A DNA stretch of 64,000 nucleotides, from assembly GCA_028293125.1 (NCBI GenBank), contig JAQGPJ010000102.1, positions 1-64,000 of the forward strand, given 5' to 3'. The notes under the pieces are model-generated. The model worked only from the letters and a program-made list of their open reading frames with translations, ran no database searches and had not been told where the DNA came from. The position numbers and the translations under genes are program-made. Position 1 is the first letter of the stretch. Each line of letters begins with the position of its first letter. Positions 1-64,000 of the stretch are shown here, piece after piece. Source of the DNA: Verrucomicrobiales bacterium. GTDB taxonomy: Bacteria; Verrucomicrobiota; Verrucomicrobiia; Verrucomicrobiales; V1-33.

Positions 1-955
1 GCCTGAAGCGGTGGCATGTTGAAGGCGCGCTCCAGCAGATTGACCACACCATCGTGATCCGGATCAGCTCCCCATCCCGCAACCGCCGGATTGCCCGCCT
101 CCGCTCCGAACTGCTCCTGCTGCCATGCGCTGACAGGCTGCCCGGTCAGCTTCACCACCTGAACCGGGAGGAATTTATTGGCGGCTTCCACGCCCAGTTC
201 GCCAGAGCCATTGTAGCCGGAAGCCCACATGACGCCATCGGTTTTCAGAAACAGGCTGTGGTGATCACCTGCAGAGATGGCCTGCACGCCTGCACGCCTG
301 TAAGCACCTGCACAGGGGTGTAGCGTCCCTCCTTGGCGCCATCCCCGAGCTGGCCGCTGCCATTGCTCCCCACTGCCCAGACAGAGCCATCGGTTTTGAG
401 AAACAGGCTGTGCTCATAACCCGCCGAGATGGCCTGCACACCGGCAAGCACCTGCACGGGAGTCAGGTGTTGCTGTGCCGGGCCATCCCCGAGTTGGCCA
501 CTGCCGTTGCTTCCTGCCGTCCAGACAGATCCGTCAGTTTTGAGAAAGAGGCTATGGAATCCACCTGCCGAAATGGCCTGCACACCGGTGAGAACCTGCA
601 CAGGGGTTCGGCGCTCCTGCTTGGTGCCATCCCCAAGCTGGCCGGAGGAATTAGATCCTGCCGCCCAGACAGAGCCATCGGTTTTCAGAAACAGGCTGTG
701 CTTTTCGCCTGCAGAGATAGCCTGCACGCCAGTGAGGATCTGTATGGGGAGGGGAGAGTCATTTGTTGTGCCGTCCCCAAGCTGGCCATTGAAGTTGTTC
801 CCTGCAGCCCAGACAGAGCCGTCGGTTTTCAGAAACAGACTGTGCAATCTGCCCCCAGAAATGGCTGGAGCAGCTGCATGAAGATTTGAAAAGTCAAGAC
901 ACAGAAACAGCAAAATGGTTAAAAGCCTCAGTAATGGGGGCGGAATGGGATGCAT
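1..955 (-). pseudogene. RCC1-repeat secreted protein, frameshifted by an 8-base duplication, 3' end off window
   Basis: Secreted beta-propeller protein of the RCC1 family. I place the start at the ATG at 955, because it opens a signal peptide (LLRLLTILLFLCLDFS, then an Ala-rich cleavage site); a longer reading frame upstream of it has no such feature. Five tandem repeats of about 50 residues share the core HSLFLKTDGSVWAAG, then GQLGDG, then PVQVLTGVQAISAG. The fifth repeat is broken where the octamer cctgcacg occurs twice in tandem (281-288 and 289-296): removing one copy restores GVQAISAG and the frame runs on to base 1, ending in a segment with WGADPDHDGVVNLLERAF, which resembles the calcium-loop plus NLLEYA-like tail common on verrucomicrobial surface proteins. 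RCC1 proteins of bacteria are usually extracellular; the ligand is unknown. Neighbours are mobile-element relics. The frameshift is seen directly; whether it is a real mutation, a phase switch or an assembly error is open. Confidence 0.8.
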
Positions 956-1871
956 TGGGGAACCAAATTTGTGAAATCGATCAATTATAATTAAAGGATG
1001 CCGATCCTGTGGCGCAGAAAATCTGCCAGCGGTTTTATGGGGCAGGGGCGGCATCGGTAAGGGCATTTTGCCGTGCTGCGCAGGGGAGGGAGTGGTGATC
1101 TGCAACAGCCCTTCAGGTCCAAGCTTCCGGCTGGTGGGATGCTCTCACCGCAGGCTTTCGGATACGGCCTCCAACGCGCTGGCAGCTGTTATGCAAATCC
1201 CCTTTTGTCCGTTCATTCTGACGGAGTGCCGGACGTTGAAGGTCATAGAAGCCATACAGCACAAAGCTATGAACAGACAGTTTGAGCAGATTGGGCAGAC
1301 GCACCTGATGGAGTGGCCCGACCTCGGCTGCCGGTACGGCACCGTTCTAAACCCGGAATATGTGCTGATCTTCCTTTGACCCTTTGGGGCAGGGCTGAAA
1401 TTCAGCGCCTTTTCTTCAGGGACGGCCGCGGCCCGGACAGACGCCGGAGTTTTATCCCCCCCTGAACGGTCCTGGGGAGAGCGCCGCCCACCAAGGTGCG
1501 CAAAAGCCTTTAGGCACTGAAGAGCCTGCGCGGCCGCACGACCTTGGGTGCCTACAGGGGCTGTTTCCCATTCCTGACTCCAAAGCATGGGGGAGGCGAA
1601 TCCGTGCGGTCCGGTTTTTTGCAGGCGCGGGCTCTGCCTGAAAGTGCTGCCTCTCAGGAACTGGCCAGCCCTGCTCCGGCTCGTGAAGCTGGCCGGGAGT
1701 CCCATCCTTGTCCGGAGCGGGGAACTGCGGAGTGGGGTGCGGTGGATTTCCGGACCAAGTGCTGCATGGAGACTCCTTGGGAACGGCCAGTTTCCGCTTT
1801 CGGGAGAGACTCGGAATTCAATAATACCCCTTTATTGTATCCGTTTGGGCGGGACGGATTGTTCCCGCGGC
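956..1871. other. Intergenic, no recognisable gene
   Basis: About 900 bases upstream of the RCC1 gene. Reading frames on both strands here are rich in Cys, Arg and Ser, lack any motif I recognise and change character abruptly, so I call no gene. The promoter of the RCC1 gene must lie in the first 200 bases (the stretch at 964-995 is locally AT-rich), but I cannot define -35/-10 boxes with confidence. Confidence 0.5.
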
Positions 1872-1996
1872 TTTCCCGGAAGTTGGAACGCCCGGCACGG
1901 CATGGGGCGGATTCCGCAAGACATGGCCTGGCGTGCGATTTGTTCCGCTTTTTATGGTCACCTTCTGATTGCGCAGTTCCTTCACACAAATAAAGC

Positions 1997-2048
1997 AGCC
2001 CATGCAGCGGTGCCCGACTCTTCAGTCAGGCGGCCCGCCGCATGGGCT
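1997..2048 (-). terminator. Terminator hairpin in repeat copy A
   Basis: Imperfect inverted repeat with arms of 17-18 bases (1997-2014 against 2032-2048, one mismatch and one bulge) and a loop of about 17. On the minus strand it is followed by GCTTTATTTGTG, a weak T-tract, and lies downstream of the gene-tail fragment that stops at 2141, so it fits a Rho-independent terminator inherited from the parent gene. Confidence 0.6.
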
Positions 2049-2140
2049 GGCCCGATAGGATGATGATGATGGTTATGCCGGAGCCGGGCTTTCGTGAATA
2101 GCTACACCTCCCCGGATGGCTCCCCCGCCCCTTTCTTCAA

Positions 2141-2205
2141 TTATCCCGCCTGCTTGGTTTTGAGCCGGAAGAACATTTTGAGGGCGGTGGCGGAGATGCT
2201 GGCGG
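2141..2205 (-). pseudogene. 3'-terminal fragment of a giant surface-protein gene
   Basis: Encodes only the last 21 residues of a protein like the 1268-residue product at 8182-11988: the tail MFFRLKTKQAG followed by TAA is identical to that protein's end, and the codons just before it differ slightly. Everything upstream of this tail is missing; the sequence switches at 2205/2206 to transposase-derived DNA. It is a dead duplicate made by recombination or insertion, not an expressed gene. Confidence 0.75.
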
Positions 2206-3237
2206 CATCTTGACGCCTTTGAGTTTGAGACCGTGATCACCCGCCGGGTGCCGAGGCTGCGTTATCCCGCAAAGGATTCCGGCACCGTAAAAGCGGACAC
2301 GGGGACTGAGCCGGACCATGGCGGGAATAACGGTGGTGTTGATGCTGGCGGCGGGACCGCGACCGGCGGGCGCACCATGCTGGTGAAGGTGCCGTGTGCG
2401 GAGCCGCACAGCCGGTTCACGGCTCTCTTCGAGCGCTTTGCCGTGGAGGTGATGGGCGCCTGCCGCACGCTGACGGAGGCTGCCCAGCTGCTGCGCATCA
2501 GCTGGGACCGGGCGCAGCGGATCATAGAGCGTGCCGTGGCCCGCGGGCTGGCGCGCCGTCAGGAGGTGGTGATTCCCCATATCGGGATTGACGGGAAGAG
2601 TTTCGGCAAAGAGCACGACTATATCACGGTGGTGCTGGATCCGGCGCGGGAATGCATGCATGACCTGGGACCGGGCCGCACCGCGGAGGCCACGGCGGGC
2701 CTGCCGGAGCGCTGTCTGCCCGATCCGGAAATCCGGCTGCGGGTCAGCGCTGCGATCATGGACATGAGCGCCGCCTCCGCCGCCTCCGCCGCCTCCGTGC
2801 GGCAGACCCTTCCCTCCGCCGCCATCGTTTACGACCGCCTCCATGTCTCCAAACTGCTCAGCACCGCCGTGGACCGGGTATGGCGGGCGGAGCACAAACG
2901 TCTCAGCGCACGGAGGGACAGCACGCTTGAAAACATCACTTGACACTGGCTCACCGGCCCGGAGAACCTTGAACCGCAAAAGCTGGAGGAGCCCGGGGCC
3001 CTCTTTGCCCGCAATGCCGTGGTGGCGCGCTTGGACGGACCGGGAGAACTTCGCGCTCTTCCGGGACTGCCGGGCGGAGGAGGCCATGATTTTTTTCAAG
3101 GCATGGGAGAAAAAAGTGAACCGCCGCAAAGGTCTCCAGCCCATGAAAAAGGCGGCCGCCATCTTGCGCCGGCACTTCGGGGGCTGATCAACTATATCAC
3201 CCATCCGCTGACCAACGGGCTGCTTAATTCATCATAG
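2206..3237 (+). pseudogene. ISL3-family transposase relic
   Basis: Degenerate DDE transposase of the ISL3 family (IS204/IS1001/IS1165 type). Recognisable in order: HLDAFEFETVITRRVPRLRY, PHSRFTALFERFAVEV, the first-Asp block HIGIDGKSFGK, the second-Asp block MDMSAA, VYDRLHVSKLL, HWLTGPENL, EEAMIFFKAWEKKVNRR and INYITHPLTNG. The N-terminal zinc-binding part and the C-terminal end of the family are absent. There is an in-frame TGA at 2941, a shift to the next frame near 3030 and another shift near 3180. A 9-base unit (gccgcctcc) is repeated three times at 2770-2796, adding an AAS-type expansion right after the second catalytic Asp block. No terminal inverted repeats were found. It cannot encode a working transposase. 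Confidence 0.85.
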
Positions 3238-3463
3238 TTGCGATATCCTTTTCCGTGCAAGGAAATCACAATTTTTTTATATTTGCAACTGTAGCACTAA
3301 GGAGGCTCTACCGAATAAACTTCCCGACTTCACCCCGAATTTCCCTGATGAAATCATTGAAACTCCCGTAGGTTGTTTTGCGGAGACTTCTAATGGAAGC
3401 TGGAAAAATTGCCCTGTAAGCCGGGATTCCAGAAATGGAAGTTTGTGAAGGCCCGGCCGGCCG
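3238..3463. other. Gap between ISL3 relic and lpxR-like gene
   Basis: 226 AT-richer bases with a stop-free plus-strand frame of about 75 codons that lacks a normal start and matches nothing I know. No terminator for the leftward lpxR-like gene is evident. Confidence 0.4.
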
Positions 3464-4525
3464 TTAGAAGGGGATGCTCAGGGTGAGAGAGCCGAAGGAC
3501 TGGCCGCCGTCCTGCCCGCGGAATTCCTCGGTGCGGTAAACATAAGCGTAGGTCAGCTTCACGTCCTTGTAGTTCAGAGAAAGCCCGGCCGAAAGGTCGG
3601 CGGTGAAAGGTAGTTTGTCCACGGAGTGGCTGTCGTGAAAGGTGTTGCCATCCAGAAAGATGTCGTGGCCGATGGCCCGTCCTTCCGCACGCATGAAAAC
3701 GTGGGTGCCGAAATTAGTCCAGCGGCCCCTTGAGGCGCGCTCGGATCCCTCCACCGGAGTGGTGGTGGTGGCGGCGGGACCAATGGTCTCGGTGCCAAAG
3801 TCATCGGGCAGATTGTAGCCCAGACGGAGTTCGCCGCCCAGCGAGGCCGCGATGCTCACATTTCCCAGATTGGCGCCTGCGAAGGGCAGGGTTTCCCAGT
3901 CCCAGCCGGAGCGGCGGGCGTGCCAGGGCCAGCGCCAGGTGCGCTGGTAGCCGAGGACCACTCCCAGTTCGTCGTGCAGCTGATTGTTCCAGCCTTGGGC
4001 TTTGGGGATGCCCCGCAGATTATGCACCAGATCCTGAGTTTCCTTGGCGTAGGCGGAGGGACCCACCATGCCGATGTTCAGGGTGAGCGAATTCCGGACG
4101 GTGGCGTTTTTCCAGACAAAGCCCAGACCGGTGTAAAGCCAGCCTGCATAGGGGCGGTCGTCCTCTATCAGCTCCGTGGCCTGAATGTCCGCGGGAGTGT
4201 ACATGTTCTGGCCCAGAACAAAGGCGACGTTCCGCTGATATGGCTCGTGACTGGTCCACGGGATGTCATCAGCCAGGCTGCCAAAAGGCCAGGCGAAGCG
4301 GCTGTCGCTGAACTTTTTCAAATCCGGCGAGGTCCAGCTCAGACGCACGCCGTTGGTGTAATGCTGATCGGTTCCGCCGAAGAGATCGTTCTCAAAATAG
4401 ATGCTGAGCGTGCCGTGATCAAGGGGATCGGGTCTGACCGCGGCGGACGTGTTTTCGGCGGCGGAAGCCGGCTCGGCGGCCAGAACAAAGGAAAGAAAAA
4501 GGCAGTGGGCGGGATGGCGCGGCAT
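3464..4525 (-). CDS. LpxR-like lipid A deacylase (DUF2219), outer membrane
   Basis: About 353-residue outer-membrane beta-barrel of the LpxR family, which removes the 3'-acyloxyacyl chain of lipid A and so alters surface charge and immune recognition. The ATG at 4525 opens a short signal peptide (CLFLSFVLAAEPASA); a longer upstream extension adds only unlikely sequence. Family hallmarks are seen: YFENDLFGGTDQHYTNG, carrying the Asn-Asp pair that is catalytic in Salmonella LpxR, RPYAGWLYTGLG, and WNNQLHDE with the catalytic-type His. The last residue is an aromatic Phe, typical of outer-membrane barrels. It is the only intact functional-looking gene in a relic-filled island and sits 155 bases downstream of an IS4-family element in the same orientation, so it may be read from the IS or have been carried with it. 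Confidence 0.85.
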   Translation of the reverse strand: MPRHPAHCLFLSFVLAAEPASAAENTSAAVRPDPLDHGTLSIYFENDLFGGTDQHYTNGVRLSWTSPDLKKFSDSRFAWPFGSLADDIPWTSHEPYQRNVAFVLGQNMYTPADIQATELIEDDRPYAGWLYTGLGFVWKNATVRNSLTLNIGMVGPSAYAKETQDLVHNLRGIPKAQGWNNQLHDELGVVLGYQRTWRWPWHARRSGWDWETLPFAGANLGNVSIAASLGGELRLGYNLPDDFGTETIGPAATTTTPVEGSERASRGRWTNFGTHVFMRAEGRAIGHDIFLDGNTFHDSHSVDKLPFTADLSAGLSLNYKDVKLTYAYVYRTEEFRGQDGGQSFGSLTLSIPF

Positions 4526-4686
4526 AATGATAAACAGGACAACGACGAGGTCCGAATCTTGGATTAAGAAATCCTGCACGCATGTCTGAAAGTGCTGCCG
4601 TGAGGCCTGTTGGCCTGTTCGCTGAATGCGGAGTGAATAACGGGACAATTGCGGCAAGGCTGAGTCCCGTCTGAAACATAATGCCG

Positions 4687-6056
4687 TTAAGGATTCGTTT
4701 CTGTGATGGCAATGGTGACGATGAGTTTCCGTGAGGTTGGGGTTCTCATTTTGGGCCAGGCGTTGACAGGCTGGCGCACGGCCCGCTGACAGCTGCGGGG
4801 CGCGCGGGGTTTGACAAGGGCGGTGGCCGCGGGCTGTGCCAGCACCCGGCGCAGCAGCTCCGCAGCCTGCTCACTGGTCAGCAGGCCCTTCCCGGCCTCC
4901 AGCACGGTGAAGAGGCTTTCGGTGCGGTCAAGCACCTGCGCGGGGCTGACGCGCAGCACCGGAACTCCCGCGTGGACCGCCACTCCGCGGCGCTGCCCGG
5001 CCAGCAGCGCCGCCGCCATCATCAGGGCCATGACCTCATGGGCCGCGCCGTCGATGGTCTGAGCCTGAAGCAGCCCCGCGGCTCCGTGAATATGGCTTTT
5101 GAGCTCCCGGAAAAACAGCTCCTGCTCCCAGCGCCGCGCATACAGGGCGGCCAGCTCCATGGCCGGATGGCTCTCCGGGTCCGGCAACGAGGTCCACAGC
5201 CTGACGGACTGCGGGGCGGGCTCCTCCTCCACCATGATTTGGGCGCGGATCTCCCGCAGGTTGAGGGTGCCGGCGGTGTCCCCGGTGTCCGGGTCATGCG
5301 CCGGGACCTCCACCAACCATGAGCCGTCGGAAAGGCGGCTGATCCCTTTTACTTTGATATTGTCCCTCACCCTGACAGGAAAATGGCTTTCCCATGATTT
5401 AAGCGCCGGCCCCAGCTCCCAAAGCAGCCACGGGGAGCCGTAAAGACGGTCGGGCGGAAGCAGGGCGCGCGGCGGCAGGGCGTCGAAAAGCTCCCGCGCG
5501 GGGGTCGGCTCGCCCTCCCCGTCCCAGCCCATGGACAGCGCCAGGGGGCAGTGGGTGCCCAGTTCCAGCAGCACGGAGCACAGCACGGGGGCGAAGGCGC
5601 AGGGCGTTCCCCCTTTCCCGGATTTGGGTTTGACGGCCGCCGCGCTGATGCCGGGGGTGTTGCGCAGGCTGAAGCGGGTGCCGTCGATGGCCGCCAGGCG
5701 CAGCCCGCCGTGAAAAGCGCCCGTGTCCGCGGAGGGATCGGCGATGGGGCGCAGGACCCGCGGAAGAAGACGGGCCAAAAGTTCCCAGCCGTATGACGCC
5801 TTGCGCATGGAGAGGGCGGCGTCGGAAATAACAACCCCCGTGAGGACGCGCACGGAGGCGGCGAAGGTGCCCCGGCGGCTCAAAGCATGATATGCCAGCG
5901 CCATGATCCATTCAAAGGGGAAAACTTGGGGCGGCCCGCGCCGCGCGGCCCCATCAGGGAAAGGACCCGCTCCACCGCCGCCGGCGGGACCAGGCGCGTG
6001 AAGCACGAGTGGAAATCACCGGAAAAACCGGACGGGGAAACAGCGGAGGCGGACAT
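4687..6056 (-). pseudogene. IS4-family transposase, frameshifted near the N-terminus
   Basis: DDE transposase of the IS4 family. The reading frame proper has to start at the ATG at 6056, giving a normal N-terminus with GDFHSCFTRLVPPAAVERVL; near 5908-5950 the frame changes by -1 and continues as FPFEWIMALAYHALSRRGTF to the stop at 4687. In the main frame the first Asp lies in LAAIDGTRFSLR, the second in PPDRLYGSPW, and the family signature Y-x2-R-x3-E-x6-K is exact in YARRWEQELFFRELKSH. Catalytic parts are therefore intact. With the frame as read the protein would need a -1 slip at a C/T-rich run (ccccaagttttcccc on the minus strand); the IS4 family is not known to rely on that, so inactivation or a base error is likelier. 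Confidence 0.8.
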
Positions 6057-6076
6057 TCCTCCCCGAAGGAGGAATG
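6054..6076 (-). promoter_or_regulatory. Hairpin covering the IS4 transposase start codon and purine-rich site
   Basis: Perfect inverted repeat with 9-base arms and a 5-base loop, spanning the ATG at 6056-6054 and the GGAGG just before it on the minus strand. In mRNA read in from outside, the stem would bury both. IS10 and IS50 use the same device to stop transposase translation from external transcripts. The GGAGG is only one base from the ATG, so it is a poor ribosome site even when open. Confidence 0.55.
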
Positions 6077-6139
6077 ATTTTGAAGTTCAACCGGTCCTTT
6101 TTTCAAACAGCCGCTGAATCCTTAACGGCATTGCCTTTA

Positions 6140-6703
6140 ATGGCGGCCACGGTTGGCTTTACATTTTACAATGGCACAAAAGCGTGTAGCGCGACGTTTA
6201 CTCCGATTACGAACATTTTAGCAGATGCTGCCGCACGAGGACTGTAGACAAGAGAGCAAATTGCCAACTTTCAAAGCATCAGTGGCTCTAAAGTGGATGC
6301 TGCCGGAACTCCGACTTTGATTGATGTAACCGGGAAAAGGATATATAACGATGATTACTTTGTAAAGGTAGGCACATCACTCGGCTTGCTACAACTGACC
6401 ACAGAGCAACTGCAACTTATTAAAAATGTTTCAGTGGAGGAATATTTAGCACTTAATCTGGAATTCAGGGATTCCAAGAAAAAGCTGAGAAATAAACTTG
6501 CAGCTGATGAGGAGGTGGTATTGACCTTCAGCCAAGCGACCGTGGATGGGATCAATGAGTTAGACAAATTGTTGCCCTCACTGGACGCTGCAACAGCCAA
6601 CATGTTTCGTGGCTTCTTAGCAGAGGAGCGGGAAGAGCTGGCCGTTTTTAGAACGGCGCTGCTCAAGCTTGGCGATATGCGCCGCACTGTGGATGTCATG
6701 TGA
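6140..6703 (+). pseudogene. Orphan ORF with an in-frame amber codon
   Basis: A single plus-strand frame from the ATG at 6140 to the stop at 6703 (187 codons) is open except for one TAG at 6245-6247. The part after it (from a GTG at 6293) has an ordinary soluble composition with Lys/Glu/Leu-rich helices, for example TTEQLQLIKNVSVEEYLALN. I do not recognise the family. Base composition is clearly AT-richer than the surroundings, suggesting foreign origin. The ATG lies 8 bases beyond the IS4 right end and the frame stays open back into the inverted repeat, so the true 5' end may have been lost when the IS inserted. Could be a truncated 136-residue gene starting at the GTG, or a dead gene. Confidence 0.5.
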
Positions 6704-7039
6704 ACTTTGCAATGTCCTTTGGAACAACCTGCCGCCGCGCGGGCATCGGAGGAGTGTGGCAATAAGGCAGTAGCGGCGCAGGCGTTGTCCACCGCCATGT
6801 CCGCATCCCTTTCAGTTAGAAGCAGCAAAGCCAGCGTGGCGATTGCACGGCTGGCGGGAAAAGCCGCCTTCCGGCTTATCAGCTCGCGCACGATGGCATT
6901 CAGTTGATCTGTATTGCACAGTTCCAATGGCCGCAGCCAGACCGCTTTCCACTGCTTATCGGCAAACTATCCGCCATCAAGCTCCGCCGCAAGAGCGGAT
7001 GGATAGGCCGCAAGCTTGGTCCTGAGGGAAAAGAGAAAA
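6704..7039. other. Intergenic within the relic island
   Basis: On the minus strand a frame running from about 6990 through 6710 reads KQWKAVWLRPLELCNTDQLN and on through Ala/Leu-rich helices, but it has no upstream start in frame and I cannot assign it. It may be another remnant. No other feature seen. Confidence 0.35.
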
Positions 7040-7411
7040 ATTGCACACTAAGGTTTGAACCGGGTATAAACGGTCGCAATTTCCCCACTCTGGTCTTGGA
7101 GAGCATGGGCCAAAGGTAATCGTGGCTCAAGTTGATGTGTTCCCAGCCCAGAGGAGACAGGTATTGGAGGAGCTGGGCATCGGTTACCGATCCATCGGAT
7201 CAAGGACTCGCTGACCTCCATTCCCGCCTCCAGACCCCGGCTTGGAAACCCAAACAGGCAAAGCTGCACTGCGAAGTCCAGCCGGTTGGCATCTCCTCTC
7301 CGCTGACGGATCAGGGATGAAGATATACTGGCGGGCGGACTCCTCTCCCGAGTGGCGCGGCTGAAGGAGAGCGGCGTGCTCAGCGGGAGAAAAGAAGCTG
7401 CGTCTCGGCAT
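7040..7411 (-). pseudogene. Internally deleted Tn3-family transposase remnant
   Basis: The two ends of a Tn3-family transposase joined together. From the ATG at 7411 the reading MPRRSFFSPAEHAALLQ matches the start of the family; after a frame change near 7318 it continues SLIRQRRGDANRLDFAVQLC, the hallmark of the N-terminal domain. A further frame change near 7190 leads to TDAQLLQYLSPLGWEHINLS followed by DYLWP and LRPF, which is the extreme C-terminus of these roughly 1000-residue proteins. The whole catalytic core between is missing. A 12-base palindrome, ggtttcgaaacc (7426-7437), lies just upstream. No intact 38-base Tn3 end was found. Confidence 0.8.
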
Positions 7412-7486
7412 TTTAGCCTTTTAAAGGTTTCGAAACCCGCTCAAGACAGCCTGCTCAGGGTATCTGAGGGTTTAGCGTGCAACTTT

Positions 7487-7747
7487 TTACGTTTTCCATG
7501 ATGACTCCGGCCTCGCAAGGCTGCAATTGGAGTCTAGCACCACAATATTTCCATTTGGTAGAATCCGCACCTCCATGCCGCCATGGAATCCGGATGACAG
7601 GAGCGGAATATTCCTGTGGCCAGCCCATACCGGTTCCGGCCCAAGGAAAATCAGCGTGGACAGCAGAACCGCCGGAGGCAAGGCACGAGGAGCGACCGGA
7701 CGGTTCCGCCGGTGGAATGCGGCAATGGACGGGAAGCGGATGATCAA
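7487..7747 (-). CDS. Possible 5' fragment of a secreted protein gene
   Basis: 86 codons from a TTG at 7747. The translation has a hydrophobic signal-like segment (LPPAVLLSTLIFLGPEPVWA) followed by GGMEVRILPNGNIVVLDSN, which resembles the opening of secreted propeller proteins with a PNGNIVV motif. It ends after about 40 mature residues, so if real it is a truncated gene left beside the Tn3 remnant. No ribosome site is seen; the call rests only on the signal-like segment. Confidence 0.25.
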   Translation of the reverse strand: MIIRFPSIAAFHRRNRPVAPRALPPAVLLSTLIFLGPEPVWAGHRNIPLLSSGFHGGMEVRILPNGNIVVLDSNCSLARPESSWKT

Positions 7748-7915
7748 CGTGGAAAAGACTCATCAAGCCAGGACAGACGGGTAAAAGCAGAAGCAACGGA
7801 TGGGTTGGACAGATATCTATGTTGTATTGGGAACTGCGGGGCTGACAACAACCGGAATATGGCTGGCGGCTCATTGGGCTCGAATGGCGGGTGGCATTTT
7901 TCCGGCTGCCCGGCG

Positions 7916-8246
7916 TTTCCCGGAAGTTGGAACGCCCGGCACGGCATGGGGCGGATTCCGCAAGACATGGCCTGGCGTGCGATTTGTTCCGCTTTTTATG
8001 GTCACCTTCTCATTGCGCAGTTCCTTCACACAAATAAAGCAGCCCATGCAGCGGTGCCCGGCTCTTCAGTCAGGCGGCCCGCCGCATGGGCTGGTGGGAT
8101 AGTATGATGAGGGTTATGCCGGAGCCGCGCTTTCGTGAATACCTATACCTCCCCGGATGGCTCCCCTGGCTCTTCCTCCAACTATCCCGCCTGCTTGGTT
8201 TTGAGCCGGAAGAACATTTTGGGGGCGGTGGCGGAGATGCTGGCGG
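7916..8246 (+). repeat. Direct repeat, copy B (partner at 1872-2205)
   Basis: Second copy of the repeat, here attached to the full-length parent gene: its right part is the 3' end of the giant surface-protein gene (stop at 8182), its middle is that gene's terminator and its left part is 125 bases of downstream DNA. The noncoding left half is almost identical to copy A while the gene-tail half is more diverged. Confidence 0.9.
8041..8092 (-). terminator. Terminator of the giant surface-protein gene
   Basis: Inverted repeat 8041-8058 against 8076-8092, then GCTTTATTTGTG on the minus strand, 90 bases beyond the stop of the gene ending at 8182. Same structure as in repeat copy A. Confidence 0.65.
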
Positions 8247-11200
8247 AGTTGACACCGCTGAGGGTCTCCACGGGCAGGGTGGAGTCCGTCCAGGTGGAGA
8301 GGTTGGTGGACTGCTCCAGGACGTATCCCGTTCCGGGCCAGGATAGTGTGTACCAGACTCCGTTTTGCCGGAGGGCCAGCGACGGCACCTGAGGCGTGTA
8401 GCTGCCAAAGGACCGGATACGGAGCACTCCGTAGTTGGAGGCGTTTTGCTGGAAGAGGCCGTTTTCATCCACGGTTCCATTGCCGCTGTAGGTGCTGTTG
8501 GGCGGCGTGCCGACCCCGCTGTCATTCATGGTGCCAAAGCCCACCAGCACGCTGGCCGGCAGGTTTGCCATTTCCCGGGTGGATCCATCCTGCTCGTGCC
8601 AGTTCACCCCGTCGTAGGAGAAGAAGGAGCTGAAGGTCTGACCCTCGCGCTTCACCCGCAGCCACTTGGCCTCGGCGGGATCCGACTGTGGATCGATGGC
8701 GCCGGCGGCATCCAGCGCGCGCAGGGCCGGGAAATAGCCCAGCAGATCACCCACCTGAAAGTTGTTCGCGTAGGGAGTGCTGTTTCCGTAGCCGGCACCC
8801 GGATCCACGCGGTTCAGCTCGATAGAGGCGCGGTTGGGGTCGGAGGACTCGTAGTAGGTGATGTTCACGTAGGTCACCACCTTCGTCGTTTCGCCGATGT
8901 CGGTGTTGTCCGTGCGGTAGAGGGACGGGCGGACGCGGATGCCGGCATTGGCATAGCCTCCGGCAATGCCTCGTTTGTCATAGCGGTCCACCGCCACCGC
9001 GAAGTCGAAGTCGCCGGTGTATTCGCGGTAAAGGTAATGGATGTAGTCACCGGCATTCCATGCGTTGGAGCCGCCACCGATGATCTCCACCTCGGGATTG
9101 GCATCCGAGGAGACGGCGACGGACTGACCGATAGGGTAGGGATCATCGCCAAGGGTGGGCCGGTTGGCGGGATCCTGAATGTAGCCAATATCCGTGGCGG
9201 TCCAATCGGATCTGCGGCCGGAAGCGGTGGAGCCAGGGGCGACGGCGTTGCCCGCCAGATCGACCACCCCGCTGACGCTGACCGTGAAGGTGTCGGCGGT
9301 GAGCCCGGCGACATTCAGATAGACGGTGTTGCCGCCGATGCCCGTGCGCACACCGGTCACGTTGCCCTCACTGAGGGTGTAGTTTCCGAATGGCGCCGCG
9401 CTCAGGGAGTCCACGGGCTCGGAGAATTTCACCCCGATGATTTTTTTGTCGATGGTGCCCACGGAGAGCAGCTCCGGCGGCACGGTTTCCGTGGCAATGA
9501 CATCGCCATAGTCGGCGAACTGGGCGACCGCGAGGCTGGAGCCGTCCGCATTGTCAGGAGCGGCGAAGGTCCCGAACAGGATGGTTTCCGGGAACACCTG
9601 GTACTGCTCCCCGACCTGCGACCATGCGGTGCCGTTGGTGCTGACGTGGAAGGTGAAGGAGTTGCCCACCCGGCGCATGCGCAGCCACTGGTTGGGCAGA
9701 TTGTTGGCCACCCCGCTGTAGGCGCGGCTGAGGGATCTGCCGTAAACCTGCCCGAAGATTCCCCGGCCCGCCACCCGCACAAAGTTGTTGCCGTTGGCGG
9801 CGGAGTTTTCTTGGTTGATGACCGGGTTGGAGGCCGCAATCTCCAAGGTGGCGTCCGCGGGATTGAGCGACTGGCGGACAATCAGGCCCGCGCGGGCGTA
9901 TTTGTCCGTCGTCTCCGTGGCCGGCGGCACGGTCGTCAGATTCATCAGCCGCACCTTCTTGTCGAAATCGCCGGTGAGGGTCTCATACCGGTAGTACTGG
10001 GTGTCGCCGGTGGAGAGCTTGGTGTCCGCATTCACCGAGTCAAAGGCACCCAGACCACCCGCGCTGAGGGTGAAGGAGGTGGCGGCCTCCTCCAAAGTGC
10101 CCTCCATGGTGACAGTCTCCGGATTGCGTGAGGGAATCTCCACCGGATCGGCCCAGCGCACGTAATTGCCGGTCACCGTCAGGGTCGCGGTGGCGGTCTG
10201 ACCGGCACCGGAGATCGGATTTTTCCACCTGAGCTGGTAAACCCCGGCATCGGCGGGAGTCGCGCCCCGGATGACGAGGGTGGATTTCTTGGCGCCTTGG
10301 AAATACGGGGCTTTCGGCACCGGGCGTCCGTTGTGGTACCACTGGAACTCATTGGGGCTGCCGGTGACATTGGCGCTAAGCGTGGCATCCTCGCCTGCAA
10401 CCGCCGTTTGATTGGTGGGGCTGGAGACCAGGGTGGCGGGTGTGTTCTGGATGGTGAAGATGCCGAAGCCGCCGTTCTCCAAGGAGACGTAGGCCGTCGA
10501 TCTGTCCAGGTTGGCCGGAGCCGTCAGGTCCGGCACCACTTCCACCCACGCCTCCGTGGCTGAAAGATCGGGATCCAACTGTCCCGAGTAGTCGATCATG
10601 ACATCGCTCTCCATGAACGGCAGCTTGTAGGAGGAGTTGCCACTGGAAATGCTGCCATCCAGCCGGTGGATGGCCAGCCAGCCGTAGGTCTGGAAGCTCA
10701 CATCGTAGGCGGGGGAGGAGACGCAGACCAGGTAGTCGAGGGCATTGTTGGCATCGAGCGATATATTCCAGTTACCGTCGTAGTGCTCCACCCCATCGAT
10801 CGAATGGTCGATCGGCAGACCGTCCTTGCCCGCCGCCTCCCATACAAAAGCCGGCAATCCGCCGGCCGCGCCCTCATCCCCTTGGAACATGCGCACCCCA
10901 GGCTGCTGGTTATAGGCCGGGCTGGGCGATGGCTTGTCGGGATTGGAGGTGTAGCGGTTTGGGCGCGCCTCCCAGCCGGTGCCGGGATAGTGGTTGTGGT
11001 AGACCACCTGCAGATTCGGACGGTTGGCGTCGGTGCCGGGCGTGACGATGCGGCTGGAGGTGCCGCCCAGCGCAAAGGCGTTGCGCCGTCCCTCATCCCG
11101 GTCATTGACCCGCGCGATCGGCGTGAAGTTAAGTCCATTGGCGGTCGTGAACATCTGCGGATGCGAGGCAATGCGCCAAGTTCCTCCGCCGGCGTAAATC

Positions 11201-11988
11201 ACTGTATTATTGCCGGAGCCGGTGACCCGGATATTCCGCCAGCGGAACGACCGCCAGCTGCCGGCCTCGCCGCCACTGGCGCTGTTGCCGCTCAGGCCGT
11301 CGCCGATGCCATCCTCCGCGGTGATGGTCGTCCCATCAGCGTTCAGTCCGGGCACCGGCTCCTCCCAGGCGATGGTGGGCGTGGTTTCCCATCCGGTGCC
11401 GTCGGCCTTGGGCGCATAGCGGAGAATGAGGTGCTTGTAGCCGCTGTAGATCGCGCGCTTGGTGGGATCGGGGTTTTCATCCAGCGCGGGGCGCCAGAGC
11501 TGGTAAAGCTTGCTGAGCTGGTAGCCGGTGTGCGGTGCCATGACATCGTAGGGGATGGCGTCCGCCGGGCTCATGCTCTCCTTCCACGCCAGACCGATCG
11601 GGGCGGAGGTGGCGGCGTCCAGCCAGATCAGGGAGCGGTCCGGATACTGCGCGGCGGTTGCCAGATGGGCGGCATCCGCGGTCACCTCGTCGATGCCGTT
11701 CTCCATCACCGCGAGCAGGACTTTCTGCGCGTTGAAGGGAATCAGCCGGGCGAAATTCTGAATCCCCTCACGTCCCTCGCGGTAGGTGCCGCTGGGCTGG
11801 GCGATCACGGTGTCGGTTGGCGTGAGGAGGATCGGCAGCTTGTTGGCCGCCGTCACATTCACCAGCCCGTTGATCTGCTGAAGCCAGACCGGTGTGATTT
11901 CCTGGGCCCTGGCGGGACCGCTCAGGGAGAGTATCCCCGCGCCCGCCGCGAGGGCGGCAAGTGACTGTGTGGTTGTCGGTGATTTCAT
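8182..11988 (-). CDS. Giant secreted protein with Ig-like and LamG-like modules (1268 aa)
   Basis: Extracellular multidomain protein, probably binding or processing polymers at the cell surface; no enzymatic site is recognisable. Layout: signal peptide (residues 1-28, LAALAAGAGILSLSGPARA), an unassigned N-terminal region with many Trp and Asn (30-515), an immunoglobulin-like domain (about 520-605, PTNQTAVAGEDATLSANVTG, FQWYHNGRPV, DAGVYQLRW), a concanavalin/DUF1349-like sandwich (665-820, ARAGLIVRQS and WLRMRRVGNSFTFHVSTNG), an SbsA/Big-type Ig domain (835-915, VGTIDKKIIGVKFSEPV), a second DUF1349-like sandwich (970-1190) and a C-terminal segment with YVLEQSTNLSTW and MFFRLK. That tail is widespread on verrucomicrobial exported proteins. 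No PEP-CTERM anchor is present, so it is likely released or held by another route. Its 3' end is duplicated at 2141. Confidence 0.85.
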   Translation of the reverse strand: MKSPTTTQSLAALAAGAGILSLSGPARAQEITPVWLQQINGLVNVTAANKLPILLTPTDTVIAQPSGTYREGREGIQNFARLIPFNAQKVLLAVMENGIDEVTADAAHLATAAQYPDRSLIWLDAATSAPIGLAWKESMSPADAIPYDVMAPHTGYQLSKLYQLWRPALDENPDPTKRAIYSGYKHLILRYAPKADGTGWETTPTIAWEEPVPGLNADGTTITAEDGIGDGLSGNSASGGEAGSWRSFRWRNIRVTGSGNNTVIYAGGGTWRIASHPQMFTTANGLNFTPIARVNDRDEGRRNAFALGGTSSRIVTPGTDANRPNLQVVYHNHYPGTGWEARPNRYTSNPDKPSPSPAYNQQPGVRMFQGDEGAAGGLPAFVWEAAGKDGLPIDHSIDGVEHYDGNWNISLDANNALDYLVCVSSPAYDVSFQTYGWLAIHRLDGSISSGNSSYKLPFMESDVMIDYSGQLDPDLSATEAWVEVVPDLTAPANLDRSTAYVSLENGGFGIFTIQNTPATLVSSPTNQTAVAGEDATLSANVTGSPNEFQWYHNGRPVPKAPYFQGAKKSTLVIRGATPADAGVYQLRWKNPISGAGQTATATLTVTGNYVRWADPVEIPSRNPETVTMEGTLEEAATSFTLSAGGLGAFDSVNADTKLSTGDTQYYRYETLTGDFDKKVRLMNLTTVPPATETTDKYARAGLIVRQSLNPADATLEIAASNPVINQENSAANGNNFVRVAGRGIFGQVYGRSLSRAYSGVANNLPNQWLRMRRVGNSFTFHVSTNGTAWSQVGEQYQVFPETILFGTFAAPDNADGSSLAVAQFADYGDVIATETVPPELLSVGTIDKKIIGVKFSEPVDSLSAAPFGNYTLSEGNVTGVRTGIGGNTVYLNVAGLTADTFTVSVSGVVDLAGNAVAPGSTASGRRSDWTATDIGYIQDPANRPTLGDDPYPIGQSVAVSSDANPEVEIIGGGSNAWNAGDYIHYLYREYTGDFDFAVAVDRYDKRGIAGGYANAGIRVRPSLYRTDNTDIGETTKVVTYVNITYYESSDPNRASIELNRVDPGAGYGNSTPYANNFQVGDLLGYFPALRALDAAGAIDPQSDPAEAKWLRVKREGQTFSSFFSYDGVNWHEQDGSTREMANLPASVLVGFGTMNDSGVGTPPNSTYSGNGTVDENGLFQQNASNYGVLRIRSFGSYTPQVPSLALRQNGVWYTLSWPGTGYVLEQSTNLSTWTDSTLPVETLSGVNSASISATAPKMFFRLKTKQAG

Positions 11989-12750
11989 ATGGTTTTCGAT
12001 GTGGGAAAACCGGGCGAACCCGGAAATGGTGACAATCCATGGGACACTGCCATGACCTCCAGGCCTCCTGCCTGCCGTTGGTGCCTTTCAGGGAGCCGCC
12101 ACCGGTTTCCGCCCCTTACCCCGCCGCCGTCCGCGGCACCCCCGCAGTCAGGGGATATTGTCAGTCGGGAATCGGAAAAACGGCTCATGCGATTTTTACT
12201 AAAAATGATTATTCAAAAATATTGCAATGTTTTTTTAAGAAATTTACATTTTGTCACCCAGACCTTGAATAACAAAAATTTCCATTTTCGGGAAATAACC
12301 TGTGGTGGAAAAAGCAGGAGGTTTTCCAGACGCTGTTCACCTGGCTCATTACTTTTGGCGGAGGCGGTGACACGGCCTTATTCCGGAGCCGCCAAGCTCG
12401 ACGGCGTTCGTAAAACCCCGTTCAGCTCCCTTTCCAAGGAGTGCAGGAAGCCGGTGTTTCCGATGGATGGTTGATTGAATCCCTGATCCTCCGGACAGAA
12501 ATCATGGCAATCCAGGCAAACAGCCTTCACGGGCAACCAGTCCGGACAGCCTGTCCGGAACTTCCTTTGGTCATTACTGTCGGGGAGAATGTAAATTGAC
12601 CGGAGCTTCGTTTCTCGGTCGGATGACCCAAGTTCCAAGCGCCCTGGAAACAGATACTTAAATGATATCCGTAAATATAAAGAAGGCGGAAATTACAAAA
12701 TCCATACAATGACCTCCAATTAAAACCTGATTTAACTGCCTGAATCCGTA
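11989..12750. other. Intergenic region upstream of the giant gene
   Basis: 762 bases without a supported gene. The stretch 12190-12300 is AT-rich and could hold the leftward promoter of the giant gene. A 19-base palindrome lies at 12541-12559 (separate entry). Short frames on both strands carry no recognisable motif. Confidence 0.5.
12541..12559. promoter_or_regulatory. 19-base operator-like palindrome
   Basis: TCCGGACAG C CTGTCCGGA: perfect 9-base arms around one base, in noncoding DNA. No T-tract follows on either strand, so a repressor-type binding site is as likely as a terminator. The nearest downstream start (giant gene) is about 550 bases away, which makes its target uncertain. Confidence 0.35.
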
Positions 12751-12936
12751 TTATTCAGCAAGTCCACGGGCGGAGGCGAAGATCTCCCCGTCGTCGCTTT
12801 CAAAGGAAATGATCATGGGACGGCAGCAGACTTCGCAGTCGTAGTCCCACTCGCAGGGCATCTCGTGGACCGCGGGCGGCATCACTTCGAACTCCTCAAA
12901 GCAGGCGGGGCAGGTGACGGGAACAGGATCGGACAT
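12751..12936 (-). CDS. CPXCG-motif cysteine-rich small protein
   Basis: 61-residue cytoplasmic protein of the Cys-rich CPXCG family. The N-terminal pair CPACFEEFEV and the downstream DCEVCCRPMIISFE are the two metal-binding knuckles; the family consensus CPYCG is here CPAC. The C-terminus is acidic (DDGEIFASARG). Function of the family is unknown; a single bound zinc is expected. It stands alone, divergent from the amidase gene. The stop codon is inside a small inverted repeat (CTGAAT/ATTCAG). Confidence 0.85.
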   Translation of the reverse strand: MSDPVPVTCPACFEEFEVMPPAVHEMPCEWDYDCEVCCRPMIISFESDDGEIFASARGLAE

Positions 12937-13136
12937 GGGGTGGGGCGTGGACCGCAGGGTTGGAGGGATGACTATACCGCACTCTCACAAGCATGGGCAT
13001 TTTTTCCCGCCATCCATCGCTCCCTCTTTCCCTTCTTCCTCCATCGTGGGAAATGGGCTGCGCTTCCGCCCGCACGGTGTTGCTCTTCACCGAAATGAAA
13101 GACGGCGCACTGGTTTTGGCGGGTTATGATGATGGC

Positions 13137-13919
13137 GTGACCCTGTTCTCCCGTCTCCGGTTCCTCCGGTGTTTTCTCCCAGCCTGCGGCAGCCTTCTGC
13201 CGGCCTCCCGCCTGATGGCGAAGGAGGTGTTTCAAGGCCGGACCATTGTCATCGATCCCGGCCACGGCGGCACCACCGACACTGGCAGTGACAAGGACAG
13301 AAACAGAAGCTCCAGCAACAACGCGACCTCGGCCACTCTGGGCATCAAAGAGAAGGATGTGACCTTGGAGCTGTCACTGCTCATCGCGGAGCGCATCGCC
13401 GCCAGTCCGGAGGCCCAAAGCGGCAAAGTGCGCGCCGTGCTCACCCGCTCCACGGATGTGAATCTGAATTTCACTGAACGGGCGGCCACCGTCGCCGAAG
13501 CCGGAGCCGTGTGTTTCGTCTCCATCCATTTCAACAGCCACCGCAGCCAGCGGGCCAGCGGCCCCCGGGCGGTCATCCAGCAGGCTGCCAAAAATCCCCA
13601 TTACAAAGCCGATCACACTTTCGCCTTGGCGCTGGCCAAAGCGGTGGAGAAGGCCTCAAAAACCTTTCATCCGAAAACACCCGCCGCCTTCGTGCATGAC
13701 GATCATGAACTGCACAAAGGCCGGGGCTCCTACCTGTTCTATCAGTTCAACGCGGATGAAAAAACGGGAAGGATTCCCGCCTGCCATCTGGAGGTGGAGT
13801 TTCTGGACAACATGGAGCTGGAGAGGCCGTTTTTCGCGGACCGGAAAAAGGAGGTTTTTCCCGCGTGGGCCGGGGCCATCGCGGCGGAGCTGATCCGGCA
13901 GGCGCAGGCTGCGCCGTAA
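13137..13919 (+). CDS. N-acetylmuramoyl-L-alanine amidase (Amidase_3)
   Basis: Zinc hydrolase that cuts the amide bond between N-acetylmuramic acid and L-Ala of peptidoglycan, acting outside the cytoplasmic membrane in cell separation or turnover. Zinc-ligand blocks are in order VIDPGHGG (His), GIKEKDVTLE (Glu) and SIHFNS (His), with the catalytic-type Glu in CHLEVEFLDN near the end. The frame is open further upstream, but the GTG at 13137 opens a good signal peptide (TLFSRLRFLRCFLPACGSLLPASRLMA), so I start there, giving about 260 residues; an ATG at 13096 is an alternative. An insert rich in Ser/Asn (DKDRNRSSSNN) follows the first motif. Monocistronic. Confidence 0.85.
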   Translation: MTLFSRLRFLRCFLPACGSLLPASRLMAKEVFQGRTIVIDPGHGGTTDTGSDKDRNRSSSNNATSATLGIKEKDVTLELSLLIAERIAASPEAQSGKVRAVLTRSTDVNLNFTERAATVAEAGAVCFVSIHFNSHRSQRASGPRAVIQQAAKNPHYKADHTFALALAKAVEKASKTFHPKTPAAFVHDDHELHKGRGSYLFYQFNADEKTGRIPACHLEVEFLDNMELERPFFADRKKEVFPAWAGAIAAELIRQAQAAP

Positions 13920-14025
13920 GCGGCTCGAGCCTTTCTCCTGCCACCCTACCCGCCCGCCGCGCCCCGCACGGTGGGAAGGAAGGGGAAGGAAAGGATGACA
14001 GGGAAACCGCTGATCAACAGCCTGT

Positions 14026-14310
14026 TCAGCGACGGGAGGAAACCGTGGCTTTTTTGCCCTGAAGCCACTCCACCTGATCGATGGCCACCACATGCCACGG
14101 ATGCTTTTTCTCCAGCGAACGGATCACGGCGGCGTCTGAGGCCTCGGTCAGGTGCAGCACGGCATAGCGGGTGTGGCGGTCCTGAAGGTAGCGGCCGGCG
14201 GTGGGTTCATCCGTGAACCCTTCGGAAGCCAGTTGCAGAGGCGTGCTGCTCCCAGGTGCTTCGTTGCGCTCCATCACCCGGTAGTACACTTTCACTTGAT
14301 GCGAATTCAT
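14026..14310 (-). CDS. Small uncharacterised protein (94 aa)
   Basis: Soluble, no signal or membrane segment. The order of segments (YYRVMERNE, GFTDEPTAGRYLQDRH, YAVLHLTEASDAAVIRSLE) suggests a small alpha/beta fold with charged helices. I do not recognise the family. It converges on the amidase gene and starts at an ATG at 14310 without a visible Shine-Dalgarno site. Confidence 0.6.
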   Translation of the reverse strand: MNSHQVKVYYRVMERNEAPGSSTPLQLASEGFTDEPTAGRYLQDRHTRYAVLHLTEASDAAVIRSLEKKHPWHVVAIDQVEWLQGKKATVSSRR

Positions 14311-14501
14311 GGCAGCATAGGGGGAAGATGTCTCATCTCCCGTTCATCCTAAACCGGGTTTGCCCCGCCGTCACCTCTTTAGGCGTGTCTTTTCTGTCAC
14401 TTCCGGCGGGATTAAGAGGGAAACCGGGCTGCTGCTGGTGGTGGCGGCAGCCCTGACAGCAACATCTTCTCCAAATCAACGCCCACTGATGCATATCAGC
14501 C

Positions 14502-14541
14502 AAAAATAAAAAGCCGGGCACGCCCATGAAGGCGGCCCGGC
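14502..14541 (-). terminator. Rho-independent terminator of the TRASH/YHS-like gene
   Basis: Stem gccgggc-a-cgcc against ggcg-gcccggc (11 pairs, one bulge) followed on the minus strand by TTTTTATTTTT; 30 bases past the stop at 14571. Confidence 0.85.
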
Positions 14542-14570
14542 AGGAAAAGGAAACGGACAGTGCCGGCTGT

Positions 14571-14864
14571 TTATTTTTTAGGCAGCTTCTTCAGGTAGGT
14601 GGCGGGATCCTTCTCAAACTTCGGTTTGCAGCCCTTGCAGCAGATTTTGATCTCCTGCCCGTCGTGGGTGAAGCTGACCGGCTTGCCCATGCTCCCGAGC
14701 TCCTCATCGGAGACAATACAGGTTTTGAGCGGGTAGGGTTTCACCTTCGGGGCCGCGGCCGGCGGTACCGCGGGCTTGGGTTCGGGCTTATCCGCGGCGT
14801 GGATGAGGGAGACGGCGGAGAAGGACAGCACGGCGGCGAGGCCGGCGAGGAGGCAGAGTTTCAT
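14571..14864 (-). CDS. Secreted YHS/TRASH-like metal-binding protein (97 aa)
   Basis: Small exported protein. The ATG at 14864 opens a signal peptide (LCLLAGLAAVLSFSAVSLIHA), then a Pro/Lys linker, then the core YPLKTCIVSDEELGSMGKPV and IKICCKGCKPKFEKDP. The Cys-Val-Ser pattern with CCKGC and a following Lys/Phe helix is that of YHS/TRASH-type heavy-metal-binding domains often seen as short periplasmic proteins in Verrucomicrobiota and Planctomycetota. Likely copper or another soft metal, by family; not shown here. Divergent from an MFS exporter gene. Confidence 0.7.
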   Translation of the reverse strand: MKLCLLAGLAAVLSFSAVSLIHAADKPEPKPAVPPAAAPKVKPYPLKTCIVSDEELGSMGKPVSFTHDGQEIKICCKGCKPKFEKDPATYLKKLPKK

Positions 14865-15215
14865 GAATGGGTGAGTGCGTGATGCGGGAAAACAGATTCT
14901 TCGGCGGTCCTTGCTTTTCAAGAGCCTTGCCGCGCAGACAATAACGCGCCCCCACGAGGAAGGTTTGCGTGAAAAACAGTGCGGAATCCGGTGGGCAGGG
15001 CCGTCCGGAAGCGGAAAGGCTCCGTTCCCAAAGGAGGGGGCACCGCGGAAAAGGACTGCCCTTCCGCCGCTCCCCGTGAAATCCCTCAATGCAAAACCAT
15101 GGAACCCAGCGGTCCCTTCCAGCCCTCACGGACCCCGTCCACACCGCCGGACCGGACAGCGGCGGCGGGTCCATCCCCGCCGGCGAAGGGAAACACGGAA
15201 ATCCAGAAACCCACG

Positions 15216-16904
15216 ATGCCCATCGGACCCGTCCCCGGACCTGACGCCGCTGCCGACACGGCCAAGGCATCCGCCGCGGAATCCACCTCCACCTTCGCCG
15301 CCCTGCGGGATCCAAAATTCCGCTGGCTCTGGGCCGCGAATGTCATCTCGGGCATCGGCTCCATGATGCATGCCACGGCGGCGGCGTGGATTCTGGTGAA
15401 TGAGGCCGGAGCTGCCACCTTGGTTACTTTGCTGCAGACCATGGTCAGCCTGCCGATATTCCTTTTCGCCCTGCCTGCCGGGGCCTTGGCGGACATGCTG
15501 GACAAACGCCGGGTGGTGCTGGGATCACAGCTGGCGGGATTTTTCACGGCGGCTGTCCTGACAGGCCTGGCCTTGGCTGGAATGGCGAATGCCACGGTGC
15601 TGCTGATCTCTGCGTTTGCGCTGGGGATGGCGGCGGCCTTCGGATTTCCGGCGTGGCAGGCCATGCTGCCGGAGCTGGTGGGCAAGTCCCGGTGGCCCAG
15701 CGCCATTACTCTGGGAAGCATCTCCATCAATCTCGCGCGCTCGCTCGGCCCTGTGGCCGGGGGGCTGCTGATCGGACTGGCCCCGCCGGCGGTGGTGTTC
15801 GGGATCAATGCGGTGTCGTTTCTCGCGGTGGTGACCGCCGTGGCCACGCTGCGGTCCGGAAAGCGGGAGCCGGCAGGGGATGCCGAGCCCTTTTTGTCCT
15901 CCATGGCCGCCGCCGTGCGGCACATCCGGTATTCCCCGGTCATCCGCCGCGTGCTGGGCGGGCAGGCGCTTTACATTTTCATGGCCGTGGCTCCGGCGGC
16001 CCTGCTGCCGCTGATCGCGCGGCATTTAAAATTGGAGGGGGCCGCCTTCGGGGCTCTGACTGGCGTGTACGGCATGGGCGGCATCCTCACGGCCTTCGTG
16101 GCGCTGCCGGTGATGCGCCGGAGGTGGCCGGTGGACCGGATTTTCCAAGTTTCGGGACTGGGAGGACTGCTGGCAGCGGGTGGGCTGGCCATCGTGGACT
16201 CCCTGTCGGGGGTGGTGCCGCTGCTGTTTCTGGCGGGCGGGGCTTGGATGGCCTCCATGTCCCAATTCACCATTGTAGGGCAGGCCTCCTTCCCCCACTG
16301 GGTGCGGGCGCGGGCCTCGGCGGTGCAGCTGATGGTGACCCAAGGCGCGTTCGCCCTGGGGGCGGTGGTGTGGGGGCAGCTGACCCAGCACGGATCGCTG
16401 CACCTGGCGCTGGGGGTGGCGGCGGGCGGGCTGGGGATTTCCGTTCTGACGGGCTGGCGCTGGCCGATGCAGAAACTGCTGCCAAGGGACCTTACGCCCC
16501 ATGAGCACCGGCCGCGCCACGGGGGATTTTTCCGCGAACCGCAGCCGGACGAAGGACCGGTGCTGGTGGAGGTCGCTTACCGGATCGATCCCGCGGACGA
16601 GCCCGCCTTTTTCCAAGCCATGCGGGAGCTGCGCGGCGTGCGGCTGCGGGATGGAGCCTTCCGCTGGGGCTTGTACCACGATCTTGTGCGGCCCGGCATT
16701 CTCCATGAGGTGTTTCTGGTGGAGGACTGGAGCACCCATATGCGGCAGCATGCCCGCTACACGGTGGAAAGCTGGCGCATCGAGCAGGCCGCGCGGCAGT
16801 TTCACAAGGGACCGGAGCCGCCGGCGGTCACGCACTGCCTGAGGGTGAATCTGCGGGGGGCCTCCGATGGGATCAGACCTCCGGAGGATGGCACGGACCG
16901 GTAG
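15216..16904 (+). CDS. MFS exporter, MFS_3 (EntS-like) family
   Basis: Inner-membrane proton-driven transporter of the MFS_3 family, typified by the enterobactin exporter EntS. Twelve hydrophobic helices start at FRWLWAANVISGIGSMMHAT; the helix 2-3 loop ALADMLDKRRVVLGSQ matches the family G-x3-D-x-x-x-R-R signature. As in other MFS_3 members there is a C-terminal cytoplasmic domain after the last helix (from VLVEVAYRIDPADE to ESWRIEQAARQF) that looks like a ferredoxin-like ABM fold. I chose the ATG at 15216, just before the conserved FAALRDPKFRWLW; ATG 15099 in the same frame is possible. Substrate unknown; divergent from the small metal-binding protein gene. Confidence 0.8.
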   Translation: MPIGPVPGPDAAADTAKASAAESTSTFAALRDPKFRWLWAANVISGIGSMMHATAAAWILVNEAGAATLVTLLQTMVSLPIFLFALPAGALADMLDKRRVVLGSQLAGFFTAAVLTGLALAGMANATVLLISAFALGMAAAFGFPAWQAMLPELVGKSRWPSAITLGSISINLARSLGPVAGGLLIGLAPPAVVFGINAVSFLAVVTAVATLRSGKREPAGDAEPFLSSMAAAVRHIRYSPVIRRVLGGQALYIFMAVAPAALLPLIARHLKLEGAAFGALTGVYGMGGILTAFVALPVMRRRWPVDRIFQVSGLGGLLAAGGLAIVDSLSGVVPLLFLAGGAWMASMSQFTIVGQASFPHWVRARASAVQLMVTQGAFALGAVVWGQLTQHGSLHLALGVAAGGLGISVLTGWRWPMQKLLPRDLTPHEHRPRHGGFFREPQPDEGPVLVEVAYRIDPADEPAFFQAMRELRGVRLRDGAFRWGLYHDLVRPGILHEVFLVEDWSTHMRQHARYTVESWRIEQAARQFHKGPEPPAVTHCLRVNLRGASDGIRPPEDGTDR

Positions 16905-17000
16905 GCGGGGAGGGCGGAGGCAGGACCGCTGCAGTCCATCGGTCGGTCGAACGCGCGCATCCCGGTTGTGCCGGACACCGGGACGGGCTTTTTTGTTTGG

Positions 17001-17681
17001 ATGAATCTGTCTGTGGACGAGGTGATGGAAACCTGGCCGGCGCTGCTCCCGATGCCAAGAGTGGCGCATGGCATGGTGAGGCGGGTGCCAGGAATCAGCC
17101 TGAGTCTGGACAAAGCGGAGGTGCTGGCCCGCCTGCAGCCCTGGCATGACGCCGCGCGGCAGGCATTGGGCTTTCCTCCGGACCGGCTTTTTACGGCGGA
17201 GCAGGTGCATGGCGGGGAAACCGCCAGGATCACCTCCGGCTCCCCCCGTTGGACACCGGGCGTGGACGGACTGATGACCGATGAGCCCGGCCTGCTGCTG
17301 GGCATTCACACGGCGGACTGCGCTCCGGTTTTTATTGTGGACCCGGTGCGGAAAGCCATCGCCCTGCTGCACAGTGGCCGCAAAAGCACGGAGGCTGGCA
17401 TTACTCCGCACACCATCCGGCTGATGGTGGATGCCTACGGATCGCGGCCTGAGGATCTGGTGGTGCAGATCGCGCCCTGCATCCGCCCGCCCCTCTTTGA
17501 AACCGACATCGCGGCCACGATCCGGCGGGATGCCCTTCAGGCCGGAGTGCCCGCCGCGCAGGTCCATGACTGCGGCACCTGCACCGGCTCCCGGGTGGAC
17601 CGCTATTATTCCTACCGCGTGGAGAAAGGGAGAACCGGCCGCCTGCTGTCGCTGTTGGGCATGCGGCCTGAGGCTGTGTGA
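17001..17681 (+). CDS. pgeF: PgeF/YfiH-type laccase-domain protein
   Basis: Multicopper-polyphenol-oxidase-fold protein (YfiH), known in E. coli to edit wrong residues in peptidoglycan precursors and elsewhere to act as purine nucleoside phosphorylase. Conserved blocks: FTAEQVHGGET, LLLGIHTADCAPVFIVDP, AIALLHSGRKSTE (family usually AHAGWRG or HSGRKGT) and DCGTCTGSRVDRYYSYRVEKGRTGR, supplying the His/Cys/His zinc site. ATG 17001 gives 226 residues, close to the family length; ATG 16968 is in frame upstream. Follows the exporter gene by 96 bases and precedes the dksA-like gene. Confidence 0.85.
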   Translation: MNLSVDEVMETWPALLPMPRVAHGMVRRVPGISLSLDKAEVLARLQPWHDAARQALGFPPDRLFTAEQVHGGETARITSGSPRWTPGVDGLMTDEPGLLLGIHTADCAPVFIVDPVRKAIALLHSGRKSTEAGITPHTIRLMVDAYGSRPEDLVVQIAPCIRPPLFETDIAATIRRDALQAGVPAAQVHDCGTCTGSRVDRYYSYRVEKGRTGRLLSLLGMRPEAV

Positions 17682-17767
17682 AAATACGCCTTTCCGCCTT
17701 CCCATCCGCCGGGTGGAAATCATTTTCCGGCGGACCGGGAGGAGGATTTCTGAAAAGTGATTTCTGG

Positions 17768-17796
17768 TTGCGCCGCTCCGGACAGGGCATTACAGA
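17768..17796 (+). promoter_or_regulatory. Candidate sigma-70 promoter of the dksA-like/rpmG/rpsR cluster
   Basis: TTGCGC, 17-base spacer, TACAGA, 84 bases before the dksA-like ATG. Plausible by spacing; the -10 is only a fair match. Confidence 0.35.
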
Positions 17797-17879
17797 TCCC
17801 GCCCGCAGTCCGGGGCTGTCCTGTCCGGGCAGAAAATTCCTCCTGACTGCTGCCCCCAACCTTCCGCCGACTGACTTCA

Positions 17880-18581
17880 ATGCCCAGCAAAGGAAACTCC
17901 AGCAAGGCAGCCTCTGCCGATTCCTCCCCGTCCCCGGCCAAGGAAAAGTCCCCTTCAAAGAAAAAGGCCGCCGCCAAGGATGACGCAGCTCCGGTGAAAG
18001 CCGCCGTTTCCAAGGCCGCCTCCGCCGCTGCCGCCACCACTCCCGTGGCCGCCGCCACGGCCGCCTCCGCTGCGGCCCTGCTTTCCGATGAGCCGGCCGA
18101 GGGGGAGATCAAGCCCTCCGTGTTTCTGAAGATCTCCAAACAGAAGCTGCTCGACCTCAAGGACTCCCTCATGGATTCCATGACCGGCATGGCCAATGAA
18201 ACCCTGCGCTCGAAGGCGGAGGGCAGCGAGGCCAGTGCCTTCGGCATGCACCAGGCGGACGCCGGCACGGATGCCTACGACCGCGACTTTGCCCTCAGCC
18301 TGCTCTCGCAGGAGCAGGACGCTCTTTACGAGATTGAGGAGGCACTCAAGCGCGTGGAGGCCGGCACCTACGGTATCTGCGAAATGTCCGGCAAACGCAT
18401 TCCCCAAGCCCGTCTGGAGGCGCTGCCCTTTGCCCGCTTCACCATCGAGTGCCAGCAGCAGTACGAGAAGGAGGTCCCCAACAACTCCCGCCGCCAAGTC
18501 CGCTCCCTCTTCGGTCTCATGGGATCGGAGGATGAGGACGAGGAGGGCGATGAAGAATCAGTTGAATCTGAAAAAGAGTGA
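17880..18581 (+). CDS. DksA/TraR-like protein with degenerate zinc finger
   Basis: 233 residues. An Ala/Lys/Ser-rich disordered N-terminus (1-75) precedes the DksA-type body: coiled-coil helix SKQKLLDLKDSLMDSMTGMA, the turn ADAGTDAYDRDFALSLL with the Asp-x-x-Asp tip, then YGICEMSGKRIPQARLEALP. In DksA the finger is C-x2-C...C-x2-C; here Cys2 is Ser and Cys3 is Thr, leaving two Cys, as in many planctomycete and verrucomicrobial relatives. The tail is very acidic. DksA proteins enter the RNA polymerase secondary channel and tune rRNA and stress transcription. Position directly before rpmG and rpsR suggests a link to translation control. Confidence 0.8.
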   Translation: MPSKGNSSKAASADSSPSPAKEKSPSKKKAAAKDDAAPVKAAVSKAASAAAATTPVAAATAASAAALLSDEPAEGEIKPSVFLKISKQKLLDLKDSLMDSMTGMANETLRSKAEGSEASAFGMHQADAGTDAYDRDFALSLLSQEQDALYEIEEALKRVEAGTYGICEMSGKRIPQARLEALPFARFTIECQQQYEKEVPNNSRRQVRSLFGLMGSEDEDEEGDEESVESEKE

Positions 18582-18622
18582 GATAGACTCGACCCTCCCA
18601 AATTCTGAAATTTTAAAAAACC

Positions 18623-18796
18623 ATGCCACGCGATATCATCATCCTGGAATGCACCGAGGCCCGCGCCGAAGGAGGCATCCCTTCCCGCTACGTCACCACC
18701 CGCAACAAGAAGAGCGTGCGCACGCCCGGCCGTCTTGAAAAGGTGAAGTTCAATCCTTTCCTCAAGCGCCGCACCAAGCACCGCGAAATCCGCTAA
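18623..18796 (+). CDS. rpmG: 50S ribosomal protein bL33
   Basis: 57-residue basic protein, bL33, near the E site of the large subunit. The sequence [12 protein letters not shown] followed by [20 protein letters not shown] is diagnostic. It has a single Cys and no CxxC pairs, so it is the zinc-free form. It follows the dksA-like gene by 41 bases and precedes rpsR by 43, consistent with one operon. Confidence 0.95.
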
Positions 18797-18839
18797 TCCC
18801 GGGCTCGCCGACACGTCAATTCCGGAAAATCCAGCTATC

Positions 18840-19079
18840 ATGCAACCGAAGACCACCCAGCGCCTCATCAATTTCCGCAAGCATAACAAGCGCATGCCGC
18901 GCCGCCGTTATGACATCAAGCCGGACATGGTGGACTACAAACAACCCGAGTACCTCGCGAAATTCACGACCGAGACCGGCAAAATCCTACCCCGCCGCCT
19001 CACCGGCATCACCGCCTGGCTGCACCGCAAGCTCACCCGTGAGATCAAGCGCTCCCGCAGCGTGAATCTCATGCGCTGA
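18840..19079 (+). CDS. rpsR: 30S ribosomal protein bS18
   Basis: 79 residues, small-subunit protein that binds with bS6 on the platform. Diagnostic segments: IDYK-like [40 protein letters not shown] and the basic end. In many bacteria rpsR lies with rpsF and rplI; here it is paired with rpmG instead. Confidence 0.95.
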
Positions 19080-19182
19080 TCCCGGCGGAGCACGCGCGGC
19101 ACGGCAATCCGTGCTTTCATTCATCCTGTGGAATCCTTTGGGATTCCTCTTTCCGGCCAAGGCATGGCCGGCCATTTTCCAC

Positions 19183-19218
19183 TCAGGGGCGTATTTTCAT
19201 GCGCCCCTGATTCGTTTT
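19183..19218 (+). terminator. Terminator after rpsR
   Basis: Stem tcaggggcg (19183-19191) with cgcccctga (19202-19210), then ttcgtttt, about 105 bases past the rpsR stop. The remaining bases of the 19080-19447 gap hold no gene I can support; the folE2 promoter should be at about 19220-19440. Confidence 0.6.
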
Positions 19219-19447
19219 CCGGAGATGCCCTCCATTCTGCTCCAGTCGTCATTCCTTCCTCCCTCACCAGCGGAACGACTCCGGTCCATCCTCCCGGACC
19301 TGATCTGAAAGCGCCCGCGCCGGACTCCGCCATTGCCTGCTGCGGTTTTTCGCAGCCAATCATGGTTTTTAAAAATTTCCGGCATGGTGACTGCCCGTCA
19401 TGACAGGACAGGACCGTGCGGACGGCTCTGTTGTTTCCGGCCATTTC

Positions 19448-20227
19448 ATGAACCCCCTCGAAGACACACAAAGCCAGCAGGACACCCGGCAGGTGCCCAT
19501 CCAGCGCGTGGGCATCCGCGGCCTGCGGTATCCCGTCACCTTGCTCTGCCCCGGCGGGGCTGCTGTTCCCACCGTTGTCAGCGCCACCTTGCTGGCCAGT
19601 CTCGACGCCTCGGAGCGGGGAACACACATGAGCCGGTTCGCCACCCTGATGCATGAATACCGCGACCACATCGATCCCCGCCACCTGCTGGAGATGGCTG
19701 CCAAACTCCGGGCCAGTCTGAAGGCGGAGACCGCGCAGATCATTCTCACGTTCCCATGGTTCGTGGAAAAGGTGGCTCCCATCACCGGCCAGCCGGGCAT
19801 GGTGGACTATGAGGTCACCTGGGATGTCACCGTCAGTGACGCCGTGCCCCGGTTTCTGACCTCGGTGGTGGTGCCCATTGCCACCGTCTGTCCCTGCTCC
19901 AAAGCCATCAGCGAGCGCGGAGCCCACAACCAGCGGGGGGAGCTCACCCTCACGCTGGCCAGCGCAGCCCCTCCATGGCTGGATGATGTCATCCGCATCG
20001 CCGAGGCCTCCGCCAGCTGCGAGCTCTACAGCGTGCTCAAGCGCCCTGACGAGAAATTCGTCACCGAGCGCGCCTACGACTCCCCCTCCTTTGTGGAGGA
20101 CGTCGTCCGCCAGGCGGCATTGGGCCTGCGGGCGCTGCCCGGCATCCAAGCCTTCCGCGCCCAAGCGGAGAATTTCGAAAGCATCCACAGCCATAACGCC
20201 TTCGCCATGGTGGAGGAGGGCTGGTGA
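19448..20227 (+). CDS. folE2: GTP cyclohydrolase FolE2 (type IB)
   Basis: Converts GTP to 7,8-dihydroneopterin triphosphate, first step of folate and queuosine synthesis; the type IB enzyme accepts metals other than zinc. Seen: VGIRGLRYPV near the start, RGTHMSRF, the active-site Cys block VVVPIATVCPCSKAISERGA with HNQRGEL, and FVEDVVRQAALGL and ESIHSHNAFA near the end. The ATG at 19448 gives 259 residues, normal for the family; the open frame further upstream has no conserved sequence. No classical folE is in the window. Confidence 0.9.
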   Translation: MNPLEDTQSQQDTRQVPIQRVGIRGLRYPVTLLCPGGAAVPTVVSATLLASLDASERGTHMSRFATLMHEYRDHIDPRHLLEMAAKLRASLKAETAQIILTFPWFVEKVAPITGQPGMVDYEVTWDVTVSDAVPRFLTSVVVPIATVCPCSKAISERGAHNQRGELTLTLASAAPPWLDDVIRIAEASASCELYSVLKRPDEKFVTERAYDSPSFVEDVVRQAALGLRALPGIQAFRAQAENFESIHSHNAFAMVEEGW

Positions 20228-20399
20228 CAAGGAAGAGGAAGGGGATCGGTCCCGGCCAAACCGGAGGCTCCGCCCCCCTTGCGGCTGATCCCATGCGGTT
20301 ATAAGTAAAGCAGGAAAAAGTTCAGGGCGGAACACCGCTCTTTCCCGGCGGCTGTCCATTCCGCCGCCACTCCAAACACTTCAACTCCCCGACCTCCCC

Positions 20400-20909
20400 A
20401 TGGATCCCCAACTTCTGAGCGACGCCATCGCCAATCCGCGCAATTTGGGTGAAATGACGGACGCCGACGCCGTGGGCACGGTCGGCAGCCCGGAGTGCGG
20501 CGACATGGTGCGCATGTGGCTGAAATTCACCGAGAAGGACGGTCGGAAGGTGATCGACCGCGCCTCGTTCCAAAGCTTCGGCTGCCAGACCGCCATTGCT
20601 GTGGCCAGCATGGCGACCGAGATGCTGAAAGGCCGGTCCGTCGAGGAGGCCCGCAGCCTCTCCGCCACCGAAATGTCCCAGCCCCTGGGACCGCTGCCCC
20701 CCATGAAAATCCACTGCGGCCAAATGGTGGAGGGCGCCCTTAAAGCCGCTCTGGAAGCCGAAGCCAGGCAGACTCCGCAGGATGGCGCCACGCCTGCGGC
20801 CGCCATGGCCCCGCTTTCCCCTCCGCCTTCGGCCGGCCATCTGGCGGAAAGCCTGGGCGAGGCTGCCCCGGCTCCGAAATCCGGGAAGCTGCGCATTGTT
20901 TTTGAATGA
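20400..20909 (+). CDS. NifU/IscU-like Fe-S cluster scaffold
   Basis: 169 residues. The first 125 form a NifU-N/IscU domain with the three cluster-ligating Cys in GSPECGDMVRMWLKF, FQSFGCQTAIAVASMATEML and PPMKIHCGQMVEGALKAAL; the Asp after the first Cys is the one that helps cluster release. The last 45 residues are Ala/Pro-rich linker without the C-terminal NifU Fe-S domain. No cysteine desulfurase lies nearby. It follows folE2 by 172 bases. Confidence 0.85.
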   Translation: MDPQLLSDAIANPRNLGEMTDADAVGTVGSPECGDMVRMWLKFTEKDGRKVIDRASFQSFGCQTAIAVASMATEMLKGRSVEEARSLSATEMSQPLGPLPPMKIHCGQMVEGALKAALEAEARQTPQDGATPAAAMAPLSPPPSAGHLAESLGEAAPAPKSGKLRIVFE

Positions 20910-20984
20910 CCGCCTTTGGGCGAAAGAGGACCGGCGCTGTGCGCGATGCGTGCAAAGCTGCCGGCATACCCGATCGGAGTGTTT

Positions 20985-22133
20985 TCACAGCCGCAGGAAC
21001 CGGGCACTGAAGGCAATGGCCACGAGCAGAATGGTCAGCATCACGAAGGCGGCGGGAAGCGATGACAAGTGGGAAATGAAACCGATCAAAGCCGGTCCGG
21101 CCAAAATGCCTGCATACCCCAGAGTGGTGACCGCCGGGATAGCCACGTTTGCCGGCATGGCGGTCTGACGACCCGCGGCCGTGAACATGACCGGAACAAT
21201 ATTGGAGCAGCCTGTCCCGACCAGCGCATATCCCAGCAGCCCCACCGGCCACGAGGGAATGAGGGTCAGTCCAACACCCGCCGCGGCCGCGGCACCGCCC
21301 AACAGGACCACTTTGAATCCGCCGAGGCGCTCCACCATCCAGTCCCCGGCGAAACGGAAGGCGGTCATGGTCAAAGCGAACGCCGCATACCCGAGTCCCG
21401 CCTTTTCCTTCGGCATCCCGTGATGGGAGGTGAGAAACACCGCGCTCCAGTCCAGCACCGCCCCCTCCGTCAGGAAAATCACAAAGCACACCGCGCCGAT
21501 CAGCAGAACCACTCCCCGAGGCATGGCGAACAAAGGACCGTTGCCGCCGGGAGCAAAGGACAGGAGGGAGGAAAAGGAGCCTATCAGCGCGGCCATGACA
21601 AGCACCGCCACACCGGCCGCCGCGGACAGCGGGCTGATGCCCAGCGCCAGCAGCCCGGCAATCCCGCCGGCCCCCAGAATGCCGCCCAGGCTGAACATTC
21701 CGTGGAAGCCGGACATCATGGCCTTGCCTTTGGCCTTTTCAACCATCACCGCCTGGAGGTTCATGCTGACATCAAGGCTGCCGAGGCCCATGCCAAAAAT
21801 CAGAAGGCCCGCCATCAGGCCATGAAGCGTTGACAGCGCCGCCAGAAACGGCAGCGCCGACACTGCGATTAAAGTTGAGACGGTGATGACCGCCCGGCAT
21901 CCGAACTTCGACGACAACGCGCCCGCGAGCGGCATGGCGAGGATGGAGCCCACCCCCAGGCAGAGCAGCAGCATTCCCAGCATTCCATCATCAATACCGG
22001 CGCGGGCCTTGGCAAAGGGAACCAACGGAGCCCAGGCTGCCATGCCCACACCCGCGGCGAGGAAAATGAGGCGGGTTCCCCATTCCTGGGAACGGTTGAT
22101 GGCCGGGGTGGCGGGGTCCGGGGAACGATCCAT
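20985..22133 (-). CDS. MFS transporter, YbjJ-like
   Basis: 382-residue inner-membrane protein with about 12 helices. The ATG at 22133 places a short cytoplasmic N-terminus before TRLIFLAAGVGMAAWAPLVP. The loop ALSSKFGCRAVITVS and the paired loop AGDWMVERLGGFKVV are the two MFS A-type motifs. The helix-5 stretch SLDVSMNLQAVMVEKAKGKA with FHGMFSLGG is typical of the YbjJ/FucP-like subgroup, whose substrates are mostly unknown. Begins 34 bases after recQ, so probably cotranscribed. Confidence 0.8.
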   Translation of the reverse strand: MDRSPDPATPAINRSQEWGTRLIFLAAGVGMAAWAPLVPFAKARAGIDDGMLGMLLLCLGVGSILAMPLAGALSSKFGCRAVITVSTLIAVSALPFLAALSTLHGLMAGLLIFGMGLGSLDVSMNLQAVMVEKAKGKAMMSGFHGMFSLGGILGAGGIAGLLALGISPLSAAAGVAVLVMAALIGSFSSLLSFAPGGNGPLFAMPRGVVLLIGAVCFVIFLTEGAVLDWSAVFLTSHHGMPKEKAGLGYAAFALTMTAFRFAGDWMVERLGGFKVVLLGGAAAAAGVGLTLIPSWPVGLLGYALVGTGCSNIVPVMFTAAGRQTAMPANVAIPAVTTLGYAGILAGPALIGFISHLSSLPAAFVMLTILLVAIAFSARFLRL

Positions 22134-22167
22134 GCAGATTTTTGAAACCGGGCACAGCCGAAAATAG

Positions 22168-24705
22168 CTAGCGCCCGCCGCTGTGGGAAACAATGATGTC
22201 CAGAAAAGGCTGGAGGTAGCGGGCGGCCTTCTCGGTGCTGATGCCCCGGATGCGGCGGCCGGCGGCGGGGGTAACGGGCCGCAGGCGGGTGAGGAACTCG
22301 AGCGTCTGGTTGTTGAAGATGGCGAAAGGCGGGACCCCGTCCCGCTGCGCCAAGGATCCCCGCAACTCGCGCAGCCGGGCATAAAGCGCCTCGTCGAATC
22401 CCAGGCCGCCTGTTTCGGCATTCAGGGAGACCGAAAGCGGTCCAGCTGCGGTCCGGGATACGGGGGCAGGGGCGGGGACGGATGGAGAGGCGGCGCTGGT
22501 TTTTCCGGGCCGGACCGGCGACCCGTCAAAGTCCAAGGTGCCATGGCCGGCGGCTTCCTGGTCCGCAGGGCTTTTGGATTTTTTGGATGCGCGCGGGCTG
22601 CTCTCCTTTTTGGGGGTGGCCATGCCAATGCCCATATCGCGGCTGCGCCCGGAGACAGGGCTGAAGTCCGCATCGGCCGAGCGGCCTGGCCGGGCGGAGA
22701 GCCTGGTGCCGGCACCGTGGGACGGCGCGCCTTTGGGCGGTGGCGGGAAACCACTGGTTTTGGCGGTGGCGGCGGTTTTGGCGGATCGGGCTTTGGGATT
22801 GGCTCCGCTTCGGGAGCGGACTTCCGGACGGGGGGCGGATCCTCCGGCTTCCAGCGCCTGCCAGTTCAGCATCAGAGGGCCACCCTGCTTCATCATCAGT
22901 TCGCCGGCGGCGGTCAGGGTCAGCAGGGGATACTCTCCGGTGCTCACCTCCAGGCAGCCCGCCGTCTCCAGTTCCCGCAGCAGGCTGCGCACCCAGCCGG
23001 TCCCCTGGGGCTGGAGAATGCCGTAGGTGCTGAGCTGGTCGAGTCCGGAGGCGGCGATCTCCGGCGCCTGGCTGCCGGTGAGCATGCCAATGATTTTATT
23101 GCGGCCAAAGCGGCCCTCCCAACAACCATCCGGACGTTTGCGGGAGCACCGGGCAATGCCGCTGAGAGCCTTGCGGACAAGGGTCAGTTCGTCCGCCGTG
23201 GCCACGCGGGCCCCGCCGCCACCCTGCTGACCGCGGCAGCGGTCGCAGGAGCCGCAGCCGTGGCCGCCCGCCTCGCCGAAATAGCTGAGGATGAAACTCT
23301 GCCGGCAGGTGCCGGCGTAGCACCACGAGACCACGCGCGCGAGCTTGTCGCGGTCGCGGCGTTCCTTCTCCTCCATGGCGGCGCGGTTGAGCTCCAGCCG
23401 GTGCCCCGCCACCTCGGGGCGCAGCAGGCTGGTGCCGCGGATGCGCTGGCCGGGAACGTCATAACGGTCGATATAGCCGGCGCGGCCCAGAGTGGCCAGG
23501 GCTGAGCTGACGGCCATGGTGTTCCTCACGCCGGCGGCCTCGGCGATCTGCTCGATGGACAGCAGCAGGCGGTGACCGCCGTCGGCCTCTCTTCTGAGGG
23601 TTTCGTAAATGTCGGCGACCGCCTGAAAGCCGGGGTTGTTGCCCTCGATGAAAAATTCCTGGGTGCGGGTGTCGGCGTAGTTGAAAAGGACCTCGCACCA
23701 GCCCGGCCCGCCATCACGGCCCGCACGCCCGGCCTCCTGATAGTAGGCCTCCAAGCTGCCCGGGATTTCAAAGTGGACCACAAAGCGCACGTCCGATCGG
23801 TCAATACCCATGCCAAAGGCGTTGGTGGCCACAACCACGGCATCACGTTTGGCAATGAAGCGCTCCTGGGTTTCCGACCGCGCGTCCTCGGACATGCCGG
23901 CGTGGTAGCAGCCGGCGGCGATGTGCCATTCCCGCAGCTGTGCATGGACCTCCTCCACCTTGCTGCGGGTGGCGCAGTAGATGACGCCGGTGCGGTGCTG
24001 CTCCAGCACCGCCTTCAGCCGTGCGTATTTGTCATGGACTTTGGGACAGGCGGTGGCGTTCAGGCTGAGATTGGGCCGCGCGAATCCTTGGACGCACTCG
24101 AAGGGCTGGCGCAGCCGGAGCTGCTGCTGGATATCGCTGCGCACGGTCGGGGTGGCGGTGGCGGTGAAGGCCGCCAACTGGGGATTGCCCAGGCGCTCCA
24201 CAGCCTCCCCCAGCCGCTGGTAGTCCGGGCGGAAATCATGCCCCCACTGGGAGATACAGTGCGCCTCATCCACCGCCAGCAGGCCAATGCCGGTGCTGCG
24301 CAGGGCCTCCACGAACGAATTCTGGCGGAAGCGCTCCGGGGCCACGTACACCAGCTTCCAGCGCCCGGCGCGCATTTCGGCGATGCGCCGCTGCTGCTCG
24401 GCAGCGGTCATGGTGCTGTTGATCAGCGTGGCCGCAATACCGCGCCGCTCCAGTCCGTCCACCTGATCCTTCATCAGGGCGATCAGCGGGCTGACGACCA
24501 CTGTGATCCCGTTGAGGAGCAGCGCCGGCAGCTGATAGCACAGGGATTTTCCCCCGCCCGTTGGCAGCACCGCCATCACATCGCGGCCACTGAGGATCGC
24601 GGAGATGATCGCTCCCTGGCCACCAAGGAACCCGCGATGGCCGAAGTGCCGCTCCAATGCCTGGAGCGCTTCGGCGGGCGGATCGGGAGCGGTCACGAAG
24701 GACAC
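22168..24705 (-). CDS. recQ: ATP-dependent DNA helicase RecQ
   Basis: 845 residues. 3'-5' helicase of recombination and fork repair. Walker A VLPTGGGKS (about 46-54), the DEAH box with the RecQ aromatic loop AVDEAHCISQWGHDFRP (144-160), motif V/VI TNAFGMGIDRSDVRFVVHFE and YYQEAGRAGRDG. Zinc-binding RQC cysteines are in CYAGTCRQSFILSYFGE and CGSCDRC. A winged helix follows, then about 180 residues of low-complexity Pro/Ser/Lys linker (longer than usual), and an HRDC domain at the end (YARLRELRGSLAQRDGVPPF, FNNQTLEFLTRLRPVT). Between phoH and an MFS gene on the same strand. Confidence 0.92.
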   Translation of the reverse strand: MSFVTAPDPPAEALQALERHFGHRGFLGGQGAIISAILSGRDVMAVLPTGGGKSLCYQLPALLLNGITVVVSPLIALMKDQVDGLERRGIAATLINSTMTAAEQQRRIAEMRAGRWKLVYVAPERFRQNSFVEALRSTGIGLLAVDEAHCISQWGHDFRPDYQRLGEAVERLGNPQLAAFTATATPTVRSDIQQQLRLRQPFECVQGFARPNLSLNATACPKVHDKYARLKAVLEQHRTGVIYCATRSKVEEVHAQLREWHIAAGCYHAGMSEDARSETQERFIAKRDAVVVATNAFGMGIDRSDVRFVVHFEIPGSLEAYYQEAGRAGRDGGPGWCEVLFNYADTRTQEFFIEGNNPGFQAVADIYETLRREADGGHRLLLSIEQIAEAAGVRNTMAVSSALATLGRAGYIDRYDVPGQRIRGTSLLRPEVAGHRLELNRAAMEEKERRDRDKLARVVSWCYAGTCRQSFILSYFGEAGGHGCGSCDRCRGQQGGGGARVATADELTLVRKALSGIARCSRKRPDGCWEGRFGRNKIIGMLTGSQAPEIAASGLDQLSTYGILQPQGTGWVRSLLRELETAGCLEVSTGEYPLLTLTAAGELMMKQGGPLMLNWQALEAGGSAPRPEVRSRSGANPKARSAKTAATAKTSGFPPPPKGAPSHGAGTRLSARPGRSADADFSPVSGRSRDMGIGMATPKKESSPRASKKSKSPADQEAAGHGTLDFDGSPVRPGKTSAASPSVPAPAPVSRTAAGPLSVSLNAETGGLGFDEALYARLRELRGSLAQRDGVPPFAIFNNQTLEFLTRLRPVTPAAGRRIRGISTEKAARYLQPFLDIIVSHSGGR

Positions 24706-24733
24706 AATGTGCAGCCGGGGCGGGGAAAGTCTA

Positions 24734-25765
24734 TCAGGATTTCACATTGGCTCCAGGCCGGTAGATTTCCGGAGTGCTGGCGGTGCGGTGATGCTCGTAG
24801 GCCTCAATGATGCGGCGCACCACGCGGTGGCGCACCACATCGCGTCCGTCGAATTTCACAAAACGCACGGAGTCCTCCACGCCGCCCAGCACCTGAATGG
24901 CCTCGCGGAGACCGCTCCAGCGCGGGTCCTTGAGGTCGATCTGGCTGGGGTCGCCGGTGATGACGGCGCGGGAGTTCTCCCCCAGCCGGGTCAGGAACAT
25001 GAACATCTGGGCCTGCGTGGTGTTCTGGGCCTCATCGAGAATGATAAAACTGCGGCTGAGGGTGCGGCCCCGCATGAAGGCCAAGGGCGCGATCTCAATC
25101 TGGCCACGCTCGATCAGGCGCTCCACCTCGTCGGGCTCCAACATGTCGTTCAGGGCATCGTAGAGCGGGCGCAGGTAGGGCAGGATCTTGTCGTTCATAT
25201 CGCCCGGCAGGAAGCCCAGAGCCTCGCCGGCCTCGACCGCGGGACGGGTGAGAACAATGCGGTTCACGGCTCCGGTTTTCAGGGCGTGCACCGCGGCGGC
25301 CATTGCCAGGTAGGTCTTGCCGGTGCCGGCGGGCCCAATGCCGAAAACGACATCGTAACTGGCGATGGCCTGAAGATAGGTGAGCTGCGTGCGGGTGCGG
25401 GCGATGACCGGAGGACGTCGCGGGCTGCCGGTGAGCTTGATGGACGTCAGGTCCTCCAGGCTGCCGGCGGCGGCGGAATCCGCCTGGGCTTCGGAGGAGG
25501 TCAGGACGGATTTCTCGTTATCCAGCGCGAAGCGGAAGAAGTGGGCATTGATTTCCGCTCCGCCACGGCGGGCTTTCTCCAGCTGGATGAATACCCGCTG
25601 GCCGGCAGTGATGCCGGCCTCGGTGCCATCCAGCTTCACCCACGCGTCGCGGGAGGTGACTTTCAGATCCAGCGCCGTGCCCAGTTCCCTGAGGAGGGAC
25701 TGGTCGTGGGCCAGCAGGCTTTGGAGAAAATGCGGTGTTTCGTATTCGAGAGTGACAGCGGGCAT
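24734..25765 (-). CDS. phoH: PhoH-like ATPase
   Basis: 343 residues, cytoplasmic P-loop ATPase of the PhoH/YbeZ family, tied to rRNA and RNA metabolism in the group. Walker A GIGPAGTGKTYLAMAAAVHA (about 142-161), RPAVEAGEALGFLPGDM, Walker B SFIILDEAQNTT, and GDPSQIDL then the Arg finger block. The N-terminal 110 residues carry the KH-like region of the YbeZ type. YbeY, its usual neighbour, is not adjacent; instead recQ follows after 28 bases. Confidence 0.92.
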   Translation of the reverse strand: MPAVTLEYETPHFLQSLLAHDQSLLRELGTALDLKVTSRDAWVKLDGTEAGITAGQRVFIQLEKARRGGAEINAHFFRFALDNEKSVLTSSEAQADSAAAGSLEDLTSIKLTGSPRRPPVIARTRTQLTYLQAIASYDVVFGIGPAGTGKTYLAMAAAVHALKTGAVNRIVLTRPAVEAGEALGFLPGDMNDKILPYLRPLYDALNDMLEPDEVERLIERGQIEIAPLAFMRGRTLSRSFIILDEAQNTTQAQMFMFLTRLGENSRAVITGDPSQIDLKDPRWSGLREAIQVLGGVEDSVRFVKFDGRDVVRHRVVRRIIEAYEHHRTASTPEIYRPGANVKS

Positions 25766-25858
25766 GGGTTAAGGGGGAGAGCCAGGCAGGCTCAGTATGC
25801 GGTATTGCGGACCAAAGACAACCGGATGGAAAAGGGCAGGCAGTGATGCCCTCCGGAT

Positions 25859-26332
25859 TTAGATATCATTGATCCGCACTGTGACTGAGGAGGCTATCAA
25901 ATGCATCCGCGACCGCCTCAATTCCGCCAAATCAGGAGGCGGATCTGGGAAATCCCCAAATTCAAACCCTGTAAGATTACCCTCCGGCACCGCATTGATG
26001 CCATGGCTGATCACTGCAATGCAGTTATTTGGAGAGCGTTTGAAAGCAAATGACTCCACTGATTCAAAGCGCATACGCACGGACTTCCAATTTTCCGTGC
26101 CTGCCTCCCGGCTTTCCAACCAGAAGGTAACTGTCCCGGAAACAACGTTCGGATCAATCTCAATGCGTTTTATAAGTGTGTCGGTAAAGCCTCCAAACCG
26201 GCTGTGAAACGAGACCCACTCCACCATTCGCCCATTTACTGGACAATGCAAAAGGGAGGACCGGCCCTGGCTTTTGCAATCCTCACTGTTGTTTTCCAGC
26301 CTAATCAGAAAACTCTGCGGAGGCTCACTCAT
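25859..26332 (-). CDS. Uncharacterised protein (157 aa)
   Basis: No signal peptide or membrane helix; beta-rich pattern (SFLIRLENN, MVEWVSFHSRF, VSGTVTFWLESREAG) with a His/Asn segment IAVISHGIN. I do not recognise it. Base composition is AT-richer than its neighbours. Its ATG is 2 bases past the stop of the upstream secreted-protein gene, so translation is probably coupled; phoH follows after 93 bases. Confidence 0.65.
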   Translation of the reverse strand: MSEPPQSFLIRLENNSEDCKSQGRSSLLHCPVNGRMVEWVSFHSRFGGFTDTLIKRIEIDPNVVSGTVTFWLESREAGTENWKSVRMRFESVESFAFKRSPNNCIAVISHGINAVPEGNLTGFEFGDFPDPPPDLAELRRSRMHLIASSVTVRINDI

Positions 26333-26334
26333 AC

Positions 26335-26799
26335 TCAGCGGTATCCATAAGCCAGAGCCCAGGGAATCTCCGCGTTCTCCTTGGAGATCAGGGTGAAGAC
26401 GACCGTGTAGGTGCCGGTGGCCGGAGCGACAACCCGCACGGCGGCATTGTTTTCGCCGGCTTTTGTCTCCACCGTGACTTTGATTCCCTTTTTATCATAG
26501 ACATCGATTTTGAGCGTGGCCTCCTCGGCGTCGGTGCCGAGGAAGAACCAGTACTCGTTGCCTTTGAAGAGCTGTTGCCGGACGGCTTTCTGCTCGCCGC
26601 TTTTCAGGGTGCCCTTCCAGTATTCCTGACGGATTTTGAAGCCGAGCTTCACGGCGGGCACGGCAGCCTCCATGGCGGCGCTGTGGGAGTCATCCACGGT
26701 GGCGCGGGCCGGAAGGGCGAAGGCGGCGGCCAAAGCCAAGACCAGACTCAGAACGGGGCGGAGCGTCCGGCGGCGGAGGGGGGCGGGAAAAGGGAACAT
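26335..26799 (-). CDS. Secreted protein with pre-peptidase-like beta domain (154 aa)
   Basis: Signal peptide with Arg-rich n-region and LRPVLSLVLALAAAFALPARA. The mature part, with KGNEYWFFLGTDAEEATLKI, VYDKKGIKV, AVRVVAPATGTYTVVFTLIS, looks like the jelly-roll domain (PPC-like) found on exported proteins. Function unknown. Second gene of a three-gene leftward set ahead of phoH. Confidence 0.7.
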   Translation of the reverse strand: MFPFPAPLRRRTLRPVLSLVLALAAAFALPARATVDDSHSAAMEAAVPAVKLGFKIRQEYWKGTLKSGEQKAVRQQLFKGNEYWFFLGTDAEEATLKIDVYDKKGIKVTVETKAGENNAAVRVVAPATGTYTVVFTLISKENAEIPWALAYGYR

Positions 26800-26862
26800 G
26801 GCGGCGGAGAGAAGCGGGAGTGTGCTTTGCGTAAAGCGGTGTGGGTCCGGAAAGACCGCGGC

Positions 26863-27780
26863 TCAGTTTCGGGTGGTGATTTTTTTGACCAGGACAGTGG
26901 TGATCTCGTGCATCTCCCGCACGGCGTTGGGAGTGATGTTCTCTCCTCCATTGTCCATCAGCTCCCGCAGCCGGGCCAGACCGTTGGCGATGTCCTTGAG
27001 TTTGTCAGGATTTTTGGCTTTGCTCAGCATCTCCTCCAGGGAGTCGTTGAAATAGTCCGCCAGATCCGGCTGGAAAAGCAGTTCGGCGCGTTCGGTGGAG
27101 TAGCTTTTGCCAATGACATTGGTGATCACCTGGGTGCCGCGCAGCCAGCCCCCCACGGAGATGCACTCGGCGGCCGCTCCATCCTGCATCTCCTCCATGC
27201 GGCCGCGCACCGTGGACTGGGTGGCGTCCAGCTCCTGCCGCACCCCGTCCCAGTTGGCCTTGTCGGCGGCGTCCGTGATGGCTTGGCAGTGGCGGATGAC
27301 ATCCTTCTCCACTCCCAGGGTTCTGGAAAGGCTGAGAACGGAGCGGCCCACGTTCTCCACCGTCTTTTTATCCTCGGCTTGCACGGCGATGAAGCCGTCG
27401 GCAACGATGGAGCCCAGCAGCAGTGCCACATCCGTGCGGTCGCTGAAATTCACTTTCGGAGACTCAGCCACTTCCGATTTCCAGTCCGGATCACCGAGCT
27501 TGTCCAGCACGGTGAAGACCTCGCTGGGCACCGGAACAATGACCTCGCCGATCACTTGGCCGGGGAACTGGGTCAGATCCAGCTCCCCCGCCCCTTTGTC
27601 CTGCACCACCTTGTCCGCCGCCGGGGGGGCAGGGGGGACTTCAGCCGGTTTCTCCTTCACCACCGGTTTGACGACGGCGTGGGGTTTTGGTTGCTGGGCA
27701 TGCACTCCCGAAGCCATAAAAGCCAGGGCCAGGGCAGCGGACACGGTCGGGACGGCGCGGAAAAGGGAGCAGGCGGTCAT
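26863..27780 (-). CDS. Secreted helical protein of unknown function (305 aa)
   Basis: The ATG at 27780 opens a signal peptide (FRAVPTVSAALALAFMASGVHA) ending at QQPKPH. A Pro/Lys linker (30-60) leads to an all-helical body with segments such as LLLGSIVADGFIAVQAEDKK and VGRSVLSLSRTLGVEKDVI and LARLRELMDNGGENITP. The same kind of protein occurs in other Verrucomicrobiota near uncharacterised genes; no family name known to me. Probably exported to the periplasm. First gene of a set with the two following secreted/unknown proteins (gap 63 bases). Confidence 0.65.
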   Translation of the reverse strand: MTACSLFRAVPTVSAALALAFMASGVHAQQPKPHAVVKPVVKEKPAEVPPAPPAADKVVQDKGAGELDLTQFPGQVIGEVIVPVPSEVFTVLDKLGDPDWKSEVAESPKVNFSDRTDVALLLGSIVADGFIAVQAEDKKTVENVGRSVLSLSRTLGVEKDVIRHCQAITDAADKANWDGVRQELDATQSTVRGRMEEMQDGAAAECISVGGWLRGTQVITNVIGKSYSTERAELLFQPDLADYFNDSLEEMLSKAKNPDKLKDIANGLARLRELMDNGGENITPNAVREMHEITTVLVKKITTRN

Positions 27781-28022
27781 GGCGGGAGGAAAAAAGGGAA
27801 GATTGGCCAACAGTAACAGGTTCCGGGGGAAATAGCCAGTGCTGCCCGCGTTTTTGCACAGGGCGGCCCCGGAGAAGCGTGGCACGGACCGTTCCGGCTT
27901 TAACAGAACGATGCGGAAATGCGGAAGGATGTTGCAAGCCCGTGGCAAACCGCATTCCCGGCTTGGGCAAGCGGTGGTTTTTCCCCGTCCGGCCTGGCCC
28001 CGGGCAGGGCCGGTCTCCGGAG

Positions 28023-28907
28023 TCAGTGGACCAGCTTGTTCAGGGCATACTCGATAATGCCCTCAGCTCCGAGTTCCTTCAGCTGGGGAATAATTTCGCG
28101 GACAACACTCTCGTCGATCACCGTCTCCACGCTGACCCAGTCGCTGTCGTAGAGCGGAGAGATGGTGGGCCGGCGCAGGCTGGGCAGCGCGGCCACCAAG
28201 TCCTTCACCCGCTCCCTGGGCAGGTTCATTTTCAGGCCCACTTTGCCGCGGGCGTCGAGCGCGCCCTTGAGGAGCAGGGCCATGCGGGCGATTTTCCCGG
28301 CTTTCCACGGATCCTTCATGGCCGCAGGGCTGGCGATGAATTCCGGATAGCTCTCCAACAGGGTGTCCACGATGCGCAGACGGTTGGCCCGCAGGCTGGA
28401 GCCGGTCTCGGTGATGTCCACGATGGCATCCACCAGTTCCGGGACCTTCACCTCGGTCGCGCCCCAGGAGAACTCCACCTCCGCCTCCACGCCCTTTTCC
28501 TTGAGGTAGCGCCGGGTGAGGCCCACGGCCTCGGCGGCGATGCGTTTGCCCTGAAGATCATAAACGGTTTGGATCGGGGAATCCTCCGGCACCACCAGCA
28601 CCCAGCGCGTGGGGCGGGGGGTGGCGCGGCTGTAGGGCAGCTGGCAGATGGTCTCCACCTCCGCGCCGTTTTCAATGATCCAATCGCGCCCCGTGATGCC
28701 AGCGTCCAGAAAGCCGTGATCGACATAGCGACCTATCTCCTGGGCACGGAGCAGGCGGATGTCCAGCTCGGCGTCGTCGGATGCCGGACGGTAGCTGCGG
28801 GAGGCGCCGGAAACCGTGAAGCCGGCCCGCGCCAGCAGAGCGAGCGTGGGTTCCTGGAGACTGCCACTGGGCAGGCCGAGTTTGAGGAGTCGCGGGGAGT
28901 CTGACAT
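28023..28907 (-). CDS. hisG: ATP phosphoribosyltransferase HisG, long form
   Basis: First enzyme of histidine synthesis (ATP plus PRPP). 294 residues with the C-terminal ACT-like regulatory domain ([19 protein letters not shown]), so it is the hexameric long form that needs no HisZ. Catalytic signatures: [57 protein letters not shown] (PRPP-binding ETG loop). The ATG at 28907 fits the family start; the frame stays open far upstream but only as the antisense of the neighbouring gene. No other his gene is adjacent. Confidence 0.92.
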
Positions 28908-28997
28908 ATTGACGGAAAAATGGGGCCTTGAAACTCCCGGACAGGTGCTGGAACGCAAGCGGTAAGAACCTTGGCCCTCTACGCCCGGGCCCCACGC

Positions 28998-29828
28998 ATG
29001 AAATTCTCCATCTGCAATGAAACCTGGCAGGGACCCGAATGGACCTATGATCTGGTCTGTGAACGCATCGCCGCCCACGGCTACGACGGGGTGGAGATCG
29101 CCCCTTTCACCCTGAATCCCGATCCTTCCCTCATCACCGAGGCGGAGGCGGTGGAGATCGGCGACATCACGCGCCGCCACGGGCTGGAGGTGGTGGGCCT
29201 GCACTGGCTGTTGGTGCAGCCGCCCGGAATGCATCTGACCACGGCGGACAAGGCGGTCCGGGACCGCACTGCCGCCTTCGGCTGCCATCTGGCGAGAATC
29301 TGTGCAGCCATGGGCGGCACCATCATGGTGTGGGGCAGCCCCAAACAGCGGCACCTGAACGGCAATGTGTCCTGGGAGGAGGCTGCCGCCCGTGCCGCCG
29401 AGGTGCTGCGGAAAATCAGCGAGACCGCCGGCCCGCTGGGGGTCACCCTGGCCATGGAGCCTCTGGCGCGGAAGGAAACGAATTTCCTGACCACGGCGGA
29501 GGAGACCGTGCGCCTGCTGCGGATGGTGGATCATCCCGCCTGCCGGCTGCACCTGGATGTGAAGGCCATGAGCGACGAGGCCATCCCCATCCCGGACATT
29601 ATCCGCGCCTGTGCCGCCGACACCGTGCATTTCCACGCCAACGACCCCAATCTGCGGGGCCCCGGCCAAGGGGAGGTGGCCTACGAGCCCATCGTCGCCG
29701 CTATCCGGGAAGCTGGTTACGACCGCTGGGTCAGCGTGGAAGTTTTCGACTATACGCCGGATGCGGACACCATCGCGCACGAAAGCATCACCTATCTCTG
29801 GGAGATGTTCGGCGAGGAGGATGAGTGA
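28998..29828 (+). CDS. Sugar phosphate isomerase/epimerase-like TIM barrel
   Basis: 276 residues, xylose-isomerase-like/AP endonuclease 2 fold. Metal-binding blocks are [39 protein letters not shown] (Glu), [10 protein letters not shown] (Asp), [16 protein letters not shown] (His) and VSVEVFDY (Glu). Family members epimerise or isomerise sugars or inositols; the exact substrate cannot be told. Divergent from hisG with 90 bases between. Confidence 0.85.
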
Positions 29829-29875
29829 GACAGTAAGGAGCGCCCGCGTCCGGGGTGCTTGAAAAGGCTGCCCTG

Positions 29876-30205
29876 TCAGACCAGCGGCGCGATCACCACC
29901 GCCGTCCCGTAACACAGCACCTCCGTCGCGGAGCTTCTGCTGGCCACCTCCGCAGCGTCGTAACGCATGCCGACAATGGCGTTGGCCCCCATCTGCCGGG
30001 CATGGTCGATCATAGTCTCATAGGCCTGCTGGCGCGCCTGCTCGCACATCTCCGTGTAGGCGCCGATGCGGCCGCCGATGATGCTTTTCAGCCCGCCGAC
30101 AATTCCTTGGGAAATAGTGGGGGCCCGGACAGTGATGCCGCGGACAATGCCTTTGTATTCCGTGATGCGGAAACCCTCGATGGTGAAGGTGGTGGTGATT
30201 TGCAT
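29876..30205 (-). CDS. YbjQ family protein (DUF74)
   Basis: 109 residues, YbjQ family, pentameric small proteins with a putative heavy-metal-binding site; function unknown. Blocks [36 protein letters not shown] and [11 protein letters not shown] are characteristic. The ATG at 30205 matches the family start (the usual LTT..IEGF). Confidence 0.88.
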
Positions 30206-30364
30206 GGTTTTGATTTGTGAAATCCTAAGGGTGCCCAGCCATCCATTGGCGTGCAGTTTTCTCGCTTTCCCGAGGGAGCTCAATCCTTTTGCAAAAGGCT
30301 TTTCCGAAAAATTTTGCTGCCCGGAAACCTAAGGTCAGAGGAATGAACCAAGGGCGCTTCACTC

Positions 30365-30532
30365 TCAGGGTTTCCGCTTTTCTTCCGGACCCGCATTTCC
30401 ATCCTCCCGGTCCGCTTCATCCCCGGATGGAAAGTCCTCCGGTTTGAGCTCATTTTTTCCCTCCTCGGGAGGTTTCGGAGGATCAGGTTTGTCCGCGGCA
30501 ACAGGCTGGCAGGGGTTTTGAGATAGGTTCAT
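30365..30532 (-). CDS. Possible small acidic protein (55 aa)
   Basis: Begins MNLSQNPCQP and is almost wholly Pro, Lys, Glu and Asp (PPKPPEEGKNELKPEDFPSG), so intrinsically disordered. Such short charged proteins are common after YbjQ-type genes only by chance; no family recognised. The call rests on an ATG with steady codon use. Confidence 0.35.
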   Translation of the reverse strand: MNLSQNPCQPVAADKPDPPKPPEEGKNELKPEDFPSGDEADREDGNAGPEEKRKP

Positions 30533-30646
30533 ATCATATAAACGTTCCCTGGGGCTCACCACGTGCATAAAAGGAGCCTGCTAATGAAAAACATGCCATC
30601 CACTTCAACGATCATCCAGCCGGTTCCGCCCTGCTGCAGCTGTTGA

Positions 30647-30898
30647 ATTTCTGAATCAGAACTTCCGCACACGCCCAACTCCACACTGTTCAGCGTCACG
30701 GTCCGGAGCAGAGTCTCCCGTCAAGCTAGGCGGCGGGTTTCGGGTGTCGGCCGACGGCAGCATGAATCCACCGGCATCTTCGCACTGCTGATCGCTCTGG
30801 TGCTGGCCACGATTCTGGAATTCGACAGGCCCTCCGGGGGATTTATCCAAGTCAGCGGGGAGAGCCTGCTGCGTTTGGCGGCGTCCATTGGGAAATGA
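30647..30898 (+). pseudogene. C-terminal remnant of a DUF4239 (bestrophin-like) membrane protein
   Basis: Stop-free stretch without a start. It reads VRSRVSRQARRRV, then after an apparent internal deletion a membrane helix FALLIALVLATILEFDRPSG and FIQVSGESLLRLAASIG before TGA. The helix followed by an acidic D-R-P and ...QVS...LL is the end of DUF4239 channel-like proteins. The N-terminal two-thirds are absent, so it is a decayed copy. Confidence 0.5.
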
Positions 30899-31194
30899 GA
30901 ACCCTCCACGAAAAAGGCAAACTCCAGCCGCTCAGACAGAGTTGAAGAGTTCCAGAGCCCACCGCCGGAATCAATATTTGGCTTATCGCCGGAAGCTGAG
31001 GAAAGCTGACCCATCCCGCCCGCATTTTGCCTCACAAAATTTACAAGCATGGCATAATGCATGATTCCAAACTTGTATATTTGGACTGATTTTACTGGTG
31101 ATCAACGGGTTACGCCGGTTCATCCCCCCATGGCGGAAACTATGCGGATAGACGGTCCAGCCTCAAAGTTTTTGCGGCTTAAAACTCCAAACAT
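30899..31194. other. Intergenic before manganese catalase
   Basis: About 296 bases, AT-rich towards 31025-31105. It must hold the catalase promoter; I see no convincing -35/-10 pair and no gene. Confidence 0.4.
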
Positions 31195-32097
31195 ATGATC
31201 CACCGCTTCGACCGCATCGCTATTGATCTGCCTATTCCTGATAGTCCCAACGCCAATGCCGCGGCGGCGGTTCAGGAACTGATGGGGGGAAAGTTCGGCG
31301 AAATGTCCACCCTCATGAACTACACGTTCCAGTCTTTCAATTTCCGGGGACGGGAGAAGTTCCGACCGTTTTATGATCTGATCTGCAACATTGCGGCGGA
31401 GGAATACAGCCATATTGAACTGGTTTCGGCCACCACCAACCTCCTCCTCAGCGGAGTCACCAAGCAGGCGGACCGCAACAAGGCTCCTGGAGTCGGCGAT
31501 CCGGCTCCCTTGGAAAATGCCATAAATGCACGCAATTCCTACCATTTTCTTGCCTCCGCTCAAACCTCCCTGCCAGTGGACTCCATGGGCAGACCCTGGA
31601 CGGGCGACAACGTGTTCTCCAGCGGCAACCTGAAGCTGGACCTGCTGCACAATTTCTTTCTGGAGTGCGGCGCGCGGGCGAACAAAATCCGCGTTTATGA
31701 AATGGTGAAGGATCCCACTGCCCGCGCGATGGTAGGGTTTCTGCTGGTGCGGGGTGGTGTCCACATCGTAGCCTATGCCAAGGCGCTTCAGAAGCTGACC
31801 GGAGCGGATGTGGGGAAACTGCTGCCCATCCCGGACATCAGCAACAAGCTGTTTCCCGAAGCCATGAAGCACGAGAAGAAGGGCATTCACCGCATCATGT
31901 ACCGCTGGAGCCAGGACGACTACAAACAGATCGGCGAGATCTGGCAGGGGCCACACCCCGAGGACGGTACGGAGCTGTTTGTGGAGGATAAAATGCCGGA
32001 GGGCTTTCCATGGCCTGAACTCGGCGAGGAACCGCAACTTTCCTCCCCCGGCGGCATCGATCCCGATATGCTGAAGGCGATCGCGGCCAAAATGTAG
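31195..32097 (+). CDS. Manganese catalase
   Basis: 300 residues, dimanganese catalase that dismutates hydrogen peroxide in the cytosol without haem. Mn ligands lie in GKFGEMSTLMNYTFQSFNFR (Glu), AAEEYSHIELV (Glu, His), NFFLECGARANKIRVYEM (Glu) and RGGVHIVAYAKAL (His), the ferritin-like four-helix order of the family. The C-terminal tail wraps the subunit in known structures and ends here in DPDMLKAIAAKM. It opens a rightward cassette with an alpha/beta hydrolase, an ADH and an SDR, a mix seen in general-stress or desiccation islands of other bacteria. Confidence 0.95.
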   Translation: MIHRFDRIAIDLPIPDSPNANAAAAVQELMGGKFGEMSTLMNYTFQSFNFRGREKFRPFYDLICNIAAEEYSHIELVSATTNLLLSGVTKQADRNKAPGVGDPAPLENAINARNSYHFLASAQTSLPVDSMGRPWTGDNVFSSGNLKLDLLHNFFLECGARANKIRVYEMVKDPTARAMVGFLLVRGGVHIVAYAKALQKLTGADVGKLLPIPDISNKLFPEAMKHEKKGIHRIMYRWSQDDYKQIGEIWQGPHPEDGTELFVEDKMPEGFPWPELGEEPQLSSPGGIDPDMLKAIAAKM

Positions 32098-32675
32098 TCT
32101 GCCTGATTGGAGTGGCAGCTGGCGGCCTTTCACTCTGCGCCACAGCTGCCGCAGACTGTGCCGGTTCAAGTTCATATCCGCCATGACTGGCGTAAGCTTG
32201 GAGAAGCGGGTAATCTGTGCCTGCTCCACACCTCCAACGACTCCTGTGTGCGGGGCTACAGCACATCATCCTTCAGGACGATGTGGCTTCCTATTCCGGA
32301 AACACCCAAGCGCTGAAGGGAATGCGGACCTGTCTGAAGACTGCGACTCCTGTTGCTGGAGAGGTTTCCTCTGGAGGTCTGCTTTCAGAAAGCGGTGGGA
32401 AAAACCAAGGCCCCGGTTGTCCGGTCATGGCTTCTGACCGGTATGATGCGCGTCTTGGAAACACGGGATGGATGCCAGCCGAACTGTCTTGGCGGGACCA
32501 ATGTGCAAAATGCGGCTTGGAAGCATAAGCGCGCTACATTTTGCAATTCATTTTTCGGCTGCAACCGGCTGAATCATTCACAAATCCCTTCAATTCACAG
32601 GGCGGACGGATGATTTGTCAGGATGCCGGCTGCGCATTGAGCGGTGGCATACATCCGGCAGGAAGGAGCAGCACC
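32098..32675. other. Intergenic between catalase and hydrolase genes
   Basis: 578 bases. Several frames of about 100 codons cross it on the plus strand, all without recognisable motifs. A possible promoter for the hydrolase gene should lie near 32530-32640, an AT-richer part; nothing definite seen. Confidence 0.4.
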
Positions 32676-33455
32676 ATGAAACCCCACCTGATGTTCATCC
32701 ACGGCATGTTCCTCAATCCCAAAAGCTGGCAGCCTTGGATTTCCTATTTTGAGTCCATTGGCTATCACTGCGAGGCTCCCGCCTGGCCGTTTCATGACGG
32801 GGAACCGTCAACCCTGCTTTCGTCCGTGCCCGAAGGTCTGGGCCGGCTGGACCTGAAGACGGTTTACACCCATTATGCCAATCTCCTGAGCGGAAAGGGG
32901 GATGTCATCGTGATTGGCCATTCCCTGGGCGGCCTGATCATGCAGAAGCTCATGGAGGCGGGTCTGGTCCGGCTGGGGGTGGGTCTCTGTTCCGTGGCGC
33001 CGAATGCCATGCTGTCCGTGGATTGGGGCTTCATCCGCAACAGCGCCTCCATCACCAACCCCCTCGCAGGTCACGAGCCCTATGAAATGACAGAGGAGTT
33101 TTTCCGCAAAAACTTCGGCAACGCCATGACAGAATCGGAGAGTCAGGAGGCGTTCCGGAAATACGCCATGCCGGAAAGCCGGCAGGTGCTGCGTGATATT
33201 CTGGGGGACGACGGCAAGGTGGACGTAAGGAAGCCCCACAACCCCCTTCTCTTCATCGGAGCCAAGGAGGATGAGATCATTCCCCCCACCTTGGTGATGC
33301 GCAACGCGGAGGCCTACACCGACCAGCGCTCGCACGCGGAATACCGTGAATTCTCAAAGCGCGGGCACTTCATCCAAGGTGGAGAGAACTGGGAGGAGGT
33401 GGCTCTCCTGACCGCGGATTGGCTGGACAATCACCTCACCGCCGTCAGGGCCTGA
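32676..33455 (+). CDS. Alpha/beta hydrolase
   Basis: 259 residues, serine hydrolase fold without a signal peptide. HGMF near the start is the oxyanion strand ([17 protein letters not shown]), the nucleophile elbow is [12 protein letters not shown], the acid is in [10 protein letters not shown] and the His in [13 protein letters not shown]. It belongs to the lipase/haloperoxidase-like group; substrate unknown. The ATG at 32676 is chosen because AAGGAG precedes it by 7 bases; longer starts add unrelated sequence. The next gene starts 47 bases downstream. Confidence 0.88.
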
Positions 33456-33460
33456 GCCTG

Positions 33461-33466
33461 TATAAT
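33461..33466 (+). promoter_or_regulatory. TATAAT box before the ADH gene
   Basis: Exact TATAAT preceded by TG in the gap between hydrolase stop and ADH start (33503), but no -35 at the right distance. A weak internal promoter at most. Confidence 0.3.
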
Positions 33467-33502
33467 TTATTCGAAAATAAAACCCAAAAAAACTATTTAT
33501 TT

Positions 33503-34708
33503 ATGAAAGCAGTATGCTGGCATGGCAAAGGAGATGTGCGCGTGGACAATGTCCCCGATCCCACTATTCTTGATCCCCGGGATATTATCATTCAGGTCAC
33601 GGCGAGTGGCATCTGCGGCTCCGATCTCCACCTTTACGACGGCCTGATGCCGACCATGGAGGCGGGCGACATCATTGGCCATGAGCCCATGGGCATCGTC
33701 GTGGCCTGCGGGAAGGATGTGAAAAAATTCAGGCCCGGGGACCGGGTGGTGGTGCCTTTCGTCATCGCCTGCGGATCATGCTTTTTCTGTGACAAACAGC
33801 TTTACTCCTGCTGTGACACCACCAATCCCGGAGCGGATCTGGCCCGTCCGGCCATGGGGCACGCTCCGGCGGGTCTGTTTGGTTTTTCGGGCATGATGGG
33901 ACGTTACCCCGGCGGGCAGGCGGAGTATCTGCGGGTGCCGCATGCGGATGTGGGACCCATCAAAATCGAATCCAATCTGACCGATGAGCAAGTGGTTTTC
34001 CTTTCGGATATTTATCCCACCGGATATATGGCGGCGGAGAACGCCGGCATCGAGCCGGGGGACACTGTGGCTGTCTGGGGTTGCGGTCCTGTCGGACAGT
34101 TCGCTATTCAAAGCGCCTGGATGTTTGGGGCCGGAAGAGTGATCGCTATAGACCGGGTGCCGGAAAGGCTGGAGATGGCAAGAGTGCATGGGAAAGCCGA
34201 AGTGCTCAATTTTGATGAGGAGCCCATTCATGACCGCCTGATCGAAATGACGGGAGGCCGGGGGCCTGACCGGTGCATTGATGCCGTCGGGGCCGAGGCT
34301 CACGGTTCCGGATCCCTGGATGCGGTGGTGGACCGCGCTAAGCAAGCGCTGCATCTTTCCATGGACCGGCCCCACGTGCTGCGACAGGCGATCATGGCCT
34401 GTCGCAAGGCTGGAACGGTTTCCGTGCCCGGCGTTTATATCGGCCTGCTGGACAAAGTTCCTTTCGGGGCGGTCGTCAACAAAGGGCTGACGCTGAAAAG
34501 CGGCCAGACCCATGTGCAGCGTTATCTGGTTCCGCTGTTGGACAAAATCGAGAAAGGCGAAATCGACCCCTCCTTTGTGATCACCCACCGCATTTCCCTG
34601 GATGAGGCACCCGGGGCTTATGAGAAGTTCCGCACCAAAAAAGATGGCTGTATAAAAGTGGTTATCAAACCCGGACAGGCCGCCGCGCAGGAGACCGCGG
34701 CTGTCTAA
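33503..34708 (+). CDS. Zn-dependent ADH, glutathione-independent formaldehyde-dehydrogenase-like
   Basis: 401 residues, medium-chain dehydrogenase. Catalytic zinc: [14 protein letters not shown] (Cys) and [11 protein letters not shown] (His-Glu). Structural zinc: [21 protein letters not shown] site [20 protein letters not shown]. The long insert after the structural zinc ([20 protein letters not shown]) and the C-terminal [12 protein letters not shown] are typical of the Pseudomonas FDH/dismutase-type subgroup, which oxidises formaldehyde or other small aldehydes with tightly bound NAD. The start ATG lies in an AT-rich leader. Third gene of the stress cassette. Confidence 0.88.
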
Positions 34709-34731
34709 CCCGCCATTCATTCCCCCCTCCC

Positions 34732-34765
34732 TTGGCAGGAGCGTGATCCCTCACGCTCCTGCCAA
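34732..34765 (+). promoter_or_regulatory. Perfect 15-bp intercistronic hairpin
   Basis: TTGGCAGGAGCGTGA and its exact complement around a 4-base loop, 23 bases after the ADH stop and 19 before the SDR ATG. No T-run follows, so it looks more like an mRNA-stabilising or processing stem, or an attenuator setting SDR level, than a plain terminator. Confidence 0.55.
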
Positions 34766-34784
34766 TCCTCCCAATTTGCACTTT

Positions 34785-35618
34785 ATGAAAACAGTTTCTC
34801 TGATTACTGGAGCCAGCAGCGGCATCGGACTGTATCTGGCCCATGAATTCGCCGGGCACCGTCATAATGTGGTGCTGGTGGCTCCGGATGAATGGGAGTT
34901 GAATACCCTGGCCAATCAGTTCCGCAGCCAACATCAGGTGGAGGTCCACACCATCGCCGCCGACCTGGAGGAGCCGGGATCCTTTGAGCGAATACAGAGC
35001 TATCTTGCTGAGCATGGCCTTACCGTGGATCATCTGGTCAACAACGCCGGCCATGGGCGACGGGGAAAATCTTGGGAAATTCCCATTGAGGAGGACCTGT
35101 CCATGATCCGGCTGAACATTGAAGCCGTGCTGCGTCTGACCAAGCTCCTGCTGCCCCCGATGATAGACCGCAAAAACGGCCGCATCCTGAACACAGCTTC
35201 AATCGCCGGGTTTGAACCCGGCCCGCTGCTCAACGTGTATCATTCCACCAAAGCCTTTATCCTGTCCTGGAGTGAGGCTCTGGCCATCGAACTGGAGGGC
35301 ACAGGTGTGACTGTCACCGCGCTTTGCCCCGGACCCACGGACACTGATTTCTTCCCCAAGGCGGGAATGGAGAATGTGCGCGGTTTTCAGCAGGCCAAAG
35401 TTATGGCTCCCCAGGATGTGGCGGCTGCCGGCTATGAGGGCATGATGCAGGAGAAGCTTTTTGTGGTGCCCGGCACCGTCAACAAGGCTCTGGTCATGAG
35501 CCGGCGTCTGCTTTCAGAGGAGGCGCAGGCCCGGCTTAATCTCAAATTTTATGAGGAAAGCCCGCCGGAGAAGAGAACCAGAATGCGCGGTGATTTTGAA
35601 AAAGCAGCAGCCACCTGA
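34785..35618 (+). CDS. Short-chain dehydrogenase/reductase (SDR)
   Basis: 277 residues, classical SDR with NAD(P)-binding LITGASSGIGLYLAHEFA, NNAGHG, catalytic Ser in LNTASIAGFEPGP and the Y-x3-K in VYHSTKAFILSWSEALAIEL. The C-terminal extension after PGPTDTDFF (residues 190-277) ends in a basic tail and is typical of the DltE/YqjQ-like group. Substrate unknown. Last gene of the catalase cassette. Confidence 0.88.
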   Translation: MKTVSLITGASSGIGLYLAHEFAGHRHNVVLVAPDEWELNTLANQFRSQHQVEVHTIAADLEEPGSFERIQSYLAEHGLTVDHLVNNAGHGRRGKSWEIPIEEDLSMIRLNIEAVLRLTKLLLPPMIDRKNGRILNTASIAGFEPGPLLNVYHSTKAFILSWSEALAIELEGTGVTVTALCPGPTDTDFFPKAGMENVRGFQQAKVMAPQDVAAAGYEGMMQEKLFVVPGTVNKALVMSRRLLSEEAQARLNLKFYEESPPEKRTRMRGDFEKAAAT

Positions 35619-36054
35619 GAACCGGCCAGGACAAAGAACTTATTTGATTCAACTGCCGGAATGATCCGGCATGGGCTCCGGTTCAAAAAACCGTTCACTG
35701 AAACCCCCGTTTTGCTTTGGCCCGCATGTTTCGCGGGAACCCGTCCGGCAAGGCCCGCAGATAAAGCCCGTGCGGACCCGTCAACTCTCTTTGGCTTAGT
35801 TCACGGACTGGTCCACTGTCAGCCTTTCGAGCCCTGTCGATCATCGGGGCGGGGTATCATTTATGGAGTCTATACTTTCACATTCCGGGAGAAATTACGG
35901 GCTGCACATGGCAAAACTCATCAGCCCGCAGAAAGAAAGGAGGCGTTCTCGCCAGTGGAGGGGAATGCAGATTGGATGAATTCACAACCATCCTGAGACA
36001 GTCCCAGTGTCTTCAGAAGGGGTGCAGCGATTGGATTTTTCCATCCTGCCTGGG
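35619..36054. other. Intergenic, no gene seen
   Basis: 436 bases after the SDR gene; no convincing frame. A 15-base motif (ccctcccctccggct) at about 36059 is repeated near 36114, inside the kinase relic that follows. Confidence 0.4.
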
Positions 36055-36198
36055 TCAACCCTCCCCTCCGGCTGCATCCCCGGAAACCCGTGGCAGACGA
36101 ATAGGGAAGATGCCCTCCCCTCCGGCTGACTGCAGTTTGGTCCCGCCGCCATGGGCACGGATGATTTCTAGGACGATATACAAGGCAGGCCCAAACCT
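36055..36198 (-). pseudogene. Histidine kinase C-terminal relic
   Basis: The last 47 codons of a GHKL histidine kinase: FGPALYIVLEIIRAHGGGT (the G2/G-x-G-L-x-I-V box, altered at the glycines), then SAGGEGIFPIRLPR and a stop at 36055. In intact kinases this reads G-x-G-L-x-I-V-x-x-I-x-x-A-H-G-G. Nothing of the upstream dimerisation domain remains, so it is a leftover fragment. Confidence 0.6.
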
Positions 36199-36291
36199 TT
36201 TGTGGTTTGGGTGTAGGCGTGGTTGCCGGGAGCCGCAAAGCATGACGCTCCCGAAAAGCCCATCCCGCCCGGGATGCCTTCCTCCTAAACC

Positions 36292-36330
36292 AAAAAAGCC
36301 AAGCGGCGGAGGGCCGGCCTGGCTTTTTTT
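36292..36330 (-). terminator. Terminator of the PEP-CTERM gene
   Basis: aaaaaagcca (36292-36301) pairs with tggctttttt (36320-36329) around a GC-rich loop; T-runs on both strands allow bidirectional use. It lies 54 bases past the leftward stop at 36384. Confidence 0.8.
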
Positions 36331-36383
36331 GATTTTGGGTGGGCAGGGACTTTTCCCGCTCAGCGTGCGGAGGGGTGGCAGTC

Positions 36384-37325
36384 TCAGAGACGGACCTGCT
36401 GGCGGCGGCGGGAGAAAAGCGCCAGTCCAAGGAAGCCGCCGGTGACCATCATCCCGGCGGGCTCCGGGGCGGACACCAGCGGGATGTTGCCGTTGAAGGC
36501 GAAGTTGTGCAGCTCAACACTGTTGTTGTTGGTCCAGCTCTTGGCGATCAGGGTGCCGTCGATGTTTTGGGACTGGGTCACATCCGCCTTGGGGGCGAGG
36601 ATGGTGCCGGTGAAGGAGCGGCTGCCGACGGCCAAGCTGGTGGTGTCGGCGAAGTTCCAGAGGATGCGGGTGGCGTCAAAGTTGGTGCTCCAGCCCCAGT
36701 TGACCGAGCCCGTGCCGGTCACGTTGATGATCACGGTATCGCTGGAGGTGGAGTTGAGGAAGTCTAGGGTGCTGTTGCCAGTCAGGGCGGAGGCAGCGAT
36801 GTTGAGGACCTTGACATTGCCGGCGATGGCGCTCAGATCCACTTTGACGTTGTTAGGGTCGTTGATGGTGATGGCCGTGCCGCTCAGCAGCGCGATGTCC
36901 GAGGAGAGCTTCTGCAGATTCGCAATCGTGGGGGCCAGATCGTAGGAGCCGGCCGAGACTGTGCCGCCGTTCTGGGCGTCTACGTTCTGCGCGGAGTAGG
37001 TGCCCTTGATCACCACATTGCCGGACATGGCACGGATGAAATTAGAGCCTTTGTCGCCGGTGATGGAGTCGTTGCCGCCGATGTAAACCGATGTGTTGGT
37101 TCCCAAGGCCGGAGCGGCGCTGGTGCTCTGCTGGCGGGCCTCATAGCTGGTGCCGCCCCAGTTGCCGCCCACCACGATGGAGCCTTGGGCGTGCCCGCCG
37201 TTGGTGGTGGCGTTGCGGAAGATGAAGGCGTTGGTGTCACCGGCGATGCCCAGCAGAGCGTTGGCGGCGGGGGCGGAGGAGAGGAGACCGAAACCAAGAG
37301 CGAGAAGGACAGCAGCTTTTTTCAT
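36384..37325 (-). CDS. PEP-CTERM protein with choice-of-anchor A domain
   Basis: 313 residues. Signal peptide AAVLLALGFGLLSSAPAANA; choice-of-anchor A domain from NAFIFRNATTNGGHAQGSIV through SVYIGGND, LPPTIANLQKL-like DLAPTIANLQKLSSDIALLS, ILWNFADTTSL and the end GTILAPKADVTQSQNIDGTL, IAKSWTNNNSVELHNFAF; then the PEP-CTERM sorting tail APEPAGMMVTGGFLGLALFS with RRRQQ. Such proteins are cut and sorted to the outer surface by exosortase and are linked to exopolysaccharide and floc formation. A sigma-54-type promoter lies 55 bases upstream and a strong terminator follows. Confidence 0.92.
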   Translation of the reverse strand: MKKAAVLLALGFGLLSSAPAANALLGIAGDTNAFIFRNATTNGGHAQGSIVVGGNWGGTSYEARQQSTSAAPALGTNTSVYIGGNDSITGDKGSNFIRAMSGNVVIKGTYSAQNVDAQNGGTVSAGSYDLAPTIANLQKLSSDIALLSGTAITINDPNNVKVDLSAIAGNVKVLNIAASALTGNSTLDFLNSTSSDTVIINVTGTGSVNWGWSTNFDATRILWNFADTTSLAVGSRSFTGTILAPKADVTQSQNIDGTLIAKSWTNNNSVELHNFAFNGNIPLVSAPEPAGMMVTGGFLGLALFSRRRQQVRL

Positions 37326-37379
37326 CAGATTGGAAACGTGTTGGAAGTTTTGGAAATTGGTTTTGACGGTTCATATCAA

Positions 37380-37396
37380 AGCAGCTATCATGCCAA
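37380..37396 (-). promoter_or_regulatory. Sigma-54 (-24/-12) promoter of the PEP-CTERM gene
   Basis: Minus strand TTGGCATGATAGCTGCT against the consensus TTGGCACG-N4-TTGC(A/T): GG and GC are spaced by exactly 10 bases and all invariant bases match. Predicted start of transcription is about 37369, leaving a 44-base leader before the ATG at 37325. PEP-CTERM genes in other bacteria have been tied to RpoN through the PrsK/PrsR pair. Confidence 0.75.
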
Positions 37397-37539
37397 GAAG
37401 ATAATTTTACTCATAAATCATTCACTGTGAATGTGTTGATTATAAATTCAGTCGCCAGCGCATGCTTGATTCCCGTGCATCCGCATTGCATTTGTTACAG
37501 ATTTTGCAGGTTTTGCAGATTCCGGAATCCCTTGCCACT

Positions 37540-40833
<3,294 letters not shown>

Positions 40834-40948
40834 ACTCTGATGGCAGCTATGATTTTGAATCGCTGAAAGACCTTAAGAGCGGAGGCTGGCCCAGTCATTC
40901 CCTCCATGGGGAGGCCGTTGATCCCTGTGATGCCGATTCTGAATCCCG

Positions 40949-42175
40949 TCATACCGTTTTGGAGCCTCTCAAACGCTGTATCAATTCCTCATAGCGCTTC
41001 TCCAGACCGCGCACAATGGCCGGCCAGCCGAAGCGTTCACGGGCGGTGGCCATCCCGGTCTCCCTCACGTTCTCCCGCAGCGCCGGGTCGGTCAGCGACC
41101 GGATGAGCTGGGCGGCGAAGTCTTCCGCGGTGTCCGCCAGAAGCGCATCCTGATTGTGAACCAGATTCAGCCCCTGGGCCCCGATGGTGGTGGAGACCAC
41201 GGGTGTCCCCATGGCCAGACTCTCCACGATTTTCAGCCGCGTGCCGCCGCCGATGCGCAGGGGCACCATCTGCACCCAGGCTTTAAGATACCAAGGTCTC
41301 ACATCCGGCACGCTGCCGGTGACGGTCACACCGGGCAGGGAAGCCCGAGCCCTCACCTCGGGCACCGGATCCTTGCCCACGATGAGCACCCGCACCTCCG
41401 GCACATCCGCCACGACGCGGGCGTGAATCTCCGTAAAATACCAATTCAGGGCGTCGATGTTCGGATTGTAGTCCATGGCGCCGCAGAAAACAATGGTCGG
41501 CAGTTCATCACGGGTGCCGGGCACGGCGCCCGGCCGGAAATATTCCAGATCCACGCCGTTCACCATGACCGTGACGGGCATATCGGCATTGATGTAACGG
41601 CGCAGGAATGTCTCGTCATCCGGACCGCAGACCACCTCCATGGAGGCCAGACGCGCGACCTTTTTTTCGAAGAACCAGAGCTTGATGTAGCCCTCGCTGC
41701 GCAGCAGCTTCTCCTTCCAAGTGAAGTTCAGCGCCCGGTGCTCCATGAGCTGGAACTGGAGGTCCACCCGGCTGCGGTCCATCACAAAAGGCACTTGGTG
41801 CCGGTGCTCCAGAACATAGGGGGCCAGCACCATGTCCATGATATGCACAAGATCATAGGAGTTTTTGCTAAGCTGCCGCTCCAGAACGGTGGTCAGCTCC
41901 GGGCAGCGCCAGTGATTGACACTGGCCGGAAGGGGCTGGAAAAGGCGGTGCGGAAACAGCTTCTCCCAGGGCGGGTGCACAAAAGGGATGAACTTCACTT
42001 CCCGGCAGAACTCCTGAAACACCGGAAGGTGCCGGGCGCTGGCCCCATTCTCATCAATGGCGACAAGATCCACGGTGTGCCGCCGGGAAAGCTCCCGCAG
42101 GGTGTGGAAGGTTCTCTGGTAGACACCGCGGTCCAACGGCCAAGGAACATGAGGCAGAATAAACAGCAAATTCAT
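40949..42175 (-). CDS. GT4 glycosyltransferase
   Basis: 408 residues, GT-B fold, family 4. N-terminal half MNLLFILPHVPWPLDRGVY with the loop binding acceptor, C-terminal donor domain with VNGVDLEYFRPG, IVFCGAMDYNPNIDALNWYF, and the nucleotide-sugar motif PLRIGGGTRLKIVESLAMGT then PVVSTTIGAQGL (E-x7-E type). The pattern resembles the sugar transferases that accompany PEP-CTERM/exosortase exopolysaccharide loci. It probably builds a surface polysaccharide. Followed (in transcription order preceded) by the nucleotidyltransferase-like gene, 113 bases apart. Confidence 0.88.
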   Translation of the reverse strand: MNLLFILPHVPWPLDRGVYQRTFHTLRELSRRHTVDLVAIDENGASARHLPVFQEFCREVKFIPFVHPPWEKLFPHRLFQPLPASVNHWRCPELTTVLERQLSKNSYDLVHIMDMVLAPYVLEHRHQVPFVMDRSRVDLQFQLMEHRALNFTWKEKLLRSEGYIKLWFFEKKVARLASMEVVCGPDDETFLRRYINADMPVTVMVNGVDLEYFRPGAVPGTRDELPTIVFCGAMDYNPNIDALNWYFTEIHARVVADVPEVRVLIVGKDPVPEVRARASLPGVTVTGSVPDVRPWYLKAWVQMVPLRIGGGTRLKIVESLAMGTPVVSTTIGAQGLNLVHNQDALLADTAEDFAAQLIRSLTDPALRENVRETGMATARERFGWPAIVRGLEKRYEELIQRLRGSKTV

Positions 42176-42288
42176 GGTGTCTTCAGTCTTAAAGGACAGG
42201 TTTTAAAAACAGGGTAAGAAAGTGGTTTGCCGAAGCAGTGGTTCAGCCAGTCAGGCGGGTGGAAGCCAGCCGGAAATGGTGCGGTCCA

Positions 42289-43482
42289 TCAGTTGAACCG
42301 CTGCCACAGGCGTTCGTAAGCCGCCACCCCGCCGGACCAGTCCGGCACCGGAGCGTGCAGCAGGGAGCCGCACCAGTCCAGATCCTTCCGCGGCAATGGG
42401 TCCGGCCCCCACAGCAGCATGGGCAGCGTGCGGAAAAGGGCCTCGCGGGGATAACGCATGGCCCTCCCCTTCAGGGCATCCCCTACCCAAGCCGCCGGGC
42501 CGAACGCCCGCAGCCGCACGAGAGTGTTTTTCAAGGCCCGGGTTTCGGGACACTTTGACCCCGGATCAGCGGCGTAAGCGGCGGGCTGCCCGGCTTCGCG
42601 TCCCAGCCGGCGCGTTTCCAGCCACCGCCAGACCGCCCAGGCCCCGGCCATCAGTTCCCGGTGTCCGGCCGCCAGGGATTCCCGGCTCTCCCGGGAATGG
42701 CGGGGACGCAGCTTGAAGGCCACACCCTCTTCATGCCAAGCCCGCAACTGTGCCGGTGAAACGCCCTCCGGAGCCGCCTCCGCAGTGAAAAAACTGTCCT
42801 CCATCAGCCGCCGGTGCCGTTCCCGGCAGCTCCAGTGGTACTGTCTCCGGCCCGCCAGCAGGATGTCTCCCAGGGCCAGTTGCAGCTTGGCGAGATTCCG
42901 CGCCGTGAAATCTGCATCCTCCGGCCCGAAGTGCGCCGCCCGCAGACGGCGCGCGGAGTAGAGCAGGCCGGAGCACCGGTTCATCATCAGCCGCGCCGCC
43001 TCATGCAGGGGAATCCGCTCCGCCGCCAAGTTCGGGGCGCAAGCCGCTTGGATCTCCGCCTCCGTCGCCGATCCACAGCCGGGCACCACCCGGTGACCGC
43101 TCGCCAGATCGTAGTGAAACATGGTGGTCTCCCCCGCCTGAAGCCGCTCCAGGGAGTAAATTTTGAATTCCACCTCAATGCCGATCTCCTCCGTCAGCCT
43201 GTGCCCCAGCTGGTCAAAGGCGGCGCGGAACTGTCGATCACTCAGTGGAACAGGGCCTTTGATAAATACAAAAAACTCAAGGTCGTTGTATGGATGATCG
43301 GTTCCCTCCTCATGCAGCACTCCTCCCTCGCCCCGCCCATACCCGCCGCCCAGCAGCATGGCTTGGAGCCGGTTGGCCGGCACGATGGCGCAGGCACCCT
43401 CTCCGGCGGCACGGCATACCGCTGCCAGTCGCTCCTCCAGAGCGGGAGAACCATCAATTGTGAAAAAAACCGGTGCGGACAT
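42289..43482 (-). CDS. Nucleotidyltransferase-fold protein of unknown function (397 aa)
   Basis: Residues 40-80 read AMLLGGGYGRGEGGVLHEEG and NDLEFFVFIKGP: a G-G-x-G-R-G-E-G loop followed by an acidic D-x-E pair, as in polymerase-beta-like nucleotidyltransferases where those acids bind Mg2+. A second acidic strand, IGIEVEFKIYSLERL, follows at about 105. The C-terminal two-thirds are helical (HEAARLMMNRCSGLLYSARR, LAKLQLALGDILLAG) and without close relatives known to me. It is soluble, has no signal peptide and is read together with the glycosyltransferase gene, so a role in activating or tailoring a glycan is conceivable, but this is guesswork. Confidence 0.6.
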   Translation of the reverse strand: MSAPVFFTIDGSPALEERLAAVCRAAGEGACAIVPANRLQAMLLGGGYGRGEGGVLHEEGTDHPYNDLEFFVFIKGPVPLSDRQFRAAFDQLGHRLTEEIGIEVEFKIYSLERLQAGETTMFHYDLASGHRVVPGCGSATEAEIQAACAPNLAAERIPLHEAARLMMNRCSGLLYSARRLRAAHFGPEDADFTARNLAKLQLALGDILLAGRRQYHWSCRERHRRLMEDSFFTAEAAPEGVSPAQLRAWHEEGVAFKLRPRHSRESRESLAAGHRELMAGAWAVWRWLETRRLGREAGQPAAYAADPGSKCPETRALKNTLVRLRAFGPAAWVGDALKGRAMRYPREALFRTLPMLLWGPDPLPRKDLDWCGSLLHAPVPDWSGGVAAYERLWQRFN

Positions 43483-43652
43483 GGAATTTCAGCCGAAAAT
43501 CAGGAGCGGGGAAGGTGATAATTCACATCAATGTAATATGTTCAACGAGATATACTCTGAAAGCCAAGCACGGAGCCGATTTTAAGAAACGATGAGCCCC
43601 TTCCCGAGACCACTGAAAATTAAAAACCGCGCGCTGCCCCGCAGCCGTTGCC

Positions 43653-45749
43653 TTGGCTTCATTAGGGCAATTTTTCCTTCAGCATAGAGCACTGTTGCCT
43701 GTGTCCTGGTCCTCCATTCCCTCCAAAGCAAAGAAGCGTGCCACCGCCGCACTGCCAAAGGGACTGTTCAATTCCCAATGGATGGCGCTCCCCCCGGCAG
43801 GGGTGGGCGTGATGGCCGGACTGCTCTGCCTGCTTACAGCGGGGGTGGCGTTATGGAGCTTTTATGAAAATGGTCTCCGGCTGCTGAAGGAGAATCTGCG
43901 CGCCGATCTGCGCGCCAGCGCGTGTGTGCTGGCCACCACGGTGGATCCTGCGGAGCATCAGGCTTTCACGGATGCCTCCCAAGAAGCCTCCCCCACCTAC
44001 CGGAACGCCGTGGCCCGGCTGGAGAATATCCGTGTGGCGCTGAGCCAAGGGGCCAACTACCGGTTCGTTTACACCTGCGTCCGGAAGCCGGAGGGCATTT
44101 ATTTTGTGCTGGATCCGACCCCGCCGGGAGACTCGGACAGCGACGGGGTGGAGGACAAGTCGCACATCGGGGATTTTTATCCTGAGGCCAACCCCCGGCT
44201 GCGGCGGGTGTTTGACACCGGAGTGCCGGATGTGGATGAGGAGCCGGTGCGGGATTCCTGGGGCAGCGCTCTCAGCGGATACGCCCCGGTGCGCGACTCC
44301 GCAGGAAAGGTGATTGCGGTGGCGGGAGTGGATCTGGAACTGACAGAGTTCGACGCCAAAATCGCCCAGCTGCGGAGGGTGGCCCTGGCCGGAGTCATGA
44401 GTGCCGCCATTCTGTCCTGCGTGGGAGGAGTGGCTGTGGGATATTACCACCGGCACCTTCAGGGAACGGTATCCAATCTGATGACCGCCATGGACCGGGC
44501 CTTGGCCGGGGAACAGGCCAAAAGCGATTTCATGGCCACCATCAGCCATGAACTGCGCACCCCGCTCAATGGCATTCTCGGCATGGTGGCGCTGCTGGAG
44601 GAGACACCGCTCAACGCCCGGCAGCGGGAGCAGGCGGCGGCCATCCACCGCAGCGGGGATCTTCTCCGCCTGATCATCAATGACATTCTTGACTGGTCGA
44701 GGATCGAGTCCGGAAATTTGGAGGTTTCCCTTTCAGCAGTGAATCTGAAGGAATGTCTGGGGGAGATCCGCAGTTGGTTCCGGCCTGAGGTGGAGCGGAA
44801 GGCTTTGACTTTGGAGGTGGAGACCGACCCCGGATGTCCCGCCTGGTTTGAAGCGGATCCGAGGCACCTGCGCCAAGTGCTGATGCATCTGACCGGCAAC
44901 GCGGTCAAATTCACCCATAAAGGCGGGGTGCGGATCACTGTCCACCGGAAAACCGCGGAGGAGGGAAAGGAGGAGGACCATCTGGTCTTTTTCATTAAGG
45001 ACACCGGCATTGGCGTTTCGCCGGAGCAGCTGGAGGAGATCTTCCAACCTTTTTTCCAAGCCGACTCCACCAGCACCCGCCACTATGGCGGCACCGGCCT
45101 GGGTCTGGCCATCACCCGGCGGCTTTGCCGGGTCATGGGCGGGCAAATCTCCGTGCGCTCCACTCCGCAGGCCGGCAGCGAGTTCACCTTTTTCATTCCC
45201 TGCATTCCGGTGGACCCGCCCTCCGGCCCGGATGGCGCGGAGAAATTCGGAAAGCCTCAGTCAGGGACAGATACCGCCCCCGCTCCGGAGCAGGCACCGG
45301 CTTTCAAACCGTCGTCAAGCCTCCACGTGGACAATCCCTTCACCATGCCGGCCGGCGGAGCGGGCCCGCCTGTGCTGCTGGTGAGTCCGGACCGCATGCT
45401 GATCCAGCTGTGCGGGTTCGTCTGCAAACGGCTTCAGCAGCCGCTGGAGCACTGCTCCAGCATTGATGAAGCGTGCCGGCTGCTGTCGCGGCCCGCCCGG
45501 TCCTGTCGTGTGGTGCTGGTGGATTCCATGCAGCTTGAAGGTACGGAGCCCATCACGGATCCTGCGGCGCTGGCTGCCACTCTGCGTGGAGCGTCCCCAC
45601 AGCCGGTGCGCCTGGTCGCTCTTCTGACCAGCGAGGAATCAGGGGCTCCCGGAGGCTTTGATGCCGTGCTCTACCGCCGCCTGAAGATGGATACCCTCGA
45701 AGCTGTCATCCATCCTTCCCCGGCCTGGCTTGACAGTCAGGCAGGATGA
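43653..45749 (+). CDS. Hybrid sensor histidine kinase with degenerate receiver (up to 698 aa)
   Basis: Inner-membrane kinase. One helix (about 50-71), a periplasmic sensor of about 170 residues with a calcium-loop-like SDSDGVEDKSHIGD and a Cache-like end SGYAPVRDSAGKVIAVAGVD, a second helix (about 243-265), HisKA with His299 in FMATISHELRTPLNG, HATPase with NAVKFTHKGG, DTGIGVSP, GGTGLGLAI, then a Pro-rich linker and a C-terminal receiver-like domain VLLVSPDRML ... VVLVDSMQLEG that lacks the usual paired acids (SPD) and the Lys is in RRLKMDT. The start is uncertain: TTG 43653, GTG 43701 and ATG 43782 all lie before the first helix. Confidence 0.85.
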   Translation: MASLGQFFLQHRALLPVSWSSIPSKAKKRATAALPKGLFNSQWMALPPAGVGVMAGLLCLLTAGVALWSFYENGLRLLKENLRADLRASACVLATTVDPAEHQAFTDASQEASPTYRNAVARLENIRVALSQGANYRFVYTCVRKPEGIYFVLDPTPPGDSDSDGVEDKSHIGDFYPEANPRLRRVFDTGVPDVDEEPVRDSWGSALSGYAPVRDSAGKVIAVAGVDLELTEFDAKIAQLRRVALAGVMSAAILSCVGGVAVGYYHRHLQGTVSNLMTAMDRALAGEQAKSDFMATISHELRTPLNGILGMVALLEETPLNARQREQAAAIHRSGDLLRLIINDILDWSRIESGNLEVSLSAVNLKECLGEIRSWFRPEVERKALTLEVETDPGCPAWFEADPRHLRQVLMHLTGNAVKFTHKGGVRITVHRKTAEEGKEEDHLVFFIKDTGIGVSPEQLEEIFQPFFQADSTSTRHYGGTGLGLAITRRLCRVMGGQISVRSTPQAGSEFTFFIPCIPVDPPSGPDGAEKFGKPQSGTDTAPAPEQAPAFKPSSSLHVDNPFTMPAGGAGPPVLLVSPDRMLIQLCGFVCKRLQQPLEHCSSIDEACRLLSRPARSCRVVLVDSMQLEGTEPITDPAALAATLRGASPQPVRLVALLTSEESGAPGGFDAVLYRRLKMDTLEAVIHPSPAWLDSQAG

Positions 45750-45807
45750 ATTCCCCCATTCCCTTTCCCCACCGGGGAAGTCCTGAAGGCGGGCGGTGGT
45801 GAAAACG

Positions 45808-48360
45808 TCAGTCAAACAGCACCAACTGCGGCTGCATGGTGTCCGGTCCCTCAATGGCGGCAGCGGAGCGGCGTCCACGCGGTGCTTTGGCAGTTCCCGC
45901 AGCACTTCCACCGGCACCGCCGCTGCCCGCTCCGCCGGAACCCGCCCCCCCATTGCCGGCGGCGTCCGGCGAGGCGGCGTTGGCCTCCAGGGTGGCCAGG
46001 ATGGCCCGGGCGCGGTCCACGATCTCCTTCGGCAGGCCGGCCAGCCGCGCCACTTGGATGCCATAGCTTTTGTCCGCCGCGCCGGGGATGATTTTGCGCA
46101 GGAAAATGATGCGGTCATTCCACTCCCGCACCGCCACACTGAAATTTTTCACTCCGGCGCGGCGGGCGGCCAGGCCGGTGAGCTCATGATAGTGCGTGGC
46201 GAATATGGTGCGGCAGCCCAGCACATCGTGCAGATGCTCCGCCACGCTCCAGGCGATGGACAGGCCGTCGAAGGTGGCGGTGCCACGCCCGATCTCGTCC
46301 AGGATCACCAGACTGCGGTCAGTGGCGTTGTTGAGAATGGCCGCCGTCTCGTGCATCTCCACCATGAAGGTGGACTGGCCGCGCGACAGGTCGTCGCTGG
46401 CTCCCACACGGGTGAAAATGCGGTCCACCAACCCGATCTCCGCCGCCGCCGCCGGGATGAAGCTGCCCGTCTGCGCCATGAGGGTGAGCAGGGCCACTTG
46501 GCGGATGTAGGTGCTTTTGCCGGCCATGTTGGGGCCCGTAAGGATAAGCAGCCGGTTCTCCACCGGCTCCAGCAGGACATCGTTGGGGACAAATTTCTCG
46601 CCGTTCAGATTCCCGTCCAGCACGGGATGCCGGCCATCCCTGATACACAGGACGCGCGACTCATTGAGCACCGGGCGGCAGTAGTTGTGCAGCCGGGCGC
46701 ACTCCGCCATGCTGCCCAGCACGTCCAGCACCGCCAGGGCGTCCGCCGTGTCCTGGATGTCCCCCATATGGTGCAGGACCTGGGAGCGCAGTGTCAGGAA
46801 CTCCTCATGCTCCAGTCTTTTGGCGCGCTCGTCCGCGCCGAGGATTTTGTCCTCCATGGCCTTCAGGGCGGGCGTGATGAAACGCTCGCCGCCCACCGTG
46901 GTCTGGCGGCGCTGGTAGTCGGAGGGCACGCTGTCCAGATTCGACTTGGTGATCTCGATGAAGTAACCGAAGACGGCGTTGAACTTCACCTTCAGCGATT
47001 TGATGCCGGTGCGCTCGATTTCGGCGGTCTGGAGATCGGCGATCCACTGCTTGCCGCCGGTGGAGGCTGAACGCAGCTCATCCAGCAGCGGGTGATAACC
47101 ATCGCGGAAAATTCCTCCCTCCTTCAGCAGGGCCGGCGGCTCATCCACCAGCGCGGAGCGCACCATCGCGGTCAGTTCCGGAAAATGCCGCAGGCGCGGT
47201 CCCAGCGCCCCGGCCAGAGCGGGCAGGGGATGGAGTGATTCCAGATGCTCCCGCACCGCCGGCACCTCCTCCAGGGAGGATGCCAGGGACTGCAGATCCC
47301 GCGGATTGCCCGAAGCCTGCCCCAGCCGCGCCAAGGTGCGCTCAATGTCCCGGATGCCCTTGAGGGATTCCCGGATTTTCGACAGGACAAACGGGGTGCC
47401 TGTCAATGCCTCCACCAGATCCTGACGCGCACGCAATGCCTCCAGATCCCGCAGGGGTTGGAGGATCCAGTCCCGCAGTCGGCGGGCTCCCATCGGCGTA
47501 GCGGTGCGGTCCATGGCTCCTAAAAGCGTGTGCTCCGGACCGGCGCGGGAGGAGACCAGATCGAGATTTGCCCGACTGACGGAATCAATGAAAACCGTGG
47601 TGCCGTCCTGGCGGGTCTGCAGCCGCCGGACGTGGTCTAGGCTGCGGCGCAGCACCTCCCGCAGGTAATGCAGCACCCCGCCGGCGGCGCCAATGCCCGC
47701 CCTCATGCCCGCGCAGCCGAATCCATCCAGCGAGTGCACCTTGAAATGGGTCAGCAGGTGGTGCAGCGCCTGGTCAAACAGGAACGGCCAAGCCTCCAGC
47801 GGCTGTGCGCCCTTCAGTCCGCCAAAAACGGACAGCTGCTCCTCGCTGATGATCAGCTCCACCGGCTGGATGCGGCTCAACTCATCCGTCACCGCCGCCG
47901 CATCTGCATACTCCGCCACGCGGAACTCCCCTGTGGTGTTGTCCACGTAGGCCAATCCGCAGCGCCCCTTGTCCTGCCACACGGCGGCCAGGTAGTTGTT
48001 CCGCCCGCTGTCGAGCATGTTCAGATCCATGACCGTCCCCGCAGAGATGATCTGGGAAATCTCGCGGTCCACCAGCTTTCCCGGCACCGGGTCGCTGGTC
48101 TGCTCCGCGATGGCCACCCGTTTCCCGGCGCGGATCAGCCGCTGCACATATCCCTCCGCGGCGTGATGGGGCACCCCGCACATGGGAATGCCGTTCCGCC
48201 GGGTCAGGGTGAGGTTCAGGATGCCGGCTCCGATTTTGGCATCCTCGAAGAACATCTCGTAAAAATCGCCCAGCCGGTACAGCAGCAGCACGTCATCCGG
48301 CAGGGAGCGCCGCATGGTCTGGTATTGCCGCATCATCGGCGTGAGTCCGTCGTCCGCCAT
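45808..48360 (-). CDS. mutS: DNA mismatch repair protein MutS
   Basis: 850 residues. Recognises mismatches and starts repair with MutL (not in the window). Mismatch-binding F-x-E: LYRLGDFYEMFFEDAKIGAG; connector, lever and clamp regions with NLDSVPSDYQRRQT; ATPase with Walker A LTGPNMAGKSTYIRQVALLT, FMVEMHETAAILNNA, Walker B LVILDEIGRGTATFDG, and ATHYHELTGLA. The C-terminus is Ala/Gly-rich (GGAGSGGAGG) and ends with a QLVLFD tail, normal for MutS1. The ATG at 48360 gives the standard N-terminus LTPMMRQYQTMR; an upstream ATG in frame adds non-conserved sequence. Confidence 0.96.
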   Translation of the reverse strand: MADDGLTPMMRQYQTMRRSLPDDVLLLYRLGDFYEMFFEDAKIGAGILNLTLTRRNGIPMCGVPHHAAEGYVQRLIRAGKRVAIAEQTSDPVPGKLVDREISQIISAGTVMDLNMLDSGRNNYLAAVWQDKGRCGLAYVDNTTGEFRVAEYADAAAVTDELSRIQPVELIISEEQLSVFGGLKGAQPLEAWPFLFDQALHHLLTHFKVHSLDGFGCAGMRAGIGAAGGVLHYLREVLRRSLDHVRRLQTRQDGTTVFIDSVSRANLDLVSSRAGPEHTLLGAMDRTATPMGARRLRDWILQPLRDLEALRARQDLVEALTGTPFVLSKIRESLKGIRDIERTLARLGQASGNPRDLQSLASSLEEVPAVREHLESLHPLPALAGALGPRLRHFPELTAMVRSALVDEPPALLKEGGIFRDGYHPLLDELRSASTGGKQWIADLQTAEIERTGIKSLKVKFNAVFGYFIEITKSNLDSVPSDYQRRQTTVGGERFITPALKAMEDKILGADERAKRLEHEEFLTLRSQVLHHMGDIQDTADALAVLDVLGSMAECARLHNYCRPVLNESRVLCIRDGRHPVLDGNLNGEKFVPNDVLLEPVENRLLILTGPNMAGKSTYIRQVALLTLMAQTGSFIPAAAAEIGLVDRIFTRVGASDDLSRGQSTFMVEMHETAAILNNATDRSLVILDEIGRGTATFDGLSIAWSVAEHLHDVLGCRTIFATHYHELTGLAARRAGVKNFSVAVREWNDRIIFLRKIIPGAADKSYGIQVARLAGLPKEIVDRARAILATLEANAASPDAAGNGGAGSGGAGSGGAGGSAAGTAKAPRGRRSAAAIEGPDTMQPQLVLFD

Positions 48361-48588
48361 AGGTCGTGTGGGGTGAGGGTCGAGGATAAAGCCTGAAGAC
48401 GGCGGCGCAAGGCGGGTCCGGAGATTCAGGGGAAATCCTGTTTCCGTAGAAAAACCATGACGGAGCATCCTCAAAGCAGCACATCAGGCGCGGGTCTGGC
48501 AACCGCTGCCCACAGCGCTTTTTCCCGAGCAATCCGGCAGAGAAGTCAGGGTCGTTCAGTCAAACGTGCTCAAATGCCACCGATCAGG

Positions 48589-48622
48589 CCCGCACCCACA
48601 GCGCCGTGCGTATGGGTGCGGG
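48589..48622 (-). terminator. Hairpin after leuS
   Basis: Perfect 10-bp stem (cccgcaccca with tgggtgcggg) with a 14-base loop, 20 bases past the leuS stop at 48643. No T-tract follows on the minus strand, so it is only a candidate terminator. The rest of 48361-48642, upstream of mutS, shows no gene. Confidence 0.45.
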
Positions 48623-48642
48623 CGGTCCAGCTGTTTGGAGAT

Positions 48643-51462
<2,820 letters not shown>

Positions 51463-51645
51463 GGTCGTGGATGGGGAAAGGAAAGGAGTGGAGGGTGGAA
51501 ATCCGCAGGTGTGCGGAGGGCTGCCCGGAAAAACCGGCCCGACTGACTGAAAGAAAAAGGGGGAAAACCGGGGGCGGGGAATCTGGCGTGGTTTTCCAAA
51601 AAAGAAACCCCTGACTCCATTGCGCCGCCTGTGCTATCCTGGTCC

Positions 51646-52131
51646 ATGCCTGTTGTGCCCCCCAGCGCCGTGACCGATGCCTGGCATGAACTCAATGATG
51701 CGGAGGGTGAAAACCTGTCGGACCTCGCCGCCCGCTTCCGGCGGGAGCAGCCGGTGCTGGCGGGCTATCTCCAAGCCGTCGAGGAGGCCGTGTCCTCCCG
51801 TGATGACCGCGGTCTGATTTTTTTCTATGGCCTGTGGGCCTGGCTGGCCTTCCGGAAGTGCGGGGGCGCGGACCACGAGGTGACCGAGGACCGGATTGAG
51901 GCCGCTTGGGAGCGGAATGAGAGGGAGATGGAGCTGCTGGGAGCCGGCAGTCAGCGGCAGTGGCATCATGAGGCCCGGGCCCTGACCCGCGAATACCGCC
52001 AGATGGCTTTGCTGGGAGCCATCACCGAATCCGTGATGGATCCCGATCTTCTCGACAATCCGCGCACCGACGACTTCTCGGGGATTATCCTCCTCCACGT
52101 CAAAACAGCCATCGACAGCCTGGACGGCTGA
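51646..52131 (+). CDS. Uncharacterised soluble protein (161 aa)
   Basis: Mostly helical, acidic, no signal peptide: DAWHELNDAEGENLSDLAAR, FFYGLWAWLAFRKCGGADHE, WERNEREMELLGAG, DDFSGIILLHVKTAIDSLDG. I know no named family; related proteins are found among Verrucomicrobiota. Divergent from leuS and convergent with the SDR gene of the next operon. Confidence 0.7.
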   Translation: MPVVPPSAVTDAWHELNDAEGENLSDLAARFRREQPVLAGYLQAVEEAVSSRDDRGLIFFYGLWAWLAFRKCGGADHEVTEDRIEAAWERNEREMELLGAGSQRQWHHEARALTREYRQMALLGAITESVMDPDLLDNPRTDDFSGIILLHVKTAIDSLDG

Positions 52132-52201
52132 ATCCGCGCACCAGTCACCTCTCAGGAACAGTCTGAAACTCCAACGCGGATGGGAAGCGAAAACCCCGGA
52201 G

Positions 52202-52960
52202 TCAGAGACGGCTGTCGAGGGCAAAGGTCTGGCCTGAGGTGTGCGGCAGCTGCTGATGAAGAAAGAGCAGAAACCGGGCGGTGTGCAGAGGAGTGTTGAA
52301 ACGCCCCAGCAGATGCTGCTGGCGGGCGGCTTCGTGGGCCGCGGCGGGAAGATCCGCATTGAAGGCGGTGGGCATCCAGCCGGGGAGGACGGTGTTGACC
52401 CGGATATTGTCAGGGCCGAACTCGGCGGCGAGGGACTGCCCCAGGGCGGCAAGGCCGGCTTTGGCGGCCCCGTAGGCAGTCTGTCCGGCGACACCACGCC
52501 GGGCCGTGTGGGAGCCGATGCCAACAATATGGCCGTGCTTTTGGCGGGCCATGAGACGCACTGCGGCGCGGGAGCAGAGAAAAGCCCCGCGCAGATTCAC
52601 GGACATTACTTGGTCCCAATCCCCGGACTCCAATTTTAAAAGAGGCGCATCGCGGCGCAGACCGGCATTGTTGATCAGCAGGTCCAGCCGCTCCAGCCGG
52701 TTGAACCAGGCGTCGACCGTACCCGACTGGCGGACATCCAGTTCAATTTTGCCGGGAGCGAGCACCTTCCATCCGGCCTCCTGAAAAACCGCGGCGATGG
52801 CCTGCCCCAAAGTTCCCTGTCCGCCGGTGATCACCATCACCGGGGGAGCTCCTGGCGGACGGTCCGCGCACGGAAAACCCTCATGGATCAGCGGGCCGGG
52901 TGTCATTTCCAGCAGGTGGGGATTGGCGTTTTCACCGGGGTGGCACTGAGGCTCCGTCAC
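52202..52960 (-). CDS. FabG-like SDR oxidoreductase
   Basis: 252 residues, classical SDR. Cofactor loop VITGGQGTLGQAIAAVFQEA (G-x3-G-x-G variant), DLLINNAGLRRD, catalytic Ser in IVGIGSHTARRG, Y-x3-K in QTAYGAAKAGLAALGQSLAA, and PGWMPTAFN. An N-terminal extension of 40 residues before the fold may be artificial: ATG 52906 or ATG 52837 are alternatives. With the first start it overlaps the upstream gene by 29 bases, so translation is likely coupled. A housekeeping-type enzyme as last member of an operon of exported proteins is unusual. Substrate unknown. Confidence 0.82.
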   Translation of the reverse strand: MTEPQCHPGENANPHLLEMTPGPLIHEGFPCADRPPGAPPVMVITGGQGTLGQAIAAVFQEAGWKVLAPGKIELDVRQSGTVDAWFNRLERLDLLINNAGLRRDAPLLKLESGDWDQVMSVNLRGAFLCSRAAVRLMARQKHGHIVGIGSHTARRGVAGQTAYGAAKAGLAALGQSLAAEFGPDNIRVNTVLPGWMPTAFNADLPAAAHEAARQQHLLGRFNTPLHTARFLLFLHQQLPHTSGQTFALDSRL

Positions 52961-53435
52961 TCAGAAAACGCAGAAGGGCCTCCAGTTCGGCGGGTGCCGG
53001 AACAGTGGCCGCTTTTCCGGACAGTGGGGGCGCGGGAGCCGCAGGACGTTTGACCGCCGGGCCCCCGGGCCCATTGAGCTCCAAGCCCTGACCCTCTGTC
53101 CGCGGCAGTGCCACCAAGGGCTGCACCCGGTCCAGCTCCAGCTGCACGCGGGCAGCCCCGGCGGTGTCACCGGCGGCCAGCAGGGAGCGCTGCAGGGCCG
53201 CCAGCTCATCAGCATAACGCGCCAGCACGGCCAGCAAATCGGCATTCCTCCCGGCGGCATATTGGGCCTCAAGAGCCGTCAGCACCGGATCGGCGGTGGC
53301 GGGCGCGGGTTCGGCCAAGCCGGCATTAGCGGGCTTTTTCTGCTCTTCGTCCGCTGCCCGCAGAATGAACGGAAGAGGAAGGGAAACCGCCAAAGCGGTC
53401 AGAGCAGCCATGCCGGATGGGGGAATCAGTTTCAT
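52932..53435 (-). CDS. Exported helical protein, GDxxGAxxV type (167 aa)
   Basis: Signal peptide (MAALTALAVSLPLPFILRAA), then a helical core DPVLTALEAQYAAGRNADLL and LLAAGDTAGAARVQLELDRV, then a Pro/Ala-rich tail and a final helix LEALLRFLSDG. The GD-x2-GA-x2-V-x2-E helix recurs in both upstream genes, pointing to a common building block. Only one base separates it from the previous stop. Function unknown. Confidence 0.7.
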   Translation of the reverse strand: MKLIPPSGMAALTALAVSLPLPFILRAADEEQKKPANAGLAEPAPATADPVLTALEAQYAAGRNADLLAVLARYADELAALQRSLLAAGDTAGAARVQLELDRVQPLVALPRTEGQGLELNGPGGPAVKRPAAPAPPLSGKAATVPAPAELEALLRFLSDGASVPPR

Positions 53436-53436
53436 G

Positions 53437-54996
53437 TCAGGAACCGGAGCCCGGGATGGAGGTGAGGCGCAGGCCCTTCAGATCACAGAGGGATCCGTCG
53501 CTTTTCGCCAGGGAATTGACGCGCAGAAGCAGGTGGTCCGAACCCTTGCCAATGGTGACCCTGCCAGGGCGGATGATGGTGGCGATTCCTCCCTCCCCAC
53601 CGGAGGCGACACTGATGGGCAGGGAGGCATCGGGCGTGGCGGATCCCCCGCCGCCCGTGCTGAAAAGACTGGCGGTGCCGCCGGTTTCAGGGGACAGACG
53701 GCATTCCAGCTCCACGTCATAGGTGCCCGGGGGAATGCCCAGTTTGGTGAGCTTCCAGATGATCTCGCAGGAGCCGGCGGGCCGCAGACGGATGAGGTAA
53801 TCCTTCTGGGAGGTCAGGCGCGCCTCGCCCCGGATGGTGGTGGCCAGGCTGTCATTGACCGGCAGCCTGAAAGTTATGGGCGTCAAAAGGGAGTCACCGC
53901 TGCCTTGCTCCAGACGTTTCTTCTCCTGCCGCAGCTGGGCCAGAGTGTCGGTGTCCTTTGTCAGGGGGATCCGGGCCTCCAAATCCGTGAGACTTTTCAG
54001 GTATTTGGCATTCAGAGTGCGGGTCTGCTCAGCGAACTGCCGTTGATAGACCTCCCTGAGATGGGTAAGTTCGATGTTGCTGAGGGGGGGGCGCGCAGTG
54101 GTGGGCAGGAGTTCCAAGCCCCGGAAATCCATCAGTCCCATGGGCTGGCAGTCCAGAGCCCGCAGGGAAATTACGGCCCGCGGGCCCGCGATCTCCACCA
54201 CTCCCAAGCTGAGTGTCTGGTAAACCTCCCAGCCACCGGTGGGTCTGATGGTGCGGTGCAGCACGGAGGGACCGGTGCCGGGACTCACCATGCGGAACTC
54301 CACAATACCGCCCCCGGCGTTGTTGCGGCGGGGCAGGGGCGGACCCGGCGGAACCACACCTTCCGGACCTCCTCCCGGCGGACGGAAAGGGGGAGGACCG
54401 GCGGACGGTTTTTGCAGAGGGTCCGGCTGGTCATTTTCATTACCAGGCCCCAGGGTGCCAAAGGTCAGCCGGACCTCGTAGAAACCGGACGCGGCGTTGG
54501 GAAGCTGCCACTCCAAGGCGCCGCCGGCCCTTTTAAAACGGAGATTTGGTTTTCCGGGCTCGGAATGCTCCACAGCGCCAATCATCCGTGCCTGATCGGA
54601 CCGCAGCTGCAGGGGGGACCGGGAGCCGTAGCCACTGCCCGTGTCCGGCATGCCATTGGGCCGCGCACCGCCCCGGAGGGAGAGCATCTTTTCCCGCACG
54701 CGGGCTGCTCCGGTGAGATCGCCGGCGGTGATACGCTGCTTCTCCAGAGCATTCAGAACCGTCAGCCACCGCTCCTGGGCGGCCTTTCCAGTATCGGTGA
54801 GCACAGACCGGTAGCGCTGCCTCAGCGCGGTGAGGGCGGAAGGATCCTTCAACGGGGATGCCGGCGCGGGAGCCTGGGCTCCGGAAATCACGGAAAGCCC
54901 GGCTGCCGTCAGTCCGAAGGCCAGCACCCCCGGCACAAGGCGGAGCCGCAGCGGCCACGGGAAGGCTCCAAACCGGGCAGCGGAGGAAAGCTTCAT
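53437..54996 (-). CDS. Exported protein with helical repeat and beta-sandwich domains (519 aa)
   Basis: Signal peptide with VPGVLAFGLTAAGLSVISGA; helical block with RYRSVLTDTGKAAQERWLTV and ITAGDLTGAARVREKMLSLR; first beta-sandwich (about 135-290, GFYEVRLTFGTLG and GGIVEFRMVSPGTGPS); a second helical block (about 295-355, LREVYQRQFAEQTRTLNAKY with a long coiled coil); second sandwich (about 365-519, PGTYDVELECRLSPETGG, IIRPGRVTIGKGSDHLLLRV). The sandwiches resemble carbohydrate- or protein-binding jelly rolls. Likely periplasmic or surface. Start ATG overlaps the previous gene's stop (ATGA). Confidence 0.75.
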   Translation of the reverse strand: MKLSSAARFGAFPWPLRLRLVPGVLAFGLTAAGLSVISGAQAPAPASPLKDPSALTALRQRYRSVLTDTGKAAQERWLTVLNALEKQRITAGDLTGAARVREKMLSLRGGARPNGMPDTGSGYGSRSPLQLRSDQARMIGAVEHSEPGKPNLRFKRAGGALEWQLPNAASGFYEVRLTFGTLGPGNENDQPDPLQKPSAGPPPFRPPGGGPEGVVPPGPPLPRRNNAGGGIVEFRMVSPGTGPSVLHRTIRPTGGWEVYQTLSLGVVEIAGPRAVISLRALDCQPMGLMDFRGLELLPTTARPPLSNIELTHLREVYQRQFAEQTRTLNAKYLKSLTDLEARIPLTKDTDTLAQLRQEKKRLEQGSGDSLLTPITFRLPVNDSLATTIRGEARLTSQKDYLIRLRPAGSCEIIWKLTKLGIPPGTYDVELECRLSPETGGTASLFSTGGGGSATPDASLPISVASGGEGGIATIIRPGRVTIGKGSDHLLLRVNSLAKSDGSLCDLKGLRLTSIPGSGS

Positions 54997-55799
54997 GGTC
55001 CGGTGGCGGTGGGAATGAGACGCACAGACCTGATCCTCAGATCATTGGCGGTGGATTCCGGCGTCACGGCTTTGAGTTCCAGGAACGGGGCATTGGCGTG
55101 CATCCGCAGAGTGCCCAAGGCCACCTTCCGCCAGCCCTCCGCATCCGGCGCAGGCGGAGCGGCGGAAGCAGTTTCGGAAGGGTTGCCCGTCCCTTTGTCC
55201 GCGCCGCCGAAGCGGCCTTCATCCCCGGACTTCAATGGGCGGCTGAGGGTGTGCAGGTTTCCGCTGACTTGAAAAACCGCGGCGCTGCCGGCGGAGTCCA
55301 CCGAAAGCCGGAAAGAGATCTCCACTTCATACCCGCCCTCCGGCAGGCCCGGCGGCAGCAGCCAGCGGGCGGCGGCTCCGGCGGCATCCCATCCGGTGAG
55401 CGCCTTGCCGGATTCGTCAGGCTTCACTCCGCCGGAGGTCTCCGCAGCCGCCGTCTCCAATGGCAGGCTGCCATCCGCAGCCACTTCCGGAGGAGCACCG
55501 GTTTTGGCAGCGGGGGCATCCGTTGAGGATTTCATCAGCTCCTCCATAGCCCTGCGCTCCTTCTGCACGGCGCGCACGCCCTCATAGTCGCCTTTGGATG
55601 CCAGCTTCTGTTCCAGTTCCTGCAGTGCCCGGCAAAATTCCCCGCGCAGCGGCAGCACCGTTTTGTCCACTTCCGCCGTGTGAGCTTTCTTCAAGGCATC
55701 AAAGGCGGCGGCCGGGGGCTGCGCGGCGGCCCACGGTCCGGTGCCAAGTCCTGTCATCAGGACTCCGGCAGGGAACAGACTGGCGGCGGCACTCCTCAT
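54993..55799 (-). CDS. Exported protein with helical repeat and beta-sandwich (268 aa)
   Basis: First gene of the leftward operon. The ATG at 55799 opens a signal peptide (AASLFPAGVLMTGLGTGPWAAA). Then one helical hairpin with AFDALKKAHTAEVDKTVLPL and LASKGDYEGVRAVQKERRAM, a Thr/Ala/Pro linker and a beta-sandwich with GGYEVEISFRLSVDSAGSAA, WRKVALGTLRMHANAPFLEL. It looks like a one-module version of the 519-residue protein behind it. The ATGA overlap with that gene suggests equal production. Function unknown. Confidence 0.75.
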   Translation of the reverse strand: MRSAAASLFPAGVLMTGLGTGPWAAAQPPAAAFDALKKAHTAEVDKTVLPLRGEFCRALQELEQKLASKGDYEGVRAVQKERRAMEELMKSSTDAPAAKTGAPPEVAADGSLPLETAAAETSGGVKPDESGKALTGWDAAGAAARWLLPPGLPEGGYEVEISFRLSVDSAGSAAVFQVSGNLHTLSRPLKSGDEGRFGGADKGTGNPSETASAAPPAPDAEGWRKVALGTLRMHANAPFLELKAVTPESTANDLRIRSVRLIPTATGP

Positions 55800-56148
55800 C
55801 GGATGTATTTTTGCCTGGCGGATTCCATCGCGCAATGCGCATTCCTGACCGCATCCGGCGCTTTCACCGGCCGGTCGGGAGGCGGCTTCATGGGAAATCC
55901 ATTCATTTTCCGCCCCGGGCCCATCCGCAAAGGCCGGTGACGGCAGCGGCCAAGCCACCGCCAACGGGCAAAGCGGTGTCAATCCGTGCAAAATGATGGG
56001 GTTTTTTGAGTAAAACCGCTCCGCAAATGCTGCGTGGAACACATCCGCGGGCAAAAAACTATTGAGCCGCGGAGCGCCACCGCTTATGGACTGGCTTGCC
56101 AACGCCGCAACCCTGGCTTCTCCCCCCATTTTCCCCCATTTCCATACC
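55800..56148. other. Divergent promoter region, operon versus citrate synthase
   Basis: 349 bases between two divergent starts. A small hairpin ggtttt...aaaacc lies at 56000-56017. No clean promoter boxes found for either direction; no gene in the interval. Confidence 0.4.
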
Positions 56149-57276
56149 ATGTCTCTTGTCGCCAAAGGTCTAGAAGGTATCGTCGCCAATGAATCCCGCC
56201 TCAGCGAGGTGGATGGAGCCAACGGGAAGCTCTGCTATCTCGGCTACAGCATTGATGACCTTGTGGAGCATACGACCTTTGAGGAGGTGGTGCATCTTCT
56301 TCACCGCGGCCATCTGCCCAATCAGACGGAACTGACCACCATCACGGAGGAACTGCGCAGCCACCGTTTCCTTCCTGCGGAGGTCACCAGCTTCCTGACC
56401 AGTCTGGCGAAGGACCTCGCCCCCATGACAGTTCTGCGCACGGCGGTCTCCCTGCTGGGCGCGCTGGATCTGCGCGGCGGCGATCAGGATGCAAAGCTGA
56501 ACGCGGAGCGCGCCGTGGCTCTCTGTGCGCAGATTCCGCTGATCATCGCCTGCTACCACCGCCACCGTCAGGGCCTGCCCTTTCCTGAAATCCGCAAGGA
56601 TCTCAGCGAAGCCGGCAGTTTTCTTTATTTGATAAGCGGTGAGGAGCCGACTCCGGAGGCCGTCAAAACCCTCGACGTGGCCTACATCATCCACGCCGAC
56701 CACGGGATGAACGCCAGCACTTTCAGCGCCCGCGTCACCATCGCCACTCTCAGCGACATGTATTCCGCCATCACCAGCGCCATCGGCACTCTCAAAGGGC
56801 CGTTGCACGGGGGGGCCAACGAGGGCGTGATCGACATGCTGCTTGAAATCGGAGAGGAGTCCGAAGTGGACGAATGGGTGGAGGACAAGCTGACGAAAAA
56901 AGCCAAGATCATGGGCATCGGCCACCGGGTTTATAAAGTGCTGGATCCGCGCGCCCCTCATCTTCAGAAAATGGCCATCAAGCTGACCGAGGAACTGGGC
57001 GAGCCGAAATGGATCCGCATGAGCGAGCGCATTGCCACCATCATGCGCGAACGCAAGAATCTCAACGCCAACGTCGATTTCTACAGCGCCACCGTGTATT
57101 ACAGCCTGGGCATTCCCACCGACCTTTTCACCCCCATCTTCGCCATCAGCCGCGCCGCCGGCTGGACCGCCCAAGTGCTGGAGCAGCTGGAGGACAACCG
57201 TCTCTACCGTCCGCTGACGGAGTACATCGGCCCGAAACCGCCGCAGCCGATCCTGCCGATCGGCCAGCGCCCGTGA
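56149..57276 (+). CDS. gltA: Citrate synthase (type II, citrate/2-methylcitrate group)
   Basis: 375 residues; condenses oxaloacetate and acetyl-CoA at the entry of the TCA cycle. Catalytic triad: His in TSAIGTLKGPLHGGANEG, His in IMGIGHRVYKVLDPRAP, Asp in LNANVDFYSATVYY; the substrate-binding HADHGMNASTFSARV is also present. Short N-terminus and length fit the archaeal/Gram-positive dimeric type that often also uses propionyl-CoA, so a 2-methylcitrate role is possible. I chose ATG 56149; earlier in-frame starts lack similarity. Its stop overlaps the fdhD start. Confidence 0.93.
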   Translation: MSLVAKGLEGIVANESRLSEVDGANGKLCYLGYSIDDLVEHTTFEEVVHLLHRGHLPNQTELTTITEELRSHRFLPAEVTSFLTSLAKDLAPMTVLRTAVSLLGALDLRGGDQDAKLNAERAVALCAQIPLIIACYHRHRQGLPFPEIRKDLSEAGSFLYLISGEEPTPEAVKTLDVAYIIHADHGMNASTFSARVTIATLSDMYSAITSAIGTLKGPLHGGANEGVIDMLLEIGEESEVDEWVEDKLTKKAKIMGIGHRVYKVLDPRAPHLQKMAIKLTEELGEPKWIRMSERIATIMRERKNLNANVDFYSATVYYSLGIPTDLFTPIFAISRAAGWTAQVLEQLEDNRLYRPLTEYIGPKPPQPILPIGQRP

Positions 57277-58169
57277 GTTCACCGGCATCGGTTTCGGTGC
57301 GACTCCAACGGCTGGTCCGCACGGACGCGGGAACGGTGTCCGCGGCTGATTTCCCTGATGAAGCCGCAGTTGAGGCTCCCCTGACCCTGCGCGTCGAGGG
57401 GCAGTCCGTGGCGGTGGTCATGCGCACCCCCGGCCACGACCGGGAACTGGCCGCCGGCTTTCTGCTGACGGAGGGAGTGATCCGGCACCGGCTGGATGTC
57501 TTTGAAATTTCCCTCTGTCCCTCCCTGGCCGGCAGCGGCGGTGGCAGTGAGGACTTTGGCGGCGGCAGCGTTGACGTGGTGCTGGCTGATCCCGCCGCGT
57601 GGGACCCGGCGCGTCTGACCCGACACGTCTTCACCTCCTCCAGCTGCGGGGTCTGCGGCAAAACGGATCTCACTCAGTTCCTGACCGCGGGTCACCGGCT
57701 GAATCCGAAGGACGGTCCCTTTATCACGGCAGACAGTCTTTTTCCTTTGCCCGCCAGGCTGCGGGAAGCCCAGCCGGCCTTCGAGGCCACCGGCGGCCTG
57801 CACGGCTGCGCTTGGTTTCCTCTGGAGGAGGGAGAGGACAGGGATGGAAAAACCTTTAAAAACACCACTGCAGCTCCAGAACTGGTTTTTGAGGATGTGG
57901 GCCGTCACAATGCCTTGGACAAGCTGATCGGCAGTGCCCTGCTGTCGGACAAACTGCCCCTCGCCCAGGGAGTTCTGCTGCTGAGCGGACGTGTCTCCTT
58001 TGAATTGATTCAGAAAGCCTCCGCCGCCGGTATTTCCATCGTGGCGGCTATCGGGGCCCCCAGCAGCCTGGCCATCGCCTGTGCCGAAGCCGCCGGAGTG
58101 ACGCTCTGCGGATTTTTAAAGGAGGGCCGGCTGAATCTCTACACCTGCCCGGAACGCCTCCGGCTTTGA
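57273..58169 (+). CDS. fdhD: Formate dehydrogenase accessory sulfurtransferase FdhD
   Basis: 298 residues; moves sulfur from cysteine desulfurase to the molybdenum cofactor of formate dehydrogenases. The GTG at 57273 overlaps the citrate synthase TGA (GTGA). Conserved blocks: VAVVMRTPGHDRELAAGFLL, the redox/transfer loop FTSSSCGVCGKTDL (the two Cys), TGGLHGCAWF, FEDVGRHNALDKLIGSALL, LLLSGRVSFELIQKASAAGI and AAGVTLCGFLK. A Gly/Ser-rich insert (SGGGSEDFGGGS) is unusual. No formate dehydrogenase gene is in the window. Confidence 0.92.
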   Translation: MSSPASVSVRLQRLVRTDAGTVSAADFPDEAAVEAPLTLRVEGQSVAVVMRTPGHDRELAAGFLLTEGVIRHRLDVFEISLCPSLAGSGGGSEDFGGGSVDVVLADPAAWDPARLTRHVFTSSSCGVCGKTDLTQFLTAGHRLNPKDGPFITADSLFPLPARLREAQPAFEATGGLHGCAWFPLEEGEDRDGKTFKNTTAAPELVFEDVGRHNALDKLIGSALLSDKLPLAQGVLLLSGRVSFELIQKASAAGISIVAAIGAPSSLAIACAEAAGVTLCGFLKEGRLNLYTCPERLRL

Positions 58170-58171
58170 AG

Positions 58172-58197
58172 GCCGCCGACCGGATTCGAACGGCGGC
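58172..58197 (+). terminator. Hairpin after fdhD
   Basis: gccgccg pairs perfectly with cggcggc around 12 bases, immediately after the fdhD stop. No T-run follows, so a terminator is only possible. Confidence 0.4.
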
Positions 58198-58217
58198 ATC
58201 CTCTCGATGACAAAACA

Positions 58218-58246
58218 TTGCACTGTGGAGAACGGGCAGATTATAC
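58218..58246 (+). promoter_or_regulatory. Sigma-70 promoter of the zinc-ribbon/HTH paralogue operon
   Basis: TTGCAC, 17-base spacer, TTATAC (TATACT one base on). Predicted start about 58253, 20 bases before the ATG at 58274. The best vegetative-type promoter I see in the window. Confidence 0.6.
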
Positions 58247-58273
58247 TGGCTGCCCACTCCCGATTATTTTCCA

Positions 58274-59857
58274 ATGTCCCTTACTCCCTCTCCGCAGGAT
58301 TGGCTGGTTCTTCAATGCCCGGCATGTGGCACCCGGATGAAATCGCGCCGCAATGTGGCGGAGGAGGGCACCGTGCTGCTGTGCCCCTCCTGCCGGCAGA
58401 CGGTGACCATCCCCGGTGCGGAGCCGGAGCCGGATCCCGGGCGGGCGCATGGCAATCCTCCAAACAGGGAGAAGGAGGAAACCCATCTGCCTGCAGGCCT
58501 CGGCCTGGGGCCTGACTTTCCACCGGAACGCCAGCGGCATCCAGCGGCCCCGAAGGAGAACAGCCCGGTCTTCCATCTGAAGGAAGGGGTGGTTTTTGAG
58601 GGGGGCAGGGTGCCGCTGAATTTCCCCTCAAAACCCCGGGAGCGTGTGGATGATTATTCCGGCGCACATCCGGAATTCGATGGCTCCGCTGCGGCGGAAA
58701 ACGACGACGATGGTGTCGGTGGAAAAAACTTTCCCCGCCAGGACCGCCGCGTGCGCATCAAACGCCGGCGGCGCGGCAATGAGAAAATCCACACAGAGGT
58801 GGCCGACTGGAACGACACTGATCTGGACCGTGTGCAGGAGGCTGAAACCGCGGCCGATGTCTGGGACAGCGTCAAAGCCATGCCTGACGATTATTCCTCT
58901 GATGGACAGGAATATGTGGTTGAAGGCCGGGAGGGCGCTCCACGGAAAAAAGTGAGCCGCCGCCGGGCACAGAAGGGAGGCCGGCTTTTTTTTCAGCGGC
59001 TCACTGTTCTGTCCAAATATCTAACCGCCGGCCTTGGCCTGCTGCTGGCGGGTGTGGCGGTCTACGGGATCATCATGCTCCGTAAAACTCCGCCTTCCGT
59101 CATTTCGCCATCCACACCGGCTCCGGCGGAGGAAACCATCGACCGCCGCGTGCTCACGGAGACGGATAGCCAGGGAGCTGAAAAAGCGGTCCGGGATTTT
59201 CTGGCAGCGGATGGGGTCGAGGCCAAACTGCGTCTGGTGCGCCTGCCGCAGCATGTGCGTCCCCTGATGGAAAAATGGTATCAAACCCATCCTCCGGGCC
59301 CGCTTAACGCGGGGCCAATTGACCTGAAGCAGAAAACAGGGGGGGATATCGGTTCGCCAGGTTACTTTGTCATTCTCGCTGTGCCGGTTCAAATGCCGGA
59401 CCCGTTGAACCGCGGCAGCACGGTGGAGGAGCTGACCTTCTTTTCCGTGGAGGAAATCCGCAAGGGCTCTGCCAGCACCTACCTTGTGGACTGGGAGACC
59501 TCCACCGGTTATCAGGAAATGCCATTCGAAACCTTTAAGGCAACTATGCCCAAGGAAGCCCACCGGTTCCGCGTTTTTGTGAAAAATGCTGATTATTACA
59601 ATCACAATTTCACGGAAAAGGATTGGCACTGTGTGGAGGTGTATTACCCCGGACGTGAACTCCGTCTCTGGGGTTATATCAGGCGGTCCGCCATTGAGGC
59701 GCGGATGCTGCTGATCAAACTGGAGTCAGGATGGGGTGGCGCCCTCATCGCGGAGCTTCAGTATCCGGAAAATTCCACCTCGCGTGATCAGGTGGTTTTA
59801 ACCCGCATGGTGCATCCTTCCTGGTATTACGCCGAAGGCGAGGAAATTGAGAAATAG
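58274..59857 (+). CDS. Membrane protein: cytoplasmic zinc ribbon plus paralogous C-terminal domain (527 aa)
   Basis: N-terminal zinc ribbon with LQCPACGTRMKSRRN and LLCPSCRQTV (C-x2-C pairs, residues 15-40), then about 200 residues of charged disordered linker (NFPRQDRRVRIKRRRRG), one transmembrane helix (about 250-275, YLTAGLGLLLAGVAVYGIIM) and an extracytoplasmic domain of about 235 residues (KLRLVRLPQHVRPLMEKWYQ, YLVDWETSTGYQEMPFE, VKNADYYNHNF, EVYYPGRELRLWGYIRRS, AELQYPENS). The last domain is clearly homologous to that of the next gene. Topology suggests a signal link between a periplasmic domain and a cytoplasmic nucleic-acid or protein-binding ribbon. Family unknown to me. Confidence 0.75.
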   Translation: MSLTPSPQDWLVLQCPACGTRMKSRRNVAEEGTVLLCPSCRQTVTIPGAEPEPDPGRAHGNPPNREKEETHLPAGLGLGPDFPPERQRHPAAPKENSPVFHLKEGVVFEGGRVPLNFPSKPRERVDDYSGAHPEFDGSAAAENDDDGVGGKNFPRQDRRVRIKRRRRGNEKIHTEVADWNDTDLDRVQEAETAADVWDSVKAMPDDYSSDGQEYVVEGREGAPRKKVSRRRAQKGGRLFFQRLTVLSKYLTAGLGLLLAGVAVYGIIMLRKTPPSVISPSTPAPAEETIDRRVLTETDSQGAEKAVRDFLAADGVEAKLRLVRLPQHVRPLMEKWYQTHPPGPLNAGPIDLKQKTGGDIGSPGYFVILAVPVQMPDPLNRGSTVEELTFFSVEEIRKGSASTYLVDWETSTGYQEMPFETFKATMPKEAHRFRVFVKNADYYNHNFTEKDWHCVEVYYPGRELRLWGYIRRSAIEARMLLIKLESGWGGALIAELQYPENSTSRDQVVLTRMVHPSWYYAEGEEIEK

Positions 59858-59920
59858 GTTGGTTTTTGCCGATGGCCCGGCGACCGTGCCGGACTCATTT
59901 TTCTCCGCGGCTGTCCTATC

Positions 59921-61333
59921 ATGTCCAAGCCCCCCCAGCGCAGCGTATTTCCCCCAGCCTCCGGGCCCGGCTCTGACGACGCCTGGTTTGAGGATTCCCG
60001 TCCGGACAGCCGGCAGGAGGACCCGCTGCAGGTGAAAGCCCAAGGCGGCAGAGCCCATACGCCAGCATCCTTCCCGAACCCTGGCCAGACTCCTGAGCCC
60101 GGTTCCCAGGTGGCACCACGCCAGCAGCGTGCCGACATTTTTGAACAAAATCCCCTTTCCCAGGTCAGCCACCAGCTGGACTCCGCCGCGCTGGCTCTGA
60201 TGGAGGACAGCGAGCGCGTGCGGGAGGCCGTGCGTGCCGTGGTCGAGCGTGGCGGGGATCTGCGGCAGGCGGCCCGCGATTGGAAGGTGGCTCCCAGTTC
60301 CGTCGCCGAGTGGCGTGAAAGGTATTACGAACTTCTTCAGCAGGACAGCATCGCCACCACCGGGGTGGCACTGTTCGAGCCTGATATCCGCCGGGATGAC
60401 ATGGACCTGGTGAGAATCCCGGAGACGGCCCGTGTCCGTTTTCTCGATAACTGGGAGCGGCTGGTGCAGGAAACAGTCTCCTCCCCGGCGGCTTTCATTC
60501 AAAGCCCCCGGCAGGTTTTTCTAGAGAACTCCTGGCTCACCTGCTGGTTGTACGAGGACGGGGAGTTGGACAAAGGCATTCTCGCCGGGGTCATCAGCGG
60601 GGCGGTGGCGGTGGTCATCACTCTTTCCTTTCTTGTGGCCCGGCAGGCCTCTCCGGCTGTCGTTTACACGCCATCACCGCCATCCGCGGAGGCGGGAGGA
60701 ACAGACGGCACTCTGACGGATCAGGCCGTTCTGGCAGCCCAAGCCTTTTTCCAGGCTCCCAACTGGCAGGAGCGGTTGAAGCTGGTGCGCCACCCTGAAA
60801 CCGTGCGCGCCGGCATGGAGCGCTATTACAGCACCCATCCTGACGGCCCCATTGCGGACGCTAAACTGATCATGGGCCTGAATTCAAGAAAAGTCACCAG
60901 CCTGAACTTTGAAATTCCTTCCCAAAACCGGTCCCATTTTTTGAACATCGCCTATGAAAATGGGGCTTGGCTGGTGGACTGGGAAAGCTCGTCCCTGTTT
61001 CAGGAGGAGAACCTCAGCATTCTCCGTGAACGGAAATCCACCGAGCCGGCCCGTATCGCGGTCACAGTCACCAAAAACGACAGCTATTACAATTACGCCT
61101 TCAGCGACTCCTCCAAATGGACCGGCTTTGAACTGGCCTACCCCGGGCTTCCCATGACCCTTTACGGATACACGCTAAGAGACAGCCAGCTCACCATTGA
61201 TCTGGAAGCCATGCTGGGCATTCTCAAAAAACAGTCTGTCATTCTGGAGGTCCGTTATCCGGAAAATGCCAAGTCCGACAATCAGGTCGAGATTCTGAGG
61301 ATTCTCGGTGAAGAGTGGATTCCCGGTATTTGA
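59921..61333 (+). CDS. Membrane protein: cytoplasmic HTH plus paralogous C-terminal domain (470 aa)
   Basis: Companion of the previous gene, 63 bases downstream. N-terminal Pro/Ser-rich tail (1-80), then a helix-turn-helix region (about 100-140: VREAVRAVVERGGDLRQAAR, DWKVAPSSVAEWRERYYELL) like those of transposase/IS-type HTH proteins, one transmembrane helix (about 225-247, GVISGAVAVVITLSFLVARQ) and the shared domain (ERLKLVRHPETVRAGMERYY, THPDGP, AWLVDWESSSLFQEE, VTKNDSYYNYAFSD, LAYPGLPMTLYGYTLRDS, VRYPENA). The arrangement resembles one-component ToxR-like membrane regulators, but binding to DNA is not proven. Function unknown. Confidence 0.75.
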   Translation: MSKPPQRSVFPPASGPGSDDAWFEDSRPDSRQEDPLQVKAQGGRAHTPASFPNPGQTPEPGSQVAPRQQRADIFEQNPLSQVSHQLDSAALALMEDSERVREAVRAVVERGGDLRQAARDWKVAPSSVAEWRERYYELLQQDSIATTGVALFEPDIRRDDMDLVRIPETARVRFLDNWERLVQETVSSPAAFIQSPRQVFLENSWLTCWLYEDGELDKGILAGVISGAVAVVITLSFLVARQASPAVVYTPSPPSAEAGGTDGTLTDQAVLAAQAFFQAPNWQERLKLVRHPETVRAGMERYYSTHPDGPIADAKLIMGLNSRKVTSLNFEIPSQNRSHFLNIAYENGAWLVDWESSSLFQEENLSILRERKSTEPARIAVTVTKNDSYYNYAFSDSSKWTGFELAYPGLPMTLYGYTLRDSQLTIDLEAMLGILKKQSVILEVRYPENAKSDNQVEILRILGEEWIPGI

Positions 61334-61402
61334 ACTCCGCGAACCGCTCCAAGCCCGGGGTGAAAACCGGAAAAACCGCTTACCGCTTCCCGGCCCCCCG
61401 GC

Positions 61403-62206
61403 TCATTCCACAGTCACCTGGGACATATCCCACGCGGGGGCGGGATACTTCAGCTCCAGTTTGGCCAAGGTTTCACCGATAATGCCGGCAATTACAGCGT
61501 TGCGGTAATACTTGCGGTTGGCGGGCACTACAAACCACGGAGCCTCGGCGGTGGAAGTGCGGCTGAGGACATCCTCATAAGCGTCGGTGAACTGCGGCCA
61601 CAACCGACGGTCAGTGATGTCGTCCGGGTTGAATTTCCAATGCTTGTCCGGATTTTGCAGCCGGGACTGCAGCCGGCGGCGCTGCTCCTCGCGGGAAATG
61701 TGCAGAAAGAACTTCAGGATGGTGGTGCCCTCATCCACCAGCATGCGCTCGAAATTCACAATGTGGCTGTAACGCTTCTCCCACACGGTTTTGGGAGCCA
61801 GATTTTTGACATTCACCGCCACCACGTCCTCATAATGACTGCGGTTGAAGACCACGATCTCCCCTTTGGCCGGGACTTCGCGGTGGATGCGCCACAGGAA
61901 ATCGCGGTCCAGCTCCTGGGCAGTGGGTGATTTGAAGGAGACCACGCGCAGCCCGTGCGGATCGATACCGTTGAAGACGTGGCGCACCGTGCCGTCCTTG
62001 CCGCTGCCGTCCATCCCTTGCAGGACAATCAGCAGCCGGTGGCGGCGCTCCGCGTAGAGCATGCGCTGGAGATGCTGCAGCTCCGCCTTCAGCCGGTCCA
62101 GTTGGGCCAAGCCGCGCTCCTTGTCGCCGGCGAGCTCGGTTTCGCCATTGGAATCGAAATCAGTGAGCTTCACCCTGGTGCCGGGCCGGATACGGTAAAT
62201 CTTCAT
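61403..62206 (-). CDS. ppk2: Polyphosphate kinase 2 family protein
   Basis: 267 residues, PPK2 family (polyphosphate:nucleotide phosphotransferase). Walker A LIVLQGMDGSGKDGTVRHVF, Walker B/lid VFNRSHYEDVVAV, and FLHISREEQRRRLQSRLQNP with PDDITDRRLWPQFTDAYED. The single-domain length and the Asn/Asp pattern point to class III-like enzymes that phosphorylate AMP/ADP using polyphosphate, but class should be tested. Converges on the HTH paralogue gene. Confidence 0.92.
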   Translation of the reverse strand: MKIYRIRPGTRVKLTDFDSNGETELAGDKERGLAQLDRLKAELQHLQRMLYAERRHRLLIVLQGMDGSGKDGTVRHVFNGIDPHGLRVVSFKSPTAQELDRDFLWRIHREVPAKGEIVVFNRSHYEDVVAVNVKNLAPKTVWEKRYSHIVNFERMLVDEGTTILKFFLHISREEQRRRLQSRLQNPDKHWKFNPDDITDRRLWPQFTDAYEDVLSRTSTAEAPWFVVPANRKYYRNAVIAGIIGETLAKLELKYPAPAWDMSQVTVE

Positions 62207-62328
62207 GCGGGAATGCGAACCGATTTTCTGGGCGGCCCCTCCCCATGCAAGAGCAAATGTCCGTGCCTTGCATGTGGCCGGCGGGCGTTATAAGATGGCG
62301 GGCACCCACGCCCCACTTTTTTGCCGCC

Positions 62329-63081
62329 ATGACACGCCCCTCCTTTATCCGCCTCATGCTGCTGCTGCTGTCAGGTCTGGCGGCCGCAGTCCCGCTGACA
62401 GCACAGGCCCAGGTTTCGAAGCGCGACTATGCGCGGGAGGAGTATTTGATTCTCAGCGGCGGCCCCTCCCTGCGAACCTGGGAGGACTACCGTCTGGCCG
62501 CGGACCGGCATGACCGTTACTGGGGCAATTTCATCCGCTCCGCCCGCATCCGCATTGATCAGCTGCGCCGCATCCATGGGGACGCCATGCAGATCACCTG
62601 GATGGTTTACCGCCCGGGCTATGAAAGCCGTCAGCGGGAGGACACCGTGAGGAGGCCGGAATACTCCTGCACTACGGCGGAAATCGCCCAGTTGGCCTCC
62701 GAACGGAAAGTGAAACTGGTGTGGTTCAGCACCAAGGACGCGGTCATCAACTATCTCAACAACCGCGGCGGGCGGAAGCTGAGCGGCTTCGAGTTCTACG
62801 GCCACTCCAACAAGTACTGCTTTCTCTTTGATTACAGCAATGACATCCTCGGCGCCTCCACCTGCTACCTGCACTGCCTGGATCTGAAACGGCTGCACCG
62901 CGGCCTTTTCACCCGCGACGCCACCGTGCAGAGCTACGGCTGTCACACCGGCGAATACATGAGCGGTGTCTGGAAAAAATACACCGGCCACCCCATGATC
63001 GGAGCCTGCGGCAAAACCGACTTCTCCGCCATTAAGGACAATGTCACCCTGCCAGTCGTGAATGGCCGCTGGTCACAGTAA
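62329..63081 (+). CDS. Secreted protein, possible caspase-like cysteine hydrolase (250 aa)
   Basis: Start ATG 62329 gives a signal peptide (FIRLMLLLLSGLAAAVPLTA) ending AQA. The mature part begins YLILSGGPSLRTWEDYRLAA, followed by a Trp/Arg region (RYWGNFIRSARIRIDQLRRI). Two motifs stand out: SGFEFYGHSNKYCFLFDYS (hydrophobic strand then His) and TVQSYGCHTGEYMS (strand then Gly-Cys), spaced about 50 residues. That is the order His, then Cys, of caspase/CHAT/clostripain folds. Conserved Cys (GASTCYLHCL, IGACGKTD) might form disulfides. Assignment is inferred from the motif order only. Own terminator follows. Confidence 0.55.
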   Translation: MTRPSFIRLMLLLLSGLAAAVPLTAQAQVSKRDYAREEYLILSGGPSLRTWEDYRLAADRHDRYWGNFIRSARIRIDQLRRIHGDAMQITWMVYRPGYESRQREDTVRRPEYSCTTAEIAQLASERKVKLVWFSTKDAVINYLNNRGGRKLSGFEFYGHSNKYCFLFDYSNDILGASTCYLHCLDLKRLHRGLFTRDATVQSYGCHTGEYMSGVWKKYTGHPMIGACGKTDFSAIKDNVTLPVVNGRWSQ

Positions 63082-63085
63082 CGGG

Positions 63086-63119
63086 AGGCGGTTTCCACCA
63101 AGGGAAGCCGCCTTTTCTC
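63086..63119 (+). terminator. Terminator of the possible caspase-like gene
   Basis: aggcggtttcc pairs with ggaagccgcct (one G-U) over a 6-base loop, then tttctctc; 5 bases past the stop. Confidence 0.75.
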
Positions 63120-63158
63120 TCTTCAGACTTCAAATCCGCACCAAGGGCATGCGCAGAC

Positions 63159-63193
63159 AAAAAAGCCCCCGGAAAATTCGTATTTCCCGGGGG
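63159..63193 (-). terminator. Terminator of the second PEP-CTERM gene
   Basis: Stem cccccggaaa with tttcccggggg (small bulge), followed by TTTTTT on the minus strand; 76 bases after the stop at 63269. Confidence 0.85.
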
Positions 63194-63268
63194 ATGTGCT
63201 GTTGGAGAACAGAATTGGAAATCCGCAGGCGGTAATTGCTCCCGGCACCAGCGGATGCGGACCGACGG

Positions 63269-64000
63269 TCAGGCGCGTCTTTTCCGTCGGAGGGACACGG
63301 CCGCGAATCCCACCAGGGTGAGAAGCGCACCGCTGGCTTCCGGCACCGGGGCGCCGACTTGGAAATTATCCGTCCAAGTGCGGTCTTCGCCTGCGGCCAG
63401 TCCGGCACCGGCACCCACGAAGGCGTTTGAGAAGTTGGCGTAAATGCCGCCCGCGAAGGTGTTCAGGTCCACCACCCCCACCGAGGATTGATTGACGTAA
63501 AGCTCCAGACGCTTGCCGTCCATGTCATAATGCACCGCGTAATTGTACCACTGCCCGGCAGTGATGCCGGTGTTGATTCCCGGGATGGCGGTGTCGGTGG
63601 CACCATTGAAAAGCGAGGCCCCGCCCCCGGTTCCGCGGAAGAAAACGGAAAGGGAATTGCTGCCGAAAATGCCGATGGAGGCTCCGGAACTGATATCAAT
63701 GCGGTCGCCGACCTGCACGGCATCCACTTGGACGACATAACTGCCACGCAGACCGTAGGGAAGACCATAGTCCACCCCCCCGCCCGTCTGGGTGATGCCT
63801 AGAATACTGCCGGCTCCGCTGCCGCCAGGATATTTGGGGGTGCCATCAACCAGACCGGCACCATCGGAGGCAAAGCTGAAAGCGCCGACCGGCCCGAAAC
63901 TGATGGAGGGTTTGCCGTAGGTGTTCTCCACGACATAAGCCGGGGCCGGCTGGGCGGCTGGCGTGCTCGGGCGGTCAGGCCTGCCGCCCTGTTCGGTCTG
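63269..64000 (-). CDS. PEP-CTERM protein with LamG-like domain, 5' end off window
   Basis: Partial gene; the frame is open to the window edge (APAYVVENTYGKPSISFG), so the GTG at 63931 is probably internal. The visible part is one LamG/concanavalin-like sandwich (GLRGSYVVQVDAVQVGDRID, WYNYAVHYDMDGKRLELYVN, DRTWTDNFQVG) ending in the sorting tail VPEASGALLTLVGFAAVSLR followed by RKRRA; the P-E motif is followed by Ala instead of Pro, and the helix and Arg cluster are intact. Likely processed by exosortase. Surface or matrix protein; ligand unknown. Confidence 0.82.
   Translation of the reverse strand, partial: QTEQGGRPDRPSTPAAQPAPAYVVENTYGKPSISFGPVGAFSFASDGAGLVDGTPKYPGGSGAGSILGITQTGGGVDYGLPYGLRGSYVVQVDAVQVGDRIDISSGASIGIFGSNSLSVFFRGTGGGASLFNGATDTAIPGINTGITAGQWYNYAVHYDMDGKRLELYVNQSSVGVVDLNTFAGGIYANFSNAFVGAGAGLAAGEDRTWTDNFQVGAPVPEASGALLTLVGFAAVSLRRKRRA

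Follow-up and report, generated by a model that had tools for sequence, protein, structure and literature searches.

Among described systems, those most comparable with the locus reported here are the co-component signal transduction systems, which include ToxR/ToxS, VtrA/VtrC and TcpP/TcpH (PMC9214523). In ToxR/ToxS and VtrA/VtrC, two genes encode single-pass proteins that form a heterodimeric sensor of the envelope with direct access to DNA (PMC9214523). Two further proteins share part of this architecture: RodZ, a bitopic protein whose helix-turn-helix (HTH) binds MreB, not DNA (PMC6946637), and RsgI9, a transmembrane anti-sigma factor with an extracellular NTF2-like domain (PDB 7sjy; PMC12203970). 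The two adjacent genes described here lie in a window of 64,000 nucleotides, the whole stretch of Verrucomicrobiales DNA that was analysed, and encode P1, a zinc-ribbon protein, and P2, an HTH protein. The original prediction, that no system of this kind had been described, was too strongly worded, as ToxR/ToxS and VtrA/VtrC are comparable (PMC9214523); unlike P1 and P2, however, these have neither mutually homologous outer domains nor a zinc ribbon.

The genes for P1 (527 aa, 58274..59857) and P2 (470 aa, 59921..61333) were defined by ORF calls and orthologue alignment and, like all features of the pair given below, are on the + strand. A sigma70-like promoter, TTGCAC-N18-TATACT (58218..58247), is located about 26 nt 5' of the P1 start codon, and its first base is where the originally noted interval begins. 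In four genomes of the genus, the orthologous pair is likewise preceded by a TTGC-type -35 element and a T/A-rich -10 element, and the promoter call rests on this conservation because a promoter scanner with a stricter rule did not report 58218-58247. The gap between the P1 and P2 genes is 10-63 nt at nine loci with orthologous pairs, including that of the source genome. This close spacing and the promoter-like sequence agree with the earlier proposal of a common operon, and P1 and P2 appear to share one operon behind their own promoter. A larger operon that would take in citrate synthase, FdhD or PPK2 was rejected: none of these genes adjoins the pair in relatives, the pair has its own promoter, and its 5' neighbour looks like ispE, not FdhD, in four members of the genus. 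A terminator-like hairpin between the two genes (59877-59892) was not accepted as a transcript end, since such sites were little above the shuffled count (7 observed versus 4.5 in shuffled sequence, sd 1.8) and the gap in relatives is just 10-52 nt. No conserved palindrome was seen 5' of the pair in an operator search, and an Rfam scan of 56000-64000 gave no match.

Several other genes around the pair encode secreted-looking proteins. A 278 aa protein at 62245-63081 (+ strand) has no Pfam match, and its GHSNKYC and YGCHTGEY motifs recall clan CD peptidases. Two adjacent proteins at 53437-54996 and 54993-56222 (both - strand) are alike in build and have no Pfam family above cut-off, and a LamG-like protein at 63269-63931 (- strand) has a C-terminus that, from the translation read by eye, is PEP-CTERM-like.

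The zinc ribbon of P1 (residues 13-43, 58310..58402) consists of two conserved CxxC knuckles (CxxC...CxxC, residues 15-40), and all four cysteines are invariant in an alignment of 11 orthologues. Single Pfam models matched it weakly (best 0.002), and no single zinc-ribbon or specific transcription-family model was above cut-off in Pfam and NCBIfam scans; the zinc ribbon that had been read from the sequence is thus borne out by its invariant cysteines. A basic stretch (residues 223-248, 58940..59017) immediately precedes the transmembrane helix (residues 249-270, 59018..59083; Kyte-Doolittle 2.11, orthologue alignment), which is the single hydrophobic transmembrane stretch of P1 and is N-terminal to the outer domain. 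The net charge of about +10 in orthologues just before this helix places the N-terminus of P1 probably in the cytoplasm.

P2 carries a homeodomain-like HTH sequence of the kind found in DNA-binding regulators (residues 98-142, 60212..60346). The Pfam match in the source protein alone was weak (0.024); eight of nine orthologues matched HTH_Tnp_1 (best 6.1e-7) and eight of nine HTH_23 (best 1.9e-6), so that the HTH assigned to this protein is recovered through its relatives. No segment of P2 is better conserved than the HTH (mean identity among orthologues 52%, versus 39-44% in the outer halves), which is therefore under selection. Its net charge averages -0.7 in the nine orthologues versus +3.2 in ten other HTHs of the source genome (Mann-Whitney p 6e-4), a contrast that is indicative, as the nine orthologues are not independent, the controls include MerR-type HTHs and the compared stretches are only roughly equal. 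A near-neutral HTH is unusual for a DNA binder. AlphaFold2, run without orthologues for this region, gave a low-confidence model (pLDDT about 50 or below). Because the HTH is conserved, yet near-neutral, and the HTH of RodZ binds protein, the chances that P2 binds DNA seem to us, from sequence, about evenly balanced.

Between the HTH and the membrane, P2 has a conserved juxtamembrane segment, F..NWERLV...VFLQTS.LTSWLY.DG.LDR (60401..60586, 49% mean identity in orthologues), which is also present, in diverged form, in HTH proteins of genus g15. The single hydrophobic transmembrane stretch follows at about residues 220-242 (60578..60646; alignment, orthologue hydropathy 1.7-2.9) and is likewise N-terminal to the outer domain. 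Each protein therefore has the one membrane span foreseen for it, and the predicted common topology extends to P2 by homology: the K/R counts flanking its own helix do not decide the orientation, so the HTH side is placed in the cytoplasm, tentatively, because P2 is homologous to P1.

The outer domains of P1 and P2 are homologous, as had been proposed (BLASTP E 3e-26, about 280 aa, 30% identity), and the motifs LVRxP, THPxGP, VDWExS, YYN, YPG and YPEN occur in the same order in both. AlphaFold2 modelled the outer domain of P1 from 54 sequences with pLDDT 90 and pTM 0.83, and for that of P2 the block means were mostly pLDDT 84-97. In these models, the first half (P1 residues 292-417, 59147..59524; P2 residues 263-360, 60707..61000) begins with helices and continues as a curved sheet of four strands, the arrangement of the NTF2-like cone fold. 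VIA matched it moderately to the NTF2-like domain of PBP5, for both P1 (Z 10.6, rmsd 2.8, 103 residues) and P2 (Z 9.7, rmsd 2.5, 95 residues), and further matches of P1 were PBP2a, Csd6, Pgp2 and RsgI9 (Z 8.8). The second half (P1 residues 418-519, 59525..59830; P2 residues 361-470, 61001..61330) is modelled with the five strands of an OB fold in the order b1-b2-b3-a-b4-b5. In P2 it matched residues 1-99 of AsnRS (VIA Z 9.2, rmsd 3.3, 90 residues), where Z values near 9-10 are moderate, and Foldseek listed OBody OB domains (highest probability 1.00), with every E-value >= 0.001. By model, the outer domain is thus NTF2-like plus OB and falls structurally within both superfamilies.

By sequence, the outer domain matched no family above curated cut-off in Pfam and NCBIfam and no convincing solved structure in the PDB. 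One 54-residue PDB match, to a sperm microtubule protein (0.0012), was dismissed as chance, with no stretch passing alone. A known enzyme as the identity of the outer domain was rejected, given the absence of Pfam and NCBIfam families above cut-off and of PDB matches of weight, and both predicted halves are binding folds with no catalytic site evident in the models. The profile search and structure prediction that had been suggested as checks of the outer domain therefore returned neither a curated family nor evidence of an enzyme.

A profile search of the source genome with the outer domain found exactly six copies: P1, P2, three with a zinc ribbon (C31, C55 and C79) and one without (C82). 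The observed pair is real, but its outer domain is not confined to these two genes. Among relatives, 53 of 57 genomes carry the outer domain, and copy numbers reach 25. It was found in 35 of 45 sampled Verrucomicrobiales genomes (the 45 being counted from the kinship column of the genome listing) and in none of about 343 other genomes of the phylum; well over a hundred copies occur in the order. The named contigs that carry it are Verrucomicrobiales or other Verrucomicrobiota records; two of them, CAMDJM010000019.1 (L141) and CALQSQ010000004.1 (L142), are titled Akkermansia muciniphila, species names that look wrong.

The N-termini of the family are varied, with a zinc ribbon in most members, an HTH in few and basic or unstructured stretches in others, so that the search for paralogues with other N-terminal modules was positive; the majority of members are without an HTH. 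Seven members without a zinc ribbon or a recognised HTH (L101, L112, L117, L119, L107, L123 and L126) have in common a short motif before the transmembrane helix (S.LTW or P.LG...) that, by eye, resembles that of the HTH protein. The 25 copies occur in G029, of genus g15, on several contigs such as L205, and some of their N-terminal regions are of unfamiliar fold without a Pfam match. A literature search found no paper describing the outer-domain family. These results establish a conserved, modular protein family that is new to description, in which the pair of zinc-ribbon and HTH genes is the HTH-bearing branch in one bacterial family.

In that bacterial family, the pair was found in 10 of 13 genomes (the source genome, G001-G006, G008, G009 and, at contig ends, G011), with varying flanking genes. 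It is absent from G012, a genome 75% complete, and from the two genomes of genus g4 (G007 and G010), which keep the zinc-ribbon gene without the HTH gene and have a convergent, ptsI-like gene next. A diverged HTH member is present in genus g15 of another family (HTH-profile E 3e-13 to 1e-11); at the two loci read closely, this gene is unpaired and lies behind an EamA-like transporter. The proposed co-occurrence of the two genes therefore holds in most genomes of the family, but each is also found alone, the HTH gene in g15 and the zinc-ribbon gene in g4. In quick trees of the outer domain, P1 and P2 orthologues formed separate clades (SH-aLRT 99-100 for P2 and 84-89 for P1), so the duplication is old. 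Tandem pairs recur in other clades, with two zinc-ribbon genes at eight loci of f3-like genomes, one of which has a second gene without the zinc ribbon, and with a zinc-ribbon gene and a plain gene at ten loci in f2. That tandem pairs arise again and again is the strongest argument, drawn from gene order, for members of the family working in pairs.

The comparison with co-component systems shows a common plan with different parts. As in those systems, two adjacent, co-oriented genes in one apparent operon form a cassette of two single-pass inner-membrane proteins, of which one has a cytoplasmic HTH, and by analogy the outer domains of P1 and P2 are likely to pair. However, the outer domains of P1 and P2 are homologous to each other, whereas a co-component system combines a VtrA/ToxR-type domain with a lipocalin-like one, and the modelled NTF2-like plus OB domain of P1 is not lipocalin-like. 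The HTH of P2 is homeodomain/transposase-like (HTH_Tnp_1 / HTH_23), not CadC/OmpR-like, the HTH gene comes second instead of first, and P1 carries a zinc ribbon, which co-component partners do not. Because a CadC/OmpR-like HTH and a lipocalin-like partner are both missing and a zinc ribbon is present, the pair is not a member of the co-component systems; it may work alike.

P2 also resembles RodZ in being bitopic, with an N-terminal cytoplasmic HTH, a juxtamembrane stretch and an outer domain, but its HTH family differs from the HTH_25 of RodZ. Pfam scans of nine P2 orthologues did not report HTH_25, and a RodZ-type HTH_25 protein is encoded elsewhere in the source genome, at C102, so P2 was rejected as a RodZ orthologue. 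We know of no homologous partner gene alongside RodZ. With RsgI9 the pair shares a cytoplasmic output, one transmembrane helix and an extracellular NTF2-like domain, but an OB fold is modelled for the second half where RsgI9 has an S1C peptidase-like domain, and Pfam scans of P1, P2 and their orthologues showed no RsgI domain. The NTF2-like (MecA_N type) domains of PBP5 and PBP2a, with PBP5 the best fold match to the first outer half, are, like that half, membrane-proximal; unlike these proteins, P1 and P2 are without a transpeptidase domain, and no sequence similarity was detected.

The reading that we favour, at somewhat less than even probability, is that P1 and P2 form a membrane-anchored envelope regulator pair. 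Each protein would span the inner membrane once, with its NTF2-like plus OB domain in the periplasm, where the outer domains would associate, as homodimers or a heterodimer, and bind a ligand in the envelope, which might be peptidoglycan, polysaccharide or lipid. Altered association might then be relayed through the transmembrane helices to the HTH of P2, which, at the tip of a disordered tether, would act on DNA or a partner protein, while the zinc ribbon of P1 would serve as a second contact in the cytoplasm, tuning or stabilising this action. The overall logic would be co-component, by analogy with ToxR/ToxS, built from duplicated outer domains. This reading is favoured by the homology of the outer domains and their confident model, the NTF2-like domain in RsgI9, the retention of the pair in 10 of 13 genomes despite changing flanks, its own promoter, the conservation of the HTH and the other tandem pairs. 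It is weakened by the near-zero charge of the HTH, the unpaired HTH gene of g15, the g4 zinc-ribbon gene without an HTH partner, the lack of an upstream palindrome and the predominance of family members without an HTH.

The same charge and the same scarcity of HTHs in a multi-copy, order-wide family with modular N-termini speak for a RodZ-like envelope scaffold, a possibility that we hold tentatively. Here the HTH and the zinc ribbon would bind cytoplasmic proteins (cytoskeleton, divisome or biosynthetic enzymes) and the outer domains the cell-wall machinery, leaving DNA untouched. RodZ itself is a precedent (PMC6946637), and the wall enzymes PBP5, PBP2a, Csd6 and Pgp2 are among the proteins that best match the NTF2-like part in fold, although a common fold is no proof of common function. 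The homeodomain/transposase type of the HTH and the separate HTH_25 protein argue against a scaffold of this kind, and the neighbours of the pair are not consistently wall genes. A signalling role of the pair is plausible, with the scaffold close behind.

It is unlikely that P1 and P2 are tandem duplicates without physical pairing, each acting singly with its own cytoplasmic partner, their adjacency a relic of duplication and co-transcription. The solitary HTH gene of g15 and zinc-ribbon gene of g4, and the growth of the family by duplication, would fit this, but adjacency has been retained across the bacterial family while the flanks change, the two proteins are not recent copies but members of old, separate clades, and two further families have tandem pairs from other clades. 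Sigma/anti-sigma-like control, in which the zinc-ribbon protein would itself bind RNA polymerase or a sigma factor and the HTH protein would be its promoter-specific partner, is very improbable: RsgI9 offers an NTF2-like outer domain and zinc ribbons are found in transcription factors, but no sigma gene adjoins the pair at the source locus or in relatives, and the zinc ribbon matches no specific transcription family above cut-off.

The regulator pair that we favour retains part of the original prediction, a heterodimeric envelope sensor that reaches DNA or RNA polymerase directly. That interpretation is partly supported as a whole, and direct contact of the pair with RNA polymerase found no support. 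A broader proposal, which we consider rather doubtful, is an order-wide envelope-receptor kit, in which a duplicated NTF2-like plus OB domain would be joined to exchangeable cytoplasmic modules (zinc ribbon, HTH and others), the composition of hetero-oligomers would set the output, and an envelope signal would pass to DNA directly without a kinase or sigma factor.

Verrucomicrobiales are a widespread aquatic and gut group in which, to our knowledge, envelope sensing has been little studied. The family described here has no Pfam or NCBIfam entry, reaches 25 copies in one genome and is spread through the order. If the pair signals to DNA, the co-component logic of enteric bacteria would have arisen separately, from a duplicated receptor; if it does not, a new family of envelope scaffolds is indicated. 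On either reading, the set of paralogues offers clear, testable targets.
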